Shown here piece by piece: positions 1-64,000 of a DNA stretch of 64,000 nucleotides. Made by a program: the position numbers and the translations under genes. The notes below the pieces were generated by a model that ran no database searches, was not told the DNA's origin, and saw nothing but the letters and a program-made list of their open reading frames with translations. The DNA lies in NCBI GenBank assembly GCA_026003195.1, contig BPGU01000002.1, positions 1,054,001 to 1,118,000 of the forward strand, read 5' to 3'. Position 1 is the stretch's first letter. Each line of letters begins with the position of its first letter. Source of the stretch: Armatimonadota bacterium. GTDB lineage: Bacteria; Armatimonadota; HRBIN16.

Positions 1-265
1 TGTAAAAAGCGATTTTACCCTGTCCCAGCATGGTTAGCCGCGCGCTGGAGAGGTTTCCTGTCAAACCCGTAATGGTTGCTCCGCTGCCTCCCGCGTTTAC
101 CGGTCCGCTCACCGGAGCGATGCGTGTGGTGAGCGAGCCCATCGTGAACTCTTCTCCGCCACCGCCTGCAGGGGTCTCCATATTCCCTCCGCAGGCTCCC
201 AGCATGGCGAAGGGAAGCGTGACAGCGAAAAGCCCAAGAATTTGTCGGAAAACTGTGCGTTTCAT
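1..265 (-). CDS. Exported lipoprotein of unknown function (N-terminal part only)
   Basis: This frame starts at an ATG at 265 and stays open to the window edge for 88 codons, so the C-terminus is missing. The first residues are MKRTVFRQIL, followed by a hydrophobic stretch and a lipobox-like LGAC with the Cys near residue 25. A Gly-rich linker follows, as in many surface lipoproteins. An AAGGAGGG Shine-Dalgarno sequence lies about 8 bases upstream. The gene follows another exported protein (279-1157) by 13 bases on the same strand, so the two are probably co-transcribed. The visible part carries no recognised domain, and the function is unknown. Confidence 0.6.
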   Translation of the reverse strand, partial: MKRTVFRQILGLFAVTLPFAMLGACGGNMETPAGGGGEEFTMGSLTTRIAPVSGPVNAGGSGATITGLTGNLSSARLTMLGQGKIAFY

Positions 266-278
266 GGTAGTACCCTCC

Positions 279-1157
279 TTAAGGCTGGAATACCAGCACG
301 TTGAACTTCAGACCCTCCTCCATCTCCGACGTCAGGTCCAGATAGTATATCGCCCACCTGTTGTTGGAGTTGAGGAAATCATCGTAAAACACGCCTACCG
401 CCCCCGCGAAATCGGGCGCGCCTGCTCCTCCGTATCGGGGCGTGACGATCAGGATGGCGTTCGGCTTGCCGTTGATGGAAGGATGGTCGATGTACGTGAT
501 GTAGCGGTCGGGGTCGACGATGCTTGCGCCGGTGACAGTGTGCACAAAGGTGACCATGTTGCTTCCTGCATCGTTGCCCGGCGACCATTGACTGCCGTTC
601 CATTTCAACACCTGACCACTGCTGGGCGCAGCGGTGGATACAGAACGTCCCCGCAACCGCGCCACCGTGGGGTTCGGGTAATCGCCTGTCAGGTCTCCGC
701 CGGCGATACCTCCCGGAGGAAAGCTGCTGGGTATGCCGGTGATTCCGTCCCACGGCACGCTCTGCGCCCACAGCGCGTTCAGCGACAGAATACTGTAAGG
801 CGCGTAGGTCACCTTGACCCTGGGCGAGAGCACGGTGTAATCGCCTGTGCTGTCACCCTGGCGCACTTCAATCTGCAGGTAGCGGTCTTCGCCGTTCCAC
901 ACCGCGCCGAAGTCGAGCTCTCTGGTGAACACCCCGTTGACGACGGACACGTCCTCAGCGCTGAGCGTGACCAGAGGCATACCACCGGTCGCTGCAGGGT
1001 AGAGGCGGAAAAGGAGATCGTAAGTGCCCTGAGCAGGAACGCCTCGTTCCTTCAGCATCCCCTGATAGGTAATCGGCTGTGCCGATAGAGGCAGACAGCA
1101 CATCCCGAGGAGGAGTGTTGTCGCCACTGCCCCGTACAGCAAGGCGAACTGTTTCAT
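279..1157 (-). CDS. Secreted protein with a tail-fibre-like YPNPTVA segment
   Basis: A 292-residue protein with an N-terminal signal peptide (MKQFALLYG, then a hydrophobic core ending near LSAQP). The first half, starting at ITYQGMLKERG, resembles an exported domain found at the N-terminus of many bacterial surface proteins. The middle holds GGDLTGDYPNPTVARL and GQVLKWNGSQWSP, the pattern of the short linker repeats in phage tail fibres and large exported proteins. A longer frame reaches 1196, but the ATG at 1157 has an AAAGGAGGAAG Shine-Dalgarno sequence 4 bases upstream and starts directly at the signal peptide. Substrate or partner cannot be told from the sequence. It is probably co-transcribed with the lipoprotein that follows. 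Confidence 0.7.
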   Translation of the reverse strand: MKQFALLYGAVATTLLLGMCCLPLSAQPITYQGMLKERGVPAQGTYDLLFRLYPAATGGMPLVTLSAEDVSVVNGVFTRELDFGAVWNGEDRYLQIEVRQGDSTGDYTVLSPRVKVTYAPYSILSLNALWAQSVPWDGITGIPSSFPPGGIAGGDLTGDYPNPTVARLRGRSVSTAAPSSGQVLKWNGSQWSPGNDAGSNMVTFVHTVTGASIVDPDRYITYIDHPSINGKPNAILIVTPRYGGAGAPDFAGAVGVFYDDFLNSNNRWAIYYLDLTSEMEEGLKFNVLVFQP

Positions 1158-1197
1158 GATACTTCCTCCTTTCAGATATTCAGATTGCGCCGACAAG

Positions 1198-1725
1198 AAG
1201 GCTAAGCAGAGAGGAACGAGCGGCTAAACGACGAGGAGTGGGTTCGTCCCCTGAGCGAGAGCCTTTTGTGATCAGCAAAAAGAATTATATTCCAATGGCG
1301 AGGCTTAGTCAATAGCATCGCGTCCCGCACCCTCCACGAAAAACGAGATGCCCCGCTACGTCTGGCAGGCATAGTGTTTTGCTGCCACCTACCGTCATGC
1401 TGAGCGTGCGCGAAGCATCTCCTGGAGGTTGAAATGGGGATTCCTTCGCCCCCGTGTCGTCGAGGCTCCATGTTGTGAGAGACCACCCGGCGACTGGAAG
1501 TTGCAGGTATCTTCAGAAACAGGTCTGACAGACTATTACTCTGTCAAGACTCCATCTTCTGGAGGGTGAGGCTCCTGCCGAGCCGTTGCGTGTCATGGTT
1601 CTGTCTACCTAAGCCCCTGACCCCTTCCCTGCAAGGGAAGGGGGAATCATGACCGCATCTCTCCGCGCGGGAGATGGCTTCACCCCCCCTGGGTCTCGCA
1701 AGGGGACAGTAAGCCCGAACAGTGG
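1198..1725. repeat. Gene-free stretch with decayed dispersed repeats
   Basis: About 530 bases without a convincing gene. Around 1393-1430 lies a stretch of the type gtcatgctgagcgtgcgcg, close in style to the decayed repeats near 13,430 and 14,400. Around 1484-1500 is cccggcgactggaagttgc, which matches the left arm of the structured repeat at 7,090 with two changes. At 1621-1643 there is a perfect 10-bp inverted repeat (CCCCTTCCCT / AGGGAAGGGG) with a 3-base loop, downstream of deoB on its strand but without a T-run. The open frames here look like translations of repeats, not genes. Confidence 0.5.
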
Positions 1726-2901
1726 CTACTTCAGCAACCCCAGAAAGCTCCCCTCGCCCCACCTTGGCTCCAGACGGAATATCTCGGCAATGGTGGCGGC
1801 GAGGTCGGCAAAGGTGGAACGAGTGCCCAGGCTCACCCCGCCCTTCAGGGCAGGGCTGTAACAGAGCAGGGGCACGACCTCGCGCGAGTGGTCGGTGCTG
1901 GGAGTGGTCGGGTCGTTGCCATGGTCGGCGGTGAGGATAAGCAGGTCGTCGGGGCGCATTTGCTCCATCACCCGCTCTAAACCTGCGTCGAACTCCTCCA
2001 GTGCCTTCGCGAACCCATGCGGGTCATTGCGGTGGCCGTAGAGCATGTCGAAGTCCTCGAAATTGGCGAAAATCAAATCCGCAGGTTGATCCATTGCCTC
2101 CAGCGTAGCTTGCAGGTGTTCTGCGTTGTTACCTGTGCGCACCGAGCGGGCAAATCCGCGTTCGGCAAAAACCTGCCCGATCACGCCGATGCCGTACACC
2201 TTCCGTCCCGCCTCAGCAAGCTGGTCTATCAGGTTGTAAGGTGGCGGTAGAGGAAAGTCCCGGCGGTTCTCCGTGCGCCTGAAAGACGCCGCATCCTTGC
2301 CGATGAACGGCCGGGCAATCACCCTCTGCACGTGATGCGGCGGCTGCAGAATCTGCCTCGCGATTCGGCACATCTCGTACAGCCTTTCCAGCGGGATTAC
2401 CTCTTCGTGCGCGGCAATCTGGAACACACTGTCCGCCGAGGTGTACACAATGGGATAACCAGTGCGCAGATGCTCTTCACCCAGCTGCTTGATAATCTCG
2501 GTGCCGGAAGCGGGAGTGTTGCCCAGTACCTTCGTGCCGATAGCTCTTTCAAAAGGCTCGATCACCTCCGGTGGGAAGCCCTGCGGATAGGTCGGGAAGG
2601 GCTCAGAGGTAATCACCCCCATCATCTCCCAGTGCCCCGTCACCGTATCCTTGCCCGCCGAGCGCTCCTGCATCTTTCCACAGGCGGCGAGCGGTGGCTG
2701 TGCTGGCGGTACGCCTTGCAGGGGGAGGATATTTCCCAGCCCCAGCCTTTGCAAGTGGGGCAAGCGCAATCCACCCACCGCTTCCGCCAGATGCCCCAGC
2801 GTGTTCGGAGCGTTGACCCCGAAGTCGCCATACTGGGCAGCATCGGGAGCCGCCCCCACGCCACAACCGTCCATCACCAGCAGGATGACTCGCTGTACCA
2901 T
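1726..2901 (-). CDS. deoB: Phosphopentomutase
   Basis: Interconverts ribose 1-phosphate / 2-deoxyribose 1-phosphate and the 5-phosphates in nucleoside salvage. The 391-residue protein is of usual DeoB length. It opens with [17 protein letters not shown], where the Asp binds metal, has [13 protein letters not shown] with the Thr that carries phosphate, and ends with the metal-binding [20 protein letters not shown] longer frame runs to 3246, but the ATG at 2901 has a GGGAGG Shine-Dalgarno sequence 6 bases upstream and starts at the family N-terminus. The nucleoside permease at 5708 lies close by on the other strand, which fits use of imported nucleosides. Confidence 0.96.
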
Positions 2902-2922
2902 GTGTCCTCCCTCTTGTGCTTG

Positions 2923-2952
2923 ACTATACCTGGAACATCTCGTTTCGCGCAA
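2923..2952 (-). promoter_or_regulatory. Candidate sigma-70-type promoter of deoB
   Basis: On the minus strand TTGCGC and TATAGT are separated by 18 bases, and the -10 box lies about 21 bases before the deoB start codon. Both boxes are close to consensus. The 205-base gap between deoB and the divergent gene at 3107 is the only place for both promoters; I see no clear box for the plus-strand gene. Confidence 0.35.
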
Positions 2953-3106
2953 GAGCTGCCCAGCAGGTAAAGAGAGGAGACAGAAGGAAATTAAAAAGAA
3001 AAGATACCCTGCCTGGCAAGGGAGCCAGGTTCCCGGCGAAGGAGGCGGAAAGTGCCCTGACGTTCGGATGCCTGAAGAAATCCACCACTGAGAGGAGGCA
3101 TTCACT

Positions 3107-5638
3107 ATGAAAGCTGTTGTGATGGCTGGCGGAGAAGGAACACGGCTGCGTCCTTTGACCTCTCGCCGTCCCAAACCGCTGGTGCCAATTATGAACCGTC
3201 CGATTATGGAACATATCATCCTGTTGCTCAAGCAGCACGGTATCACCGATATCGTGGTGACCCTGTATTATCTCGCCGATGAAATCTCCGGGTATTTTGG
3301 TAACGGTTCGGACTGGGGAGTGCATATTGAGTACATGGTTGAGGAAACCCCTCTGGGAACGGCGGGGGCGGTGCGTCAGGCGCAAGAGTTACTCCGGGAC
3401 GAACCGTTTCTCATCGTCTCCGGCGACGCGCTGACGGACATCCGTCTGGACAGACTGATTCGCTATCACCACTCCAAAGGAGCCATCGTCACCCTGGCGC
3501 TGGCGCATGTTCCCAACCCGCGCGAATTTGGCGTGGTCATCACCGACGAGGACGGGCGCATCCAGCGATTTCTCGAGAAACCCGACTGGAGCAACGTGTT
3601 TTCCGACACAGTAAACACGGGAATGTATGTGATAGACCCTGAAGTGTTCCGATTGATGGAGCCCAAGCGGTCGTACGACTGGAGCCAGGACATCTTCCCA
3701 CAGCTTCTGCGCGAAGGCAAGCCGTTGTACGGCTATATCATGGGTGAGGAAGAGTACTGGTGTGATGTAGGAACCCTAGAACAGTATCGGGAAGCACACG
3801 AGCAGGTGCTGGAAAACAAAGTACATCTCCAGCTGCCAGCTCTGGAATACGCTCCCGGCATCTGGGTGGAACCGGGTGCGCAAATCAGTCCCGAGGCAGA
3901 GATCCGCCAGCCGGTGTACATCGGGCACCACGTCACTATCAAGCGATTCGCAAGGGTGGGTCCGTACAGTGTCATCGGCGACAACTCGATTATCGAAGAG
4001 GGAGCGGTCGTCGAGCACAGCGTGTTGTGGGATTCGGTGTACGTGGGCACGAACAGCCATATCGTCTCCGCAGTGGTCGGCAGTCACTGCAATATCAAGC
4101 AGGATGTGCGCGTACTGGAAGGGGCGACCATCGGTGACCGGGTGACTATCGGAGAAGGCAGCACCATCCGCCCACACCTGAAAATATGGCCCGATAAGTT
4201 CATCGAGCCCGGCTCCACGGTGACCATGAGCCTGGTGTGGGGCAAGAAATGGCAGGGTTCCCTCTTCCGCAATCTGGGCATCGCGGGTGTGATTAACGTG
4301 GAAATCACCCCCGAATTCGCCACTAAGCTGGCAGCATCGTACGGCGTGCTCTTGCGCAAGGGGGCAGCGGTATTGCTCTCGCGCGACTCGCACAAGTCCT
4401 CGCGTGCCATCAAGCACGCGGTGATGAGTGGACTGCTTTCGGTCGGAGTGAACGTCTTTGACCTGCGTTCGATGCCTGTGCCCATAGCCCGCCATCACAT
4501 TCGAGCCAGCGGGGCAGCAGGCGGGATGAACGTGCGCATCGCCCCGTATAATCCCAAGCTCACGCTGATCGAATTCTTCGACAAGAACGGTATCTACGTC
4601 TCCAAGAGCATGGAGCGCAAGATAGAGAGCGTCTTCTTCCGTGAGGACTTTGCACGCACGGATATCGAAGAGGTCGGCGAGATTGAGTTCGCCTCCCGCG
4701 CCATCGAGCAGTACCAGTCGGACTTCTTCCAGCATGTGGACTCGCGCTGTTTGGGTGAGGCACGCTACCGGGTGGTGCTGGATTTCGCTTTCCATCGCAT
4801 GGCGTCTATCTTCCCCACCATTCTGGGCAAGATGAACTGCGAGGTAATTGCGCTCAATGCCTACGCCGACCCCGAACGCGCACCACATACCGAGCAACAG
4901 GTGCAGGAGCACCTGCGAAACCTTCAGCAGATTGTACAGACCCTGCGGGCGGACGTGGGGGTTCTGTTCGAGAGCGACGGCGAGCGCATGCGCATTGTAG
5001 ACGCGCACGGAGATATTCTCTCCGACCAGCGTTTGCTCATCCTGTATGCTCTCGCTGCTTCCATAGCGTACCGGCGCGCACGTATCGCGGTACCGGTCAC
5101 TGCCTCCAGCGTAATCGAGCCGCTGGTCACCCAGCATGGCGGAACGGTAGTGCGCACCAAAACCGACGTGCGTTCTCTGATGGGTATTGCGGTCTCAGAG
5201 AGCGAGCCCGTGTTCATGGCTGGGGACGGCGAGGGCGGTTTCATCCTGCCGCAGTTCCAGCCCTCCTTCGACGCCCTGTACGCTTTTGTGAAGCTTCTGG
5301 AGCTGCTTTCCCGGGCAAAAACCACCCTGCACGATCTCGCAGAGCGGATACCTGCTTTCTTCGTGGTGAAGCACACGGTGCAGTGCCCTTGGGAGCTGAA
5401 AGGCACGGTGATGCGGGTAATGACCAAAGAGTGTCGCGACGACGGGAAGGTGGAGCTCATCGACGGCATCAAGATATACCAGAATGGGCGCTGGGCGCTC
5501 ATCTTGCCCGATGCCTCCGAACCGTTGTTCCATCTGTACGCAGAAGCGGAAAGCCCGGAAGCCGCGCAGGGGCTGCTGGAGCGTTACGAAAAGCGCATTG
5601 AGGAGATGAAAGGGCATGGCTCCGCCACCAGTGGATAA
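3107..5638 (+). CDS. Sugar-phosphate nucleotidyltransferase fused to a degenerate phosphomannomutase domain
   Basis: 843 residues in three parts. Residues 1-235 are a nucleotidyltransferase with the signature [18 protein letters not shown] (residues 8-25) and SGDALTDI for metal binding, like mannose-1-phosphate guanylyl- or glucose-1-phosphate-transferases. Residues about 245-370 carry left-handed beta-helix hexapeptide repeats. From about 395 on, the chain follows the phosphoglucomutase/phosphomannomutase fold, but the catalytic sites have drifted. The phosphoserine loop reads APYNP where TASHNP is expected, the metal loop reads ESDGERM in place of DGDADR, and the phosphate-binding loop reads [12 protein letters not shown]. 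The C-terminal half is therefore probably not a mutase and may be regulatory or structural. It is a cytosolic enzyme for a nucleotide sugar of unknown identity, with a GAGGAGG Shine-Dalgarno sequence 9 bases before the ATG. Confidence 0.85.
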
Positions 5639-5707
5639 CAGGGAAAATCGGCTTCCAAAGCGAAGTGAAGGCATGTACCACACAGGTGAGAAGGAGGGAC
5701 TGCGCAC

Positions 5708-7003
5708 ATGCAAGAGGAGAGAGAAGGCAGCACCATCGCTGTAGCGTTGAAGGTGATGTTCTCGCAGCCGTTACTGGCAGCGATGATGTTCCTGCAGTAC
5801 GCCATTTGGGGCTCTTGGGAACCTCCGCTGTCCGGTTATCTGACGGAGAAATTGGGGTTCTCCGGGTGGGGGTTGTCGCTAATCTACGTGGCTCTCCCCA
5901 TCATGAACCTGCTTGCACCCATCACTGCTGGACAGGTAGCAGACCGCTTGCTGCCCGCACAGCGTGCACTGGGTATTTTCCAGCTGCTGGGTGGTGTGGT
6001 GATGTTCCTGCTGGCGTTCCAGCGTGACCTGGTGCCGATGACGATATTCATGCTGGTGTATGCTTTGCTCTACGCCCCCACACTGGCTCTGACCAACTCC
6101 ATCGCCTTCCACCATCTGCGTGACCCGCAGAGAGAGTTCGGTCCGATTCGCGTGTGGGGCACCATTGGCTGGATTGTGGCAGGCTGGTTGTTGAGCGTAA
6201 TGCGCAGCAACTTGGGCTCTGCGGACTGGCAGGTTATCGACGTGTTTGTTCTGGCGGGAGCGTTTTCTATCCTGATGGGGTTGATTTCGTTTGCCCTGCC
6301 TCACACGCCTCCCGCTAAAGAGGGCGCTGACCCGCTGGCGTTCCGTGAGGCGCTGGTACTGCTGAAAAACCGCAGCTACCTGACCTTCTTCATCATCGCC
6401 TTTGTGGTCGCCACCGAACTGCGCCTCTACTACATGCTGACCTTCCCCTTCCTGCAAGAGTCGGGTAAGGTGGTCGGTCTGACCGAGCAGAGCCTGCCTG
6501 CATGGATGACCGTAGCACAGATTGCGGAGATATTCACCATCGCTTTTCTGCTGCCGTATGCCCTGCCCAAGTGGGGAGTGCGCAACACCATGCTGCTGGG
6601 AATTGTGGCATGGCCCGTTCGCTATGCGGTGTTCGCCATCACCTGGGCGACCTATCAGACAGCTCCGTGGATGGTGTGGGTATCCATCGCCGCACTGGCA
6701 CTGCACGGCTTCTGCTACGTGTTCTTCTTCGTGGTGTCCTTCATCTACACCGACATGGTAGCACCGAAGGACATCCGCTCCTCTGCGCAGGCGTTGATTA
6801 ACTTCGCCGTGCTGGGCGTGGGGTTGATTATCGGCGGTTTCTTCGCAGGATGGCTGAAGGAGATTTTCTCTACAGAAACTGCGCCCAACGTGGTATCCAC
6901 CAATTACACGGGCGTCTTCCTGGTGCCGACGGTTATCACCATCCTTGCGGCGATAGCCTTCGCCCTGTTGTTCCGCGAGAACCGCCACGAGCAAGCGGCG
7001 TAG
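5708..7003 (+). CDS. Nucleoside permease, MFS superfamily (NupG/XapB-like)
   Basis: A 431-residue integral membrane protein with about 12 hydrophobic segments, the length usual for the nucleoside:H+ symporter family. The N-terminal segment with FLQYAIWGSWEPPLSGYL and the later REFGPIRVWGTIGWI match family features (the conserved R-x-W-G-T-x-G-W). It starts at an ATG with AAGGAGGGA 9 bases upstream. It follows the nucleotidyltransferase by 69 bases. Substrate specificity within nucleosides cannot be read off. Together with deoB it suggests nucleoside uptake and breakdown. Confidence 0.85.
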   Translation: MQEEREGSTIAVALKVMFSQPLLAAMMFLQYAIWGSWEPPLSGYLTEKLGFSGWGLSLIYVALPIMNLLAPITAGQVADRLLPAQRALGIFQLLGGVVMFLLAFQRDLVPMTIFMLVYALLYAPTLALTNSIAFHHLRDPQREFGPIRVWGTIGWIVAGWLLSVMRSNLGSADWQVIDVFVLAGAFSILMGLISFALPHTPPAKEGADPLAFREALVLLKNRSYLTFFIIAFVVATELRLYYMLTFPFLQESGKVVGLTEQSLPAWMTVAQIAEIFTIAFLLPYALPKWGVRNTMLLGIVAWPVRYAVFAITWATYQTAPWMVWVSIAALALHGFCYVFFFVVSFIYTDMVAPKDIRSSAQALINFAVLGVGLIIGGFFAGWLKEIFSTETAPNVVSTNYTGVFLVPTVITILAAIAFALLFRENRHEQAA

Positions 7004-7050
7004 CGGGTACACCAAAGCCCATCATGATGGCTTGGAGAGGGCGAGCCTAG

Positions 7051-7235
7051 TCATTGCGAGCTGCGAAGCAGCGAGTTGTTATGGGGCACCCGGCGACTGG
7101 AAGTCGCGGGCAACGTGGGCAAAACCCCCTTCGGGGGAGGATAACCTGTGTGAGCAGGTTTCGTCCCCTGTTGCCCGCGATTTTCCATGGCTGGGACAAT
7201 GCCATTGTGAGCTGCGAAGCAGCGAAGCGATCTCT
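7051..7235. repeat. Composite intergenic repeat with a foldable three-branch core
   Basis: The core 7104-7180 has an 11-bp outer stem (TCGCGGGCAAC / GTTGCCCGCGA) enclosing two small hairpins: CCCCC-TTC-GGGGG at 7125-7137 and AACCTG-TGTGAG-CAGGTT at 7143-7160. A competing hairpin GCGACT-GGA-AGTCGC lies at its left edge. The core is flanked by two direct copies of gagctgcgaagcagcga (about 7058 and 7209), each itself foldable. The left arm recurs in decayed form near 1,485. Frames through it look non-genic. Confidence 0.6.
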
Positions 7236-7322
7236 TGCAGCAGAGAGGGGGATTGCTTCAGGTAGTCATAACGCACCCTCGCGATAATACGAATGGAATG
7301 GTCGGAGAGAGGCAATAAAAAA

Positions 7323-7398
7323 TGGTGGAGCAGGGGGGATTCGAACCCCCGACCTCTACATTGCGATTGTAGCGCTCTCCCAGCTGAGCTACTGCCCC
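7323..7398 (-). tRNA. tRNA-Ala (anticodon CGC)
   Basis: The minus strand folds into a complete 76-base cloverleaf with the acceptor GGGGCAG / CTGCTCC. It carries the G3:U70 pair that identifies alanine tRNAs, discriminator A and an encoded CCA. The D arm is GCTC..GAGC, the anticodon stem is CTACA/TGTAG with loop ATCGCAA (anticodon CGC, reading GCG), and the T loop is TTCGAAT. It lies between the structured repeat and recN. Confidence 0.96.
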
Positions 7399-7443
7399 AC
7401 ACCGCCACATAGTATACACTATTTCGGAAAAGGTTGCAAGCTG

Positions 7444-9105
7444 TTAACGTGCCGCTTCCAGCATTTCTCGAGCGTGGCGCAGTGCACTTTCGCCGGTATC
7501 GCCTAACATACGCGCGATCTCGCGCACGCGGGCTTCGCCCTCCACAGGGGTCACGGCGGTCACCGTACGCCCCTCCGCCTCGCGCTTCTCGATGAGCAGG
7601 TGCAGTCGGGCACGGCTGGCTATCTGGGGCAGATGGGTGATGCACAGTATTTGTCGCTGTCGACTGAGGGAATGCAGTTTCTCGCCCACGACCCCTGCTG
7701 TACGCCCACCGATGCCGATGTCGATCTCGTCGAACACCAGGGTGGGCACGTCTTCCACTCCTGCCAGCACGCTTTTAATCGCCAGCATCACGCGCGATAG
7801 CTCCCCGCCGGAGGCGATTCTGGACAGCGGTCGCGGCGGCTCACCCGGGTTGGGCGCGATCAGGAACTCCACCGCGTCCGCGCCATCGGTTTCCAGAGGT
7901 TTCGGCGTGAGCTTCACCTCGAAGCGAGCGCGAGGCATGGCTAATTCGCTCAGCTCCTGTGCCACTGCCTGCTCGAAGCGTCGCGCCCCTTCACGGCGTA
8001 GCCTGCTCAGCTCCGCTGCCATCTGCTGTGCTTTCTCCTCCGTCTGCCTCAGCGCGACTGCCAGCTCCTCCGCACGCTCCTCGCCTCCCTGCAGTCGCTC
8101 CATCTTTTCGGTCACTTCGCGCAGGTAATCCAGCACCGCCTCTACGGTGTCGCCGTACTTGCGCTTTAGCGTGCGGATGAGGTGCAGCCGGTCCTGTACC
8201 TCGCTCAGGCGTTCAGGATTGAACTCCACGCGGTCGCGATAGGCACGCAGCTCGGCAGAGGCGTCCTGCACCGTATAGAGAGCGTTTTGCAGGCTTTCCA
8301 CCAGCGGTTGCAGTTCGGAGTCGATGGGCAGGAGCTCCTCCAGCGCACGTACCGCCTGCGCCAGCAGGTCTACCGCAGCGGGCTCACCTGCCGTTAGCAT
8401 TTCGCAGGCGGTCTCGGCAGTGGCAAATAGCTTTTCGGCGTGCGCCAGACGACGCTCTTCTGCGAGCAGTTCCTCCTCCTCGCCGGGAGTCAGGTGCGCC
8501 TGCTCAATCTCCTGCTTCTGAAAGGTGTACAGGTCCAGCAGATGTGCCCTTTCGCGGGCATCTGCTTGCAGAGTGCTGAGCTCGCGTTGCAGAGCGCGCA
8601 TCTCGCGCACACATTCGCCCAGTTCCGCTTTCAGGGAGAGCACCTTCTCACCACACCACTCGTCCAGAAAGCGCATCTGCTCGCTGGCATGGAACAGCGA
8701 CTGGTGCTGGTGCTGACCATGTAAATCCACCAGCAGGTCGCCCACCGCTTTCAAGGTGGCAACGGGTACGGGGCGACCGTTGATCCTCGCCTGCGAACGA
8801 CCACCCGCGAACAGCTCGCGCGTCAGGTATAACAGACCATCCTCTGGGGTAGCGCCCAGTTCCTGTATTCGGGCTGCGAGTCGAGCAGAAGCGGAAACGT
8901 CAAACACGGCGGTGACCTGCGCGTGTTCTGCGCCCGCGCGCAGCATCTCCGTCTCCGCCCGCTCACCCAGCGCCAGGCCCAATGCGTCGATCAGGATGGA
9001 CTTGCCTGCGCCCGTCTCGCCGGTGAGCACGTTCAAACCCGGCTCGAAGCGCAGGTTCAGCCGGTCGATAATCGCTATCTGTTCTACAGAGAGCTCCACC
9101 AGCAT
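7444..9105 (-). CDS. recN: DNA repair protein RecN
   Basis: SMC-like ATPase acting in recombinational repair of double-strand breaks. The 553-residue protein starts MLVELSVEQIAIID, has Walker A GETGAGKS (residues 29-36), a long central coiled coil (about 150-360), the ABC signature ASGGELSR and Walker B LVFDEIDIGIGG. A longer frame reaches 9132 inside nadK, but the ATG at 9105 gives the family N-terminus and follows the nadK stop by two bases. It is last in a minus-strand run after nadK, an arrangement common in many bacteria. Confidence 0.96.
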   Translation of the reverse strand: MLVELSVEQIAIIDRLNLRFEPGLNVLTGETGAGKSILIDALGLALGERAETEMLRAGAEHAQVTAVFDVSASARLAARIQELGATPEDGLLYLTRELFAGGRSQARINGRPVPVATLKAVGDLLVDLHGQHQHQSLFHASEQMRFLDEWCGEKVLSLKAELGECVREMRALQRELSTLQADARERAHLLDLYTFQKQEIEQAHLTPGEEEELLAEERRLAHAEKLFATAETACEMLTAGEPAAVDLLAQAVRALEELLPIDSELQPLVESLQNALYTVQDASAELRAYRDRVEFNPERLSEVQDRLHLIRTLKRKYGDTVEAVLDYLREVTEKMERLQGGEERAEELAVALRQTEEKAQQMAAELSRLRREGARRFEQAVAQELSELAMPRARFEVKLTPKPLETDGADAVEFLIAPNPGEPPRPLSRIASGGELSRVMLAIKSVLAGVEDVPTLVFDEIDIGIGGRTAGVVGEKLHSLSRQRQILCITHLPQIASRARLHLLIEKREAEGRTVTAVTPVEGEARVREIARMLGDTGESALRHAREMLEAAR

Positions 9106-9107
9106 GG

Positions 9108-9986
9108 CTACACGTTGACCCTCTCTCCCCACAGCAGGCGGTCGCGCAGTTTGGTGTAGAACTCGTCGGCATCAAACACAATCAGGTGGGTGCGCTCCTG
9201 AGCGCGGAAGACATGGACCTCATCCCCAGAACGCAAGCTGACCGCTTCCCCACCGTCTGCCTGCAGATGGAAATCGCCATCATCAGCGGTCACTACCACC
9301 CTCACTTGCTTCTCAGCGGGCAATATCAATGGGCGCGCGCTGAGCGTGTGAGCGCATATCGGTGTCAGCAACAGCACCTCGCAGGCAGGGTCCACGATCG
9401 CCCCTCCCGCCGAAAGTGAGTAGGCAGTGGAACCCGTTGGTGTTGCCACTACCAGCCCGTCGGCGGAATAGGTGGCGAGGAAGGTATCGTTGACGAAGGT
9501 TTTCAGGGTGATCATACGAGCGACCGCTCCCTTGGTCACCACCACATCGTTCAGCGCAAGCGCGTCGCAGATCGGCTTGCCGGCACGGTAGGCAACCGCC
9601 CGCACCATGAGCCTTTTCTCAAGGGTGTAATCCCCAGCCTGCACCCTCGCCATGGCGGTATGCAGTTCATGGGGTTTAATCTGCGCGATGAACCCAAAAC
9701 GCCCCAAATGCACTCCCAAAATCGGTATCCCGCGCGGCGCTGCAAGGTGGCTGGCGCGCAGAATGGTACCGTCGCCTCCCACCGCAATGAGCAGGTCGCT
9801 CCGGCAAAGTGTCGCTTCGTCACACTGGTATTCGGGCATCCCCAGCGCACGAGCAATCTCTGGCTCCAGATAGGTCTGAAGTCCCTGCGCCTGCAGCCAC
9901 TCCACCGCCTCGCGGGTGAAGCGCAGGGCATCCGGCTTGTCCGTGTGTACTATCAGCCCCACACGCTGTATCATCATTCCGCTCAC
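9108..9986 (-). CDS. nadK: NAD kinase
   Basis: Phosphorylates NAD to NADP with ATP or polyphosphate in the cytosol. 292 residues with the nucleotide-binding AVGGDGTIL (the catalytic Asp in GGDGT), ALNDVVV, and the Gly-rich ATPTGSTAYSLSAGG that forms the NAD site. The frame begins at a GTG (9986) whose bases overlap the TGA of the upstream TPR gene (GTGA), typical of translational coupling. ATG codons at 9977 and 9974 are the alternatives, and none has a strong Shine-Dalgarno sequence. RecN follows immediately. Confidence 0.95.
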   Translation of the reverse strand: MSGMMIQRVGLIVHTDKPDALRFTREAVEWLQAQGLQTYLEPEIARALGMPEYQCDEATLCRSDLLIAVGGDGTILRASHLAAPRGIPILGVHLGRFGFIAQIKPHELHTAMARVQAGDYTLEKRLMVRAVAYRAGKPICDALALNDVVVTKGAVARMITLKTFVNDTFLATYSADGLVVATPTGSTAYSLSAGGAIVDPACEVLLLTPICAHTLSARPLILPAEKQVRVVVTADDGDFHLQADGGEAVSLRSGDEVHVFRAQERTHLIVFDADEFYTKLRDRLLWGERVNV

Positions 9987-11425
9987 GGAGTGGAGGTCCT
10001 GGTGAACCGCTGCAGGTTGTTGCGGGCATCGGTATAGTTGGGATTAATGCTCAATGCCCGCCGGTAGCACTCGATGGCTTCGTTCCTTTTGCCCATCTTC
10101 TCGTATACCACACCCAGATTGTTATGGGCGTAAGCGTAGTTGGGGTTGACCGCAATCGCTTGCTTCAGGTATGTCTCCGCTTCTTCCAGTCTGCCCTGAC
10201 GGTCGCATACCAGCCCCAGACCGTTGAGCGCCTCCACGTTGCGGGCATCCTGCTTGAGCACGATCTTGTAATGCTCCTCCGCCTCCGTATCGCGGTTCAG
10301 CCGATACAGCAAGTTCGCCAGAGCGACTCGCCCTTTCAGATGCTGCGGCGACAGCACCAGCAGCTTCTCCCACGCCTGTACCGCCTCCTCGTTCTTGTTC
10401 TGCAACACCAGCACAGCGCCCAGCTGCCACCAGCCTTCGGTGTCCTTGGGATACGCTTCCACCAGCGCACGGTAGGCGTCCTCTGCCTCCGGCAGCCGTT
10501 TGTCCTTTTGATAGAGCGAGGCAAGCGCCAGCAAGGTCTCCCGGTGATTCGGCTGCAGTTCCAGCGCACGGCGGAGAGCCTTTTCCGCTTCGGCAGAGTT
10601 GTTGGCACGGGCGTACAGCACGCCGAGATTGTAGTGCGCCACAAAGGAATCGGGCTGCATCGAGGCGGCGCGCTGGAAGAGCTGTATCGCTTTGGCGTCC
10701 TGCTTCAGCGCAGCGTACGTCTGCGCCAGCCCGAGCACTGCCCCGATCAAACGTGCGTCTATCGCCAGCGCCTTCATAAACGCCGCTTCCGCGTCACGCA
10801 GGTTCCCTGCGGCGTGCAGCGCCAGCCCGAGATTGGTCCACACCTGTGCATTTCTCGGCTCCAGAGCAGCCGCTTTGCGATATGCCTCTATCGCCTCCTT
10901 GGGGCGATTCGCCCCCATCAGCGCGACACCGAGGTTATTCCATGTATAGGGGTCACGGGGGTTCAGGCGTGCGGCGGTCTGGAAGGCGACTATCGCCTCG
11001 TTCAGCTTGCCCTGCTTCATCAGGATATTGGCGAGGTTATAGTGGGCGTCGGCGAAGTCGGGCTTCAGCTTCAGCACTGTACGGTACTCCGCAAGCGCCT
11101 TGTCGGGTTGCCCCGTATGCAAATAGGCGTTGCCCAGATTGTTATGTGCCTGTGCGTCGTTGGGCGCCAGCTGAACCAGCTGCTCCAGCACGGGCACAGC
11201 ATCCGCCGCTCTGCCCACACGCAGATACAAGAAACCCAGCCACTGCAGCGTGCCCTTGTGGTTGGGAGATTTCTGCCTTGCGCCCTCCAGTGTCTCTATC
11301 GCCTGCGTCACGTTGCCCGCCTGGTACTGCTTTACCGCTTTGGCCACTAAATCATCCGCTTCGTCTGCGAAAGCAACGAACGCAGCCAGGGAAAGCAAAA
11401 TCCACAAACCTGAGCGCCGAAGCAT
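9983..11425 (-). CDS. Exported tetratricopeptide-repeat protein
   Basis: 480 residues. A signal peptide (MLRRSGLWILLSLAAFVAFA) is followed by about a dozen TPR units of 34 residues running almost to the C-terminus, with typical pieces such as AHNNLGNAYLHTGQPDKAL and AHYNLANILMKQGKLNEA. TPR arrays bind other proteins; the partner is unknown. A GAGGAGGG Shine-Dalgarno sequence precedes the ATG. It sits 36 bases after the membrane-NTPase gene and overlaps nadK by 4 bases, so it is probably part of one transcript with both. No catalytic domain is visible. Confidence 0.85.
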   Translation of the reverse strand: MLRRSGLWILLSLAAFVAFADEADDLVAKAVKQYQAGNVTQAIETLEGARQKSPNHKGTLQWLGFLYLRVGRAADAVPVLEQLVQLAPNDAQAHNNLGNAYLHTGQPDKALAEYRTVLKLKPDFADAHYNLANILMKQGKLNEAIVAFQTAARLNPRDPYTWNNLGVALMGANRPKEAIEAYRKAAALEPRNAQVWTNLGLALHAAGNLRDAEAAFMKALAIDARLIGAVLGLAQTYAALKQDAKAIQLFQRAASMQPDSFVAHYNLGVLYARANNSAEAEKALRRALELQPNHRETLLALASLYQKDKRLPEAEDAYRALVEAYPKDTEGWWQLGAVLVLQNKNEEAVQAWEKLLVLSPQHLKGRVALANLLYRLNRDTEAEEHYKIVLKQDARNVEALNGLGLVCDRQGRLEEAETYLKQAIAVNPNYAYAHNNLGVVYEKMGKRNEAIECYRRALSINPNYTDARNNLQRFTRTSTP

Positions 11426-11461
11426 CGTACTCTTCCCTCCTCGGCTAGCGGTACGCTCTGA

Positions 11462-13210
11462 TTATATCAGATAGCGGGAAGGGGAGGCAATTCCACCCGG
11501 CAGAACCCTTTGCAGGAGGCTTTCAGCATCCACTTCCGCAGCACGCACGATTGTCGCAGTGGCGAGAAGAGGATAACGCTTTTGAACTTCCTCTATCCGT
11601 TCATGCCTCACCACCCACACCATCGCCTGGGGGGCATCGGTCTGTAAGCGATGCAATACCGGCGCCCATCCGTCACCGCGTAGTTCCAGAGGTCCCACCT
11701 CGTCCACAAAGAGCAACTGCACCTTCTCCGCCATCGCCGATTCCAGAGCCTGCCTTCCGAAGGCGATCCCCTCGGGATCAAACGAAAACGCCCCCGTCCG
11801 AACCGCCTCTGCTTGCTCAGACCGTCGGGCAAGCACACGCTCTTCGCCCGAAAGCAGGTCCCTGACCCAGTACATATCCCGTTGCCCATTGCTCCAGCGA
11901 CCGGGAGAGACGATGCCTCCCACCCTCCATCCGGCACGACGCGCATGTTCCGCCAGAGCGAGGCAAAGAGTGGTTTTTCCCTCGCCGCGCGCGCCGGTGA
12001 GTATCACCCGGCGTGCTTCCAGACGCTCCTGCCACTTGTCAACGAGCTGAAAAAGGCGCGCCAGCGTGCCCACTGGCTCACGTACCACGTCTCTCAGGTT
12101 CGGAATGTTCGCGAGGAAGTCGGGCAAGGCTCGAAAAGCGGATTGCACCGCCACCTGCACCACCGCCAAACGCCCTCGCGACAGCAGGCGCAGAATACGC
12201 GGATGGCTCAGCTCCACACCGATGCCTGCGAACAGAACCACCAGCAGCACCGCCCGCACAGCCATCTGCGCGCCCGCCTGCAGCCCCTTCGCTGCGTCTC
12301 CACCGGCTGCCCCCAGCACCAGCCCGGAGAGCACACTCACCAGAAGCATCTCCCCCCACAGACGGGGATTTTTCAGCCTTCCGGCTATCCGGCGATAGCG
12401 GAAGAATATCGCTGCAGTAACCGCAGCGACCACAGGCACGACGATGGAAAGCGCAACCGCCCCCACGAACCACAATCCCACCGGCAGAGCCATGCACCAC
12501 ACGCCCAGTAACGGAAGCGAGCGACGGAACTCTGCACTGCCTTGCACAGGCTGGGGCGGTGCGCTCTCTACCTGGGGGATACGCCCTGAGGTGCCTGCCA
12601 GTCTCTTCTTCACCTGCCTGCCTACGTACCAGCCGGCAAGCCCCGCCGTGATGCCCAGAGCGCTCTGTATCGCCACCAGCGCGAGCAGCACACTGGCAGG
12701 CTGCCAGCCCTGCCAGCCCGTTCGCTGAGAGGCGAACTGCAAGAGCGCAGTGAACACGCGCATCAGGTCGACGCCGTAGAGGATGGTTAAGGAAACAATC
12801 TTCTGCAGCAGGGTATAGCTCACCGCCAGCGCGCCGCCCACCGCACATCCCAGCCAGCTCCGCCCCAGCAACCGCAAGGAGATGTGCAGGATTACTCCTT
12901 CGACGAAGATGCCAATCATCGGGCTGAGCAGAACTGCACTTGGCGATATCGCCTTCATCAGTGCACACACCAGCGCCGTTCGCCAGATAAGCCCCCTGTC
13001 TGTCCATACTTGCGCGGCAGCCGTCACCAGAAAAACGCTTGCCGTCGCCATGATCGTCCCGGCGAAGGGCACGCGCAGATTGTGCAGGAAACTGCCCACC
13101 ACAATCTCCAGTGCTGCCCACAGGCTACCCAGCGCAGCAGCGCGACTCCATACGCTGATTGCCTGTGGCAGAGGCTGGATGTTGCTGCGGCGTTGTTGGG
13201 ATTGTGTCAC
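11462..13210 (-). CDS. Polytopic membrane protein fused to a THEP1-type NTPase domain
   Basis: 582 residues in three blocks. Residues about 15-200 hold some six hydrophobic segments reminiscent of ECF-transporter substrate-binding (S) subunits. Residues about 240-390 hold a second hydrophobic block with a pattern loosely like EcfT transmembrane subunits, including an amphipathic stretch after ILRLLSRG. Residues about 400-575 are a P-loop NTPase of the THEP1 family: Walker A GARGEGKTT (about 406-414) and Walker B with the family signature FVDEVGPLEL (about 502). The family hydrolyses nucleoside triphosphates, but its role fused to a membrane channel is unknown. I chose the GTG at 13210 because GGGGGG lies 8 bases upstream; ATGs at 13228 and 13261 are alternatives. 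The S/T likeness is an inference from hydropathy and spacing. Confidence 0.65.
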   Translation of the reverse strand: MTQSQQRRSNIQPLPQAISVWSRAAALGSLWAALEIVVGSFLHNLRVPFAGTIMATASVFLVTAAAQVWTDRGLIWRTALVCALMKAISPSAVLLSPMIGIFVEGVILHISLRLLGRSWLGCAVGGALAVSYTLLQKIVSLTILYGVDLMRVFTALLQFASQRTGWQGWQPASVLLALVAIQSALGITAGLAGWYVGRQVKKRLAGTSGRIPQVESAPPQPVQGSAEFRRSLPLLGVWCMALPVGLWFVGAVALSIVVPVVAAVTAAIFFRYRRIAGRLKNPRLWGEMLLVSVLSGLVLGAAGGDAAKGLQAGAQMAVRAVLLVVLFAGIGVELSHPRILRLLSRGRLAVVQVAVQSAFRALPDFLANIPNLRDVVREPVGTLARLFQLVDKWQERLEARRVILTGARGEGKTTLCLALAEHARRAGWRVGGIVSPGRWSNGQRDMYWVRDLLSGEERVLARRSEQAEAVRTGAFSFDPEGIAFGRQALESAMAEKVQLLFVDEVGPLELRGDGWAPVLHRLQTDAPQAMVWVVRHERIEEVQKRYPLLATATIVRAAEVDAESLLQRVLPGGIASPSRYLI

Positions 13211-13513
13211 GGTGGATTCCCCCCTCATCCGTTGCTCTCGGCGTGGATATTTCGCGTACAACGAGAGAAAACCTGTGCCGAAGGAAGGCGGAAAAGCAGG
13301 CTACACCACCGCTAGGGACATGAAGAGGCCGCTCAAGGGGGCGGCTTCTCGGACCTGTGAGTTCAACCTGCTTTTTGCCATGCCAAGCGTCAACAAAGCA
13401 TCTCAGGCTGTTGCTACAGTGAGGTTCTTCGCTTGCGCTCAGAAGGACACGCATGACGTTACTACTCTGTAACATCCAGAACAATCCGTTTGGACAGACC
13501 ACCAGTATCTCTA
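13211..13513. repeat. Gene-free stretch with decayed repeat
   Basis: No gene is supported here. Around 13,405-13,470 is a stretch built from pieces such as ggttcttcgcttgcgctcag and acgcatgacgtt, of the same style as the repeats near 1,395 and 14,400. At about 13,327-13,345 gccgc and gcggc can pair around a short loop, but there is no T-run and no neighbouring gene it would clearly terminate. Confidence 0.35.
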
Positions 13514-14263
13514 CTCGTTTTGAAGAAGATAAGCCCCCCAAAATTAGTGGTTTTCTTGCTAAGTGATTGATATTGGACGCCCATGACTGATGCCGAACCC
13601 GCCCATTACAGGAAGCTGTTCCTGAGGTCGCTTCTTCCACACATAAGGATGGCGATAAGCATTCCAATACTCTACGGCAGCATACAACGCCTCAGCCATT
13701 TCATCCAAGATCTCAAAACGCCTCCCTTTGAGTGCCAGAGATTTTAACTGCTTCCACCAAGGCTCAATCCAATTCAGCCAACAGTCATATTGGGGATGGC
13801 CGAGTCGGACAAATGCACCCCCTCGCGTTCCTCAAAAGCCCGCTGCAGACCTTCCAGTGTCCACAACTTGAACGGATACCCTAGCGTGTCGGGCTCTTTT
13901 GCAGCGCCAGGCTCATCAAAGCACTGCGCACTGCTTGGCTGTGCACCGGTCTGCGACCACTGCGCTTCTTGTCTTGCAGACCTGCAAGACCCCCCTCGTT
14001 GAAGCGGCGCACCCCAAAAACACCCGTGGTCGGGCTGCGACAGCCGACCCGCTTTGCCGCTTCGCAAGCATACCGTTCCGGATGATCCATCATCAAGGCG
14101 TATGAGGCGGGCGCGCTGCACCAGGCGGAACGGTTGAATGCGCGAAGCTGTCAATCGTCGGATTTGGGATCTCTCTTCGGTGGTCAATGGGCGTAGTTTG
14201 ACTGGTTGTCGCATCTCTTTCTCCTGCTCAAGTATGAGGAGACTATACCAGATTCTTAACGAG
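13514..14263 (-). mobile_element. Decayed IS630-family element
   Basis: The element contains the broken transposase described separately. The candidate ends are CTCGTTTTGAAGAAG at 13514 and, on the other strand, CTCGTTAAGAATC ending at 14263. They match only partly, so the boundaries are approximate. At about 750 bp it is shorter than a usual IS630 (1.0-1.2 kb), in line with an internal deletion. Confidence 0.4.
13559..14214 (-). pseudogene. IS630-family transposase, frameshifted and internally deleted
   Basis: The start MRQPVKLRPLTTEERSQIRR and the following helix-turn-helix region are recognisable, but reading switches frame near 14,105 (continuing as [17 protein letters not shown]) and again near 13,900. 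The frame then jumps from the linker ([13 protein letters not shown]) almost directly to the C-terminal catalytic block ([13 protein letters not shown]) with its Glu, so the middle catalytic Asp residues are missing. It ends with [14 protein letters not shown] and a stop at 13559. It cannot encode an active enzyme. Confidence 0.8.
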
Positions 14264-14593
14264 AAAAACATTATCTACGCTATATATTTTACCTTATCTT
14301 ATTCGTTATGTAACAAGTGATGCCCTGCTTCTAAAGAGGTTTAGCACTTCGTCTGCCTGATTGTTTGGTAGCGACAGGATAGCAACGCCCCCCTGTCATT
14401 CTCTGCGAAGCGAAGAGTCTCACTGTATAGACACTTGGAGATGCTTCGCTGCCCCCCGACAGGACAGGATTCGTTCGCTCCACCTGAAAAAGCAACATCA
14501 GCATTGCAAGAGAGAGCCTTGACGAACTCACTGAGCAGCATTCTAGGTTCTCCCAATGTCCGCCCCTGAGGCTTCTCCCAACAGATTTTGAGG
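14264..14593. repeat. Gene-free stretch: AT-rich tract and decayed repeat
   Basis: 14,264-14,310 is AT-rich (tatatattttaccttatc). From about 14,330 to 14,570 follows a composite of repeat-like pieces (ctgcgaagcgaagagtctc, ggagatgcttcgctg) similar in style to those at 1,395 and 13,430. No gene is supported. The ispH promoter begins directly after it. Confidence 0.4.
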
Positions 14594-14599
14594 TATAAT
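14594..14599 (+). promoter_or_regulatory. ispH -10 box, leaderless arrangement
   Basis: A perfect TATAAT ends 8 bases before the ispH ATG, so transcription would start at or within two bases of the start codon. There is no good -35 box at the right distance and no Shine-Dalgarno sequence between the box and the ATG. Confidence 0.6.
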
Positions 14600-14607
14600 A
14601 AGAAGCC

Positions 14608-15567
14608 ATGGAACGTATCATTTTGGCTTCACCGCGTGGATTTTGCGCAGGGGTATCGTACGCCATAGAGGTGCTGAACCTGGCGATAGAGGCGTACGGC
14701 ACGCCGCTGTATATGCGCCATGCCATCGTGCACAACGAACACGTGGTGCGCTCGTTCGAGCGGCGGGGTGTTATCTTCGTAGAGGAGATCTCAGAAATCC
14801 CGCCGGGGTCAACGGTTGTTTTCAGCGCGCATGGCGTGTCGCCGAAGGTACGTCAGCAAGCGGCAGAGCGCAACCTGCACGTCATCGACGCCACCTGCCC
14901 ACTGGTTTCCAAAGTGCACCGCGAGGTGCAGCGTTTCGCCTCACAGGGCTACCACATCCTCTACATTGGGCATGCGGGGCACGTGGAAGCGACGGGCACG
15001 ATGGGACATGCACCCGGGCAGATTACGCTGGTGCAGACGGTGGAAGACGCCGAGCGGGTAGAGGTACCGGAGGGTAAACTGGCGGTAGCTACCCAAACCA
15101 CTCTGAGCCTGTATGAAGTAGAGCGCATCATGGCAGTGCTCAGACGCCGTTTCCCACACCTCGAAACGCCTCCGAAAGAGGACATCTGCTACGCCACCAC
15201 CAATCGCCAGAACGCGGTGAGGGAGCTGGCAAGGAGGAGCGACCTGATACTGGTCATCGGCAGCCGCACCAGCAGCAACTCTAACCGATTGTGCGAGGTC
15301 GCGCGAGAGCAAGGAGTGCCTGCTTATCTGCTGCTGGAGCCTGAAGAAGTGCTGCCCCAGTGGCGTACCGATTACCGCGTGGTGGGTGTGACCAGCGGCG
15401 CATCCACCCCTGAAAGCTCGGTGGAAGCGATTGTGGGGGAACTGCTCAAAGGACAGGAGCATGTTCCTGTGCACACGCTGGAGACCGTTGAGGAAAACGT
15501 TGTTTTTCTTCCTCCACGCACCCTTATCGCCAGAGCGACGCAGGGAGCATCCTCTGCGGAAGGCTAA
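14608..15567 (+). CDS. ispH: 4-hydroxy-3-methylbut-2-enyl diphosphate reductase
   Basis: Last step of the MEP pathway, making IPP and DMAPP with a [4Fe-4S] cluster. The 319-residue protein has the three cluster cysteines C13 (SPRGFCAGV), C97 (DATCPLVSKVH) and C194 (DICYATTNRQ), plus the active-site Glu in the GHVEATGTMG loop (E127). Length and spacing are normal. The ATG has no Shine-Dalgarno sequence, consistent with the leaderless promoter just upstream. Its stop codon overlaps the stop of the convergent response-regulator gene at 15564. Confidence 0.97.
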   Translation: MERIILASPRGFCAGVSYAIEVLNLAIEAYGTPLYMRHAIVHNEHVVRSFERRGVIFVEEISEIPPGSTVVFSAHGVSPKVRQQAAERNLHVIDATCPLVSKVHREVQRFASQGYHILYIGHAGHVEATGTMGHAPGQITLVQTVEDAERVEVPEGKLAVATQTTLSLYEVERIMAVLRRRFPHLETPPKEDICYATTNRQNAVRELARRSDLILVIGSRTSSNSNRLCEVAREQGVPAYLLLEPEEVLPQWRTDYRVVGVTSGASTPESSVEAIVGELLKGQEHVPVHTLETVEENVVFLPPRTLIARATQGASSAEG

Positions 15568-16943
15568 GCAGCCTTTTCTTGCTTTCCCTCCATCAACGGA
15601 CGCACGCAGTTGCGCCCGGCGCGCTTGGCTTCGTACAGCGCGGCATCCGCTACCTCGATGATTTCGGAGGGAGAGAGCATGTATGGCATGTATTCTGCCA
15701 CGCCGAAGCTGGCAGTCACCTGGCGATAGGGATTGCGCGCTTCGGCAATCGCTTGGCGCAGTTGCTCCGCGACATGGATGGCTTCGCTCAGGGGATAGCA
15801 TGGCAGTAGCACGCACAGCTCTTCTCCACCATATCTTGCCACAAAACTGCCTGCGGGAGCGTTTTCTTGCAGAATCTGTGCTACCAGCCGCAGCACCTCG
15901 TCACCTGCCTGGTGCCCATAGGTATCATTCAAGCGCTTGAAGTAGTCTATGTCCAGCAAGACGAATGAAAACGTACACTCGCTCTGCCGTGCTGCCAGGA
16001 AAAGCTCCGCCATTTTGTCCTGCAAGGCACGGTGATTGAGTAATCCGGTGAGCGCATCGGTGAACGCCAGGCTCTCCAAACGCTCGTTGAGAGCGCGAAG
16101 CCTGTTCTCGTACTCCACGCGTTCGGTAATGTCCACGCTGGCGCAGATACCACCTACCACTTCTCCGTTGGGTCCATGCAGAGGGAACAGGCTGCGCAAC
16201 ACATGCCGGATACTGCCGTCCCGGCAGCGATCCACGTTTTGCACAACGATGTTCTGCTCGCCGCTCATGACTTGGTGAATGAGTTCCGCCATTTTCTCTT
16301 CGTTCTCAGGAAGGATGATGGTTTCAAAGATGGAGCTCGTGAGCACCTCGTATTCTTGCCATCCGTAGAGCTGAGAGGCGGCGCGGTTCCACTCGTAGAT
16401 AACGCCTTCCGCATCAAAGGTAAAGCATGCTACGGGTACGTTTTCGAACAGCTCTCGGAAGCGCAGGTTCGCCTGCTGAATCATCTCCTGCGACTGCTCC
16501 AGTGCCTTCGTTTTCAGCTCCAGCTCCTCTTTCTGTTGGGCAAGAGCGTTGTACGCCTCACGCAGACGTTTTTCCATATCCAGAATACGCCGGGCGACGC
16601 TGAGGCGAGAAGCCAGTTCCGCACGGTCCAGAGGCTTGGACAGAAAGTCGTCCGCACCTGATCCAATGGCATGGAAACGGTCTTGCTTGGAGTTGCGGGC
16701 GGTCAGGAGGATAAAGTAGGTATACCGCGTGTCTTGCTGGGCGCGGACGCGACGACAGATCTCGAGACCATCCATCCCGGGCATCATCCAGTCGGAGATG
16801 ACCAGGGGAAACCGCTCTTGCCGGAAGGCTTCCCACGCTTCCGCGCCATCTTTGGCGGCAGTCACCGTATATCCCAGCTCTTCCAGCGCCTTTCGCAGGA
16901 TGAGACGCGAAACACCATCATCCTCGGCAATCAACACCCTCAT
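15564..16943 (-). CDS. Response regulator with PAS and GGDEF domains (diguanylate cyclase)
   Basis: 459 residues: REC domain 1-120 with acidic pocket AEDD and phospho-acceptor D51 ([11 protein letters not shown]), a short coiled coil about 125-160, a PAS domain about 165-290 ([19 protein letters not shown]), and a GGDEF domain about 300-455. The active-site motif reads [13 protein letters not shown], a functional GGEEL variant. No RxxD inhibitory site precedes it, so product inhibition may be weak. It is predicted to make cyclic di-GMP when phosphorylated. Its start overlaps the hybrid kinase stop (ATGA), making it the probable output of that kinase. Confidence 0.92.
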
Positions 16944-19627
16944 GCTGCGATCCCCTCATCATGTCCTGATTGCTGTTCGTCAGTCCCAACCATTTGCTGT
17001 AGTCTCTCCACCTGCTGCCTCGGCACATCTTGCGCGCCCTCAGACAGCGCGCGAGCCATCTCATCGCAGAGAGCCTCGATATCTTTGGCACCGGCAGCAA
17101 CACTCAGACGTTTCAAAGACATCAGGAGGTGTGCGGCGTAGTGGACATCGCCGATTTGCAAAGTCTGAGTGAGTTCCGCGATAAGCCAGCGCGCTTCCCG
17201 GGCAAAGTGTCTGTCCAGCGATTCTGCGTGCAGAGGAGCATACGCGCGGCGACGGAGGGGGTTCCACTTTTCTACCATCTGCGCTAGCAGGTCGATTTTT
17301 ACCGGCTTGCTGAGGTAGTCGTCCATCCCTGCTGCCAGGCATCGCTCGCGGTCGCCCTCCATAGCGTGTGCGGTCATGGCGACGATGGGCAGGTGCTTGC
17401 CGCTGCTCTGCTCCCTTTCCCGGATAAGGCGCGTTGCCTCGATACCGTCCATCTCCGGCATCTGGATATCCATGAGCACGAGGTCATAGGCTCGGCTTGC
17501 GGTCATCTCTACCGCCTCTCGCCCGTTGGTTGCTATCTCCACCGAGCACCCCAGTCGTTTCAGCATGTGCAGAGCCAGTTTGCGGTTCACCTCGTTATCT
17601 TCCACCAGCAAAACACGGACGCCAGCAGTGCGTCGTTCCTGTTTGGGTACATCGGGGAGTGCTGTTTCGTGGCAGATATCCACTACCTCGCACAGGGCGT
17701 TATACAGTTGCGAACGGCGCACCGGCTTCACCAACCAGACATCTGCACCACGCTGTCCCGTTTCCTGTTGTGCCGGAGAGCCCACAGAAGAGAGCAGGAT
17801 GATTTTGCACGTTACCAGCGATTCGATAGCCCGTATCCGTTGGGTTATCTCCAGCCCGTGCATTCCCGGCATCTGATAGTCCAGCACCACCACGTCAAAC
17901 GGGCTGGGAGAGGTGGAGGTGAGCAGGCTCAACGCCTGCTGTCCGCTCTCCGCCTCCTGCACCGTACATCCCCACGATCGCAGATGCTCGCGCAGGATAC
18001 GGCGGTTTGTGGCGTTATCGTCCACCACCAGAACGCGCAGGTTGCGGATTTTCTGGTCGGGTGTGATGGAGGTGCCTGCTGGTTGGCGGTGCGACTTTTG
18101 CAAGGGCAGTTCCACCCAGAAGGTGCTCCCTGCGCCGGGAGTGCTCTGCACACCAATCCTGCCGCCCATCAGCTCGGTCAACTGTCGGCTGATGGTCAGT
18201 CCCAGCCCGGTGCCTCCATACTTGCGGGTTACCGAGCCGTCTGCCTGGGTAAAGCTTTCAAAGATGACTGCTTGCTGATCGGGGGCAATACCGATGCCGG
18301 TGTCCCTCACAGAGAGGCGCACCCCGATGACGGTATCGGTCTCATACATCACCTCCGCACTGAGCACCACCTCGCCTTTTTCGGTGAACTTGATGGCGTT
18401 AGAGGTCAGGTTGCTCAGTATCTGCTTAATGCGAACGGGGTCTCCGCGCAGCACCTCAGGGATACCCGGCGGTACCACTGTTAGCAGTTCCAGCCCTTTT
18501 TCGTGGGCGGGCCGAGCAAAGGTTGCACCCACCTCTTCCACCACACTGCGCAGGTCAAAGTCCACCTGCTCGATGGTCATCTTCCCTGCTTCGATTTTGG
18601 AGAAATCGAGGATGTCGTTGATGATAGAAAGCAGGGAGTCCGCACTGTACTTGATGGTCTCTACATATTCACGCTGTTCCTTGCGCAGGTCGGTCTGCAG
18701 AAGCAGTTCGGTCATCCCGATGATACCGTTCATCGGGGTTCGAATTTCGTGGCTCATATTGGCGAGGAACTGCGATTTGAGTTTGGAAGCTTCCAGAGCC
18801 GCCTCACGCGCCTGAATCAGCTCCTGCTCGGTCTTCTGACGCTCTGCGATTTCCTGTTGCAGTTGCTGGGTGCGCATTTGCACGCGCATCTCCAGCTCGG
18901 CGTTCATGTTTTGCAGTGCTGCCTCACGTGCTTTAATCTCTGCCAGCATCTGGTTAAAGCCCCGCGTCAAGGTGCCAATCTCGTCGGGCGAGGGCACCTC
19001 GATGTGCAGGGAGTAGTCTTTTGTCTCCGAGACGTAGCGCGTGGCGTCCGCCAGCTTCAGGATGGGGTCGGTAATCCACCGCTGGAATCGCCGCGCGAGC
19101 AGGAACGTCAGCACTCCCGAAAACAGCAGCAGAGCGCCGAAGGAAGCAACGTAACGGCGCAGGTACGCCCATTCGCTCAGCAGGTCGTAGCGCAGGTAGA
19201 GCGTGCCTACGTTTTCGGAACCATCATTGATGACAGGTAATGTGACCTCGAGTACGTTCTGCGAGCGCAACACTCCCGGAGTAGAGGGTGGATGGGCGAA
19301 AGTGTCGGGCGATACACCCGGGCGCGCATAGTAAGCAAACAGTTTCCTGTCGGGCGTATAGACAGCGACACTCAGGATTTCGGGAGTAGACTGCAAAGAC
19401 AACAACACGTCGGTACTGGCTTTCTCGTCCCTGAAGGTGAGCGCGGCGGCGACATTCGAGGCGGCTACCCTTGCGACAGAAAGCGCATGGCTGGTAGCGT
19501 TACGCCAGTACGAAGCCAGGTCGTATAAAACCAGAGTAGTAGACGCTATCAGCACCGCCAGAACAGAGCTGATGAGACTGACGAGGACTATTTTCCATAC
19601 AATCGACAAGCGATACCGTTGCAACAT
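16940..19627 (-). CDS. Membrane-bound hybrid sensor histidine kinase
   Basis: 895 residues: TM1 about 13-35, a periplasmic sensor about 36-158, TM2 about 160-178, HAMP 180-232, coiled coil to 283, then HisKA with the phospho-acceptor H293 in [15 protein letters not shown]. The ATPase domain has [15 protein letters not shown] and GGTGLGL. Two receiver domains follow (VLDYQMPGM and LMDIQMPEM hold the acceptor Asp). The tail from about 810 resembles a histidine phosphotransfer domain ([11 protein letters not shown]), but its spacing is unusual, so phosphotransfer there is uncertain. It lies between the YfiR-like gene and the GGDEF regulator, and the periplasmic domain could sense the YfiR-like protein or the receptor's ligand. 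Confidence 0.93.
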
Positions 19628-19630
19628 CGC

Positions 19631-20209
19631 CTACGACTCCCCCCGCTTCCCCTTGACGATTCTTGCCAGACTGAGCAGCTTCGAACTGATGGTCAGGTGT
19701 GCCCGCTGAGCCGCATCGAGGTTCACCTCGAAGCGTATCCGGTTCTGCTCCACAAAGAAGCCTATCGTACCGCCTTTGGCGGCGAAGTTTTCGCTTTCTC
19801 CGACCAGCAACACGGGGGCATCGCCGAGTATCTCCAGAATGCGAGGCAGGTTTTTGCTTTCCGCCTCCGGTACGAACACAATATGGCATTCTCGGAGCTC
19901 TTGTCCCAAGCCCACCTGTTTGACCACAATAGCTCTTCCCTTCACGTTTTTGCCCCGCACTGCCTGCTGCAGCGCACTCAGGATATTTCCCTTACCCAGC
20001 ACGCCGATGATGAGCGGAGCTTGAGAGCTGGAAAACGCAGCGGGCGGATACTCCACGTAACCCGTGAAGTGGTAGAGGAAAGCAGCTTTCACCTCCGTTT
20101 CGTTATAGCCCAGTGCGAGCGCTAGCGCCAGCGGCAGCACGACAATCGCTACCGCCACCACCTTTTGCACGGTGGAGGCGTGACACCGCCTGCCCTCTAC
20201 CACTGCCAT
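19631..20209 (-). CDS. YfiR/DUF4154-family periplasmic protein
   Basis: 192 residues. An N-terminal hydrophobic export segment (VAVAIVVLPLALALALG) is followed by the DUF4154 opening EVKAAFLYHFTGYVEYP and by later GKNVKGRAIVV and VLLVGESENFAAKGGTIGF. In Pseudomonas YfiR is a periplasmic repressor of the membrane diguanylate cyclase YfiN. I chose the ATG at 20209 because GGAGAG lies 5 bases upstream; it overlaps the end of the receptor gene by 13 bases. A frame to 20257 exists. The position between a receptor and a kinase suggests a periplasmic signal relay. Confidence 0.82.
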   Translation of the reverse strand: MAVVEGRRCHASTVQKVVAVAIVVLPLALALALGYNETEVKAAFLYHFTGYVEYPPAAFSSSQAPLIIGVLGKGNILSALQQAVRGKNVKGRAIVVKQVGLGQELRECHIVFVPEAESKNLPRILEILGDAPVLLVGESENFAAKGGTIGFFVEQNRIRFEVNLDAAQRAHLTISSKLLSLARIVKGKRGES

Positions 20210-22203
20210 GACACTCTCCCATACACTGCTCGCTGGGGGATGCTGTCGCGCTCCCACAGCGGGTGCTCGAACTCACGGATGTCGCGTTTGAGCAGGTTTT
20301 GCAAAGTGAGGCTCATGTTCACCCTGTCCGTTACATGCCAGCTGATGGAGACATCGAGGCGGTAATAGCTGGGCAGGAAGTTCATCCCAAACAGCCTGTC
20401 TACGAAGAAAAGATAGGCATCCAGGTGCCATCCACGGGGCAGTTTGAGATGCGATGTCACCTGAAACTGGTGCCTTGGTGTGTTGCTGGTGCTATCACTG
20501 TGCAAGTTGAACGGGTCCTTGCTGTCCGGGGCATGCTGCAACCGGTACGTGATGTTCGCATAGCCGAGGTCGAGTGTCCAGTAGTGGGTGACGTTCCAGC
20601 GGGCGGAGACCTCAAAACCATAGGTGCGTCCGTACGTCTTGTTGCTCATGTACACCGGCAGTATCAGGTGCGGGACAGGTGAGGTTTCCAGGAACGGGTC
20701 TGCGGGCTCGAAGCTGCGCAAGTTTCTGTACACGTTGTAGAACGCCGAGATATCCAGCGACAGATTGTGGTGAGGTTGAGAGCGATAACCCAGTTCGTAG
20801 GCGGTGACCTCTTCGGAGCGAAAGTCAGGGCTGCCGTAGATGCGCGAAAACATCGGCAACCCACTTACCCTTCCCTCATAGTAGGCATCGATGGCGATAG
20901 AACGCTCGGCACGGGTAGGCATGCGCACCGCACGCGATATCGCCCCCCACCACACGCTCTTTTCGTTCGGCTTCCACAGCAGGCGCAGGTTGGGTTGTAT
21001 CTCCCACGCGGTGTAGCTGTTGTTCTCCAACTTCGAGCCGATGGTCAAGCGAGTGCTATCGTTCAGGGTGATGTCGTCCTGTATGAACGCTCCGAACACA
21101 CGGTCTGTTTTGCTGGATGGGGTCAGCTGCATCAGCGTGCCACTGGTTTTATCGGCAGTGTGCTTGTACTCTATCCCCCACAGCAGGTCGTGCGTTTTGC
21201 CCGTTTGTATGCGTTGCTGCCAGTTCACATTGAGGGTATCGCGCACCTCGCTCAGTTCTATGGGTGAGCGGGCAGAATGGTCGTAGTAGATATGCAGGGT
21301 ATCGGTGCTGTTGCCTCTCTGGCGGTTCCATGTGCCCATCAGGTAGTAGCCGGAGATGGTGTAGCGGTCATCGATAACACGAGCGCCGGGTAGACTGGGG
21401 TCGGGGATCCTCAATCTTTGTCCCACACGCCCGGTGTACACCTCACCGTGCAGGGAGAACCCCTCGTTTTCGGAGCGTTTCCAGTCCGCACGAAAGCCAC
21501 TGCGTCGCACCAGCCAGCTGTCGTTGTTGCGGACGTAATCCCTGTCCTGTTCCAGGTCGTCTCGCTCTTGATAGAGCGTATACACCCGGTAGTATGCCTG
21601 GTCGCCCAGCTTACCGCCCACGCGCCATCCACCGAAGGCTTTCTCTTCACCTCCGCCACCTGCCACCCACAGCGTTCCCTGAGTGTCCTTTGCGGATTTG
21701 GTGATGATGTTGATGACGCCGTTCACCGCATTTGCCCCCCACAGTGCCGCGCCGGGTCCGCGAATGACCTCGATGCGCTCGATGTCCTGCAGGAATAACG
21801 GAGGCTGTGCATCCCAGTAGACACCCGAGAAGAACGGGGTATAGATACTGCGACCGTCGATGAGCACGAGCAGCTTGTTGGAGTAGCGTCCGTTGAATCC
21901 GCGTACCGCCACTGCCCATTTGTTGGCGTCGATGATACCCACATGCACGCCGGGTACCAGGCGCAGAACCTCGGGAACGCTGGTTGCACCCATGCGGTAG
22001 ATGTCCTCTGCGGTAATCACATACACCGAGGCAGGTACGTCCCGCACCGGCTGTGCCTTCTTGGAGGCAGTTACGACCTCTATCTGCATGAGTTCTTCGA
22101 TACTCATCTGAGTGAGGTCTTGAGGTGTGGACGAGGGATCGCCGTAGGCTGCGGCTACAGCGAATGCCCAGAGGGAAACCCAGAAGACCGGGATGAAACG
22201 CAT
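20197..22203 (-). CDS. TonB-dependent outer-membrane receptor
   Basis: 668 residues. A signal peptide (MRFIPVFWVSLWAFAVAAA) is followed by an N-terminal MSIEELMQIEVVTASKK as seen in many TonB receptors. The plug domain about 45-160 has VPEVLRLVPGVHVG, LVLIDGRSIYTP and IEVIRGPGAALWGANA. The rest is a 22-strand-type barrel ending in an aromatic residue (SWQW). No clear substrate signature is visible. The ATG at 22203 has AGGAAGGGG upstream and gives a clean signal peptide, unlike the longer frame to 22275. It is the first gene of the four-gene signalling run, so its ligand may be what that run senses. Confidence 0.92.
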   Translation of the reverse strand: MRFIPVFWVSLWAFAVAAAYGDPSSTPQDLTQMSIEELMQIEVVTASKKAQPVRDVPASVYVITAEDIYRMGATSVPEVLRLVPGVHVGIIDANKWAVAVRGFNGRYSNKLLVLIDGRSIYTPFFSGVYWDAQPPLFLQDIERIEVIRGPGAALWGANAVNGVINIITKSAKDTQGTLWVAGGGGEEKAFGGWRVGGKLGDQAYYRVYTLYQERDDLEQDRDYVRNNDSWLVRRSGFRADWKRSENEGFSLHGEVYTGRVGQRLRIPDPSLPGARVIDDRYTISGYYLMGTWNRQRGNSTDTLHIYYDHSARSPIELSEVRDTLNVNWQQRIQTGKTHDLLWGIEYKHTADKTSGTLMQLTPSSKTDRVFGAFIQDDITLNDSTRLTIGSKLENNSYTAWEIQPNLRLLWKPNEKSVWWGAISRAVRMPTRAERSIAIDAYYEGRVSGLPMFSRIYGSPDFRSEEVTAYELGYRSQPHHNLSLDISAFYNVYRNLRSFEPADPFLETSPVPHLILPVYMSNKTYGRTYGFEVSARWNVTHYWTLDLGYANITYRLQHAPDSKDPFNLHSDSTSNTPRHQFQVTSHLKLPRGWHLDAYLFFVDRLFGMNFLPSYYRLDVSISWHVTDRVNMSLTLQNLLKRDIREFEHPLWERDSIPQRAVYGRVSWQW

Positions 22204-22299
22204 TGCCGAATTTCCCCTTCCTGTGCCGAGATAATTCTGATATTCATTTTCGGCAGAATGGGGAGCATGCTTCACTGGTAAGAAATGGTGATTGCTCCC

Positions 22300-22329
22300 T
22301 TGACAGAAGCGCGGAAGAACCTGTATAAT
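22300..22329 (+). promoter_or_regulatory. Strong sigma-70-type promoter of the tRNA cluster
   Basis: Perfect TTGACA (22300-22305) and TATAAT (22324-22329) are separated by 18 bases, and the -10 box ends 17 bases before tRNA-Glu. A good match for a constitutive stable-RNA promoter. Confidence 0.8.
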
Positions 22330-22346
22330 AAGAGCGCAAGGGGCAG

Positions 22347-22423
22347 GGCCCCATCGTCTAGTGGACTAGGACACCTGGTTTTCAGCCAGGAGATCGGGGG
22401 TTCGAATCCCCCTGGGGCTACCA
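22347..22423 (+). tRNA. tRNA-Glu (anticodon TTC)
   Basis: Complete cloverleaf with acceptor GGCCCCA / TGGGGCT, D arm beginning GTCTAG, anticodon stem CCTGG/CCAGG with loop TTTTCAG, T arm GGGGG-TTCGAAT-CCCCC and an encoded CCA. The first acceptor pair is G-U. First of three tandem tRNA genes. Confidence 0.95.
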
Positions 22424-22430
22424 TTGGGGT

Positions 22431-22515
22431 GCCGAGGTGGCGGAACTGGTAGACGCGCACGTTTGAGGGGCGTGTGCCGCAAGGCGTACGGGTTCAAGTC
22501 CCGTCCTCGGCACCA
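22431..22515 (+). tRNA. tRNA-Leu (anticodon GAG)
   Basis: An 85-base class II tRNA with acceptor GCCGAGG / CCTCGGC, anticodon loop TTGAGGG (GAG), a long variable arm (TGCCGCAAGGCGT) typical of leucine, T loop TTCAAGT and encoded CCA. Confidence 0.95.
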
Positions 22516-22527
22516 GACCATGAAGGT

Positions 22528-22602
22528 GGGCGATTAGCTCAGTGGCAGAGCGCCTCGTTCACACCGAGGAGGTCGGAGGTTCAAGTCCTCCATCGCCCAC
22601 CA
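22528..22602 (+). tRNA. tRNA-Val (anticodon CAC)
   Basis: A 75-base cloverleaf with acceptor GGGCGAT / ATCGCCC, anticodon stem CCTCG/CGAGG with loop TTCACAC (CAC, reading GUG), T loop TTCAAGT and encoded CCA. Confidence 0.95.
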
Positions 22603-22684
22603 TTTGTTTCGAAAGCCGCAATGCTCCGTCCTCTATGACCTCCGAGCACTTCTCGGGTATCATCATCACGGAGAGTGAGCGACC

Positions 22685-23647
22685 ATGCATCGCCAGACGG
22701 ATGTTTCGGAACGATACCTGCTCCCCGCGCGGAGCTTTGAACCCGCCTACCTGGCTCTGCACCGCAGGGGTGAGCTGCAACGGAGAGCGGAGGAGGCGAT
22801 CGCCTCGCTCAGGGAGTGTCGTGTCTGTCCGCGCAACTGCGGCGTGAACCGCCTGGCAGACGAAAAAGGCATCTGTCGTACGGGCAGATACGCCCGCGTG
22901 TCCAGCTATTTCCCTCATCATGGCGAAGAGGACTGTCTGCGCGGATGGAACGGCAGCGGTACCATCTTCTTCTCCTGGTGCAACCTGCGCTGTGTGTTCT
23001 GCCAGAACAGCGATCTCAGCCATCGTGGAGAAGGCGTGGAAGTGTCTCCCGAGCATCTGGCGGGCATGATGCTTTCTCTGCAGCGCATGGGCTGCCACAA
23101 TATCAACCTCGTCACACCCGAGCATGTGGTACCGCAGGTGCTGGAGGCGCTAGTGCTGGCGGTAGAAGGCGGTTTGCGCTTGCCTATCGTGTACAACACC
23201 TCCGCCTACGATGGCATGGAGAGCCTGCACCTGCTGGATGGCGTGGTGGACATCTATATGCCCGATTTCAAGATATGGGACCCGGAGAAAGCGCACCGAT
23301 ACCTCAAAGCGCGGGACTACCCGGAGGTTGCCCGAAAGGCGATCCAGGAGATGCACCGGCAGGTCGGTGTGCTGAAGTTCGACGAGAACGGCCTCGCGAA
23401 GCGAGGGCTGCTGGTGCGTCATCTGGTCATGCCGGGCGGGGTGGCGGGGACGGAGCACATTCTGCGTTTTCTCGCCGAGCAGGTTGCGCCGGATACCTAT
23501 GTGAACGTGATGGCGCAGTACCACCCCGCAGGCATGGTCTCCTCCGAACGGTACCCTGAAATCCACCGTCGCATCACCGCCCAGGAATACTGGCACGCGG
23601 TGCGCCTGGCGGAGCAGCTGGGCTTACGTCTGGATGAAAGGGCGTAA
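22685..23647 (+). CDS. PflX-type radical SAM protein (PflA family)
   Basis: 320 residues. The radical SAM cluster motif is SWCNLRCVFCQN (C-x3-C-x2-C, about residues 100-107), preceded by an extra Cys set (CRVCPRNCGVNR, GICRTGRY) typical of the COG1313/PflX group. The rest follows the partial TIM barrel with NLVTPEHVVPQ, PIVYNTSAYD and DIYMPDFK. Members are related to pyruvate formate-lyase activating enzyme, but the target protein is unknown. It starts 82 bases after the tRNA cluster. No glycyl radical enzyme lies next to it, so the partner must be elsewhere or the role differs. Confidence 0.88.
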   Translation: MHRQTDVSERYLLPARSFEPAYLALHRRGELQRRAEEAIASLRECRVCPRNCGVNRLADEKGICRTGRYARVSSYFPHHGEEDCLRGWNGSGTIFFSWCNLRCVFCQNSDLSHRGEGVEVSPEHLAGMMLSLQRMGCHNINLVTPEHVVPQVLEALVLAVEGGLRLPIVYNTSAYDGMESLHLLDGVVDIYMPDFKIWDPEKAHRYLKARDYPEVARKAIQEMHRQVGVLKFDENGLAKRGLLVRHLVMPGGVAGTEHILRFLAEQVAPDTYVNVMAQYHPAGMVSSERYPEIHRRITAQEYWHAVRLAEQLGLRLDERA

Positions 23648-23682
23648 GACCGACACTGGCGTACATACCCGCTGCGCATTCT

Positions 23683-25800
23683 TTACTGTGGGGCACCTGC
23701 TCTGAGCCGGTACGCCTCCCCATGTATCTCCCGCGCCGCTTTCACCATCTCGGGATAGGGTGTGTCAGTGATGGTGACAAACCCGATGTTGTAGTTCTCA
23801 CCATCAAACCATCGCCCTGTGAGCGGCTGGTCGTTGTACTGGAACCAGTGACAGCCCACGAAGTTGGGATGCGTCAGCACGCTGGTCAGGTAGTCTTTAT
23901 ACATCCGCGCACGGTCTTGCTGGTCTTTGGCAGCGACCAGCCCGGTGTGGAACATGCCTCTGTCCAGCGCACCGAAGTGGAACTCGCCGATGATGGCGGG
24001 CTTGTCCAGACGCTCCACGATAGCATACCTTTCACGCTCCACACGTGGCGCGTAGATGTTGAAGCTGATCACGTCGCAGTACTCTGCCGCCGCCTCCACC
24101 GCATCCGGTCCGTACCACGCAAAGCGGCAACCCAGATACAGGTGGTTCGGTGCCATCTCCCGGAGCACCTGACGCACCGTGCGGAAGTATTGCCTCGCCA
24201 GAGCTTTCACGAACTCGGCAAAGTCCTGCTTGCGGGCATCGGTAGAAGGCGGTTGCAGTTTCTGGGGTCTTTCCAGCTCTTCCCAGCTGGCAAACGACGC
24301 CCCCCACGCCGCGTTGAGTTTCTCTATCGTCCCGTACTTCTGGCGCAGCTGCTGCACGAAGGCACGCTTGGCAGGGGAGTTTGCCGCGCCTTCTTGCAGT
24401 GCGCCGTATGCCAGTCCGTAACGTCCGCCTTCCTCGCCCGCACCAGCCCAGCTCAGCTCGTTGTCCACAAAATAGCCGATGCACCAGGGGTCGTCGCCGA
24501 TGTGCTGCACTACCGCGCGCAGGGAGTTGCGCACACTTTGCTCAAACTTCGGGTCAAATGGGTCGTGCATTCTGCCCCAGTAGTCGCTACCGCTGGAGAG
24601 GCGTGCGTGGTCGCCACCAATGTGTGCCGTGCCCACGTAGGGAACCTTGCCGTTGCGATGGAAATCCCAATCGGACCAGTTGGCGATGGTGTTGAAGCCC
24701 CACGAGCGCAGGCGGCGCAGGGTGACGTCCATCCACACCGGCTTGTAGTTCTGCCCGTACTTGCGCTGCAGGTTGAGCGCATACCAGTTGATGGTTTTGC
24801 CCTCTTTCACCGGTCCCGAGTGCACGCCCGACTGGTGGCCGATGTGCTTTGCCAGCGGACTACCCTCTTCAGGCAGCCAGGTGAACATCTGCTCGCGACC
24901 GGTGATAAAGGTGGCGTCGCCCGTATGCACGCAGTCCATGCCCAACGAGACGAACAGCGTGCCCGCCGGTGTGACCAGCCACCATTTGCCGTCGTGTTTG
25001 GCGGTGCGGAAATAGCCCGTCGCTCGCAGTTTGGGACCGCTCTTCCAGCCGCCGTACTCGTCGCGGTCGGGTACAGAGGGGTGTCGCCGCAGCTCCTGTT
25101 CCTCCTGCTGGCGTCTTTGCCTGAGTTCCTCCTCACGATGCACCTTGCCGGGCCAGTCGCCGCCCGCCCATTGTCCAAACCGGTCGACGATACCTCTGAC
25201 CGGCGCACTGCCCTCTATCAGGCGGATGTTGTCTATCTGCAGCTTCACCGGCTTTGCCGGACGGTGGAGAAAAACCTGACACGCTACGATATGGCTCACG
25301 TCCAGTTTGTGCGGGTTCGTTACTCCCAGCAGGATACCACCACCCTCTACCAGAGGGGGCAATCCTCTCATGCCGTAATCCATCGGGCTGAAAGCAAGAG
25401 GCAGCACATAGGTCTGCGTCTCGCCTGCGCCGATGGTGGTGGTCGCCTGCCGACAGTAGTTCCAGCCGTCGGCGCGAGGGTCATCGTCCACACGAATGCC
25501 AAACCATACCGGCTCGGCGTTGGGGTTGTAGATATCTATCGCCAGCGCGCCAGCTCCCGTCCAGTTCCAGGGCTGGGCAGGACGGAACATGATGTTGGGC
25601 CACTCCGCAGGGCGGAACTCTACTTCCAGTGCGTGTCCTGAGAGCTTTCCGCCTGCAGCCACACGCTGTGCCTGCACGTTGTTTTGCAACATCGGTGGAG
25701 AGAGCGCCTCGTTTTCGAAGTTGAACAGCGTCTGCTGAGCCGAAGCCGCCAGTGTGAACACCGTCAGCAAGCAAGGCGCAAGAATCCACCAGTACGTCAT
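23683..25800 (-). CDS. Exported glycoside hydrolase, GH50 (agarase/beta-galactosidase)-like
   Basis: 705 residues. Signal peptide MTYWWILAPCLLTVFTLAASA, then a beta-sandwich carbohydrate-binding-like domain (about 25-220), then a catalytic TIM barrel from about 265 opening with YFRTAKHDGKWWLVTPAG, the motif that starts GH50-type agarases. The likely acid/base Glu is in GYFVDNELSW and the nucleophile Glu in PAIIGEFHFG. The ATG at 25800 has AGGAGGT 7 bases upstream and a clean signal peptide. The sugar cleaved is not known; GH50 members act on beta-galactose linkages. It is co-directional with the GH172-like gene, 26 bases away, so the two probably act on one polysaccharide outside the cytoplasm. 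Confidence 0.78.
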   Translation of the reverse strand: MTYWWILAPCLLTVFTLAASAQQTLFNFENEALSPPMLQNNVQAQRVAAGGKLSGHALEVEFRPAEWPNIMFRPAQPWNWTGAGALAIDIYNPNAEPVWFGIRVDDDPRADGWNYCRQATTTIGAGETQTYVLPLAFSPMDYGMRGLPPLVEGGGILLGVTNPHKLDVSHIVACQVFLHRPAKPVKLQIDNIRLIEGSAPVRGIVDRFGQWAGGDWPGKVHREEELRQRRQQEEQELRRHPSVPDRDEYGGWKSGPKLRATGYFRTAKHDGKWWLVTPAGTLFVSLGMDCVHTGDATFITGREQMFTWLPEEGSPLAKHIGHQSGVHSGPVKEGKTINWYALNLQRKYGQNYKPVWMDVTLRRLRSWGFNTIANWSDWDFHRNGKVPYVGTAHIGGDHARLSSGSDYWGRMHDPFDPKFEQSVRNSLRAVVQHIGDDPWCIGYFVDNELSWAGAGEEGGRYGLAYGALQEGAANSPAKRAFVQQLRQKYGTIEKLNAAWGASFASWEELERPQKLQPPSTDARKQDFAEFVKALARQYFRTVRQVLREMAPNHLYLGCRFAWYGPDAVEAAAEYCDVISFNIYAPRVERERYAIVERLDKPAIIGEFHFGALDRGMFHTGLVAAKDQQDRARMYKDYLTSVLTHPNFVGCHWFQYNDQPLTGRWFDGENYNIGFVTITDTPYPEMVKAAREIHGEAYRLRAGAPQ

Positions 25801-25826
25801 CGGGACACCTCCTGTCAGATATTTCA

Positions 25827-27845
25827 TCATTGCCCCCGCACTACCTTGACAAAATCCAGCCCGAACATGTGGCGGTCACCGGTGCTGGCGGGGTTGGTGC
25901 CCACCACCTCCACGCGCAGCACGTTCTGTCCCTGCCTGAGCTGCACCTTTCCAAGGCTTATCTTGCCCGTGTGGATCACCCCGTTGTGGAACAGGTCTAT
26001 CACCTCGCCGACGGGCGTGCCGTTGACCGACAGGCGAAACTGCCCATAGTCCACTGCTTTGGTCATCGCCACAATCAGCTCGTACGTGCCTGCCTGGCTT
26101 ACGTTGAAGCCCAGTTCGAGCACGTTGCCCGGCTGCGCACCCGTCCACCACAGCTGCGCACCACCACTCCATGCCTCGCCGAAGCCCTGCATGTCTTGCG
26201 TGCTGGTGTTGCCGCCGGTGCATCGCAAAATCTTCATCCCCTCGCCCTCGATGGCGTCAGGCTCGCGATACACCTTCAGCTCGGGCAGCTGCACGGGCAA
26301 TCGCTCGCGCAGGGTGGGGAAGCTTCGCGCCCCCTGCTGGCGGTCGGTATACCAGTAACCAATGGCGCTGTAGCCGACTTCTACCTCCGCCCAGTGCCAT
26401 ACCTCGATATCCGCGCGGAAGCTTTTCTGGAAAGGCACGTTGTCGATGATGAAGAAACGGTTGTTGGACACGTGTCCATAGCTGCCGGGACCATCGGCGC
26501 GGGGCTGGTTGTGATAGGCATGAGTGAAGGGCGTGGCGTTGCCCCAGGCGTAGCCGAAGAAGTCCTCCGTGCCGGTTCCGAAGGTGCTGGGGAACTCCTC
26601 ACCGTCCACGTAGAACTTCTCATCGCCTTCGCCCCACCAGACCTTGACAGGATTTGCCACACTCAACGCAACGCCCACAAAACGCCCTGTGCCCTCTGCC
26701 TCTGCCATCGTCCAGTCACGCATCGGGCGGGTGCGGATGGGATGTTGCGTATGCCACTGCGCATGGAAATAGAGTTGCCCACTGCTCCAGCGCGTGGGAT
26801 GTACCACCACTTTACCCAACAGGTTCAGCGGTTCATCGCCCTCGTTGCGCACGCGCAACACCGCCCTTCGGGCAAAAGGCATCACCCAGTGGCTGTACAT
26901 CGTGCCGTTCGCCAGCACACCGCAAGGCAGTGACTGATACGGGTTCAAGCCGGGTCCCGTGCCGAAGAAATCGCCCAGCGGTGACCACACCGAAGGCAAC
27001 GTGGCATCATCCCAGGTGATTTCCAGCACCGCCGCTCGCAACGCCTTCTGTATGTCCTTCGCCTGCGGCTGCATCTCTATCGCCACGATGCGTGCCGGGC
27101 CACCCAGCTCCAGCACACGCGAACCGCCTGCGGGAATACTCCAGCGGACAGAGTATGACTTCGAACCGGCGGGTGCGCGCCATGTCTCGTAGGGCTTTGC
27201 CAGTCTCCGGGCAACCTGCTCTCCCAGTTGGCGCGTGCGCTCTACCGCCTCCCAGGAGAAACTCTCCACCGTGGTGCCGGGCGGATAGAGGCGATAGCTG
27301 ACGTGATAGTACATGCCCTCGCCGCCCTCTACGGTGACCAGCGCGCGCTTTGCGAAAGGGATGGGAAAGTAGATGTTTGCTCCGCTGGAATGTACACCTG
27401 CCAGGGGAGGCACGAACGGATACCCTGGCGAGCCGTCAAACAGCTTCGCAAATTCGCGCTCTATCACCGGTTTCTCCGCGCCGTCGATGTAGATGCGCAG
27501 CACACCCTTCGGGTTCGCCGACCAGATACGCACGATCGCACCGGGTCCCGGAATGTCCGCCATCACCATCTCCCTGCGCCCGTGACGTTCCTCGATGCGG
27601 ATGTACTGACCGGCATCGCCGTTGGCAAACCAGTCTACCTTCTTGCCGTTCACGATGCGGCTGGCGCGGTCGTAGCTGGACGCCTGCTGGCACTGCTCGC
27701 CCGGAAGAGGCTTGACGCTCAGCGCGCCAAGGTCTATCATCTGCTGGAGCAGGTCGGACAGGGTGACCGAAGGCGCAGACAACGCCTGTACGGCGGACAG
27801 AGCCCCCCACGCAACCAGCCAGCACCACACTCTGCCTATTCTCAT
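25827..27845 (-). CDS. Exported DUF2961 protein, glycoside hydrolase family 172-like
   Basis: 672 residues. A signal peptide (MRIGRVWCWLVAWGALSAVQA) precedes a two-jelly-roll DUF2961 region about 60-510 with family pieces VRIWSANPKGVLRIYIDG, FPSTFGTGTEDFFGYAWG and YHNQPRADGPGSYGHVSNN. The acidic residues in TGTEDFF are candidates for catalysis. The C-terminal 140 residues look like a carbohydrate-binding beta-sandwich. Known GH172 enzymes act on difructose anhydrides or arabinofuranose-containing glycans. A GGAGGAG Shine-Dalgarno sequence precedes the ATG. First gene of a two-gene glycan-degradation pair. Confidence 0.83.
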   Translation of the reverse strand: MRIGRVWCWLVAWGALSAVQALSAPSVTLSDLLQQMIDLGALSVKPLPGEQCQQASSYDRASRIVNGKKVDWFANGDAGQYIRIEERHGRREMVMADIPGPGAIVRIWSANPKGVLRIYIDGAEKPVIEREFAKLFDGSPGYPFVPPLAGVHSSGANIYFPIPFAKRALVTVEGGEGMYYHVSYRLYPPGTTVESFSWEAVERTRQLGEQVARRLAKPYETWRAPAGSKSYSVRWSIPAGGSRVLELGGPARIVAIEMQPQAKDIQKALRAAVLEITWDDATLPSVWSPLGDFFGTGPGLNPYQSLPCGVLANGTMYSHWVMPFARRAVLRVRNEGDEPLNLLGKVVVHPTRWSSGQLYFHAQWHTQHPIRTRPMRDWTMAEAEGTGRFVGVALSVANPVKVWWGEGDEKFYVDGEEFPSTFGTGTEDFFGYAWGNATPFTHAYHNQPRADGPGSYGHVSNNRFFIIDNVPFQKSFRADIEVWHWAEVEVGYSAIGYWYTDRQQGARSFPTLRERLPVQLPELKVYREPDAIEGEGMKILRCTGGNTSTQDMQGFGEAWSGGAQLWWTGAQPGNVLELGFNVSQAGTYELIVAMTKAVDYGQFRLSVNGTPVGEVIDLFHNGVIHTGKISLGKVQLRQGQNVLRVEVVGTNPASTGDRHMFGLDFVKVVRGQ

Positions 27846-28074
27846 GCCACTACTCCTCCGTCAGGTTTTCTGGACTCCGCTGAGGGGTTCGCAAGGAAGA
27901 AGGAAATATCCTGCTACCAGAAGACTTTTCACCGCAGAGGGCGCACGGTTCGCTGGGGTTCCTGGAAAGGAGGCAAGAAGAGGGGGTAATCCTGTTTTCA
28001 CCGCAGAGGGCGCAGGGTTCGCCGAGTCGTCATCCCGCTCCCTGCGTGCTCAGCGGTTTGTCGGTGCAGGACGT
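27846..28074. repeat. Gene-free stretch with two copies of a short direct repeat
   Basis: The unit ttttcaccgcagagggcgca followed by a near-identical ggttcgc tail occurs at about 27,927 and 27,996. No gene is supported. The same words (accgcagag) appear near 54,645, so it is probably a decayed dispersed repeat. Confidence 0.5.
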
Positions 28075-29210
28075 TCACCCTGCGCTGTACACCAGCACCA
28101 GGTTATCGCGGTGTATTACCTCGTCGGCGCGTTTGAAACCGAGCTTCTGCTCAATCTGCGAGGTCTGGCAACCTGCGATGCGCACCAGTTCGTCGCTGCT
28201 GTAGTTCGTAAAGCCCCGTGCGAACACCGCGCCGCTCTCGTCGCGCACCTCCACCACCTGTTGAGGCTGGAAGTGCCCTTCACCACGTAACACCCCGGCA
28301 GGCAGCAGGCTTTTGCCATCGGCGAGGATACGCTGTTTGGCTCCCTCGTTGACGATAATCGCCCCTGCAGCCGGTAGACCATACGCCAGCCAGCGTTTAC
28401 GGTGACACAACTTGCGGGGCAGAGGATGGAACACTGTGCCCACGAAATCGCGCCCGTGACAGATTTGATGGATGATGCCCTCGTGCCTGCCGTGCGCGAT
28501 GACCATCGTCACGCCGGAGGTGGTGGCAATCTGCGCTGCCTGCAGTTTGGTCATCATGCCACCGGTGCCCACGCGCGAGCTGCTGCCGCGCGCCATACGC
28601 CAGATGTGCTCATCCAGCCGATGCACCTGGCGCACCAGCCGGGTGTACCGCCCGCGTTCGTCTCGCTCATACAGCCCCTCCACGTCCGAAAGCAGAATCA
28701 GCAGGTCGGCATCCAGCAGGGAAGCCACCATTGCCGCCAGCGTGTCGTTATCGCCGAAGCGAATCTCCTCGGTGGCAACGGTGTCGTTCTCGTTAATGAT
28801 GGGGACGACGCCCATCCTGAGCAGTTGCTGGAGGGTGTTGCGGGCGTGCAAGAAGCGCTGTCGCTCGCCGAAATCCTCGCGGGTGAGCAACACCTGTGCG
28901 ACGGGTACATCGTAGGCTGCAAAGGCTGCCAGATACGCCTGCATGAGCAGGGGCTGTCCAATAGCTGCCATTGCCTGTTTGAGAGGCATGGCTGCGCGTG
29001 CCAGGGGTTGGGCGGGTTGACCCGCATAGTTTTCCCACTGGTCGATACCTGCACGGATGGCACCGGAGCTCACGATGACCACGTCCGTGCCCGAGCGATG
29101 TTCCGCAGCACACTGCATCGCCAGCGAGGCGATGTACACACGGTCTAACGTACCGTTTTCATCCGTCAGTGTGCTCGTTCCAACCTTCACGACAATCCTT
29201 CGATGAGCCA

Positions 29211-29211
<1 letters not shown>
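28075..29211 (-). CDS. proB: Glutamate 5-kinase with PUA domain
   Basis: Phosphorylates glutamate in the first step of proline synthesis. 378 residues: an amino-acid kinase domain 1-265 with IVVKVGTSTLT, the VVIVSSGAIRAG glycine-containing loop, NENDTVATEEIRFGDND and GGMMTKLQAA, followed by a PUA domain (about 285-365). Length and order match bacterial ProB. Its ATG overlaps the obg stop (TAATG), so translation is coupled. proA is not in the window. Confidence 0.96.
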
Positions 29212-30515
<1,304 letters not shown>

Positions 30516-30526
30516 TCAAAGGCAAG

Positions 30527-30554
30527 AAAAGGCTCGCGCACTGGCGAGCCTTTT
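30527..30554 (-). terminator. Hairpin between rpmA and obg
   Basis: A perfect 11-bp stem AAAAGGCTCGC / GCGAGCCTTTT with a 6-base loop; the minus-strand stem ends in TTTT. It has the shape of an intrinsic terminator or attenuator downstream of rpmA, 20 bases before the obg start codon. Confidence 0.7.
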
Positions 30555-30577
30555 CTGTTTCTTCTCATCCTGCAGAC

Positions 30578-30850
30578 TTAAGCAGTCACAGCTTCCGCCA
30601 CAGGCACCACGCTCACCCGCCGGTTCTTCTTGTCGTGGCTCTCGTATTTCACGACTCCGTCCACCAGCGCGAACAGCGTGTAATCGCCGCCCATGCCCAC
30701 GTTTTTGCCGGGCTTGAATTTGGTGCCTCTCTGGCGGATGATGATGCTTCCCGCCTTCACGAACTCGCCGGCGTATTCCTTCACGCCAAGCCGCTTCGAT
30801 TTGCTATCTCGCCCGTTGCGGGAACTTCCGACGCCTTTCTTGTGTGCCAA
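30578..30850 (-). CDS. rpmA: 50S ribosomal protein L27
   Basis: 90 residues starting [20 protein letters not shown], with the conserved [20 protein letters not shown] core. The N-terminus begins directly with AHKKG, so there is no Firmicute-type cleaved extension. It lies 16 bases after rplU in the usual order. Confidence 0.98.
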
Positions 30851-30866
30851 TTTGCCTCACCTCACT

Positions 30867-31178
30867 CTACGCTTCGATGCTCTGCACGCGAAGAACGGTC
30901 TGCCACTGCCGATGTCCGTAGCGGCGTCGCTCGTTCTTTTTGGGTTTATAGGTGAACCCGATAATCTTCTTCGCCTTGACGTGGCGTACCACTTCCGCCA
31001 CCACCTTTGCGTTCGGTACCGTCGGGGTGCCCACGCGCAGGCCGTTGTCGTCCTGCACCAGCAGTACCTCGGTCAGCTCAACGGTCTGCCCCTCTTCCAC
31101 AGGCAGTTTCTCCACGCGCAGTATCGTATTCGGCTCTACCTTATATTGTTTTCCACCTGTCTGGACTACAGCGACCAT
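30867..31178 (-). CDS. rplU: 50S ribosomal protein L21
   Basis: 103 residues with [17 protein letters not shown] at the N-terminus and [20 protein letters not shown] near the C-terminus, both family hallmarks. A frame extends to 31214, but the ATG at 31178 gives the standard N-terminus and has GGGGAG about 11 bases upstream. First gene of the rplU-rpmA-obg-proB run. Confidence 0.97.
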
Positions 31179-31260
31179 TGCCCAAACCACTCCCCAGGAT
31201 TTACCTTCACTCAAATACCTGTAGGATTTTACCGAACAAAACTCTCTTTGTCAAGGGTAC

Positions 31261-32288
31261 CTGAGGCTGTTCGAAAAATCGGTGAGTATCGGGTATAAAA
31301 CATACTATGAAACACACACACTTCAGACAAACTACCCTCGCCACCATACGGGTACGCACCATTTACAGCCTTGTCCTGCGCTTTTGCCAACTCCACCCTC
31401 TCCCCAAACGACGCGGACGACCCTGCAAATACTCCGAAGCCCTCATCCTCACCCTCTGGCTGCTTGCCGTGCGCGAAAACGCCTCCTACCGACGCCTGCT
31501 TTTTGCGCTTGCCCCCGAAATCCTGCCCGACCACCCCCTGCCTGCCTTAGGCACGCTCGCCTACCGCTTGCAGCATCTTGCAGACAAACGCCTGCAACAA
31601 CTGCTCCATTGGCTTGCCCAGCAGGGCATGGCGTCAGAGACACTGACCTGTGAAACGCCGTGTGTGTTTGTGGATGGCACGGGCGTGGGATATGCCTCGC
31701 CGTTTTTCGCGCAGTATTTGCGAGGGGCACAGATACGTCAGCAGCGTTCGCATGTGAAGGTGGTGGCGTTGGTGTATTGGCAGGGGGGTCGGGCGTGGGT
31801 GATAGGGTTATCGTGTGGGGCGGCGTATGCGGATGAGGGGCGGCTGTTGGGGGAGTGGGTGGAGCGGTATGGTCGTGGTGGGTTGGGGTCTGGCACTTTG
31901 TTGGTGGGAGACAGGTTGTATGGGTATCGGGCGCGATTGTTGAAGCAGTTGGAGGAGGCGGGTTGGTTGCCTGTGGCGCGTGTGGAGGCAGGGTTGCATC
32001 AGCAGGTGCGTGCGGATGCGCGGTTGCGTGCGCGTTTGCGTGCGGAGGTGTATGGTTGGGCGTTGGGGGAGCGTTATCGGATAGAGCAGGTGTTTGGGAG
32101 CGTGAAGAGTGCGTATGGGAGCGTGTGGCGAGCGCGTTCGTGGGAGGGTGCGCGGGTATGGGTGTGGGGGATGTTTGTGCTATGGAACATGGTGGGTTTG
32201 GTGCGTGTGCTTGGAGATGGTTCTGATGGTTTTATTGTATGTTGTGTGTGGGTGAGGGGGGGCTGGGTGATTTTTCGAACACCCTCAG
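31261..32288 (+). mobile_element. Insertion sequence with 20-bp inverted ends (IS4/IS5-like DDE type)
   Basis: The ends are CTGAGGCTGTTCGAAAAATC (31261-31280) and, on the other strand, CTGAGGGTGTTCGAAAAATC (32288-32269), identical at 19 of 20 positions. Both ends are flanked by the 5-base direct repeat GGTAC (31256-31260 and 32289-32293), a likely target duplication. The 1,028-bp element carries one transposase frame and looks intact. It sits between rplU and the PII-like gene. Confidence 0.85.
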
Positions 32289-32416
32289 GGTACCTGAGGG
32301 TGCTTGGAAAAAGGCTCTTCATGGGGCAGACGCACAGGTCTGCCCTACAGGAGGCGTGTTGGTTGTGGGTGTGGGTGGTCTACGCGATTTTCCGAGCCCC
32401 TTCCGACATCCGTTGA
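31307..32416 (+). CDS. Transposase, DDE type
   Basis: 369 codons. The catalytic triad is plausible as D in CVFVDGTGVGYA, D in LLVGDRLYGYRA and E in RYRIEQVFGSVKSAYG, with the Y-x2-R/E-type tail region typical of DDE transposases related to IS4/IS5. TATAAA lies 7 bases before the ATG and no Shine-Dalgarno sequence is seen. The frame has no stop inside the element: it crosses the right inverted end and continues 128 bases into flanking DNA to a TGA at 32414. The first 320 bases are C-rich on this strand and the rest strongly G/T-rich. Confidence 0.85.
   Translation: MKHTHFRQTTLATIRVRTIYSLVLRFCQLHPLPKRRGRPCKYSEALILTLWLLAVRENASYRRLLFALAPEILPDHPLPALGTLAYRLQHLADKRLQQLLHWLAQQGMASETLTCETPCVFVDGTGVGYASPFFAQYLRGAQIRQQRSHVKVVALVYWQGGRAWVIGLSCGAAYADEGRLLGEWVERYGRGGLGSGTLLVGDRLYGYRARLLKQLEEAGWLPVARVEAGLHQQVRADARLRARLRAEVYGWALGERYRIEQVFGSVKSAYGSVWRARSWEGARVWVWGMFVLWNMVGLVRVLGDGSDGFIVCCVWVRGGWVIFRTPSGYLRVLGKRLFMGQTHRSALQEACWLWVWVVYAIFRAPSDIR
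32294..32405. mobile_element. MITE-like remnant adjoining the insertion sequence
   Basis: Directly after the GGTAC duplication starts CTGAGGGTGCTTGGAAAAAG, matching the left end of the neighbouring element at about 14 of 20 positions. About 110 bases later GATTTTCCGAGCCCCTTCCG matches the right end in inverse orientation at about 14 of 20. Between them lies a perfect 8-bp hairpin (GGGCAGAC / GTCTGCCC at 32324-32345). It has no coding capacity of its own. Confidence 0.5.
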
Positions 32417-32441
32417 CAATTTCCCTATCACGTGATAGGAT
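32413..32441 (+). promoter_or_regulatory. Promoter with a palindromic operator
   Basis: TTGACA (32413-32418) and TAGGAT (32436-32441) with a 17-base spacer. The spacer and -10 contain a perfect 16-base palindrome CCTATCACGTGATAGG (32424-32439), positioned so that a bound dimer would block the polymerase. It lies about 78 bases upstream of the PII-like gene. Confidence 0.65.
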
Positions 32442-32518
32442 TCTACATGGATAGCATCCATGATGGATACTCTTTTCTGTTCTGGCATTTTGCGCGTCTT
32501 CGAGAGGAGGAAGGTGCC

Positions 32519-32815
32519 ATGAAGATGCTGATGATTGTCTGCGAAACGGGCATCGACTACCGCGTGGTCAAGGTGCTCGATGAAGTGCATGTGCCGGGCT
32601 ACACTCGCTACTCCGGGGTATCCGGCGTCGGAGAGACGGGAAGGAGATTGGGTTCGCCCATTATGCCCGGACAAAACACCGTTTTTCTGAGCGTCATGCC
32701 TGATGAGATGGCACAACAGGTTACCGAGAAGCTCAAGCAACTGGTGGACAGCTTTGAAGAACGGCGCAAACCCGCTCTCCGTGTGTTCGCCATGCCCGCA
32801 GAAATCATGTTGTAA
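32519..32815 (+). CDS. Small PII-like protein
   Basis: 98 residues starting MKMLMIVCETGIDYRVVKVL, with GYTRYSGVSGVGETGRRLG and VFAMPAEIML at the end. The alternation of strand and helix and the end-on hydrophobic strand resemble small PII/ferredoxin-fold regulators annotated as PII-like or transcriptional-regulator proteins. The ligand is unknown. GAGGAGG precedes the ATG at 32519; a longer frame to 32432 would start inside the promoter. A palindromic operator lies upstream and an intrinsic terminator directly downstream, so it is a single-gene unit. Confidence 0.6.
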   Translation: MKMLMIVCETGIDYRVVKVLDEVHVPGYTRYSGVSGVGETGRRLGSPIMPGQNTVFLSVMPDEMAQQVTEKLKQLVDSFEERRKPALRVFAMPAEIML

Positions 32816-32835
32816 CACCTCGTTTAGCCAACAGG

Positions 32836-32869
32836 GCGGCTCTTCCACAAGCAGGAAGAGCCGCTTTTT
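32836..32869 (+). terminator. Intrinsic terminator after the PII-like gene
   Basis: A perfect 11-bp stem GCGGCTCTTCC / GGAAGAGCCGC with a 7-base loop followed by TTTTT, 21 bases after the stop codon. Confidence 0.9.
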
Positions 32870-32900
32870 GCATAGAAAAAGCACAGAAAGGAGGCGAAAC

Positions 32901-33254
32901 ATGAAGGTCATCTCATCCTCGCAAATTGCTTTTCAACCGGTTGTGACAGAAGGCGCTCGCGGGGCGCACATCAAGGAACTGATCACCGACCGTGACGGCG
33001 CTCCGACCTTTGCCATGCGCCTGTTCGAGATCGCCCCGGGTGGGAACACGCCGTTGCATCAGCACCCTTGGGAGCACGAGGTGTTCATCCTGAGCGGGCA
33101 GGGCGAACTGCGTGGACAAAACGAAAGCCACCCGTTCCGCGAAGGGGATGCGGTATTTGTGCCCCCGAACGAACTACACACCTTTGTCAACACGGGGGAG
33201 CAGCCGCTGCGATTGCTGTGCATGATCCCTGTGCAACAACCCTGCTGTCGATAA
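32901..33254 (+). CDS. Cupin-domain protein
   Basis: 117 residues forming a single cupin_2 barrel. The metal motif is TPLHQHPWEHEVFILSGQG (two His and a Glu, then G), and the second motif contains GDAVFVPPNELHTFVN with the last His. A small metal-binding protein; substrate unknown. AAAGGAGG lies 7 bases before the ATG at 32901. A longer overlapping frame begins inside the previous gene and is not the real start. It is followed by the YdjC-type gene after 17 bases, so the two probably form an operon. Confidence 0.85.
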   Translation: MKVISSSQIAFQPVVTEGARGAHIKELITDRDGAPTFAMRLFEIAPGGNTPLHQHPWEHEVFILSGQGELRGQNESHPFREGDAVFVPPNELHTFVNTGEQPLRLLCMIPVQQPCCR

Positions 33255-33271
33255 CATACGGAGGTTCAAAA

Positions 33272-34159
33272 ATGGCACAAGAGGTTTCGCTCGCTGTCAG
33301 ACTAGGATTTAAACCGACCGATAAGGTGCTTATCGTGAACGCCGACGACGTAGGCATGAGCTATGCTGCCAACCAGGCAACCATTCAGGGCATGGAAAAG
33401 GGCTTGATCACTGCGGGCTCTATCATGGTACCCTGTCCCTGGTTCCTGCAGATCGCCGAATACGCCCGCACTCATCCCAAAGCGGATTTCGGTATCCACC
33501 TCACCCACACCAGCGAATGGAAGTACTATCGCTGGGGACCTGTGGGCGACCGATGCAAACTGAAAGGCTTGATCGACCCACAAGGCTATCTGTGGAACGA
33601 TGTACCGCAGGTGTATGCAAACGCTACCCCCGAGCAGGCCATGATAGAAGCACGTGTCCAGATCAAGATGGCGATGGACCACGGCATCGACATCACCCAT
33701 CTGGACTCGCACATGGGCACTCTGCAGTACAGCGACAAGTACTTCTACGAGGTGTACGTGCCCCTGGCGAAGGAGTTCAACCTGCCGGTGCGCATGGGCT
33801 CGCAGGAACTGCTGGCACAGTTCGGCTATCCCGATATGCGCCAGAAGGTGCTGGAGCAGGGCATCCTGTTCCCCGACTACCTGATACATGGGGGGCGCAA
33901 ACCGGGCGAAAGCGTGACCCAGTACTGGAAGCGGATGTTGCGCGAGCTGAAGCCAGGCGTCACCGAACTGTACATTCACCCGGCTCTACCTACTGAAGAG
34001 ATGCAGCACATCGCCGGCTCCTGGAAAGATCGCGCTGAGGAGTTTCGCCTGTTCACCACCGACGCGGAGATACGACGTATTCTCAAGGAGCAGGATGTGA
34101 AGTTGATTGGCTGGCGTGTGATCCGCGACCTGCAGCGGAGAGAAAATCGGATTCGTTGA
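33272..34159 (+). CDS. YdjC/ChbG-family carbohydrate deacetylase
   Basis: 295 residues. The metal-binding motif NADDVGMS (residues 23-30), GIHLTHTSEW and THLDSHMGTL supply the Asp and His ligands of the YdjC fold, and LYIHPALP near the end holds the last conserved His. ChbG members remove acetyl groups from N-acetylated sugars. GGAGG lies 7 bases upstream of the ATG at 33272; the longer frame to 33068 lies inside the cupin gene. The exact substrate is unknown. Confidence 0.85.
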   Translation: MAQEVSLAVRLGFKPTDKVLIVNADDVGMSYAANQATIQGMEKGLITAGSIMVPCPWFLQIAEYARTHPKADFGIHLTHTSEWKYYRWGPVGDRCKLKGLIDPQGYLWNDVPQVYANATPEQAMIEARVQIKMAMDHGIDITHLDSHMGTLQYSDKYFYEVYVPLAKEFNLPVRMGSQELLAQFGYPDMRQKVLEQGILFPDYLIHGGRKPGESVTQYWKRMLRELKPGVTELYIHPALPTEEMQHIAGSWKDRAEEFRLFTTDAEIRRILKEQDVKLIGWRVIRDLQRRENRIR

Positions 34160-34216
34160 AACGTGCAGAACCTGCCCTGTGCTTTTGGCATCGCCCTGAG
34201 GGTGGTCCTGTCGAAC

Positions 34217-34490
34217 TTACTGGTAGATCTGCGCTGTGGCGTTGAAACAACGTCCGATAGCCGCTCCTGCATAGCATTTCTCCACAGCCCCCAGTAAGAC
34301 ATCATCGGAATAGCCGGCAGACAGGATGTGCGCCTTCCGCGATCGGACCCCTATCGGGTCTCTGGTCAAAAACCTGTCCGTCGCGGGGTCCAGGTAACGG
34401 TGAGTCAGTAAGAGTATACCTGTTTCTATGTCGGTGGTGTAGCCCCATTGCGCTTTGTAGCCATACGGGGTGGGGTTGGAGCAGGAGCAG
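34217..34490 (-). pseudogene. RHS core fragment with short tail (displaced copy 1)
   Basis: The minus strand encodes PYGYKAQWGYTTDIETGILL and LTHRYLDPATDRFLTRDPIG without any upstream YD repeats. It then diverges to a 45-codon tail (VRSRKAHILSAGYSDDVLL) ending at a stop at 34217. No start codon or Shine-Dalgarno sequence is visible, so it is a displaced 3' end of an RHS gene. It is the copy furthest from the complete gene at 41550. Confidence 0.75.
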
Positions 34491-34498
34491 GAAACATC

Positions 34499-34723
34499 CT
34501 AACGATACCGAACCAACTCCTCTACCGTCATCGAGATATCTTTCGCTATCTGGCGCAGCAGAATCGGGGAGATGTCCCGCCCTGAGTGAAAGGGCAACGT
34601 GGTGCATCTGCCATCCGCGTGACGATACTGGCGATGGGAACCCCGCTGCCGACCCCTCACGAAACCCAACTTCAGCAGGATTGCCTCCACCTCTGAGGGC
34701 TTGAGAACGGGGATGTTGCCCAT
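34499..34723 (-). CDS. hicA: HicA-type mRNA interferase toxin
   Basis: 74 residues with the HicA double-stranded-RNA-binding-like fold: start MGNIPVLKPSEVEAILLKLG, catalytic His H30 in QRGSHRQYRH, end DISMTVEELVRYR. It cleaves mRNA when its antitoxin is lost. The start is set by the overlap with the hicB stop (TGATG); a frame to 34771 is not needed. It lies between two RHS fragments. Confidence 0.92.
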   Translation of the reverse strand: MGNIPVLKPSEVEAILLKLGFVRGRQRGSHRQYRHADGRCTTLPFHSGRDISPILLRQIAKDISMTVEELVRYR

Positions 34724-34932
34724 CACGCTACTGTAATCACCTGCGTGCCCACGAACTCGCTCTGCACGCACAGTTCGCCGTCTTCCTGCAGCATATCCAG
34801 CACCTCGCGCAGGTTCTGGCGCAGTTCATCCAGGCTCTCTGCCTGGCTGTGAGCACCAGCGATACCTGGTACCCATCCTACATACAGCCCCGTTTCAGGG
34901 CATCTTTCCACAATAGCGATAAAGGTTCGCAT
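34723..34932 (-). CDS. hicB: HicB-family antitoxin
   Basis: 69 residues with the partial RNase H fold of HicB (FIAIVERCPETGLYVGWVPG, then a helix with ESLDELRQNLREVL). GGAGGCGG precedes the ATG. It lacks a C-terminal DNA-binding domain, as in many short HicB proteins. It is upstream of and translationally coupled to hicA. Confidence 0.9.
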   Translation of the reverse strand: MRTFIAIVERCPETGLYVGWVPGIAGAHSQAESLDELRQNLREVLDMLQEDGELCVQSEFVGTQVITVA

Positions 34933-35021
34933 GGACCGCCTCCGTCCTCAAGAGCTCGCATAGACAGTTCTATTGTAACTCCGTTGCAGGTCATCAGGCA
35001 AGATGGTTTTTTCTTGTCAAA

Positions 35022-35132
35022 AAACCTTCCCGTCGCTGGGTCCAGGTAACGGTGTGTCAGTAACAGTATACCTGTTTCTACATCCGTGGTGTAGCCCCAT
35101 TGCGCTTTGTATCCGACATCTGCAACCGACAC
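35022..35132 (-). pseudogene. RHS core fragment (displaced copy 2)
   Basis: Encodes GYKAQWGYTTDVETGILLLT and HRYLDPATGRF, then breaks off before the LTRDPIG part and continues as unrelated FDKKKPSC. Shortest of the displaced copies, with no start and no tip. It abuts the doc toxin gene (10 bases). Confidence 0.7.
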
Positions 35133-35141
35133 AAGCAGTAA

Positions 35142-35540
35142 CTACCCCTCTCCTATCCGAACGATGCGCTCCCGCAGCCACTGCACCCATTCCTCCTCAG
35201 AAACCGCACCAGAGGCAATGCCTATAAACATCGCATACTTCTCGTCTGCCGACGCCACCAGGTCATAACCATTCAAACGCAGAAAGACCCTGCATGCCAC
35301 CAGAGCCGTGCGTTTGTTGCCGTCCACAAAGGGATGGGCGCGCACAATGCCCCATGCATACGCCGCTGCTAACCAGGCTATATCGGCTTCCGGCTCATAA
35401 GCGAATATCTGACGAGGACGCGCCAGCGCAGATTCCAGCAAACCCTCGTCGCGTATGCCCAGTGTGCCTCCGTGCTGCAGAACCTGCCTGCGATGCACGA
35501 CCAGCACCAGCTCCTTGCGTAACCAGACCGGTTCCATCAC
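35142..35540 (-). CDS. Doc-type (death-on-curing) Fic-fold toxin
   Basis: 132 residues with the Doc signature AHPFVDGNKRTALVA (catalytic His H69), which phosphorylates EF-Tu in known members. It overlaps the antitoxin stop by 4 bases (ATGA). The second ATG is equally possible. Length matches the Doc family, and the motif is intact. Confidence 0.92.
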   Translation of the reverse strand: MMEPVWLRKELVLVVHRRQVLQHGGTLGIRDEGLLESALARPRQIFAYEPEADIAWLAAAYAWGIVRAHPFVDGNKRTALVACRVFLRLNGYDLVASADEKYAMFIGIASGAVSEEEWVQWLRERIVRIGEG

Positions 35541-35752
35541 CCTGCCAGCCGACGAAGCGTCTCTGCATCCTCTACCATCACCACCTCAGCCTCCTGCAGC
35601 TGTCTGGCAAGTTCAGCATCGTAGGGGAACAACTCTACCCCGTAAGGCGTCTCTACGGCAATGACCTGCCCGCCGCCCAGATGGGTTAACAGATCCTCTG
35701 GCAGGATGATGCCTGCCTGGTCACCTATACGTTGTATGGACAGGGTTCTCAT
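35537..35752 (-). CDS. AbrB/MazE-type antitoxin of the Doc module
   Basis: 71 residues: an N-terminal swapped-hairpin-like segment (LSIQRIGDQAGIILPEDLL) as in AbrB/SpoVT antitoxins, then an acidic C-terminal helix (DAELARQLQEAEVVMVEDAE) that would bind the toxin. It is upstream of and coupled to the doc gene. It probably also represses the operon, as in other modules. Confidence 0.8.
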   Translation of the reverse strand: MRTLSIQRIGDQAGIILPEDLLTHLGGGQVIAVETPYGVELFPYDAELARQLQEAEVVMVEDAETLRRLAG

Positions 35753-35762
35753 CGGCTGTCGT

Positions 35763-36265
35763 TCACCTCGCCCTTTCTGGTAACTGTAGCCTACCTCCTC
35801 GGTATCGGGGTGTCAAGCGCGGGTGAAGTGTGAGCACACACGATGCGCTAGTGCTCCTCTTCCTGCACGAACCGACACGCCTCGGGGGGCTTCTCCAGCA
35901 GAGCCTGCAACGCCTCCCGCTTGCCGAACTTCTGATAGTGTCGCACCAGTGCCTCCACAACACGCAGGGCAGGTTTTGCCAGATGTTGCTCACACAGTTC
36001 ATCCAGCAGGAGGCGTCCAGACGGCAGTCGTAGCAAGATAGTGCAAACCCTGCCAGACACACCGCACAAGCTGAGCAGACGATGGGGAAGAAACCTATCG
36101 TGCCGGAACGGTCATTGAGCACGACCACGCGGTTGCGGCAGTAGGCATACAGGTTGATACCTCCCTCCATCCCTATCGGGTCTCTCGTCAAAAACCTCCC
36201 CGTCGCGGGGTCAAGGTAACGGTGTGTCAGTAAGAGTATATCACTTTCTGCGTCCGTGGTGTAGT
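35763..36265 (-). pseudogene. RHS core fragment with a Cys-rich tip (displaced copy 3)
   Basis: Begins with YYTTDAESDILLLTHRYLDP and continues through TRDPIGMEGGINLYAYCRN into a tip rich in cysteine (IVCSACAVCLAGFALSCYDC, then ASCWMNC). Eleven Cys fall within about 75 residues, a density seen in halocin-C8-like or other disulfide-rich peptides; this likeness is only suggestive. Near 36,000 another frame (LLLDELCEQHLAKPALRVVE) looks more gene-like than the tail of this one, so a frameshift is possible. It has no start codon of its own outside the core. Confidence 0.55.
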
Positions 36266-36350
36266 AGCCTTCTGTGTTGCAGCTATGGTCTTACTCCTCA
36301 CGCTCCCCGTTGTTGCCATCACTATTGAGGCTCATCAGTATCTTTGCTCC

Positions 36351-36542
36351 CTAGTACCAACCCCACAACAGAGCTACGCCCGCGCCTATGAACCACAGCT
36401 TTAGTACAACACTCAAAGCCTTACGCATATAACCGGTCACGTAGGCTCCTACCAGTGGTACACACAGGCAAGCGAGAACCAGACCAAAGCAGCCGCCGAG
36501 CAGCCAACGCAAGCTGTAGCCAATGTGAGAGTTGAGGTTCAC
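36351..36542 (-). CDS. Small membrane protein of unknown function
   Basis: 63 residues with two hydrophobic segments (WLLGGCFGLVLACLCVPLVG and LKLWFIGAGVALLWGWY). I chose the GTG at 36542 because GGGAGG lies 7 bases upstream; a TTG at 36557 is the alternative. It follows another small membrane-protein gene by 30 bases. In this island it could be an immunity protein, but nothing in the sequence proves it. Confidence 0.5.
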   Translation of the reverse strand: MNLNSHIGYSLRWLLGGCFGLVLACLCVPLVGAYVTGYMRKALSVVLKLWFIGAGVALLWGWY

Positions 36543-36572
36543 AACCGGTCCTCCCAAACGCTCTTCCCTGGT

Positions 36573-36890
36573 TCATTGACAACAGTACCGTATAACATCC
36601 TGCAGAACACCGCCGAGCACAAAACCCAGGACAACCCCGATAAAACCGCCTGCTGCTACATTCTCTCGTCCCCGCCGTAGAGCAAGAAGGCTACAGAGCT
36701 CCCCCACCGCTCCTACACATACAGTAGTGAGTGGAAAACCACTACCTCCCCATGACGCCAAGCAGCACAATGAATCCGCGAAGGGGGCATTGCGAATGCA
36801 GAGGTCTACTCGCATTGCCAACCGAAGACACAGAACCATTACCGATATGATATAGAGAGTGATACCTACCCTCCACACAGTCCTTGCCAT
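36573..36890 (-). CDS. Small membrane protein of unknown function
   Basis: 105 residues with three hydrophobic segments (ITLYIISVMVLCL, GFPLTTVCVGAVGELCSLL, FIGVVLGFVLGGVL) and four Cys in the middle and end. GGGAGG lies 8 bases before the ATG at 36890; a frame reaching 36974 lacks such a site. Probably co-transcribed with the 63-residue protein downstream. Function unknown. Confidence 0.55.
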   Translation of the reverse strand: MARTVWRVGITLYIISVMVLCLRLAMRVDLCIRNAPFADSLCCLASWGGSGFPLTTVCVGAVGELCSLLALRRGRENVAAGGFIGVVLGFVLGGVLQDVIRYCCQ

Positions 36891-36915
36891 GTCTGATACC
36901 TCCCTGCGTCTATGC

Positions 36916-37053
36916 TTATTTTGCGGGGTAGCAGTGGTAAGCCGGCCCCCAGCAACCTCCTTGTCCTCCCCCACCCACAGATCCTGCAGGAGGAGGATTG
37001 AACACGCCTTTGCATGCCCATCCGACGGATATCCGAATAAAATCTACGCGGAC
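36916..37053 (-). pseudogene. Short Gly/Cys-rich remnant, possibly an RHS tip
   Basis: After the ankyrin gene stop the same frame stays open for 45 codons without a start, reading WACKGVFNPPPAGSVGGGG and GCWGPAYHCYPAK before a stop at 36916. The composition resembles the Gly/Cys-rich linkers in the tips of nearby RHS fragments. Whether it is ever translated is unclear. Confidence 0.25.
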
Positions 37054-38130
37054 TTATGGGATTTGCTCCTTCGCACCAAACTTCCGTAATATTCTCGCGC
37101 ATTCGCTGTTACCTGTGCTAAGTGCTAGCTGTAAAGGAGTATATCCTTGTTTGTTTCTGGCAGATAATGCTGCCCCAGCGTGAATGAACAACGGTAACAG
37201 TGGCGCGCCTTTGTCTTTCCTGGCACTACAAGCGGCATGAAGAGGTGTGTAGCCAGCCATATCTTGTGCATTGACATCTGCACCGACGCGAAGCAAGATT
37301 TCAGCGCTACGTGAACTGCCCATTATTGCTGCCATGTGAAGAGGAGTCTGCCCTGTTGAACTCTTCGCGTTCGGATTGGCTCCATGCTTCAATAGCCATT
37401 CAACCATACGGTAAGAGTCAACCTGTGCTGCCCAGTGTAGCGGAGTTCTTCCTTCATTGTCCGCGATATCCACTGAAGGATAAAATGTTTTGAGCATTTC
37501 TGCAATGGAGGGGTCGCCTCTAATAGCTGCTGCGTGCAGAGGTGTTGCGCCTGATATGCTCTCGCGAGAAAGTGGATTGGCTCCAGCCTTGAGTAACAGA
37601 TGAATAACTTCAGGGGTATTGTATCGCACGGCGGTAAGCAAAGAGAGTGTGTCTACTTTAGCCCCATGCTTGAGCAAAAGGCTAACCATATTCGGGCCTC
37701 CGTAGCGCGCTGCCAGCGTTAACGGAGTGAAGGTCGGTCCACGGAGGTTCTCCACAGTGAGAGTAGCCCCGATATTGGGATCCGCGCCTCTATTGAGCAA
37801 ATATTCTGCAACGGAGACATATCCTGCTTTCACCGCGTAGTGTAACGGGGTATACCCATAGATATCTTGTGCGTTCAGGTCCGCCCCCTTGCCCACCAAA
37901 ACCTGTACCATCTTGAGATTATCCTTGCCTGCGGCTATATGTAAAGCGGTAGCGCCAGTCTGCGGGTCCTTCAGGGTAACCCAGCTTGGATGATGCTCTA
38001 ACAACTGCTGCACAACTGTAATATTTCCCCGGCTTACCTCTTGCAAGAAATCTGTTCGTTTTGTGCAGCTCAACAACACCAAGACCCCAATGGCGCTGGC
38101 GGACATTAAAGCCAAGATGCGATTGTACAT
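37054..38130 (-). CDS. Ankyrin-repeat lipoprotein
   Basis: 358 residues. A lipoprotein signal (SAIGVLVLLSC) is followed by about nine ankyrin repeats (ATALHIAAGKDNLKMVQVLV, YTPLHYAVKAGYVSVAEYLL and so on) to the C-terminus. The ATG at 38130 has GGAGGAGGG upstream; the longer frame to 38160 lacks one. It follows an RHS tip fragment by about 60 bases. Ankyrin-repeat proteins are known as immunity proteins of polymorphic toxins, which fits this place, but binding to the tip is an inference. Lipid anchoring would put it outside the cytoplasm. Confidence 0.8.
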   Translation of the reverse strand: MYNRILALMSASAIGVLVLLSCTKRTDFLQEVSRGNITVVQQLLEHHPSWVTLKDPQTGATALHIAAGKDNLKMVQVLVGKGADLNAQDIYGYTPLHYAVKAGYVSVAEYLLNRGADPNIGATLTVENLRGPTFTPLTLAARYGGPNMVSLLLKHGAKVDTLSLLTAVRYNTPEVIHLLLKAGANPLSRESISGATPLHAAAIRGDPSIAEMLKTFYPSVDIADNEGRTPLHWAAQVDSYRMVEWLLKHGANPNAKSSTGQTPLHMAAIMGSSRSAEILLRVGADVNAQDMAGYTPLHAACSARKDKGAPLLPLFIHAGAALSARNKQGYTPLQLALSTGNSECARILRKFGAKEQIP

Positions 38131-38190
38131 GTTTACCTGCCCTCCTCCTGTTGAAAACAAGAGCCTTTTATCATCGCTTGCGCATCAGTG

Positions 38191-38800
38191 CTAAGGCCAA
38201 AAATCGGGGAAGTTCGCCCAGTATGTACAGTTCACTTGGCAAGCACTAATCCTTCCTGTTGGCCACCCCTGCTCCCTGCCGACCGCTTCGCAGCATTCTT
38301 GACAAAGTTCCTCGCTAGCAGGATTGCCTAAGGGAAACGTCGGGGTACATTTCATAAAGCATCCTGCCTCCGAGCCGATGCACCAGCCGCCACACGCATA
38401 CATATATACAGTGCCCGACGGGCAAGGATAAGGTGAGATACAGGTCTGGCCCTCAGGGCAAGGGCGACCAAAGTGAGGTGCGCACCAATTGGGCGGAGGC
38501 GTCGGGCGAGGCATTGGGGAGGGCTTCGGTCTCGGCTTGCGCGGCTTACACTGCGGGTCGCCGTGACAAGTTGTGCCGATGCAATGTCCCCCGCCCAAGT
38601 GGAGACACCATAGCCCGCTCGGATCCACCTTGTTCACCGCGTTGTTCCCCACGTAAGCGTACAGATTCACACTCGCCTCACACCCCGCCGGATCCCTCGT
38701 TAAAAACCTCCCCATCGCGGGGTCAAAGTAACGGTGCGTCAGTAACAGTATACCACTTTCCACATCCGTGGTGTAGCCCCATTGCGCTTTGTAGCTGAAG
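38191..38800 (-). pseudogene. RHS core fragment with Pro/Cys-rich tip (displaced copy 4)
   Basis: Starts at SYKAQWGYTTDVESGILLLT, passes through FLTRDPAGCEASVNLYAYVG and VDPSGLWC, then enters a tip of about 140 residues with a Pro/Lys linker (PRKPRPKPSPMPRPTPPP) and sixteen or more Cys (EELCQECCEAV, ISACQVNCTYW). The open frame is intact from 38763, so it could be expressed if a start were used or be swapped onto the complete RHS gene by recombination. The ankyrin lipoprotein follows it. Confidence 0.7.
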
Positions 38801-38814
38801 GAACTTACTCCCGC

Positions 38815-39012
38815 CTTTGGGTTGCTTGCCGCAGAAAACTTGCCAGCTGCACCGAACCTTCTGATTTAGCAAAGTCTGCCGCCGTCTTTCCCTCCTTATT
38901 TTTCCGTGCGGGGTCTGCTCCCGAATTGACGAGAATACGCGCTACCTTGATGCGCCACTGCTCTGTTCTCAAAGGTAATAGATGGTTTCTCCCCCTTTCT
39001 GCTTTATGCGGA
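38815..39012 (-). pseudogene. Truncated ankyrin-repeat gene end
   Basis: On the minus strand a frame without a start reads VARILVNSGADPARKNKEGK and TAADFAKSEGSVQLASFL before a stop at 38815. This is the last ankyrin repeat and cap of a lost gene. It lies between the 342-residue unknown protein and RHS fragment 4, so it marks a recombination junction where most of an ankyrin gene was removed. Confidence 0.6.
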
Positions 39013-39041
39013 GGCTATGGCAATCCTTAACATCTGCAGCT

Positions 39042-40070
39042 TTATTGCGCACCTGTTTCCCTCTCTCGCAAGGCGGTTTCCACTAACTTCGTCACTGTTG
39101 GACTAGAGGCGAGGGCATCTAATACCGTGATTCGGGGAACAATATACGCTCCCGAAACCCCTCTAACCTGCCCCTGCCATCTCCCCTCGTAGTCATAGGC
39201 ATTCATTATTACCGCATGTGTTATGAGGAAAGCATACCCCGTTACTAGCACCAATCCATGCTTCTCACATACATTGATGTGATGGGGACTAAACAGTGCC
39301 GTCAGTCTAAACGTACGCTGTGTCGTTGGACTACAGCGAACCACCGCGTTGAAGGGATGTCTTATTAGTAGAAAACACTCATTGCGCGTAAAGTCTACAT
39401 CCCAATCAACAATCCGCTCTACGATATCCCCTATCATCATCTTAGCATGAATCCGCCCAGATGCGTCGTGTACGGCGATAAAACCCCTTCGGTCGAGAGT
39501 TGCGAAATGGCTTTCTCCAGGATGAGCGCGCACGGATAACACATTCTGCCCCATCCGTTCCCACCTATCTGGCGCAGACAGAGGAGACGTAAAAATCAAG
39601 TACCGCAACCGCCCTGGTGCATCGTAAACACCACCTGTAAGAAACACCGTTTGAGTAGAATTCTGGAGCAATAACAACCCACCCTGAAAAGGCTTGGGGA
39701 TAGATATCCACCGTACCGCTGTCATGAGAGGGGTGTGCTTTCGCTCCAACAACAGAGACAATCGGCTCATCTGCTCAGACGGTAACACCCCTATCTGTTT
39801 GCCCGCGCTATAATAAAACAGCAACTCACGGGGCGTGAAGCAGAAGGAGACGCCATAATATGTTGTGCGTTGCTGTGTGTAAAGCGGCAGTTTGAACCTC
39901 TGCCCATCAAATATCAGGTAAAGAGAGCTATAATCATTATATGACAAAAGACACGGTAGCGTGACCTTCGTGGTAAATATGCCCATCTGCCAGCAGGTAA
40001 GTAATACGACCAATACCACGAAGGTCAAGCAACTGAACACAATTTTTCCTAGGCACGAAGAGCGATGCAC
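39042..40070 (-). CDS. Membrane-anchored protein of unknown function
   Basis: 342 residues. One N-terminal transmembrane segment (IVFSCLTFVVLVVLLTCW) is followed by about 300 residues of alternating short hydrophobic strands (GGLLLLQNSTQTVFLTGGVY, GRLRYLIFTS, GFIAVHDASGRI), a pattern that could be a beta-propeller. I recognise no family. The start is a GTG with AAGGAG 7 bases upstream, 10 bases after the stop of RHS tip fragment 5. That position, directly behind a tip, is where a cognate immunity gene would be expected. Confidence 0.55.
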   Translation of the reverse strand: MHRSSCLGKIVFSCLTFVVLVVLLTCWQMGIFTTKVTLPCLLSYNDYSSLYLIFDGQRFKLPLYTQQRTTYYGVSFCFTPRELLFYYSAGKQIGVLPSEQMSRLSLLLERKHTPLMTAVRWISIPKPFQGGLLLLQNSTQTVFLTGGVYDAPGRLRYLIFTSPLSAPDRWERMGQNVLSVRAHPGESHFATLDRRGFIAVHDASGRIHAKMMIGDIVERIVDWDVDFTRNECFLLIRHPFNAVVRCSPTTQRTFRLTALFSPHHINVCEKHGLVLVTGYAFLITHAVIMNAYDYEGRWQGQVRGVSGAYIVPRITVLDALASSPTVTKLVETALRERETGAQ

Positions 40071-40080
40071 TTCGGTCTCC

Positions 40081-40689
40081 TTATCCGCAAATTATCCGTC
40101 CATTTGGCAGTCGTATACACTGACCAGGTAATATCACATCAGGAGGAAAAACGGGACTGGGTCTAGGCGGCACAGGGAACACTCGTGCTTTTGCGCAGTT
40201 CCACATGTCTTTCACCCCTGTGCCACAAGCGTAACACGGGAACTGATATGTACGTCCTCTCCTTTTGCTTTCTTTGATACAGTCGCATAAAGCCTTCTCA
40301 AAGCGTATATCGGTTATCTGCTTTACCGGCTTACAAGATCCCTCATGAGGATCGGGACCTCTCCAAACCCCGGGCGCGGGAAACAGTGGGCAGGATTTAC
40401 CTTCACCTGGCCAGAATCCCCACGTAGTAGCGCCATCACACTTAATCAGGTCAAACCGGATGAACGCGTGATCATAGACGATACCGAGACGTGGATTGAC
40501 CTCACACCACGTGGCAAAGCCCAGTGGATCCGCTTTCATCACCACCCCATTCCCCACGTACGCATACAGATTGATGCCACCCTCAATTCCTATCGGGTCC
40601 CTCGTCAGAAACCTCCCCGTCGCGGGGTCAAGGTAGCGAGGCGTCGTTAGTATCCTGCCGCTTATCTCTTGATATTCTGATAGCAACAT
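40081..40689 (-). pseudogene. RHS core fragment with papain-like tip (displaced copy 5)
   Basis: The core remnant RYLDPATGRFLTRDPIG and GGINLYAYVGNGVVMKADPL is followed by a tip of about 135 residues with DHAFIRFDLI, TTWGFWPGEG and later EKALCDCIKESKR and YACGTGVKDMW. His-containing strand, then Cys: this pattern fits a permuted papain/NlpC-like fold. The frame opens at an ATG at 40689 with no Shine-Dalgarno sequence and overlaps the end of the membrane-protein gene by 62 bases. It is a displaced tip, perhaps silent. Confidence 0.65.
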
Positions 40690-41548
40690 GCGTGGTGACT
40701 AACCCGACAATCATCCCTATAAAATACCGTGCCGAAAGAAGTAGCCCCCTCGTCATTTCTTGGCGATACCACAGTGCAAAATCTTGCTGATTCGGGGATA
40801 AGTGGTACGAGTATTGAAACAGCGCCATAAGACCACTACCCAAATACCTCAGGGCTTGAGGTAACAACCAAAAACCTAGCACGCCAAAAACGATCCATAC
40901 TATCTCGGCGTCAGGTAGTTTGTAGTGCCTCGCCACCAGTACTGTCAACACAGTGATGCCAATGCTCCACGTCACGATGCTCACAGCAGGTGGAAAACGT
41001 AGTACATGGCTTACTGTAAAACTGAGAACGTAGCCTGCAACAACCATGACGAGCAAGGAAATATATAGCCGGGCAAGGGTGCCGCTTGCCTCCAACACAA
41101 GTGCTGAGGGCGAAAGTAATGCGGCAATGACGGTAGACAAAAATGTGGCAACGAGCTGAGAGGCGAGAACCATCGTATCGAGGGCAATAGTGTTGTAGAA
41201 TATACCTTGCTGAATCGCACTGAGTAAGACACTTGTAAGAAGTGCAAATAGAAGCACTGGCACAATGACATGTGGACTGCGAAGCCCTCGGTAAGCCGAA
41301 ACCCACCTCAGTAGCAAAGAGTATAGGATCGAAAACCAAACTAACGCTGGCCATGAGTGTATTGCCAACAGCGTTACATACATTAATTTAGCCCCTCCTT
41401 CTAATGAGCTAAGCATTTCTGAAAACTCGCTATACTTCCCCCACGTAGCGACAAAGAGGAATAATGTCAACACGCCTGCTACCAAAATGCTCGCTATGAG
41501 AAGCAGGAGCGTAAGGAGATTGAGGTTGAACAAACCATGTCTGCGCAT
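40628..41548 (-). CDS. Polytopic membrane protein behind the RHS gene
   Basis: 306 residues with about eight hydrophobic segments (LLTLLLLIASILVAGVLTLF, LVWFSILYSLLL, VIVPVLLFALLTSVLLSAI and others). The ATG at 41548 follows the RHS stop by one base (TAGTATG), so it is translationally coupled; the longer frame lies inside the RHS gene. This is the usual place for the immunity protein of an RHS toxin. No family is recognised. Confidence 0.65.
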   Translation of the reverse strand: MRRHGLFNLNLLTLLLLIASILVAGVLTLFLFVATWGKYSEFSEMLSSLEGGAKLMYVTLLAIHSWPALVWFSILYSLLLRWVSAYRGLRSPHVIVPVLLFALLTSVLLSAIQQGIFYNTIALDTMVLASQLVATFLSTVIAALLSPSALVLEASGTLARLYISLLVMVVAGYVLSFTVSHVLRFPPAVSIVTWSIGITVLTVLVARHYKLPDAEIVWIVFGVLGFWLLPQALRYLGSGLMALFQYSYHLSPNQQDFALWYRQEMTRGLLLSARYFIGMIVGLVTTHVAIRISRDKRQDTNDASLP

Positions 41549-41549
41549 A

Positions 41550-44500
41550 CTACATGCCCCCAAAGGGTACAACGTATTGAGGGTAATCATAGATGCTTGG
41601 AGGGCTGTCCCACTGTCTTTTCCCAACACACTTGTCTAAAAGACACACAACAAAGTTCTGGCAGTTGTGGGTAATGACGTTGTATCCACCACCCTTCTTG
41701 TCCTTTGGAAGCCAAGGTTCGCCACACATCACCCAACCTTTTTGAGCATTCTTTGCAAGATCACAAATGCATTTTTCTTGTGCTGGTGTGGTTGGTACCG
41801 GCTGACATTTCGGCCAGCCCTTTCCATAGCCGCCTGCATGTTGTTTGCAGTCGAAATAAACACCCCCAGGACCGTACCCTGGGCATCCGCACTTGTCTGT
41901 GGAGAGATACCAGTGACAGAAGGCAGGGTCGGGTGCTGCTCCGCAAACGGGTCTCCAACATAGCCTCACAGATAAGCCAGTGGGATCCCGCAGGTTAATA
42001 ATATCATTGCCCACATACGCATACAGATTCATCCCACCCTCCAACCCAATCGGGTCCCTAGTCAGAAACCTCCCCGTCGCGGGGTCAAGGTAACGGTGCG
42101 TCAGTAACAGTATACCACTTTCCACATCCGTGTAGTAGCCCCATTGCGCTTTGTAGCCGTAAGGCGTGGGGTTGGAACCGGACATCAATTGACCCCACGC
42201 ATCATACGCCAGGTTCGCTAGCACGGTGCGACTGTTATCCATGATGTGAACGGCGTTGCCCTGAGGGTCAAACTGGTAGATGTAACCGCCATACGCCACC
42301 AGACCGTTCGCCCCGAACACCACCGGCGCCACCACGTTGCCCGAAGCGTCCAGTTCGCACACCAGCTCCTCACCGTCATACAGCGCATACCGCCTGCCAC
42401 TCGCCGTCTGCTTCCACGCCCGCAAACCGTCCCCGTTGTAGCCGGCGGTGAGGATGTTCCCATAAGCGGTCATCCGGTTCTCGGGGTCAAACGCCAGGTT
42501 CACCCCCTTGTAGATGACCGGGTTGCCGTTGCCATCATACGCAAAGCCGGTGCCTATCAGCTGGTTGTTGGCGTTGTAGGTGCGCGATTGACCCTTGAAG
42601 GTGGTAGGGTTCTGCGCCGAGTCATACGCGAAACTGAAGCTATACCCCCCTGCCCGCGTGGACTGTTCCGAAAGCAACTGGTTCTTGAGGTCGTAGGCGT
42701 AGTTGGTCACACCCGCCAGGTTGGGCTGCACCGGGAAGAGCACCGTCATCCCCGTGCGGTTGCCCACCCCGTCATACAGCAGGTTCTGGAAGTCCGAAAG
42801 CACGTTGCCCCACGCATCGCGGTTGGTCAAGCGAGTGAGGAAGCCCCGCGCGTTGTATTCGTAACTCGTCGTTGCCCCGTTCACCGTCTGCGTCAGCAGC
42901 CAGCCGTTGGGAGCGTAACTCCAGCTCACTATCCAGCCCACCGCGCTCAATCCCACCAGCCTGCCTGCTGCGTCGTAGGTGTAACTGTACGTGCCGGCGG
43001 GAGTGCCCATGCTGGCGCGACTGCCGTCCGGATAATAACTGTAGGCGATGGTGCGCGTGGGCAAGCCCGTGTAGGTCACGCTCACGCTCAACGGGTTGCC
43101 GAGATGGTCGTAACTGTAAGTGGTCACCCCGATGCTGTCGGTCATGCTCGCCCGACGACCGTCCGAATCATACGTGAAACTCACTGTGCCAATAACCTGA
43201 CCGTTCTGCTCATACCGCATCTCCGTCAACAGCCCCTCCGGGTCGTTATAGGTGTAGTTGGTGACGATATTGCGCCCATCTATGCGTTGTAGCAGCCTGC
43301 CTGCGCTGTCGTAAAGGACAAAGCGCATCGTATCCCCACCCGGATAGGTAATCTGCGTCAGGTCACCGCGTGCGTTGTAAGTGAACGAGGTGAGATTGCC
43401 CTTGCCGTCGCGCACTCCAACCACCCGATACGCCGCGTCGTAGACGTATTGCACTGCCTCCGTGCTGCCCGTGCGCGACAACAACTCTCCTTCTGCACCG
43501 TAAGCATACGTCACCTGACGTATCTGCGTGCCGCTCTCGTCATACTCTACCACCCGGCTCAGCGCCCCGCCCGGATACTGATACATGCTCACCGTACGCG
43601 CCCGTCCACTCCCCTGCTGACCTGTTGCCGGATACTGCACCTCCACCAGCTGGTCGGCAATGTTATAGGTGAAGTCCGTACGGTTGCCGTTGGCGTCTAT
43701 CACCACCGTGCGGTTGCCCCGCGCATCATACCGATAATGCGTCACGTTGCCCATGTTGTCCGTCACTGTCAGGGGTTGTCCCACCTTCGCCGGCTGCGTA
43801 TAACTGCCGTCCTGCGTGTAGTTGTACACCGTCACCATCTGCTGCGCGGCGTTGTTGCCCGGCGAGGTGACCGTCAGCACGTTGCCCAGACTGTCATACG
43901 TATAGGTGGTGGTCACCGTCTCTCCACTTAAGGAGCCCGGCTTGGGCGAGGTGACGCTCTGCACCAGCCCGGAAGGCTCATAGTAGGTATACGTGGTGGG
44001 CGGTTTGGTTCCCTCCTGCACGCTCACCAGCCTGCCCAGCGGGAAGGTAGAGTAGTCATAGGTGTAGGTGGTGGTGATACCGCGCGGACTGGTGACGGTG
44101 AGCACATTGCCGAACTGGTCGTAAGTGTAAGTGGTCTGCTTGCCGTCTCTGTCCACGATGCGCGTGGGACGGTACGGGTTCGCCAGGTCGTTATACTCTA
44201 TCGTCACCTGGTTGCCCTGCGCGTCTATCGTGCCCGTGTTGGCGCGGGAATCGTTATACTTCTGCGTCCAGGTGTATACGGTGTTGCCTGCGGCGTTCTT
44301 CACCGTTACCGTGGTCAGGTGATTTGCCACGTCATAACTGTATTCGGTGCGGTTGCCGTTGGCATCCACTCGCGCTACCACCCGCCCGTTGCGGTATTGC
44401 AGGGTGGAGGTGGCAACCCCTGAACCGGTGGGACTGGGCACACTGATGCTGGAGAGCAACGGCTTGTCGGAGCCAAAAGACACGTAGTTGTACAGGTAAC

Positions 44501-45437
44501 GCATCGGCGGGTTCGGCGTGCCCACTGGCACTATCTGCGACACCCACGTTAAACACAGCACCGACAGGTTGGCAGGTTGTGAGTAGCCGTAGAACACCTG
44601 ACGCCCATACGCATCGGTCACCGAGGAGAGCAAACCGTTGGCGTCATACGTTAGACTCAGCAATACCAGACCACTACCCGTCTCGGTCACACTGGTCAAA
44701 CGTCTCTGAGCATCCCACGCGAACTGGAGCGAATGCCCCATCCGGTTGGTAATCCTGCTGAGCACGTATAGGCTGCCGTTGAAGGGTACAAACGTCCACT
44801 GCGTCTGGTCTCTCCAGGTGATGGTCACCGATTGCCACACATAAGGTGTGCCGGAGGGAACACCGCGCACCAAATAGGGAGTGCCACTGGGAGGAAGCAG
44901 TATCCCGGTAGGTTGACCCTGAGCGTTCAGCTGCGCACTCAACACCTCCGACGCACCGTAAGGATATATCAGCGTCACATCCCATGTGTTGATAGCGCGT
45001 TGCAGAGTCACATCGTATGAATGTACCCATCCGATGGACAAACCGGGAGAGCGTAAGGTCAAGATGGCTAAACCGCCGTAGTAATGCCGTCGCCAGACCA
45101 CACGCGGACCATACGGGTTATATACCACCAGGTCGTCCGCAGGGCGATACGCCTCCACGCCCGCAGCAAGGTTCACCGGGTCGCCTGCACTGGCAGCATA
45201 CAGCGGATACGCTCCTACCGGTCCGCACGAACCGCCTCCGCCCGGTGGCTCGCCACCGTCACCAGGATCAGGAACCGGACAACCCGGCGGGTCGAAGGGA
45301 CAGATGCCTGACCACGGAGGAGGCGGAGGCTCCGTGCCAGGAGGCGGGTCGCCCGCCTTATTAGACTTGCTCCAGCCCACAGAGGCTGTTAGAAACGCCA
45401 GTGCTGTGACAACAAGTGCCAATGTGAAACGGCGCAT
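41550..45437 (-). CDS. Complete secreted RHS-repeat protein with papain-like C-terminal tip
   Basis: 1,295 residues. A signal peptide (MRRFTLALVVTALAFLTASVGWS cleaved near there) is followed by a Pro/Gly-rich linker (25-70), an N-terminal beta domain, and then more than twenty YD repeats (TYTYDSLGNVLTVTS, HYRYDARGNRTVV) that build the RHS shell. The core ends with YLDPATGRFLTRDPIGLEGG (about 1125) and NLYAYVGND. The tip of about 150 residues has many Cys, with EKCICDLAKNAQKG and YNVITHNCQNFVVCLL, suggesting a Cys/His papain-like toxin. GGAGGG precedes the ATG. It follows a TPR gene by 16 bases and is coupled to a membrane-protein gene downstream. Confidence 0.9.
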   Translation of the reverse strand: MRRFTLALVVTALAFLTASVGWSKSNKAGDPPPGTEPPPPPWSGICPFDPPGCPVPDPGDGGEPPGGGGSCGPVGAYPLYAASAGDPVNLAAGVEAYRPADDLVVYNPYGPRVVWRRHYYGGLAILTLRSPGLSIGWVHSYDVTLQRAINTWDVTLIYPYGASEVLSAQLNAQGQPTGILLPPSGTPYLVRGVPSGTPYVWQSVTITWRDQTQWTFVPFNGSLYVLSRITNRMGHSLQFAWDAQRRLTSVTETGSGLVLLSLTYDANGLLSSVTDAYGRQVFYGYSQPANLSVLCLTWVSQIVPVGTPNPPMRYLYNYVSFGSDKPLLSSISVPSPTGSGVATSTLQYRNGRVVARVDANGNRTEYSYDVANHLTTVTVKNAAGNTVYTWTQKYNDSRANTGTIDAQGNQVTIEYNDLANPYRPTRIVDRDGKQTTYTYDQFGNVLTVTSPRGITTTYTYDYSTFPLGRLVSVQEGTKPPTTYTYYEPSGLVQSVTSPKPGSLSGETVTTTYTYDSLGNVLTVTSPGNNAAQQMVTVYNYTQDGSYTQPAKVGQPLTVTDNMGNVTHYRYDARGNRTVVIDANGNRTDFTYNIADQLVEVQYPATGQQGSGRARTVSMYQYPGGALSRVVEYDESGTQIRQVTYAYGAEGELLSRTGSTEAVQYVYDAAYRVVGVRDGKGNLTSFTYNARGDLTQITYPGGDTMRFVLYDSAGRLLQRIDGRNIVTNYTYNDPEGLLTEMRYEQNGQVIGTVSFTYDSDGRRASMTDSIGVTTYSYDHLGNPLSVSVTYTGLPTRTIAYSYYPDGSRASMGTPAGTYSYTYDAAGRLVGLSAVGWIVSWSYAPNGWLLTQTVNGATTSYEYNARGFLTRLTNRDAWGNVLSDFQNLLYDGVGNRTGMTVLFPVQPNLAGVTNYAYDLKNQLLSEQSTRAGGYSFSFAYDSAQNPTTFKGQSRTYNANNQLIGTGFAYDGNGNPVIYKGVNLAFDPENRMTAYGNILTAGYNGDGLRAWKQTASGRRYALYDGEELVCELDASGNVVAPVVFGANGLVAYGGYIYQFDPQGNAVHIMDNSRTVLANLAYDAWGQLMSGSNPTPYGYKAQWGYYTDVESGILLLTHRYLDPATGRFLTRDPIGLEGGMNLYAYVGNDIINLRDPTGLSVRLCWRPVCGAAPDPAFCHWYLSTDKCGCPGYGPGGVYFDCKQHAGGYGKGWPKCQPVPTTPAQEKCICDLAKNAQKGWVMCGEPWLPKDKKGGGYNVITHNCQNFVVCLLDKCVGKRQWDSPPSIYDYPQYVVPFGGM

Positions 45438-45453
45438 CCCTCTACACCCTCCT

Positions 45454-46515
45454 TTAATGACCTGTCTGAGAGACCGGTAACACGGCGGACGATGTGTTCT
45501 GCTCTAACTGCTGTGCCAATCGTTTCACTTCTGCCAGACGCTTCTCACGCTCTTTGTGCCTTTCTACTACCCGACGCATACCCTCCAGAGACGTCTGAGC
45601 CTGTGCCAGAAGGGCGGCGTTGTTTGCTCCTGCCAAACGCTCAGGGCGGCGCAGTCCTTCCTCCAGCGCAGCCACCGAACGCTCTGCGTAGCCTAACTGT
45701 GCCCAGATAGCTGCCTGCCACAACCACGCCCGCTCCGGCAGAGCGTTGCCTAACGCCAACGAACGCAATACGATGCCTTCACCTGCTTCGCCTATCTGCT
45801 TCACCGCGTCGAATGCCTCCAACGCCTCCGCGTATCTGCGCTGCCGATACAGGCTCACCCCAAGACAATACCATGCCTGAGCCAACACCACAGGATGGAC
45901 GCCTTCTTTCATCGCCAGTATCGCCCGGTAGTGGGGTTCCGCTTGCTCAGCCATACCCTGATACAACCACGCTTCGCCCACTCCCAACAACGCATACGCC
46001 GCAGCGGTGCGACTAATGTCGTCACTCCGATTGGAGAGGCTTCTCGCTATCTGTGACAGGCGCGTCTTGGCTTGCTCCAGCAGTTTATATCTCTGTTCGC
46101 CCGGCGCATCGCCCTCTGCCCAGTAGCGGGAGAGATACACGAACCCCGTCTGCAGCAACGCCTCCGCGGCAATGTCTGGCTTGGCGCGGGCATCGTCTGC
46201 CACCTGCTGAAACAGCCGCTGTGCCTCGTCAAACTGCTTCCCATTGAGCAGGTAATAGGCAACTATCCAGCGGGCTTCCACTCCAGCGGAAGTATTGGGG
46301 TAATCTCGCATCAGTTTCTCAAAGAGGGTACGGGCTTCGTCGCGCTTGCCCTGCGCCTTGAGGTCGTATGCCTGCTTGAGCAGGCTGTCTGCGTCAAAGG
46401 AGGTGTCTTGCTGAAGGACTACGTGAATCAGCAGAGGAGGTACTGTACCCCCCCCCGCGACCGGTACACTGCCCGCGCACACCAGGAGCACTGTGCTGAC
46501 CAGTAAAGCTCTCAT
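45454..46515 (-). CDS. Exported TPR protein upstream of the RHS gene
   Basis: 353 residues. The signal peptide (MRALLVSTVLLVCAGSVPVA) is followed by about seven TPR-like helix pairs (ADSLLKQAYDLKAQGKRDEA, AWYCLGVSLYRQRRYAEALE) and a charged coiled-coil tail (RHKEREKRLAEVKRLAQQLE). TGGAGGA precedes the ATG. It is the first gene of a TPR-RHS-membrane protein operon (16 bases to the RHS gene) and may help export or hold the RHS protein; that role is an inference. Confidence 0.75.
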   Translation of the reverse strand: MRALLVSTVLLVCAGSVPVAGGGTVPPLLIHVVLQQDTSFDADSLLKQAYDLKAQGKRDEARTLFEKLMRDYPNTSAGVEARWIVAYYLLNGKQFDEAQRLFQQVADDARAKPDIAAEALLQTGFVYLSRYWAEGDAPGEQRYKLLEQAKTRLSQIARSLSNRSDDISRTAAAYALLGVGEAWLYQGMAEQAEPHYRAILAMKEGVHPVVLAQAWYCLGVSLYRQRRYAEALEAFDAVKQIGEAGEGIVLRSLALGNALPERAWLWQAAIWAQLGYAERSVAALEEGLRRPERLAGANNAALLAQAQTSLEGMRRVVERHKEREKRLAEVKRLAQQLEQNTSSAVLPVSQTGH

Positions 46516-46598
46516 TGCTGTTCCTCCAGACGAAAGCTTTCCACCCCATATATATGCAAGAATCGTACCACAAACGGGGTTTCTGGGGGTTTCACGGG

Positions 46599-46618
46599 AA
46601 AAATTTTATAAAATTTTT
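46599..46618. promoter_or_regulatory. Perfect 20-bp AT-only palindrome between divergent genes
   Basis: AAAAATTTTATAAAATTTTT reads the same on both strands. It lies between the TPR-RHS operon (minus) and the GH106-like gene (plus), directly after three G-runs (cggggtttctgggggtttca). It could be an operator or an unwinding site; no protein can be named. Confidence 0.4.
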
Positions 46619-46737
46619 GCTATTATTGCCAGACAGGGACGTTTGTTTCGCAAATCCTGCCTCCCTCAAAGGGGAAACCTGCCCACACCACGAACAGAGA
46701 CTCGTTCCCTGAACTCTGATGCAAACAGGAGCGAGCC

Positions 46738-49700
46738 ATGAATACCGAAGCATTCCAAAAACCCGAGAGCATCTTGCGCCCTGCGCCTTTCTGGGCGATT
46801 AACGACAAGTTGAAACCGAACGAAGTCGCCAGGCAGATGGCGGACATGATTCGCGTAGGACTGTCGGGGGGCTTTTTCCATTCGCGACACGGTCTCATCA
46901 CCGACTACCTGGGCGAGGAGTGGTTCCAGTGCATGCGTGCTGCGCTGCAGGCAGCGAAGGAGCACGACGGCTACCTGTGGCTGTACGATGAGGACCTCTG
47001 GCCCAGCGGCAACGCAGGCGGGCAGGTGGCTGGCATGAAGGACGAATATCGCGCCGCCACGCTCAACGCCATCCTCGTCGCGCCGGGCGAGCCGGAACCT
47101 TCGCTGCACCAGGACCAGGCAATGCGGGCGTGCTACGCCATCCGGAAACGAGACCGCCTGAACCTGCTGGAGTACGAACAGATTCTCCCGGACAGGCTGG
47201 AATCGGCGCGTTCGCACGAAAGGCTCTTCCTCGTACGCACTTACCAGCCTAAGACAGGCTGGTGGGGTGGCGAATCGTACGCCAATCTGCTGCATCCCGA
47301 TGCCATGCGTGAGTTCATTCGCCTTACCCATGAGCGCTACTATCAGCAGCTGGGCGAGGAGTTCGGCAAGCGCATTCCCGGCATCTTTACCGATGAACCT
47401 CAGGTGCCCTCCGCACCCAACGGCTTCGCGTGGTACGAGGGATTGCCTGACCGCTACCGCGAGTGGACAGGGCGAGACTTCTGGAAGGATGTGCCCTTCC
47501 TGTTCTTTGACGGTGCGGAATCACGAAAGATTCGCCTGCTCATCCACCGCACCATCCTGCGCCAGTTCTTGGAGGCGTATAGCAAGCCTATCTACGAATG
47601 GTGTGAACGTCACAACCTGGAGCATACCGGACACTACAACGCCGAGGATACCTTCCACGGACAGATTGTGTGCCACTACGGAGGTATCATGGCGCACTAT
47701 CGCTACCAGCAGGCGCCGGGCATCGACCACCTGTGTCGTGTAGCACACAATCACCTGTTCACCGTCAAGCAGGTCTCCTCGGCAGCGCGACAATTAGGCA
47801 GGAAGCGCGTGCTGACCGAAATCTTCGGAGTGAGCCGGCATACCAATACCTTCGAAGACTTCAAGTGGCTGGGCGATTACGACCTGGTGCTGGGCGCCAA
47901 CTTCTTCTGCCCGCACCTCACCTGGTACTCCGGCAAGGGGCGACGCAAGCGCGACTACCCGCCGAACTGGAACTACCAGCAGACCTACTGGAGGGAGCTG
48001 AACCCTCTCAACGACTACTTCACTCGCGTCGCTTATGCCCTCACGCGAGGCAAGGCGTCGGTGCACATTCTGCTACTGCACTCCATCGAAAGCGCAACCG
48101 CTGCCCGTCGATTCGGAGTAGAGGTGCAGGGGCAGGTGCAGGATAACGCCCGCCGCACTCCACTGGATGTGCCCACGCCAGACCTGCGCGCGGCGGACGA
48201 ACTGGACAACCTGATGCGCAAGACGTTGGACGCCATCCTCAACGCGGGATACGACTGCGACCTCGGCGATGAAGGCTACATCGAAGACATGGGCAGTGTA
48301 CGGGGCGACCGCTTCGTCATCGGCGAGATGAGTTATCAGGTGGTGGTGGTGCCGCCTGCGACTACCTGGCGACCGAAGACCTTCCAGCTGCTGAAGCAGT
48401 TCGCCGAGAACGGTGGGAAGGTGATTCTTCTGGGCGAGTTGCCCTCCGAGCTGGATTGTGAACCCGCACGGGAGAAATGGGTGGAGTTTGCCTCGCATCC
48501 CAACGTGCGTTCCCTCCCCTGCGCGGTGGAAGCCATCCAGAACGCCATCGACGACATCGCCCCCGGTGATTTCACGCTGAAGGGTGCGGATGGCAAAGCG
48601 GTGCCCAAAACCTATTTGCAGCACCGTATCGACGGCGAGGAGCACATCTTCTTCATCGTCAACTCCGACCGCGATGCCGGCAGGGACTACGTGCTGACCC
48701 TGAAAAAGGCTGCTGGCAAGCCCGTGCTGAAGTGGGACGCGGTGACAGGAGAGTGCCATCGGGTGTCTACCCGGCAGGTAGGCGATGACCTGCGCTACGA
48801 GTTCAGCCTGCCACCGTGCGGTTCTCTGCTGTTGACCGTTGGTGCGGATGTGCCCACTGCGCAGGTGGAAGAGCGGCTACCCGACCTGCGGCAGGGCGAG
48901 GTGATACACCTCCCACAGGAGTTCGATTTCACCCGCACTGACCTCAACGTGCTGGTGATGGACCGCATCAGCGTCTCCTTCGACGGCGGCAAGACGTTCG
49001 AACCTGAGGACTACGAGTGGCGCGTGCGCAAATCGCTGGCAAAACGCTTCGGCACGGAGGAGACCCTGCAGTGGCAGCCGTGGGTAGCCATCCGCAAGAA
49101 GCTCTTCGAGGGCAAAAGCGGCGACATCGTGCTGCGCTATCGCTTCCTCAGCGACCTCGAACAACCCAGGAGCTACGTGGTTATCGAAGACCTGTACAAG
49201 GGCAGGGTTACCGTTAACGGCGTGCCCCTTGGCTGGGATCGCCCCGAAGACCTCGGCTGGTACTGGGATAAGGGCTTCCAGATGGTGGAGGTGACCGACC
49301 TCGTACACAAAAGCGAGAACATCGTGGACTTCGCGGTGCACTATGACTTCCTGACGGAGGTGGAGACCGCCTACGTCGTGGGCGATTTTGGCGTGGCGAT
49401 GGTAGACCCCTTCCGCCCCAAGCTGGTCGAGGAGCCGAAGCGGTTGAAGGTGGGTTCCTGGAGCACGCAGGGTTACCCCTTCTACACGGGCAGAATGATC
49501 TACCACGCGAGCTTCGATGCCCCTGCGGGCAAGCGTATCTTCCTGCGCCTGCTCAATCCGTCGGGTATCCTGTTCAAGGTGCGCCTGAACGGCAAAGACG
49601 CCGGCAAAATCCTGTGGCGACCCTACGTGCTGGAGCTGACCCCACAGGCGCAACCCGGAACCAACCGTCTGGAGATAGAGGTGGTCTCCTCATTGCAGAA

Positions 49701-49845
49701 CGCCTGGGGTCCCCTGCACGAGAAAAACGGCGACGACAACCTGTGGGCAGGTCCCAACGCCTTCCAGGAGGAGTGGTTCCTGCGTGAGGAGCTGAACAGC
49801 TTCCACTACGGCTTGCTGGGAGGAGCGGAGCTGGTGGCGATCTAA
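46738..49845 (+). CDS. GH106-like glycoside hydrolase (alpha-L-rhamnosidase type)
   Basis: 1,035 residues without a signal peptide. The N-terminal catalytic region opens with PFWAINDKLKPNEVARQM and GGFFHSRHGLITDYLG, continues with LYDEDLWPSGNAGG (acidic pair), PGIFTDEPQVP and HTGHYNAEDTFHGQ, features of the GH106 TIM barrel. From about 700 on follow beta-sandwich domains (GRVTVNGVPLGWDRPEDLG, KVRLNGKDAGKILWRPYVLE). AGGAGCGAG lies just before the ATG. It shares a stop/start overlap with DUF309. It probably acts on rhamnose-containing oligosaccharides in the cytoplasm, though related substrates are possible. Confidence 0.78.
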   Translation: MNTEAFQKPESILRPAPFWAINDKLKPNEVARQMADMIRVGLSGGFFHSRHGLITDYLGEEWFQCMRAALQAAKEHDGYLWLYDEDLWPSGNAGGQVAGMKDEYRAATLNAILVAPGEPEPSLHQDQAMRACYAIRKRDRLNLLEYEQILPDRLESARSHERLFLVRTYQPKTGWWGGESYANLLHPDAMREFIRLTHERYYQQLGEEFGKRIPGIFTDEPQVPSAPNGFAWYEGLPDRYREWTGRDFWKDVPFLFFDGAESRKIRLLIHRTILRQFLEAYSKPIYEWCERHNLEHTGHYNAEDTFHGQIVCHYGGIMAHYRYQQAPGIDHLCRVAHNHLFTVKQVSSAARQLGRKRVLTEIFGVSRHTNTFEDFKWLGDYDLVLGANFFCPHLTWYSGKGRRKRDYPPNWNYQQTYWRELNPLNDYFTRVAYALTRGKASVHILLLHSIESATAARRFGVEVQGQVQDNARRTPLDVPTPDLRAADELDNLMRKTLDAILNAGYDCDLGDEGYIEDMGSVRGDRFVIGEMSYQVVVVPPATTWRPKTFQLLKQFAENGGKVILLGELPSELDCEPAREKWVEFASHPNVRSLPCAVEAIQNAIDDIAPGDFTLKGADGKAVPKTYLQHRIDGEEHIFFIVNSDRDAGRDYVLTLKKAAGKPVLKWDAVTGECHRVSTRQVGDDLRYEFSLPPCGSLLLTVGADVPTAQVEERLPDLRQGEVIHLPQEFDFTRTDLNVLVMDRISVSFDGGKTFEPEDYEWRVRKSLAKRFGTEETLQWQPWVAIRKKLFEGKSGDIVLRYRFLSDLEQPRSYVVIEDLYKGRVTVNGVPLGWDRPEDLGWYWDKGFQMVEVTDLVHKSENIVDFAVHYDFLTEVETAYVVGDFGVAMVDPFRPKLVEEPKRLKVGSWSTQGYPFYTGRMIYHASFDAPAGKRIFLRLLNPSGILFKVRLNGKDAGKILWRPYVLELTPQAQPGTNRLEIEVVSSLQNAWGPLHEKNGDDNLWAGPNAFQEEWFLREELNSFHYGLLGGAELVAI

Positions 49846-50234
49846 TGGGAGAACAGGTGGTGCTGGAACTGCCACCCAGATTCTACGATGCGCTTGCGCT
49901 GCTGCACTGCGGCGAGTACTTCGAGTGCCACGAGGTGCTGGAGGAGCTCTGGCGCGAGGAGCCGACATCCCTGCGCCTGTTCTACCAGGGCATCCTGCAG
50001 GTGGCGGTGGGGTGTTACCACCTCACCGTGCGCCACAACCGCCGGGGCGGGGTAAACAAACTGCGCGAGGGTCTGGCGAAACTACAACAGTTCCCCGCGG
50101 TGATGGGCTTGCTGGATGTAGAGGATTTACGCCAGCAGGTGCAGGCATTGCTGGAGCGGGTGCAGCAGATGAGTGATGAAGAGATAGCCTGCCTGCAAGC
50201 TCAGCCGCTATTGTCCGTGCGCTACCTCGGATAG
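49845..50234 (+). CDS. DUF309 protein
   Basis: 129 residues, all-helical, with the family motif YFECHEVLEELWREE (conserved H and E) and RLFYQGILQVAVGCYHL. The start overlaps the previous stop (TAATG). The family is widespread and its function is unknown; the conserved His and Glu could bind metal. A strong hairpin follows the stop by four bases. Confidence 0.9.
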   Translation: MGEQVVLELPPRFYDALALLHCGEYFECHEVLEELWREEPTSLRLFYQGILQVAVGCYHLTVRHNRRGGVNKLREGLAKLQQFPAVMGLLDVEDLRQQVQALLERVQQMSDEEIACLQAQPLLSVRYLG

Positions 50235-50237
50235 ATG

Positions 50238-50267
50238 AGCCAGCCGCCCTGCCGAGGGCGGCTGGCT
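50238..50267. terminator. Bidirectional hairpin between DUF309 and flagellin genes
   Basis: A perfect 12-bp stem AGCCAGCCGCCC / GGGCGGCTGGCT with a 6-base loop, between two convergent genes (stops at 50234 and 50294). T-runs are weak on both sides, so termination may be partial or factor-dependent. Confidence 0.7.
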
Positions 50268-50293
50268 TCCGTGTGGTGTCAGGAGGGTGCGGA

Positions 50294-51772
50294 CTACCTC
50301 AAGAGGGACAGCACCGACTGCGGTGCGGCGTTCGCCTGCGCCAGCACTGCCATGCCTGCCTGCTGCAGAATCTGCAACTTCGTGTAGTTCATCACTTCCT
50401 CGGCAACGTTGGTGTCGCGAATCGCGCTCTCCGAAGCCGCCAGGTTCTCGCGAGCCACGTTCAACGAACGCATTGTGCTCTCCAGAACCTGTTTCTGGAA
50501 CGCACCGATGTTGCCGCGTACCTGGCTAATCTGCGAAATCGCTTCGTCAATGATGCGGATGGCGTCCTGAGCGCCCTGCTGGGTGGTGACATCAATATCC
50601 TGCAACGACTTGTTTGCAATGACTGTGGTACCCAGCTGGCTGGCACGTGTGTCACGTAGTGAGATGCGCGCCGTTTGTCCTGCGTTCGCTCCAATCTGGA
50701 ACACCAGACTTTGCGCCGAGACCACCGCTACCCGCGCGTTGCTAATCGCCGTGCTGTTGCCTGCCTCCGTCAACAACAACGTGTTGCCGTAGGCGTCCTT
50801 CACCTTTAAGCCACTGTCGCCAGAAGCACGACCTCCCGTGAACAACGCCGAGGTCACTCCCGCTGAAGTGGTCACCGAAACCGTCACCACCGCATCGGTG
50901 CCCGTGCTCGAACTGGAAGTGCCCGACGCAAACAACAGTGTCGCACTCTGGTTCGCCTGCACACTGAAGTTCGCTCCATAGTTCACCTGCGTCAACACCA
51001 CCACACCACTGCCGTTGCCGGAACTGAACATCGCGCTCACACCGGTCACGCTGGTCAGTGCGTTGATGCGGTCAATCAAGGTCTGCACGGTGTCATTGCC
51101 GGAGACGGTGATGGACTGTCCGTTGATGACCACCGTGCCTCCTGCGCCGTTGGTTCCGCCGCCGACGGTGGAGATAGAGGAATTGACGCTGACATAGGTG
51201 GCAGTGCCCAGCACCTGAGCGCGGGTGGCAGCAGTGTTGACGGTGATGGTGACGTCGCCACTTTGCACGATAACACCGTTGAAAGTGCTTCCCATAAAGA
51301 TACCCGCCAGTCGGGCGGTGTCGGTGACCTGGGCGGAGATGCCTGCGGTTCCGTCCAGCAGTTTCTTGGTACCGAACTGGGTTTGTTCAGCGATGCGGTT
51401 GAGACTTTCCAGAGCGGAACGGATTTGGGTCTGGTCTGCCTGAACGGCGGTGAGGTCGTTGACACCTGTGTTCGCCGCGTGCACCGCGAGTTGTCGCATA
51501 GTGCGCAGCAGGTTATGGATTTCATCCAGAGCGCCTTCCGCAGTCTTGACGAGGTTGGCTGCGTCCTGGGCATTGGACGTTGCCTGCGCCAGACCCACCA
51601 TCTGCGCGCGCAGGTTCTCGGAAATGATCAGCCCTGCAGGGTCGTCCGCCCCTCGGTTGATACGCAAACCAGAGGATAGTCGCTCGATGGAACGCGCAAA
51701 GTTGTCGGAAACATTGGTCAGGTTCCGCAGCGCGTTCATCGCGGCAGTGTTGGTGTTAATCCGTAGACTCAT
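50294..51772 (-). CDS. Flagellin
   Basis: 492 residues. The conserved N-terminal D0/D1 part (MSLRINTNTAAMNALRNL, IERLSSGLRINRGADDPAGL) and C-terminal part (GNIGAFQKQVLESTMRSLN, QILQQAGMAVLAQANAAPQS) flank a variable Ser/Thr/Val-rich middle (about 150-390) that would face the solvent. Length is typical of mid-size flagellins. A sigma-28-type promoter and a leader of about 85 bases lie upstream, and AAGGAGGAG precedes the ATG. No other flagellar gene is in the window. Confidence 0.97.
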   Translation of the reverse strand: MSLRINTNTAAMNALRNLTNVSDNFARSIERLSSGLRINRGADDPAGLIISENLRAQMVGLAQATSNAQDAANLVKTAEGALDEIHNLLRTMRQLAVHAANTGVNDLTAVQADQTQIRSALESLNRIAEQTQFGTKKLLDGTAGISAQVTDTARLAGIFMGSTFNGVIVQSGDVTITVNTAATRAQVLGTATYVSVNSSISTVGGGTNGAGGTVVINGQSITVSGNDTVQTLIDRINALTSVTGVSAMFSSGNGSGVVVLTQVNYGANFSVQANQSATLLFASGTSSSSTGTDAVVTVSVTTSAGVTSALFTGGRASGDSGLKVKDAYGNTLLLTEAGNSTAISNARVAVVSAQSLVFQIGANAGQTARISLRDTRASQLGTTVIANKSLQDIDVTTQQGAQDAIRIIDEAISQISQVRGNIGAFQKQVLESTMRSLNVARENLAASESAIRDTNVAEEVMNYTKLQILQQAGMAVLAQANAAPQSVLSLLR

Positions 51773-51864
51773 CGGCTATCGCTCCTCCTTGAACGGTACT
51801 GTAGGCGTCCTGCCTTTTCGCTCAAATCTTTCAGCCCGTAAGATTACCGGCTTGTCACCACTGA

Positions 51865-51891
51865 TTATCGGTAAACTTGCCGGGTTCTTTA
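51865..51891 (-). promoter_or_regulatory. Sigma-28 (FliA)-type promoter of the flagellin gene
   Basis: The minus strand reads TAAA, 15 bases, then ACCGATAA, matching the consensus TAAA-N15-GCCGATAA at all but one position. Transcription would start near 51,858, giving a leader of about 85 bases. The leader contains GGCAGGACGCC and AAGGAGGAG, two GGA motifs of the kind CsrA binds. Confidence 0.85.
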
Positions 51892-52117
51892 GGGGGTTAG
51901 GGGAAAACAGAGGGCAAAAAACTTCAGAAAGCGAATGAGCCTTGACCTGAAGATGAAGATGGACGGAGCACGCCCCTCCATAACCCCACCAACCTCCCCG
52001 CACACGGGGAGGGGCTATAGAGCGACGCCCCAAAAGGTCTGCAAGAACTGTCGGCAGGAGATTTGTCCCAGCAAAGGGAATAAGCATACCGACTATCAAC
52101 ATGCAAGGGAGCCTGCG
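51892..52117. repeat. Intergenic stretch between flagellin promoter and GH38-like gene
   Basis: No gene is supported. At 51,993-52,012 CCTCCCC and GGGGAGG form a 7-bp inverted repeat around gcacac, in a context (accaacctccccgcacacgg) that looks like a dispersed repeat. The frame that crosses it upstream of the GH38-like gene (from 51935) has no family similarity. Confidence 0.35.
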
Positions 52118-54643
52118 ATGCATCCTTCATCCAGACGAACCGTGTACTACACCTTCGGCAACCACAAGCACTGGGTAGACATGGTATGGAACTGGGGGGA
52201 GTTTGTACTTCCCGCCAGCACCAGAGACATGTTGCGTCTCATGGAGGAGACTGGTGCGAAGGGCAACGTCAACTACGACGTGGTGGGCTATGAGCAGCTG
52301 GCTATCACCGACCCCGAAGCGTTTGAACTGCTGAAGAAACGGGTACAGGAAGGACGCGCCGAGATTGTCGGGGCGTCGTATGGTCAGCCTTACGGTCTGT
52401 TCTGCGGGGGTGAGGCAAACGTGCGCCAGCTGGCAATGGGCGTGCTGGTGTGTGAGAAACTGTTCGGCGTGCGTCCGGTCACCTGGTGGGAGGAGGAGTT
52501 TGACTTCTTTCCCCAGCTGCCCCAGATTCTGCGCCAGTGTGGCTTTGAGTACGGTTGCCTCTTCTTCCAGTGGACGTGGCATACACCGCATATCCCTATT
52601 GAGAAGGTCTCGCGGGCGCGATGGCGCGGACTGGATGGTTCGGAGATACTGGTCGCTCCCAAGACCGACCTGTGCCTGCATCAGTGGCCCGAGGACTTCG
52701 AACAGGGGCTGCAGCATGAAGCGGTGGAGCAGATGGAGGAGCCGTTGGTTATCCAGTGGCTGGAGCTGCTGCCTACACCCGACTGGATGTGCCGCGCGGA
52801 GCTGATTGCCCCGCGCATGAAGGAGATTGCCTCGCAACCGCAGTTCGATATCCGCTGGGTGACGCTGAGCGAGTTTCTCTCTCGGGCAAAGGGCAATGAG
52901 CCAGTGTTAGAGTACACGCTGGACGACGTGTTTCACGGTATGTCCATCGGCAAGAACGGTGACGTGGTGCGTTACCTCAGCAAACAGGCGGAGAACCAGC
53001 TGCTGAGCGCGGAGAGCTTTGCGCTGGTGTCGGGGATGCTGGGCAGACCGTATGCACAGTGGGATGTGTACCCCGAGTGGGAGATTCGGCAGGCATGGCG
53101 CCATCTGCTGCTGGCACAACACCATGACGTAGACGAGTGCGAGGGGCTGTGCGGCGACACAGGCAAACTGTATTATCGCGATAGCCTCGAACTCTCGCGC
53201 ATGGTGTTAGAGCGCAACCTGGAGCACATCGCCGGGCGCGTGAGCGGAGAGCCGGATGTGGTGGTTTTCAACCCGCTGGGGTGGGCGCAAAGCGGTATCG
53301 CCACCTTCTCCGTGCCTGCTGGGCAGGAGAAACCTGTCGTGGTGGACGATGCCGGGCAGACTTTGCCCGTCCAGGTCATCGCAGCAGACGGCGAGCAGGC
53401 AACGGTTTGCTTCCCGGCGTGGGACGTGCCGTCCGTTGGCTACAGGGCGTACCGCCTTGCAGAAGGGAGCGCAACTGCCCCTCAGCAGGTGAACGTCACC
53501 GAGAGCGAAGACACGGTACAGCTCGCCAACGCGCACGTGAAGGTTGGCATAGACCGCCGAACGGGCGTGATCACCAGCCTGCGTTCGGCTTCCGGTGGCG
53601 CGGAGTTCGTGCGCGAAGAGGTGCCGCTGAACGCACTGCACATTCCGTTTGGCGACGAGGTGTACTGCTCCCAGCGGGGGATACGCACGGTCCGCGTGGA
53701 GCACCTTGGTCCTGTGCTGGCGAGTGTGCTGGTAGAGGGCAATCTGGGCGAAGTGGCACAGTTTCGGTCGCGCGTGACCCTCCACGCCGTGAGCGCCAAT
53801 GTGGGGGTACAGACTCATCTGCGTTTCCTCCAACGCCCTGAACCCTCCATGATGCGTTCTCTGCAGACCGATATCGCTGCTCGGCTACAGCACACCGAAA
53901 TCTGGCACGACCACCCGTTTGCGGTCACGCCTGTCCGCGCCGAAGGTGTGTACCGCAAGAAATATCCTACCGGTGACTGGATGACCTCGCCGCAGTTCTT
54001 TGAGGAGGTGGTCAACCCGTTTACGGGCTTAAACTTCATCTTCCTCACCGACGGCGCACGCGGGTTGCAATATCTGCACGCGGGCAATCAGGGCTTCTTG
54101 CGCGACGGCGATGTCGTACGCAACATCCTGTTCATGTACGATGCCTGGGATGAAGAGAACTGGGTGCACGAGGTGGAGCTGCGCTATGGGTACCGGGTAT
54201 GGGACAACGTGCCCAGCCGCGATACGTTGCTGCGCGAAGCGATGGCGTTCAACCGCCCGTTGATGGCGGTGCATCGCGAACGTTCTGGCGAGCCGCAGCT
54301 GCCCGCTTCGCTGAGCTTCCTGCAGGTGGAAGGAGATGTGGTGCTTTCCGCCTTCTATCGCGAGGGCGAGTGGTGTGTGCTCAGGGCGTTTGAGGTCAAC
54401 GGCAGACCCGCCCAAGCCCGCTTCACCTTCTACGGTGCGGTGGAAAAAGCGGAAAGGGTGAACATGCTGCTACGCGAACCGACGCCTCTACCGGTACAGG
54501 GCAGTACGGTGACCGTTTCCTTCCGACCGCACGAGATTGTCACCGTGCGTTTGCTGCTGGAGAAGGCGCGCAAACAGTACCGCCCGCTGGATGACTATCG
54601 CAGCGTATGGGTAGAGACCACCACCAAAGCGCACAGAGGTTGA
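52118..54643 (+). CDS. GH38-like alpha-mannosidase homologue with altered active site
   Basis: 841 residues, cytosolic (no signal). The N-terminal segment YYTFGNHKHWVDMVWNWGEF corresponds to the zinc motif of GH38 but has two residues between His and Asp where one is usual. WWEEEFDFFPQLPQIL corresponds to the nucleophile segment, where the expected Asp appears as Glu. LLAQHHDVDECEGLCGD matches the later zinc His region. The C-terminal beta domains are present (VDDAGQTLPVQVIAADGEQA, VNPFTGLNFIFLTDG). The ATG at 52118 gives the family N-terminus; upstream codons back to 51935 cover a repeat-like sequence. It may cleave mannosides or another alpha-linked sugar. Confidence 0.72.
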   Translation: MHPSSRRTVYYTFGNHKHWVDMVWNWGEFVLPASTRDMLRLMEETGAKGNVNYDVVGYEQLAITDPEAFELLKKRVQEGRAEIVGASYGQPYGLFCGGEANVRQLAMGVLVCEKLFGVRPVTWWEEEFDFFPQLPQILRQCGFEYGCLFFQWTWHTPHIPIEKVSRARWRGLDGSEILVAPKTDLCLHQWPEDFEQGLQHEAVEQMEEPLVIQWLELLPTPDWMCRAELIAPRMKEIASQPQFDIRWVTLSEFLSRAKGNEPVLEYTLDDVFHGMSIGKNGDVVRYLSKQAENQLLSAESFALVSGMLGRPYAQWDVYPEWEIRQAWRHLLLAQHHDVDECEGLCGDTGKLYYRDSLELSRMVLERNLEHIAGRVSGEPDVVVFNPLGWAQSGIATFSVPAGQEKPVVVDDAGQTLPVQVIAADGEQATVCFPAWDVPSVGYRAYRLAEGSATAPQQVNVTESEDTVQLANAHVKVGIDRRTGVITSLRSASGGAEFVREEVPLNALHIPFGDEVYCSQRGIRTVRVEHLGPVLASVLVEGNLGEVAQFRSRVTLHAVSANVGVQTHLRFLQRPEPSMMRSLQTDIAARLQHTEIWHDHPFAVTPVRAEGVYRKKYPTGDWMTSPQFFEEVVNPFTGLNFIFLTDGARGLQYLHAGNQGFLRDGDVVRNILFMYDAWDEENWVHEVELRYGYRVWDNVPSRDTLLREAMAFNRPLMAVHRERSGEPQLPASLSFLQVEGDVVLSAFYREGEWCVLRAFEVNGRPAQARFTFYGAVEKAERVNMLLREPTPLPVQGSTVTVSFRPHEIVTVRLLLEKARKQYRPLDDYRSVWVETTTKAHRG

Positions 54644-54664
54644 CCGCAGAGCGGGTGGCATTCA

Positions 54665-55342
54665 TCACCGCAAAGCGGAGCTCGCCGTGAAAAAGGCGCA
54701 CAGGTCTGCGAGAGGACACTGCTCGCAGCGGGGACGTTGCGCTTTACACAGCTGCCTGCCGTGCCGGATGAGGTGTACGTGGAAAGCGTAGATATCCTCT
54801 TCCGGCACGATATGCTGAAGGATGTCGTGGGCTTTGGCTTCACCCACTTTGCGGTCGAAGAACCCCAGACGCCACGACACGCGAAACACGTGTGTGTCTA
54901 CCGGTATCACCGGTCTGCCCAGTGAGAAGCAGAGCACGATGGCGGCGGTTTTGGGTCCCACTCCCGGCAGGCTCAGCAGGTAGCGGCGCGCGGACTCTGT
55001 ATCCATCTCTTGCAGGAAATCCAGGCTCAGGGTGCCGCCATTGTGTTCGGCGATGGCTCGCAGCACCGCCTGTATCCGCGGCGCTTTGCTGCTGGCAAGC
55101 CCGCCCGGGCGGATAGCCTCCTCGACCTCTTCGGTGGGAGCCTCCATCACCGCCTGCCAGCTGGGAAAACGCTCGCGCAGCTGCTGGTAGGCACGCCACG
55201 AGTTGGTGTCCGAAGTGTGTTGGGACAGGATGCACGCTACCAGCTCTTCCAGAGGAGGCATCCGCTGCCGCCATACGGGACGACCATGCAGAGCGTCCAG
55301 TCGGCGAACTACCTCACGCGCCAGTTCCGGGGGGGGAAGCAT
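54665..55342 (-). CDS. nth: Endonuclease III-type DNA glycosylase/lyase
   Basis: 225 residues. The helix-hairpin-helix LPGVGPKTAAIVL contains the catalytic Lys, and IPVDTHVFRVSWRLG the catalytic Asp. The C-terminal CKAQRPRCEQCPLADLC (C-x6-C-x2-C-x5-C) holds a [4Fe-4S] cluster. It repairs oxidised pyrimidines. GAGGAT precedes the ATG, 7 bases after the nuoK stop, so it is probably read through from the nuo operon. Confidence 0.92.
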   Translation of the reverse strand: MLPPPELAREVVRRLDALHGRPVWRQRMPPLEELVACILSQHTSDTNSWRAYQQLRERFPSWQAVMEAPTEEVEEAIRPGGLASSKAPRIQAVLRAIAEHNGGTLSLDFLQEMDTESARRYLLSLPGVGPKTAAIVLCFSLGRPVIPVDTHVFRVSWRLGFFDRKVGEAKAHDILQHIVPEEDIYAFHVHLIRHGRQLCKAQRPRCEQCPLADLCAFFTASSALR

Positions 55343-55349
55343 ACAGACG

Positions 55350-55670
55350 CTATCCTCGCATTTGCGCTACTTCATCGACGTTCACGGTATGCAGCGTGCG
55401 GTAAATGGAAAGCACTACTGCCATTCCCACTGCCACCTCGGCAGCGGCGACCGTAATCGTCACCAGCACGAACACCACGCCCTCCAGCGATTGCGGATGC
55501 AGATACCGCCAGAAAGCCGCGAAGTTCAGGTTCGCCGCGTTCATCACAATCTCAATGGACATCAACACGGCGATGGCGTTACGGCGCGAGATTAAACCAT
55601 ACAGTCCAATCGTCAGCAGCACCGTGCTAAGGAGTATGAAGAAGTGTAGCGGCAGGTTCGCCAGGCTCAT
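55350..55670 (-). CDS. nuoK: NADH-quinone oxidoreductase subunit K
   Basis: 106 residues with three transmembrane segments and the conserved Glu in VLMSIEIVMNAANLNF, which belongs to the proton path of complex I. GGAGGAGGA precedes the ATG. The start lies 43 bases inside the end of nuoJ, a long overlap. Last nuo gene of the cluster; L, M and N are not in the window. Confidence 0.96.
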   Translation of the reverse strand: MSLANLPLHFFILLSTVLLTIGLYGLISRRNAIAVLMSIEIVMNAANLNFAAFWRYLHPQSLEGVVFVLVTITVAAAEVAVGMAVVLSIYRTLHTVNVDEVAQMRG

Positions 55671-56202
55671 TCGCGGTCTCCTCCTCCATCAGTTCCACCT
55701 TCGGGTTGCGCGCCAGGAAGATGGCTCCTAACATCGCACTCAGCAGAAGGGCAGAGGTCAGTTCAAAGGGCAACACATACTCGTTCAACAGCATCGCTCC
55801 CAGTTGGCGGGTTATCGAACCGGCATCCACCTCAGGCGGTAGCGTAGACAGACCGCCCATGTTGCGGTAGATGACCACGATCAGAAAAGCCATCATGCTC
55901 GCGCTGGCGGCTATCGCGGCCACATACAGGCGGTTGGTCTGGCGGACGCGCGGGTTCATCACGTCGCGTGTGAGCATCAGCGCGAACAACACCACCACCA
56001 TCACCGCCCCGGCGTACAGCAGCAGCTGCAGAGCGAACAGGAACTCCAGCGACAGGATCAGATAGAACCCGCCAATGCCCAGAAAGAAAGGTAGCAGCCA
56101 GAAGCCGGCGTGGATGAGGTTGCGCACCGTGACCACCATCAGCGCGGAAATCACCGTCATCACGGTCAGAAAGACGACTACAGCCAGTTCTATGGTGCTC
56201 AT
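55627..56202 (-). CDS. nuoJ: NADH-quinone oxidoreductase subunit J
   Basis: 191 residues, five transmembrane segments. The family-typical FFLGIGGFYLILSLEFLFAL and LLLYAGAVMVVVLFALML lie in the first half. The longer frame to 56658 overlaps nuoI; the ATG at 56202 has AGGAGGA upstream and overlaps the nuoI stop by 4 bases (ATGA). Part of the membrane arm of complex I. Confidence 0.95.
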   Translation of the reverse strand: MSTIELAVVVFLTVMTVISALMVVTVRNLIHAGFWLLPFFLGIGGFYLILSLEFLFALQLLLYAGAVMVVVLFALMLTRDVMNPRVRQTNRLYVAAIAASASMMAFLIVVIYRNMGGLSTLPPEVDAGSITRQLGAMLLNEYVLPFELTSALLLSAMLGAIFLARNPKVELMEEETANEPGEPAATLLHTP

Positions 56203-56765
56203 TCCGATTGTCCTCCTGCAGCGTGCGCCACATGGGCTGGCTTTGCCTTCTCCTCTTCCGCCATCAGCCTCTCTATCGTTTCGATGTTCTTGCGCACCGC
56301 TTCCTCGCCCCCCTGCGCCAGATCCGTGATGCGGAAGAGAGAAGCATCCCGCCTTTCGCTGGCGAGCTCGTACACGGGTCCCATGTAAATGGCGTCGAAC
56401 GGACACGCCTCCACGCACAGGTTGCAGAACAGGCATCGCCCCAGGTCCATCGTGAACTCGCTGACCCCAGCGTTCGCACCCTTGCCCAGCTTCACCATCG
56501 AAATCACATCGGTTGGGCAAGCCTGAGCGCACAGTGTGCAGCCGACACAGTTCAGCCTCTGCTTCTCCTCGTTCCACTTCAGGTAGAACAGTCCCCGATA
56601 GCGAGGCGGCACCGGACGCCGTTCGTAGGGGTAGCGTACCGTGATTTTGGGACGCCACAGGTTGCGCCAGGTCACCACCATGCCGTTAAACAACGTCACC
56701 AGTCCATCGATAAAGTAGACCAGCGGGTTGTATTCCGTGTCCCTGCTTGGGTGTGTACGGCTCAT
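56199..56765 (-). CDS. nuoI: NADH-quinone oxidoreductase subunit I
   Basis: 188 residues with two [4Fe-4S] motifs, CVGCTLCAQACP and CLFCNLCVEACP, that carry electrons (clusters N6a/N6b) to NuoB. The N-terminus (YNPLVYFIDGLVTLFNG) binds NuoH at the membrane. A charged C-terminal tail of about 40 residues follows the ferredoxin domain. Confidence 0.96.
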   Translation of the reverse strand: MSRTHPSRDTEYNPLVYFIDGLVTLFNGMVVTWRNLWRPKITVRYPYERRPVPPRYRGLFYLKWNEEKQRLNCVGCTLCAQACPTDVISMVKLGKGANAGVSEFTMDLGRCLFCNLCVEACPFDAIYMGPVYELASERRDASLFRITDLAQGGEEAVRKNIETIERLMAEEEKAKPAHVAHAAGGQSE

Positions 56766-56766
56766 C

Positions 56767-57753
56767 TCATTTCACCCCCAGAGCGATAGCCAAAAGCAGA
56801 TTCACCAGGCTCACCGGCACCAGAAACTGCCAGGCAAAGCGCAGGATCTGGTCGATGCGCAGGCGCGGAGGTGTCCACCGCACCCACATAAAGATGAAGA
56901 TCATCACGAACACCTTCAGGAATGTCCACACGATGGGCGGCAGGATGGGTCCATCCCATCCACCGAAGAATAACGCCGCCGCGAAAGCCGTTACGAAGAA
57001 GTTGTTGGCAAACTCCGATGCGAAGAAGAAGGCGAAGCGCATCCCCGAATACTCGGTGTTGAAGCCACTGACCAGCTCTGACTCTGCCTCCGGCAGGTCG
57101 AACGGGGTGCGGTTGATTTCCGCCAGTGCGCAGATGAAATAGATGAGAGCGGCGATCATAATCGGTGGATGCCAGATATTCCACCCATGCTTCACTTGAT
57201 ACTCGATGATGTCCGTGAGACTGAGCGAACCCGTGTAGAACACCACCACCAGCACCGACAGCACCATCGGGATCTCGTAGGAAAGCAGTTGAGCCACCGC
57301 ACGCAGCCCGCCCAGCAGGGAATACTTGTTGTTGGAGGACCATCCTGCCATGAGAATACTGACCACGTTGAACAGCGATACACCGATCACGAACAACACC
57401 GCCACGTTCATCTCCAGCGCCACCCAGCCGGGCGCAAAGGGCAACACCATGAACGACAGCACAGTGGAGATGAAGGCGATATACGGCGCGAGATAGAAGA
57501 AACGCTTGTCCGCCCCTTCGGGAATGATGTCCTCTTTCAGGAGCAGCTTCAGCGCATCTGCCGCCGTCTGAAAAGTGCCCTGCGGACCCACATGCACCGG
57601 TCCCAGCCGGCTCTGGATGAAACCTGCCACCTTACGTTCGATGTAAATCACCGCCAGCGGGATCATCAGGGTGAAACTCGCCAGCACCACCGCCTTCACA
57701 AACGTCCACAGCAGCGGATAATCTCGAAAAAACTGTGTGATTGCCTCCATCAC
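56767..57753 (-). CDS. nuoH: NADH-quinone oxidoreductase subunit H
   Basis: 328 residues, eight transmembrane segments. Family motifs: YIERKVAGFIQSRLGP, GPQGTFQTAADALKLLLKED and ICALAEINRTPFDLPEAESE, which form the quinone chamber entry. The start overlaps the end of nuoD by 4 bases. Normal length. Confidence 0.97.
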   Translation of the reverse strand: MMEAITQFFRDYPLLWTFVKAVVLASFTLMIPLAVIYIERKVAGFIQSRLGPVHVGPQGTFQTAADALKLLLKEDIIPEGADKRFFYLAPYIAFISTVLSFMVLPFAPGWVALEMNVAVLFVIGVSLFNVVSILMAGWSSNNKYSLLGGLRAVAQLLSYEIPMVLSVLVVVFYTGSLSLTDIIEYQVKHGWNIWHPPIMIAALIYFICALAEINRTPFDLPEAESELVSGFNTEYSGMRFAFFFASEFANNFFVTAFAAALFFGGWDGPILPPIVWTFLKVFVMIFIFMWVRWTPPRLRIDQILRFAWQFLVPVSLVNLLLAIALGVK

Positions 57754-58896
57754 CGGTCTATCTCTCCTAACACCACATCGATACTGCCCAGTATCGCCAC
57801 CAGGTCGGCGACCTTCGCTCCCTCCAGCAGGCGCGGCAGCACGCTCAGATTCACGAACGAAGGCGCGCGAATGTGCACACGCACCGGATTCGGGCTACCA
57901 TCACTGACCATCATGAAACTCAGCTCGCCCCGCGGGCTTTCCACGCGCGAGTAGGCAATGCCCGCCGGAGGTTTGAATATCTTGGGTAGCTTGGTCTGCA
58001 CCGGACCGTCCGGCATGTCACGCAACACCTGCTCGACGATACGCAGGCTCTGGCGCAGCTCTTCCATACGCACCAGATAACGCGCCCACACATCACCCTG
58101 CTCGAACACCGGTACCCTCGAACTCGACGCGGTCATACACTTCATATGGAGCGACCTTGCGGATGTCGTAAGGTATACCGGATGCTCGTGCTACCGGACC
58201 GCTGCATCCGTACGCCAGCGCCATCTCTTTCGGCAGCACGCCGATGCCCTGTGTGCGCGAGCGGAAGATACGGTTGCGGGTGAGCAGCATGTCGTACTCG
58301 TCGAGCCGCTGCCGGAATATCTTGACGAAATCCAACACCTTCTGTCCGAATCCTTCCGGCAGGTCATCGGGCAAGCCCCCCACACGTACCCAGTTGTAGG
58401 TGAGTCTCGCCCCGGTACACTCTTCCAGCAGGTCCAGCACCATCTCACGCTCGCGGAAAGCGTACAGGAACATGGTGGTTGCGCCCAAATCGGTGCCAAA
58501 GGTTCCCAGAAACACCAGATGGCTGGCGATGCGCTGCAGCTCCATCAGCAGTACGCGGATATATTGTGCCCTCTCCGGAACCTCCACTCCGCCCAATCTC
58601 TCAATGCATTGACAGATAGCCAGATTGTTGGACAGCGCAGCAAGGTAGTCCAGACGGTCGGTGAAAGGGATGTTGTGGCGGTATGGGCGACGTTCCATCA
58701 TCTTCTCCAGCCCGCGATGCAGGTAGCCGATGACCGGCTCGCACGCCACAATCTGCTCACCGTCCAGCGTGAGGATAAGCCTCAACACCCCGTGTGTGGA
58801 GGGATGTTGCGGTCCAACGTTAATCACCATTCCCTGAGAGAGGATTTCCACCGTACTCAGGGTGGATGGCGTTGGTGACGATACAGGCATACTCAT
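57750..58896 (-). CDS. nuoD: NADH-quinone oxidoreductase subunit D, split by a one-base frameshift
   Basis: The first part (58093-58896) opens with ILSQGMVINVGPQHPSTHGV and runs through YGCSGPVARASGIPYDIRK and PYEVYDRVEFE, then shifts out of frame. The rest (57750-58113) continues in another frame with VPVFEQGDVWARYLVRMEEL and ends at SIDVVLGEIDR. Removing one base of the CCC run at 58115-58117 joins them into a 381-residue protein of normal NuoD length that would bind quinone with NuoB. All else is intact, so a sequencing or assembly error is likely; a real mutation or programmed shift cannot be excluded. Confidence 0.9.
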
Positions 58897-58897
58897 C

Positions 58898-59377
58898 TCA
58901 ATTCACCGGTTGCGGTCCGTGCAGTGGGTTCCCACTGGGCTCTGCCACATAGTCTTTGCGGAAGGGGAATCCCTCCCAATCCTCGGGCAGCAGGATGCGC
59001 TTCAGGTTGGGATGCCCCTCGAAGATCACCCCGTACATATCGTACATCTCGCGCTCGTGCCAATCCACACCGGGGTACAGCGTCGCCAGCGAGGCGATGC
59101 GAGGCTCGTCGCGCGAGAGAGTGGTTAGCAAGATCACGTTATGATGATGCTGCGAAGACCACAAGCGCAGGTACACCCCAAACTCCTTGCCCGTGTCCCA
59201 TACGGTGAGGTCGGCAGGGTAATCCATCCGCCATTCGGGGACGTCGTGCAGGTATTGCGCTATCTCTCGCCATACAGAGGGCAAGACGGTGAGGCGTACC
59301 TCGTTGGCGCTGACCTGTGTCCATTCGGTAACCGACTCGCCAAATCGCTGCAGCAGGTTCTCTATCGCCTGATTCAT
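58898..59377 (-). CDS. nuoC: NADH-quinone oxidoreductase subunit C
   Basis: 159 residues with the family motif [20 protein letters not shown] and [20 protein letters not shown] near the end. Separate from nuoD, unlike the nuoCD fusion of enterobacteria. Overlaps nuoB by 4 bases. Confidence 0.96.
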
Positions 59378-59934
59378 CCTGCGGCTCCCGTTTCGGGGAT
59401 GATGATCGGCTCACGCACGGGCTTGGGCAAGCCGTTTTTTTCTGCCAGATGCTCACGGCGGATGCGCTCTTGCAGCTTCAGGATGCCCAGGATCAGGTTT
59501 TCGGGGCGAGGCGGGCAACCGTACACATACACATCCACCGGCACGAACTGGTCTACCCCCTTGACGATGGTGATGGAGTCGCGATAGGGTCCTCCTGCGC
59601 TGGCACAGCCGCCCATCGCGATCACATACTTGGGCTCTGGCATCTGCTCGTAGAGGCGTTTGATGAAGGGCGCCATCTTCACCGACACCCAGCCTGCCAC
59701 AATCATCACATCCGCCTGGCGCGGTGTGGCGCGGAAGAACATTCCGAAGCGGTCCAGGTCGTAGCGGGAAGCGGCGGTCGCCATCATCTCGATGGCACAA
59801 CAGGACAAGCCGAAGGTCAGCGACCACATGGAGGACTTGCGTGCCCAAGCCATCAGGTCTGCCATCTTCGCGACGAGGATGGTACCGCCCGGAACTTTAA
59901 TTAATCCTTTCTCCAGCCGTTCTTTTACTCCCAT
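59374..59934 (-). CDS. nuoB: NADH-quinone oxidoreductase subunit B
   Basis: 186 residues. The cluster N2 ligands are the adjacent cysteines in [11 protein letters not shown], then [11 protein letters not shown] and [11 protein letters not shown]. The ATG at 59934 has GGGGGG upstream and overlaps nuoA by 10 bases; the longer frame to 60159 lies inside nuoA. Carries electrons from NuoI to quinone. Confidence 0.97.
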
Positions 59935-60284
59935 GTCAGTGCCCCCCTTCGCCAGGCGTACAGCAAACCCGCTCCCAGAATGAGAATGAACAGTGCTACT
60001 TCGGTCAACACCAGCCACGGTGCGTTCAGGCTTTTTGCCACCAACGCCACCGGCGCCAGCAACGCCAGCTCCACATCGAACACCACGAACAGCAGGGCGA
60101 AGATGTATACGTGCAGGTTCTGCTGACGCCAGGCGTCCGTGAATACCTCCGCACCGCATTCATACGTTTCGCCCTTCACCGGCGTGGGCATTCGGGGAGC
60201 GATGGCATGAGAGATCGCCAGCGTGACACCCACTACCAGGATGGCAACGAACGTAAACACTCCGATCACGATGAGCGTACTCAC
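59925..60284 (-). CDS. nuoA: NADH-quinone oxidoreductase subunit A
   Basis: 119 residues, three transmembrane segments. The conserved loop [16 protein letters not shown] contains the family Cys, and [16 protein letters not shown] the acidic pair. The start is a GTG with GAGGTGG upstream. First gene of the cluster; the 91-base gap to the upstream dioxygenase gene probably holds the promoter. Confidence 0.95.
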
Positions 60285-60375
60285 TCCACCACCTCATGAC
60301 GCCACTGCAGCATGATGGATTCGGTGAATCAGTCAATCTGCCGTTACTAAATAGTACTTGTTTTGGGATAAAAAA

Positions 60376-61272
60376 TCAAGGGTGCGAACCGGCGAACACC
60401 TCGTGCGGGTCGAACAGCAACGGGAAAAACTGTCCACCCATCTTTTCGCCAGCCGGAATCACCGGCACGCCTTCCAGCAGTGGCTCGTTCGAGGCGGATT
60501 TCACCCCATCGCGGAAGACGTTGATCACCGTGGCGCGGCGTGGACGCTCGGAACGGTTCACCCCCGAGCCGTGCACGACCATCGAGTGGTGGAAAGAGCA
60601 TTCCCCCCTCTTCAGTTCTACCGTGACGGGCTCGAACTGTTGCTTTTGCTCTTCGGTCAACACGCTCATAATGGCTTCCATGTCTCCCGCCAATCCAGTG
60701 ATGGGCAGCAGGTTCCAGCGGTGCGAGCCGGGAATGTACATCAACGCGCCGTTCTCTTCGGTGGCATCGTCCAGCCCAATCCAGCAGGTGAGGTGTGCCT
60801 CGGGCTGGGTGCGCGTCCAGTAGGAATAGTCCTGATGCCACGCGACCACGCCTCCCTGCCGGGGCGGTTTGCAGAACAGCTGGTCATGCCAGAAGCGCAC
60901 CGCACCACCCAGCAACTGCGATGCCGGCACGGTAAAAGCGGGATGCCACAGGATGTCGTGGAAGCCGGGGGTGATGCGCCACGCCCCCAGTGCGTGGAAC
61001 AGCACCGTATTCGGGTCTTTGCTCTCGTTGGAGTGGTACTCATAGAACAGACGATGCCCCGGATGAGAGGGGTCCATCAGACCGTGCAACTCTTCGCGCA
61101 GCTGTTCCACCTGCTCCTCGGTGAGGATACGAATGCCCGGCAGGTAGCCGTTCTCGTGGAAAAAGGCAATCTGCTCCTCACTGAGGCGGTATTGCTGCCA
61201 CTCTTCGCGCGTGCTGGGCAAGCGAAACAGGTTGCCGATTGGGTGGTGATACCTGGACAGGTCTTCTATCAT
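60376..61272 (-). CDS. Phytanoyl-CoA dioxygenase family protein (Fe(II)/2-oxoglutarate)
   Basis: 298 residues. The iron ligands are in [11 protein letters not shown] (His and Asp) and in [20 protein letters not shown] (distal His), followed by the Arg that binds 2-oxoglutarate. Also present are [20 protein letters not shown] and PGSHRW, common in this group. GGAGG precedes the ATG at 61272; the frame to 61374 lacks such a site. The substrate is unknown, since PhyH members hydroxylate very diverse compounds. It is divergent from the flavoprotein gene. Confidence 0.88.
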
Positions 61273-61392
61273 AGCAAGCCTCCACAAGTGTTTGAAATAT
61301 TTTACAGGGCTAATGGACAGGGAGTCAACACACATGCGAAGGAGTGAATCCCCTCCCCTTCCCACCGAGTCCAAACTCTGGAGGTGAAAGGG

Positions 61393-62745
61393 ATGTCCAG
61401 ACGTCTGTTAGTGCTTGGTGGCGGTTCAGTGGGTGTGCACGCAGCGGCAGAGGCAGCGAAGCGAGGTGCGGAGGTGACCCTCGTCAGCGAGGGCGAGATT
61501 GGCGGGCGCACCACGTGGGATAGCCTCGTGCCCAGTAAGGTGCTGTTGACGGCGGCGGATACGCTGCTGGATGCTTGCTATGCCCCCCACCGTGGGGTGA
61601 AGGTCGCCGCAGAGGGCGCAGACCTCGCCGATCTCATGGAACGCATCCGCCAGCGCACACACCAGTGGGGTGAAATGCAGCAGCAGGCTCTGCAGCGGGC
61701 GGGAGTGCAGATCATACACGGCGTGGCATCGTTTGTCAGCCCCCATACGGTGAAGGTACAGACGGAAGAGGGTGAGCAGGAGGTCTCCTTCGATATCGCT
61801 CTCATCGCTACCGGCTCTGTGCCCATCTTCCCCCCCAGCATGAAGCCCGACGGCAAGCGCATCCTTGCGCCACGCTTCATGAGCAGCCTGCAGACTCTAC
61901 CGGAGCATCTGCTGATGGTCGGCGGTGGCGTGACGGGCAGCGAGTTCGCTTACCTGTTTCGCGTGCTGGGGGCAAAGGTGACGGTACTCACGGATATGCC
62001 ACGTTTGCTTCCTCGCGCTGAGGAGGAGGTCTCTCGGGCTCTGGAACATGCCTTCCGGCAGATGGGTATCGAGGTATGGCTCTCCTCGCCGGCGGAAAGC
62101 GTGGCAGCTAACGACGGCGGCGTACAGGTGCGCCTCGCGGATGGCAGAACGCTAGAGGGCAGCCATGCTTTCATCGCCATCGGCAGGCGGGCGGACCTGT
62201 CGCGGTTGAACCTCGAGGCGGCGGGTATACCGTCCACTCCGCAGGGAATACCCGTGAACGAATACCTGCAGTCGCCTGTGGCACACATCTACGCAGCAGG
62301 TGACGCGGCGGGACCGCCCTTCACTCTCAATCGTGGCTGGGCACAGGCGCAGGTGGCGGCACGTCATGCGCTGGGGGTGTCCACTCCGCCTTTCCGCCCC
62401 GAGCTGGTGGTTGAGGCGGTGTACACGCAACCGCAGGTGGCCCAGGTGGGGATGACTGAAACGCAGACACTTCAGCAAGGGCTAAGCGTCAGGTCGCTCT
62501 ACGCCGATTACGCCAGCAACCTGAAAGCGCAGCTGCTGGGCGAAGCTGAGGGCTTCGTGAAGCTGGTGGTAGAGGAGCACACAGGTAGGCTGCTCGGTGG
62601 ATCGGCGATCGGTCCGCACGCGGCGGATGTGCTCGCTCCGCTGGCAACGGCGATGACTTTGGGTGGGACGGTGGAGACACTGGCTTCCCTCTACCCTGCC
62701 CATCCGACGCTGGTAGAGCTGCTGTACGAGGCGGCGCGGGGGTAG
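61393..62745 (+). CDS. Flavoprotein disulfide-reductase homologue lacking the redox cysteines
   Basis: 450 residues. The FAD site ([14 protein letters not shown]), the NAD site ([14 protein letters not shown]), [11 protein letters not shown] and the C-terminal [11 protein letters not shown] with His437 and Glu442 all follow the dihydrolipoamide dehydrogenase pattern. The loop that should read GGxCxxxGCxPSK reads [13 protein letters not shown] (37-49), with Thr and Leu at the cysteine places. It cannot use a Cys pair, so it may act as a quinone reductase or transhydrogenase, as described for LpdA- or SthA-type relatives. The ATG at 61393 lies 9 bases after CTGGAGG; a GTG at 61384 is too close. 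Confidence 0.85.
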
Positions 62746-62746
62746 C

Positions 62747-63130
62747 CTACCCGACCACCGCCACCGCCTCTATCTCTACCTGCACCCCCCGCGGCAGAGC
62801 AGCTACCTGCACGGTGGAGCGAGCGGGCGGGTCGTTCGGGAAGAACTCGGCGTACACGGCGTTCACCGACGCGAACTGCCCCAGGTCGGTCAGGAAGATG
62901 GTGGTTTTGACCACATCCTGCAGGGAGGCACCCGCCGCCTGCAGCACCGCCTGCAGGTTGTACAGCACCTGTCGCGCCTGCTCGGCAGCGGTCTCGCCCA
63001 CGATTTCGCCCGTCTGCGGGTGCAGCGGTATCTGCCCCGAAGTGAAGACCATATTGCCCACGCGGATCGCCTGCGAGTAGGGTCCGATTGCTGCCGGGGC
63101 ATTGGCGGTAGTGATAACCTGTTTGGGCAT
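62747..63130 (-). CDS. RidA/YjgF-family enamine/imine deaminase
   Basis: 127 residues of the trimeric RidA fold with GPYSQAIRVGNMVFTSGQIP and PARSTVQVAALPRGVQVEIE, including the catalytic Arg and the C-terminal Glu. Removes reactive 2-aminoacrylate and related enamines. GAGGAGG precedes the ATG. Its stop is one base from the stop of the flavoprotein gene, convergent. Confidence 0.93.
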   Translation of the reverse strand: MPKQVITTANAPAAIGPYSQAIRVGNMVFTSGQIPLHPQTGEIVGETAAEQARQVLYNLQAVLQAAGASLQDVVKTTIFLTDLGQFASVNAVYAEFFPNDPPARSTVQVAALPRGVQVEIEAVAVVG

Positions 63131-63217
63131 CGTGTGTGTCCTCCTCTTGCGTAATGACAGAGCGGATGTTTTCGATTCGCTGCGCTTATCCTCTTCTCCT
63201 GCTCAGGCGGGGGCTGG

Positions 63218-63223
63218 TATAAT
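63218..63223 (+). promoter_or_regulatory. -10 box of the HAD gene, leaderless arrangement
   Basis: TGGTATAAT is a perfect extended -10 element. The box ends 6 bases before the ATG at 63230, so the transcript would begin at the start codon. No Shine-Dalgarno sequence is present in between. Confidence 0.65.
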
Positions 63224-63229
63224 GCAGAC

Positions 63230-63889
63230 ATGCACACCATTTTCCAGAATGCGCACGCCGTGTTGTTTGACCTCGACGGCACGCTCGTCGAGACGGATAT
63301 TGACTTCTCCAAACTGCGCGCGGCGACCCTGCAACTGATTACGGAGTATGGGATAGATACCCTTCCCCTGCAGCAGCTGGACGTGCTGGGGGCGGTGGAG
63401 CAGGCGGTGCAAACGTTGCGTTCCGCAGGCAGGGAAGAGGACGGTGCGGAGCTGCGCCAGCGTGCCTTCGCCCGACTGCAGGCGATGGAGATGGCTTATT
63501 GCGCCTCGCCCCGTGCCGTGCCGGGCATGTACGACCTGCTGGGTGCGCTGAAGGCGCAGGGCGTACGGATCGGCATCATCACCCGCAACGACCGCGAGGT
63601 CTCCCTGCGCACCCTGAGTGTCCTGCAGATACCTTACGATTCGCTGGTCAGTCGAGACGATGTACCACAGGTGAAGCCCCACCCGCAGCATGTGCTGGTG
63701 GTGCTGGAGAAGTGGGGGATCGCGCCCGCTCACTGCGTCGTGGTGGGCGACTACTGGATGGATGTGGAGGCGGGCAAGGCAGCAGGGTGCCGAACCGTGG
63801 GCATCTGGCGACGGGATGTGCCCATCAACCCCTTCCGCAACCATCCACCCGATGTGCTGGTGAGGGAGCTGCAGGAGCTGCTGGAGTGA
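63230..63889 (+). CDS. HAD-superfamily hydrolase (phosphoglycolate phosphatase-like)
   Basis: 219 residues with all four HAD motifs: VLFDLDGTLVETD, IGIITRNDR, QVKPHPQHV (Lys) and VVVGDYWMDVEAGKAAG. The helical cap from about 30 to 95 puts it in the C1 group with phosphoglycolate phosphatases and pyrophosphatases. It removes phosphate from a small molecule; which one is not clear. A leaderless promoter lies just upstream and an inverted repeat 45 bases downstream. Confidence 0.88.
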   Translation: MHTIFQNAHAVLFDLDGTLVETDIDFSKLRAATLQLITEYGIDTLPLQQLDVLGAVEQAVQTLRSAGREEDGAELRQRAFARLQAMEMAYCASPRAVPGMYDLLGALKAQGVRIGIITRNDREVSLRTLSVLQIPYDSLVSRDDVPQVKPHPQHVLVVLEKWGIAPAHCVVVGDYWMDVEAGKAAGCRTVGIWRRDVPINPFRNHPPDVLVRELQELLE

Positions 63890-63933
63890 GCCTGCAACGG
63901 TGCGAGCCCTGAACGATGCCAAAAGAGCGAAAC

Positions 63934-63960
63934 GGACACGGCTCGTGTCGAGCCGTGTCC
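63934..63960. repeat. Perfect 12-bp inverted repeat after the HAD gene
   Basis: GGACACGGCTCG / CGAGCCGTGTCC with a 3-base loop. No T-run follows on either strand, so it may be a weak terminator or a dispersed palindrome. Confidence 0.55.
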
Positions 63961-64000
63961 ACCGAGAAGTTTGGGCAAAGTGCCTAGCGACGGGTGTCCG

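Follow-up and report, generated by a model that had tools for sequence, protein, structure and literature searches.

We suggest that a 582-residue protein encoded by an Armatimonadota bacterium is an ECF-derived, ABC-free uptake protein for molybdenum cofactor, molybdopterin or molybdate, accompanied by its customary THEP1-like partner. We put the probability of this reading at about 0.5. We rank Mo-molybdopterin or molybdopterin, obtained by salvage from other cells, as the likeliest solute, and molybdate second.

Domain anatomy of the fusion protein

The gene occupies 11462..13210 on the minus strand of the window (the whole 64-kb stretch of DNA analysed), with a GTG start at 13210 and a stop codon that ends at 11462, in a contig of 1.2 Mb. 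The ORF is a real, conserved gene: identity is 68–73% in three other congeners and 50–52% in three Bryobacteraceae MAGs. The fusion is found in four of the ten genomes of its genus, in other Armatimonadota and in Acidobacteriota, and the possibility that it is confined to a single assembly, raised in an earlier note on this DNA, was rejected by the relatives in congeners and Bryobacteraceae. That note had described two hydrophobic blocks and a P-loop domain with the motifs GARGEGKTT and FVDEVGPLEL; hydrophobic segments indeed span residues ~20–196 and ~230–340, and both motifs are present. The resulting anatomy of an S-type domain, a T-type domain and an NTPase is well supported, and we hold it with high confidence.

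Residues 1–395 gave no Pfam or NCBIfam match, and a PDB sequence search with the membrane part was also empty. When a profile built from this part (A2) was run against the genomes of 291 Armatimonadota and 396 Acidobacteriota, it retrieved fused and unfused relatives in both phyla. Unfused relatives of block 1 (residues 15–205; 12596..13168, minus strand) are about 200 residues long; in G079–G081, G265, G270, G285 and G538 they share an operon with an EcfT and a double-ABC protein (EcfA-A′). The window-type S domain aligned with these operon S proteins at an hhalign probability of 99.8% (E 3.5e-29; hhalign E-values are those of single comparisons), with column-shuffled controls at ≤0.2% and the reversed set at 2.9%. 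In the membrane region the full-length model, built on a shallow alignment, was of too poor quality to be used, so the S block was modelled alone. The sole confident PDB match of this model (mean pLDDT 74; the only good one of five) was the ECF S-component 5edl (prob 1.00, TM 0.55); YkoE, represented by 5edl, has the S fold nearest to that of the fusion. The window S domain has no Pfam match to the YkoE family PF09819, for which one relative scored 23.0 against a gathering score of 25.2. The earlier suggestion that block 1 is S-type is borne out by homology to true ECF operons and by the predicted fold, and membrane folds unlike EcfS/EcfT did not appear, the S-block model fitting the S fold. 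By homology and modelled fold, block 1 is a predicted ECF S-component. Residues E35, H43 and K86 of the membrane part are conserved.

Block 2 (residues 228–395; 12026..12529, minus strand) is T-type, as had also been proposed: the window-type block aligned with EcfT of relatives at 96.4% (E 1e-9), with shuffled and reversed controls at ≤2.9%. Three T proteins tested from the relatives' operons exceeded the cut-off of PF02361 (CbiQ), and the T protein of G079 had no Pfam match. The block is truncated before the second coupling helix and lacks the cytosolic region that bears the arginine motifs for ABC coupling, so that it does not carry the two coupling helices with X-R-X motifs by which a T-component of an ECF transporter is recognised. 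Both the assembly of ECF complexes and their ATPase activity require the X-R-X motifs of T (PMC6828968). Across loci, T retains both Arg-containing coupling helices where EcfAA′ is present and is truncated or missing where EcfAA′ is absent; at the S-T-NTPase loci the second coupling helix is missing and EcfAA′ was not found. Neither the window nor the fused loci contain an EcfA/EcfA′ ABC ATPase, which the split operons do have, and the only related set in the bacterium's own genome is a separate CbiMNQ with CbiO. In that set, CbiM-N-Q form one 636-residue chain adjoining CbiO (L148, 4646–7370, minus strand), which is kept in all ten genus genomes searched.

The THEP1-like NTPase domain (residues 400–567; 11510..12013, minus strand) accounts for all Pfam matches above cut-off, which are PF03266 NTPase_1 (residues 401–545, E 3.6e-18, 66.4 bits against a gathering score of 23.9), the related DUF2478 and, marginally, AAA_28. 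It contains the Walker A motif GARGEGKTT (residues 406–414; 11969..11995) and, within FVDEVGPLEL (residues 501–510; 11681..11710), Walker B with a putative catalytic Glu whose role would be that of aaTHEP1 E107 (PMC1079890). In the full-length model, THEP1 1ye8 and human 2i3b were the only PDB matches of this domain under E 0.001. The domain thus shares with aaTHEP1 and the human HCR-NTPase a RecA-type fold, Walker A and Walker B with its Glu. The THEP1 enzymes known so far are small and soluble, whereas the NTPase of the fusion is joined to membrane domains, falls in a separate clade and stays below the THEP1 equivalog of NCBIfam (NF010248; 65.2 bits against a curated cut-off of 156). A tree of 58 NTPase domains separated ordinary Armatimonadota THEP1 from S-linked ones by a 100/99 branch; L032, labelled S-linked inside the ordinary clade, is an ordinary THEP1 barely over the score threshold. 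The window-type and Bryobacteraceae NTPases group together (support 97/89), suggesting that genes were transferred across phyla. Among the S-linked clade we also observed an NTPase fused to an Rrf2-type regulator (L054, 5704–6783, minus strand).

Architectures across genomes and the role of the NTPase

The domains recur in six arrangements. The NTPase is a separate gene beside EcfAA′, S and T in G079, G080, G081 and G538, and is fused to T beside EcfAA′ and S in G437, G587, G667 and G673. An S-T fusion with a separate NTPase gene occurs in G422, G573 and G662, and in G300 with the NTPase in an adjacent frame. The one-chain S-T-NTPase form is that of the window genus, Bryobacteraceae, G179, G355, G555, G589 and G649. 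An NTPase-S-short T order is seen in G123, G136, G142, G149, G153, G183 and G184, while G306, G309 and G569 have S and the NTPase but neither T nor ABC. The commonest core among these loci is therefore S together with the distinct THEP1-like clade, with the ABC and T parts optional, which argues against the NTPase being a mere stand-in for the ABC ATPases. That the same THEP1-like protein accompanies complete EcfA-A′/S/T operons, four-gene operons with their own ABC ATPases, likewise disfavours plain substitution and makes it more likely a partner of S.

These arrangements bear on the proposal that the NTPase is a motor that took over from the ABC ATPases and drives the S and T domains directly. 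Fused loci have lost the ABC genes along with the coupling region of T, and nine Armatimonadota f12 fusion genomes contain no CbiQ-type T protein, an absence that also makes it unlikely that the fusion in these nine relies on another EcfT. We nevertheless consider a motor unlikely, as the NTPase also accompanies complete EcfAA′-S-T operons and S occurs with the NTPase where there is no T at all. A role in handling or trapping the substrate fits the presence of the NTPase beside complete ECF operons better.

In the uptake reading that we prefer, the S domain would pick up the solute on the outer side of the membrane and carry it across, held by the shortened T domain. On the inner side, the THEP1-like domain could then spend NTP on freeing the solute, modifying it or trapping it, a step that would precede MobA or insertion chaperones.

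Such a protein shares with ECF transporters (EcfS/EcfT/EcfAA′) an S-type domain, by fold and homology, and a T-type domain, and its relatives sit in real EcfAA′-S-T operons. It differs in being one chain, in lacking the second coupling helix and arginine motif of T, in having no EcfA nearby and in the added THEP1-like NTPase. BioY and BtuM are solitary S-components that work without an ABC module. The fusion resembles them as an S-type protein free of that module but retains a T remnant and a dedicated NTPase. The family would present an ECF transporter in the course of shedding its ABC motor.

Molybdenum genes, cofactor synthesis and the solute

On the same strand, the fusion is followed at its 3′ side by TPR, nadK and recN genes, an arrangement not kept in congeners, and a shared operon was rejected as incidental on that ground. 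The 64-kb window holds no Rfam riboswitch and no molybdenum genes near the fusion. A TonB-dependent receptor-like gene (20197–22275, minus strand) neighbours two-component genes at a distance of about 7 kb, and no evidence ties it to the fusion. Transposase-like ORFs were seen at 13774–14271 and 31307–32416, the latter with a near copy elsewhere in the same genome (L161, 3096–3620).

The earlier note had found little hint of a substrate. This no longer holds once fusion relatives are surveyed across genomes for pathway genes, since their neighbours are molybdenum-cofactor genes. MobA lies beside S relatives in G079–G081, G386, G623 and G361, MocA-like genes in G437 (overlapping) and G589, FdhD in G285 and G361, and MOSC in G123 and G136. 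XDH subunits, XdhC and DUF364 are neighbours in G306 and G569, XDH in G521, and XDH genes follow S in G404. These neighbours recur across both Armatimonadota and Acidobacteriota. In 13 of 46 genomes, MobA-like PF12804 was found no more than 5 kb from S, against 0.9 expected; these 46 genomes are not independent lineages. Directly upstream of the fusion in three Bryobacteraceae is a TonB receptor. We link the S/fusion family to Mo-enzyme metabolism with high confidence. Two loci (L138 and L140) show an operon of an XDH-type Mo hydroxylase, S, DUF4213-DUF364, XdhC and the THEP1-like NTPase, with XdhC not called in L138.

The same neighbourhood could be read as that of a membrane sensor or chaperone that transports nothing, in which an S-type receptor signals cofactor status through the NTPase or passes the cofactor to Mo-enzymes. 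S and NTPase do lie inside Mo-enzyme operons beside XdhC, and S-component folds serve as receptors in 5TMR histidine kinases (PMC11109136); the links to EcfAA′-T transport operons and TonB receptors speak against it, and we regard this reading as quite improbable.

A further signal comes from genomes that keep Mo-enzymes and have lost cofactor synthesis. The genus has four fusion carriers (G000, G002, G007 and G008), and three of them, the bacterium's own genome included, lack MoaC and MoeA (G000, 100% complete; G002; G008) and retain MobA and one molybdopterin oxidoreductase, whereas MoaC, MoeA and XDH are present in all six fusion-less congeners; these absence counts rest on MAGs, which are incomplete. 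Against this, the fusion occurs alongside both MoeA and MoaC in G007 (77% complete), as it does in the majority of genomes of Armatimonadota family f12. The gene order metG-mobA-moaC-rng of fusion-less G005 corresponds to metG-mobA-rng in G002, where moaC is absent and the mobA-rng gap is 10 bp; in G000 and G008 the MobA match adjoins rng on one contig. At the individual loci, moaC was missing beside mobA/rng in fusion-bearing congeners (L161, L162 and L165) and present in a fusion-less one (L163).

Among Armatimonadota with a strong PF01568 match, MoeA was missing in 7 of 15 S genomes against 14 of 138 others (p 0.001, uncorrected), an enrichment that weakens when counted by genus by hand (~3/9 against 12/95). 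Simple co-occurrence of MoeA with S was rejected, MoeA being frequently absent rather than enriched. In Acidobacteriota, counting S-bearing genomes only, the XDH-type Mo enzyme (PF02738) is present in 27 of 27 and MoaC is missing in 14 of 27.

These losses help to weigh the possibility that the chain imports molybdate or tungstate, supplying the metal oxyanion to Mo-enzyme cells with the NTPase helping to load or sense it. The neighbourhood of Mo-enzyme and cofactor genes suits this, as do two features of some operons, a ModE-like HTH gene and DUF364, whose putative role is heavy-metal chelation. We find it rather unlikely, in that metal would not by itself rescue genomes without MoaC and MoeA, and known S-components of the same fold bind organic vitamins (5edl). 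ModABC, WtpABC and TupABC importers would likewise serve Mo-enzyme cells, but their fold is unrelated, and the fusion has no binding protein or ABC subunit. Since metal alone cannot replace the missing synthesis, uptake of cofactor or molybdopterin is plausible and is favoured over molybdate.

According to the prevailing view, as set out in a recent paper, any cell that needs Mo-cofactor has to synthesise it de novo; the same paper asks how the cofactor passes through membranes (PMC9793310). Our literature search found no Mo-linked ECF, no THEP1-ECF fusion and no bacterial Mo-cofactor importer. We tentatively raise the possibility that the fusion is the first such importer of Mo-cofactor or molybdopterin, a one-chain, ECF-derived and ABC-free machine in which a THEP1-like NTPase would trap or drive the substrate and which would let cells drop synthesis and keep their Mo-enzymes. 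The family supplies a specific candidate gene, offers a natural experiment in congeners with and without the fusion, and ties a THEP1-like subfamily to a pathway. The THEP1 parent family has no known function (PMC1079890), and if the importer proposal is true the fold would gain its first pathway.

As a separate observation, ordinary THEP1 is fused to a MobA-like domain in two Armatimonadota, G265 and G270 (L050, 6789–8090; L052, 1770–2933), both of which also carry an unfused S/ECF operon.
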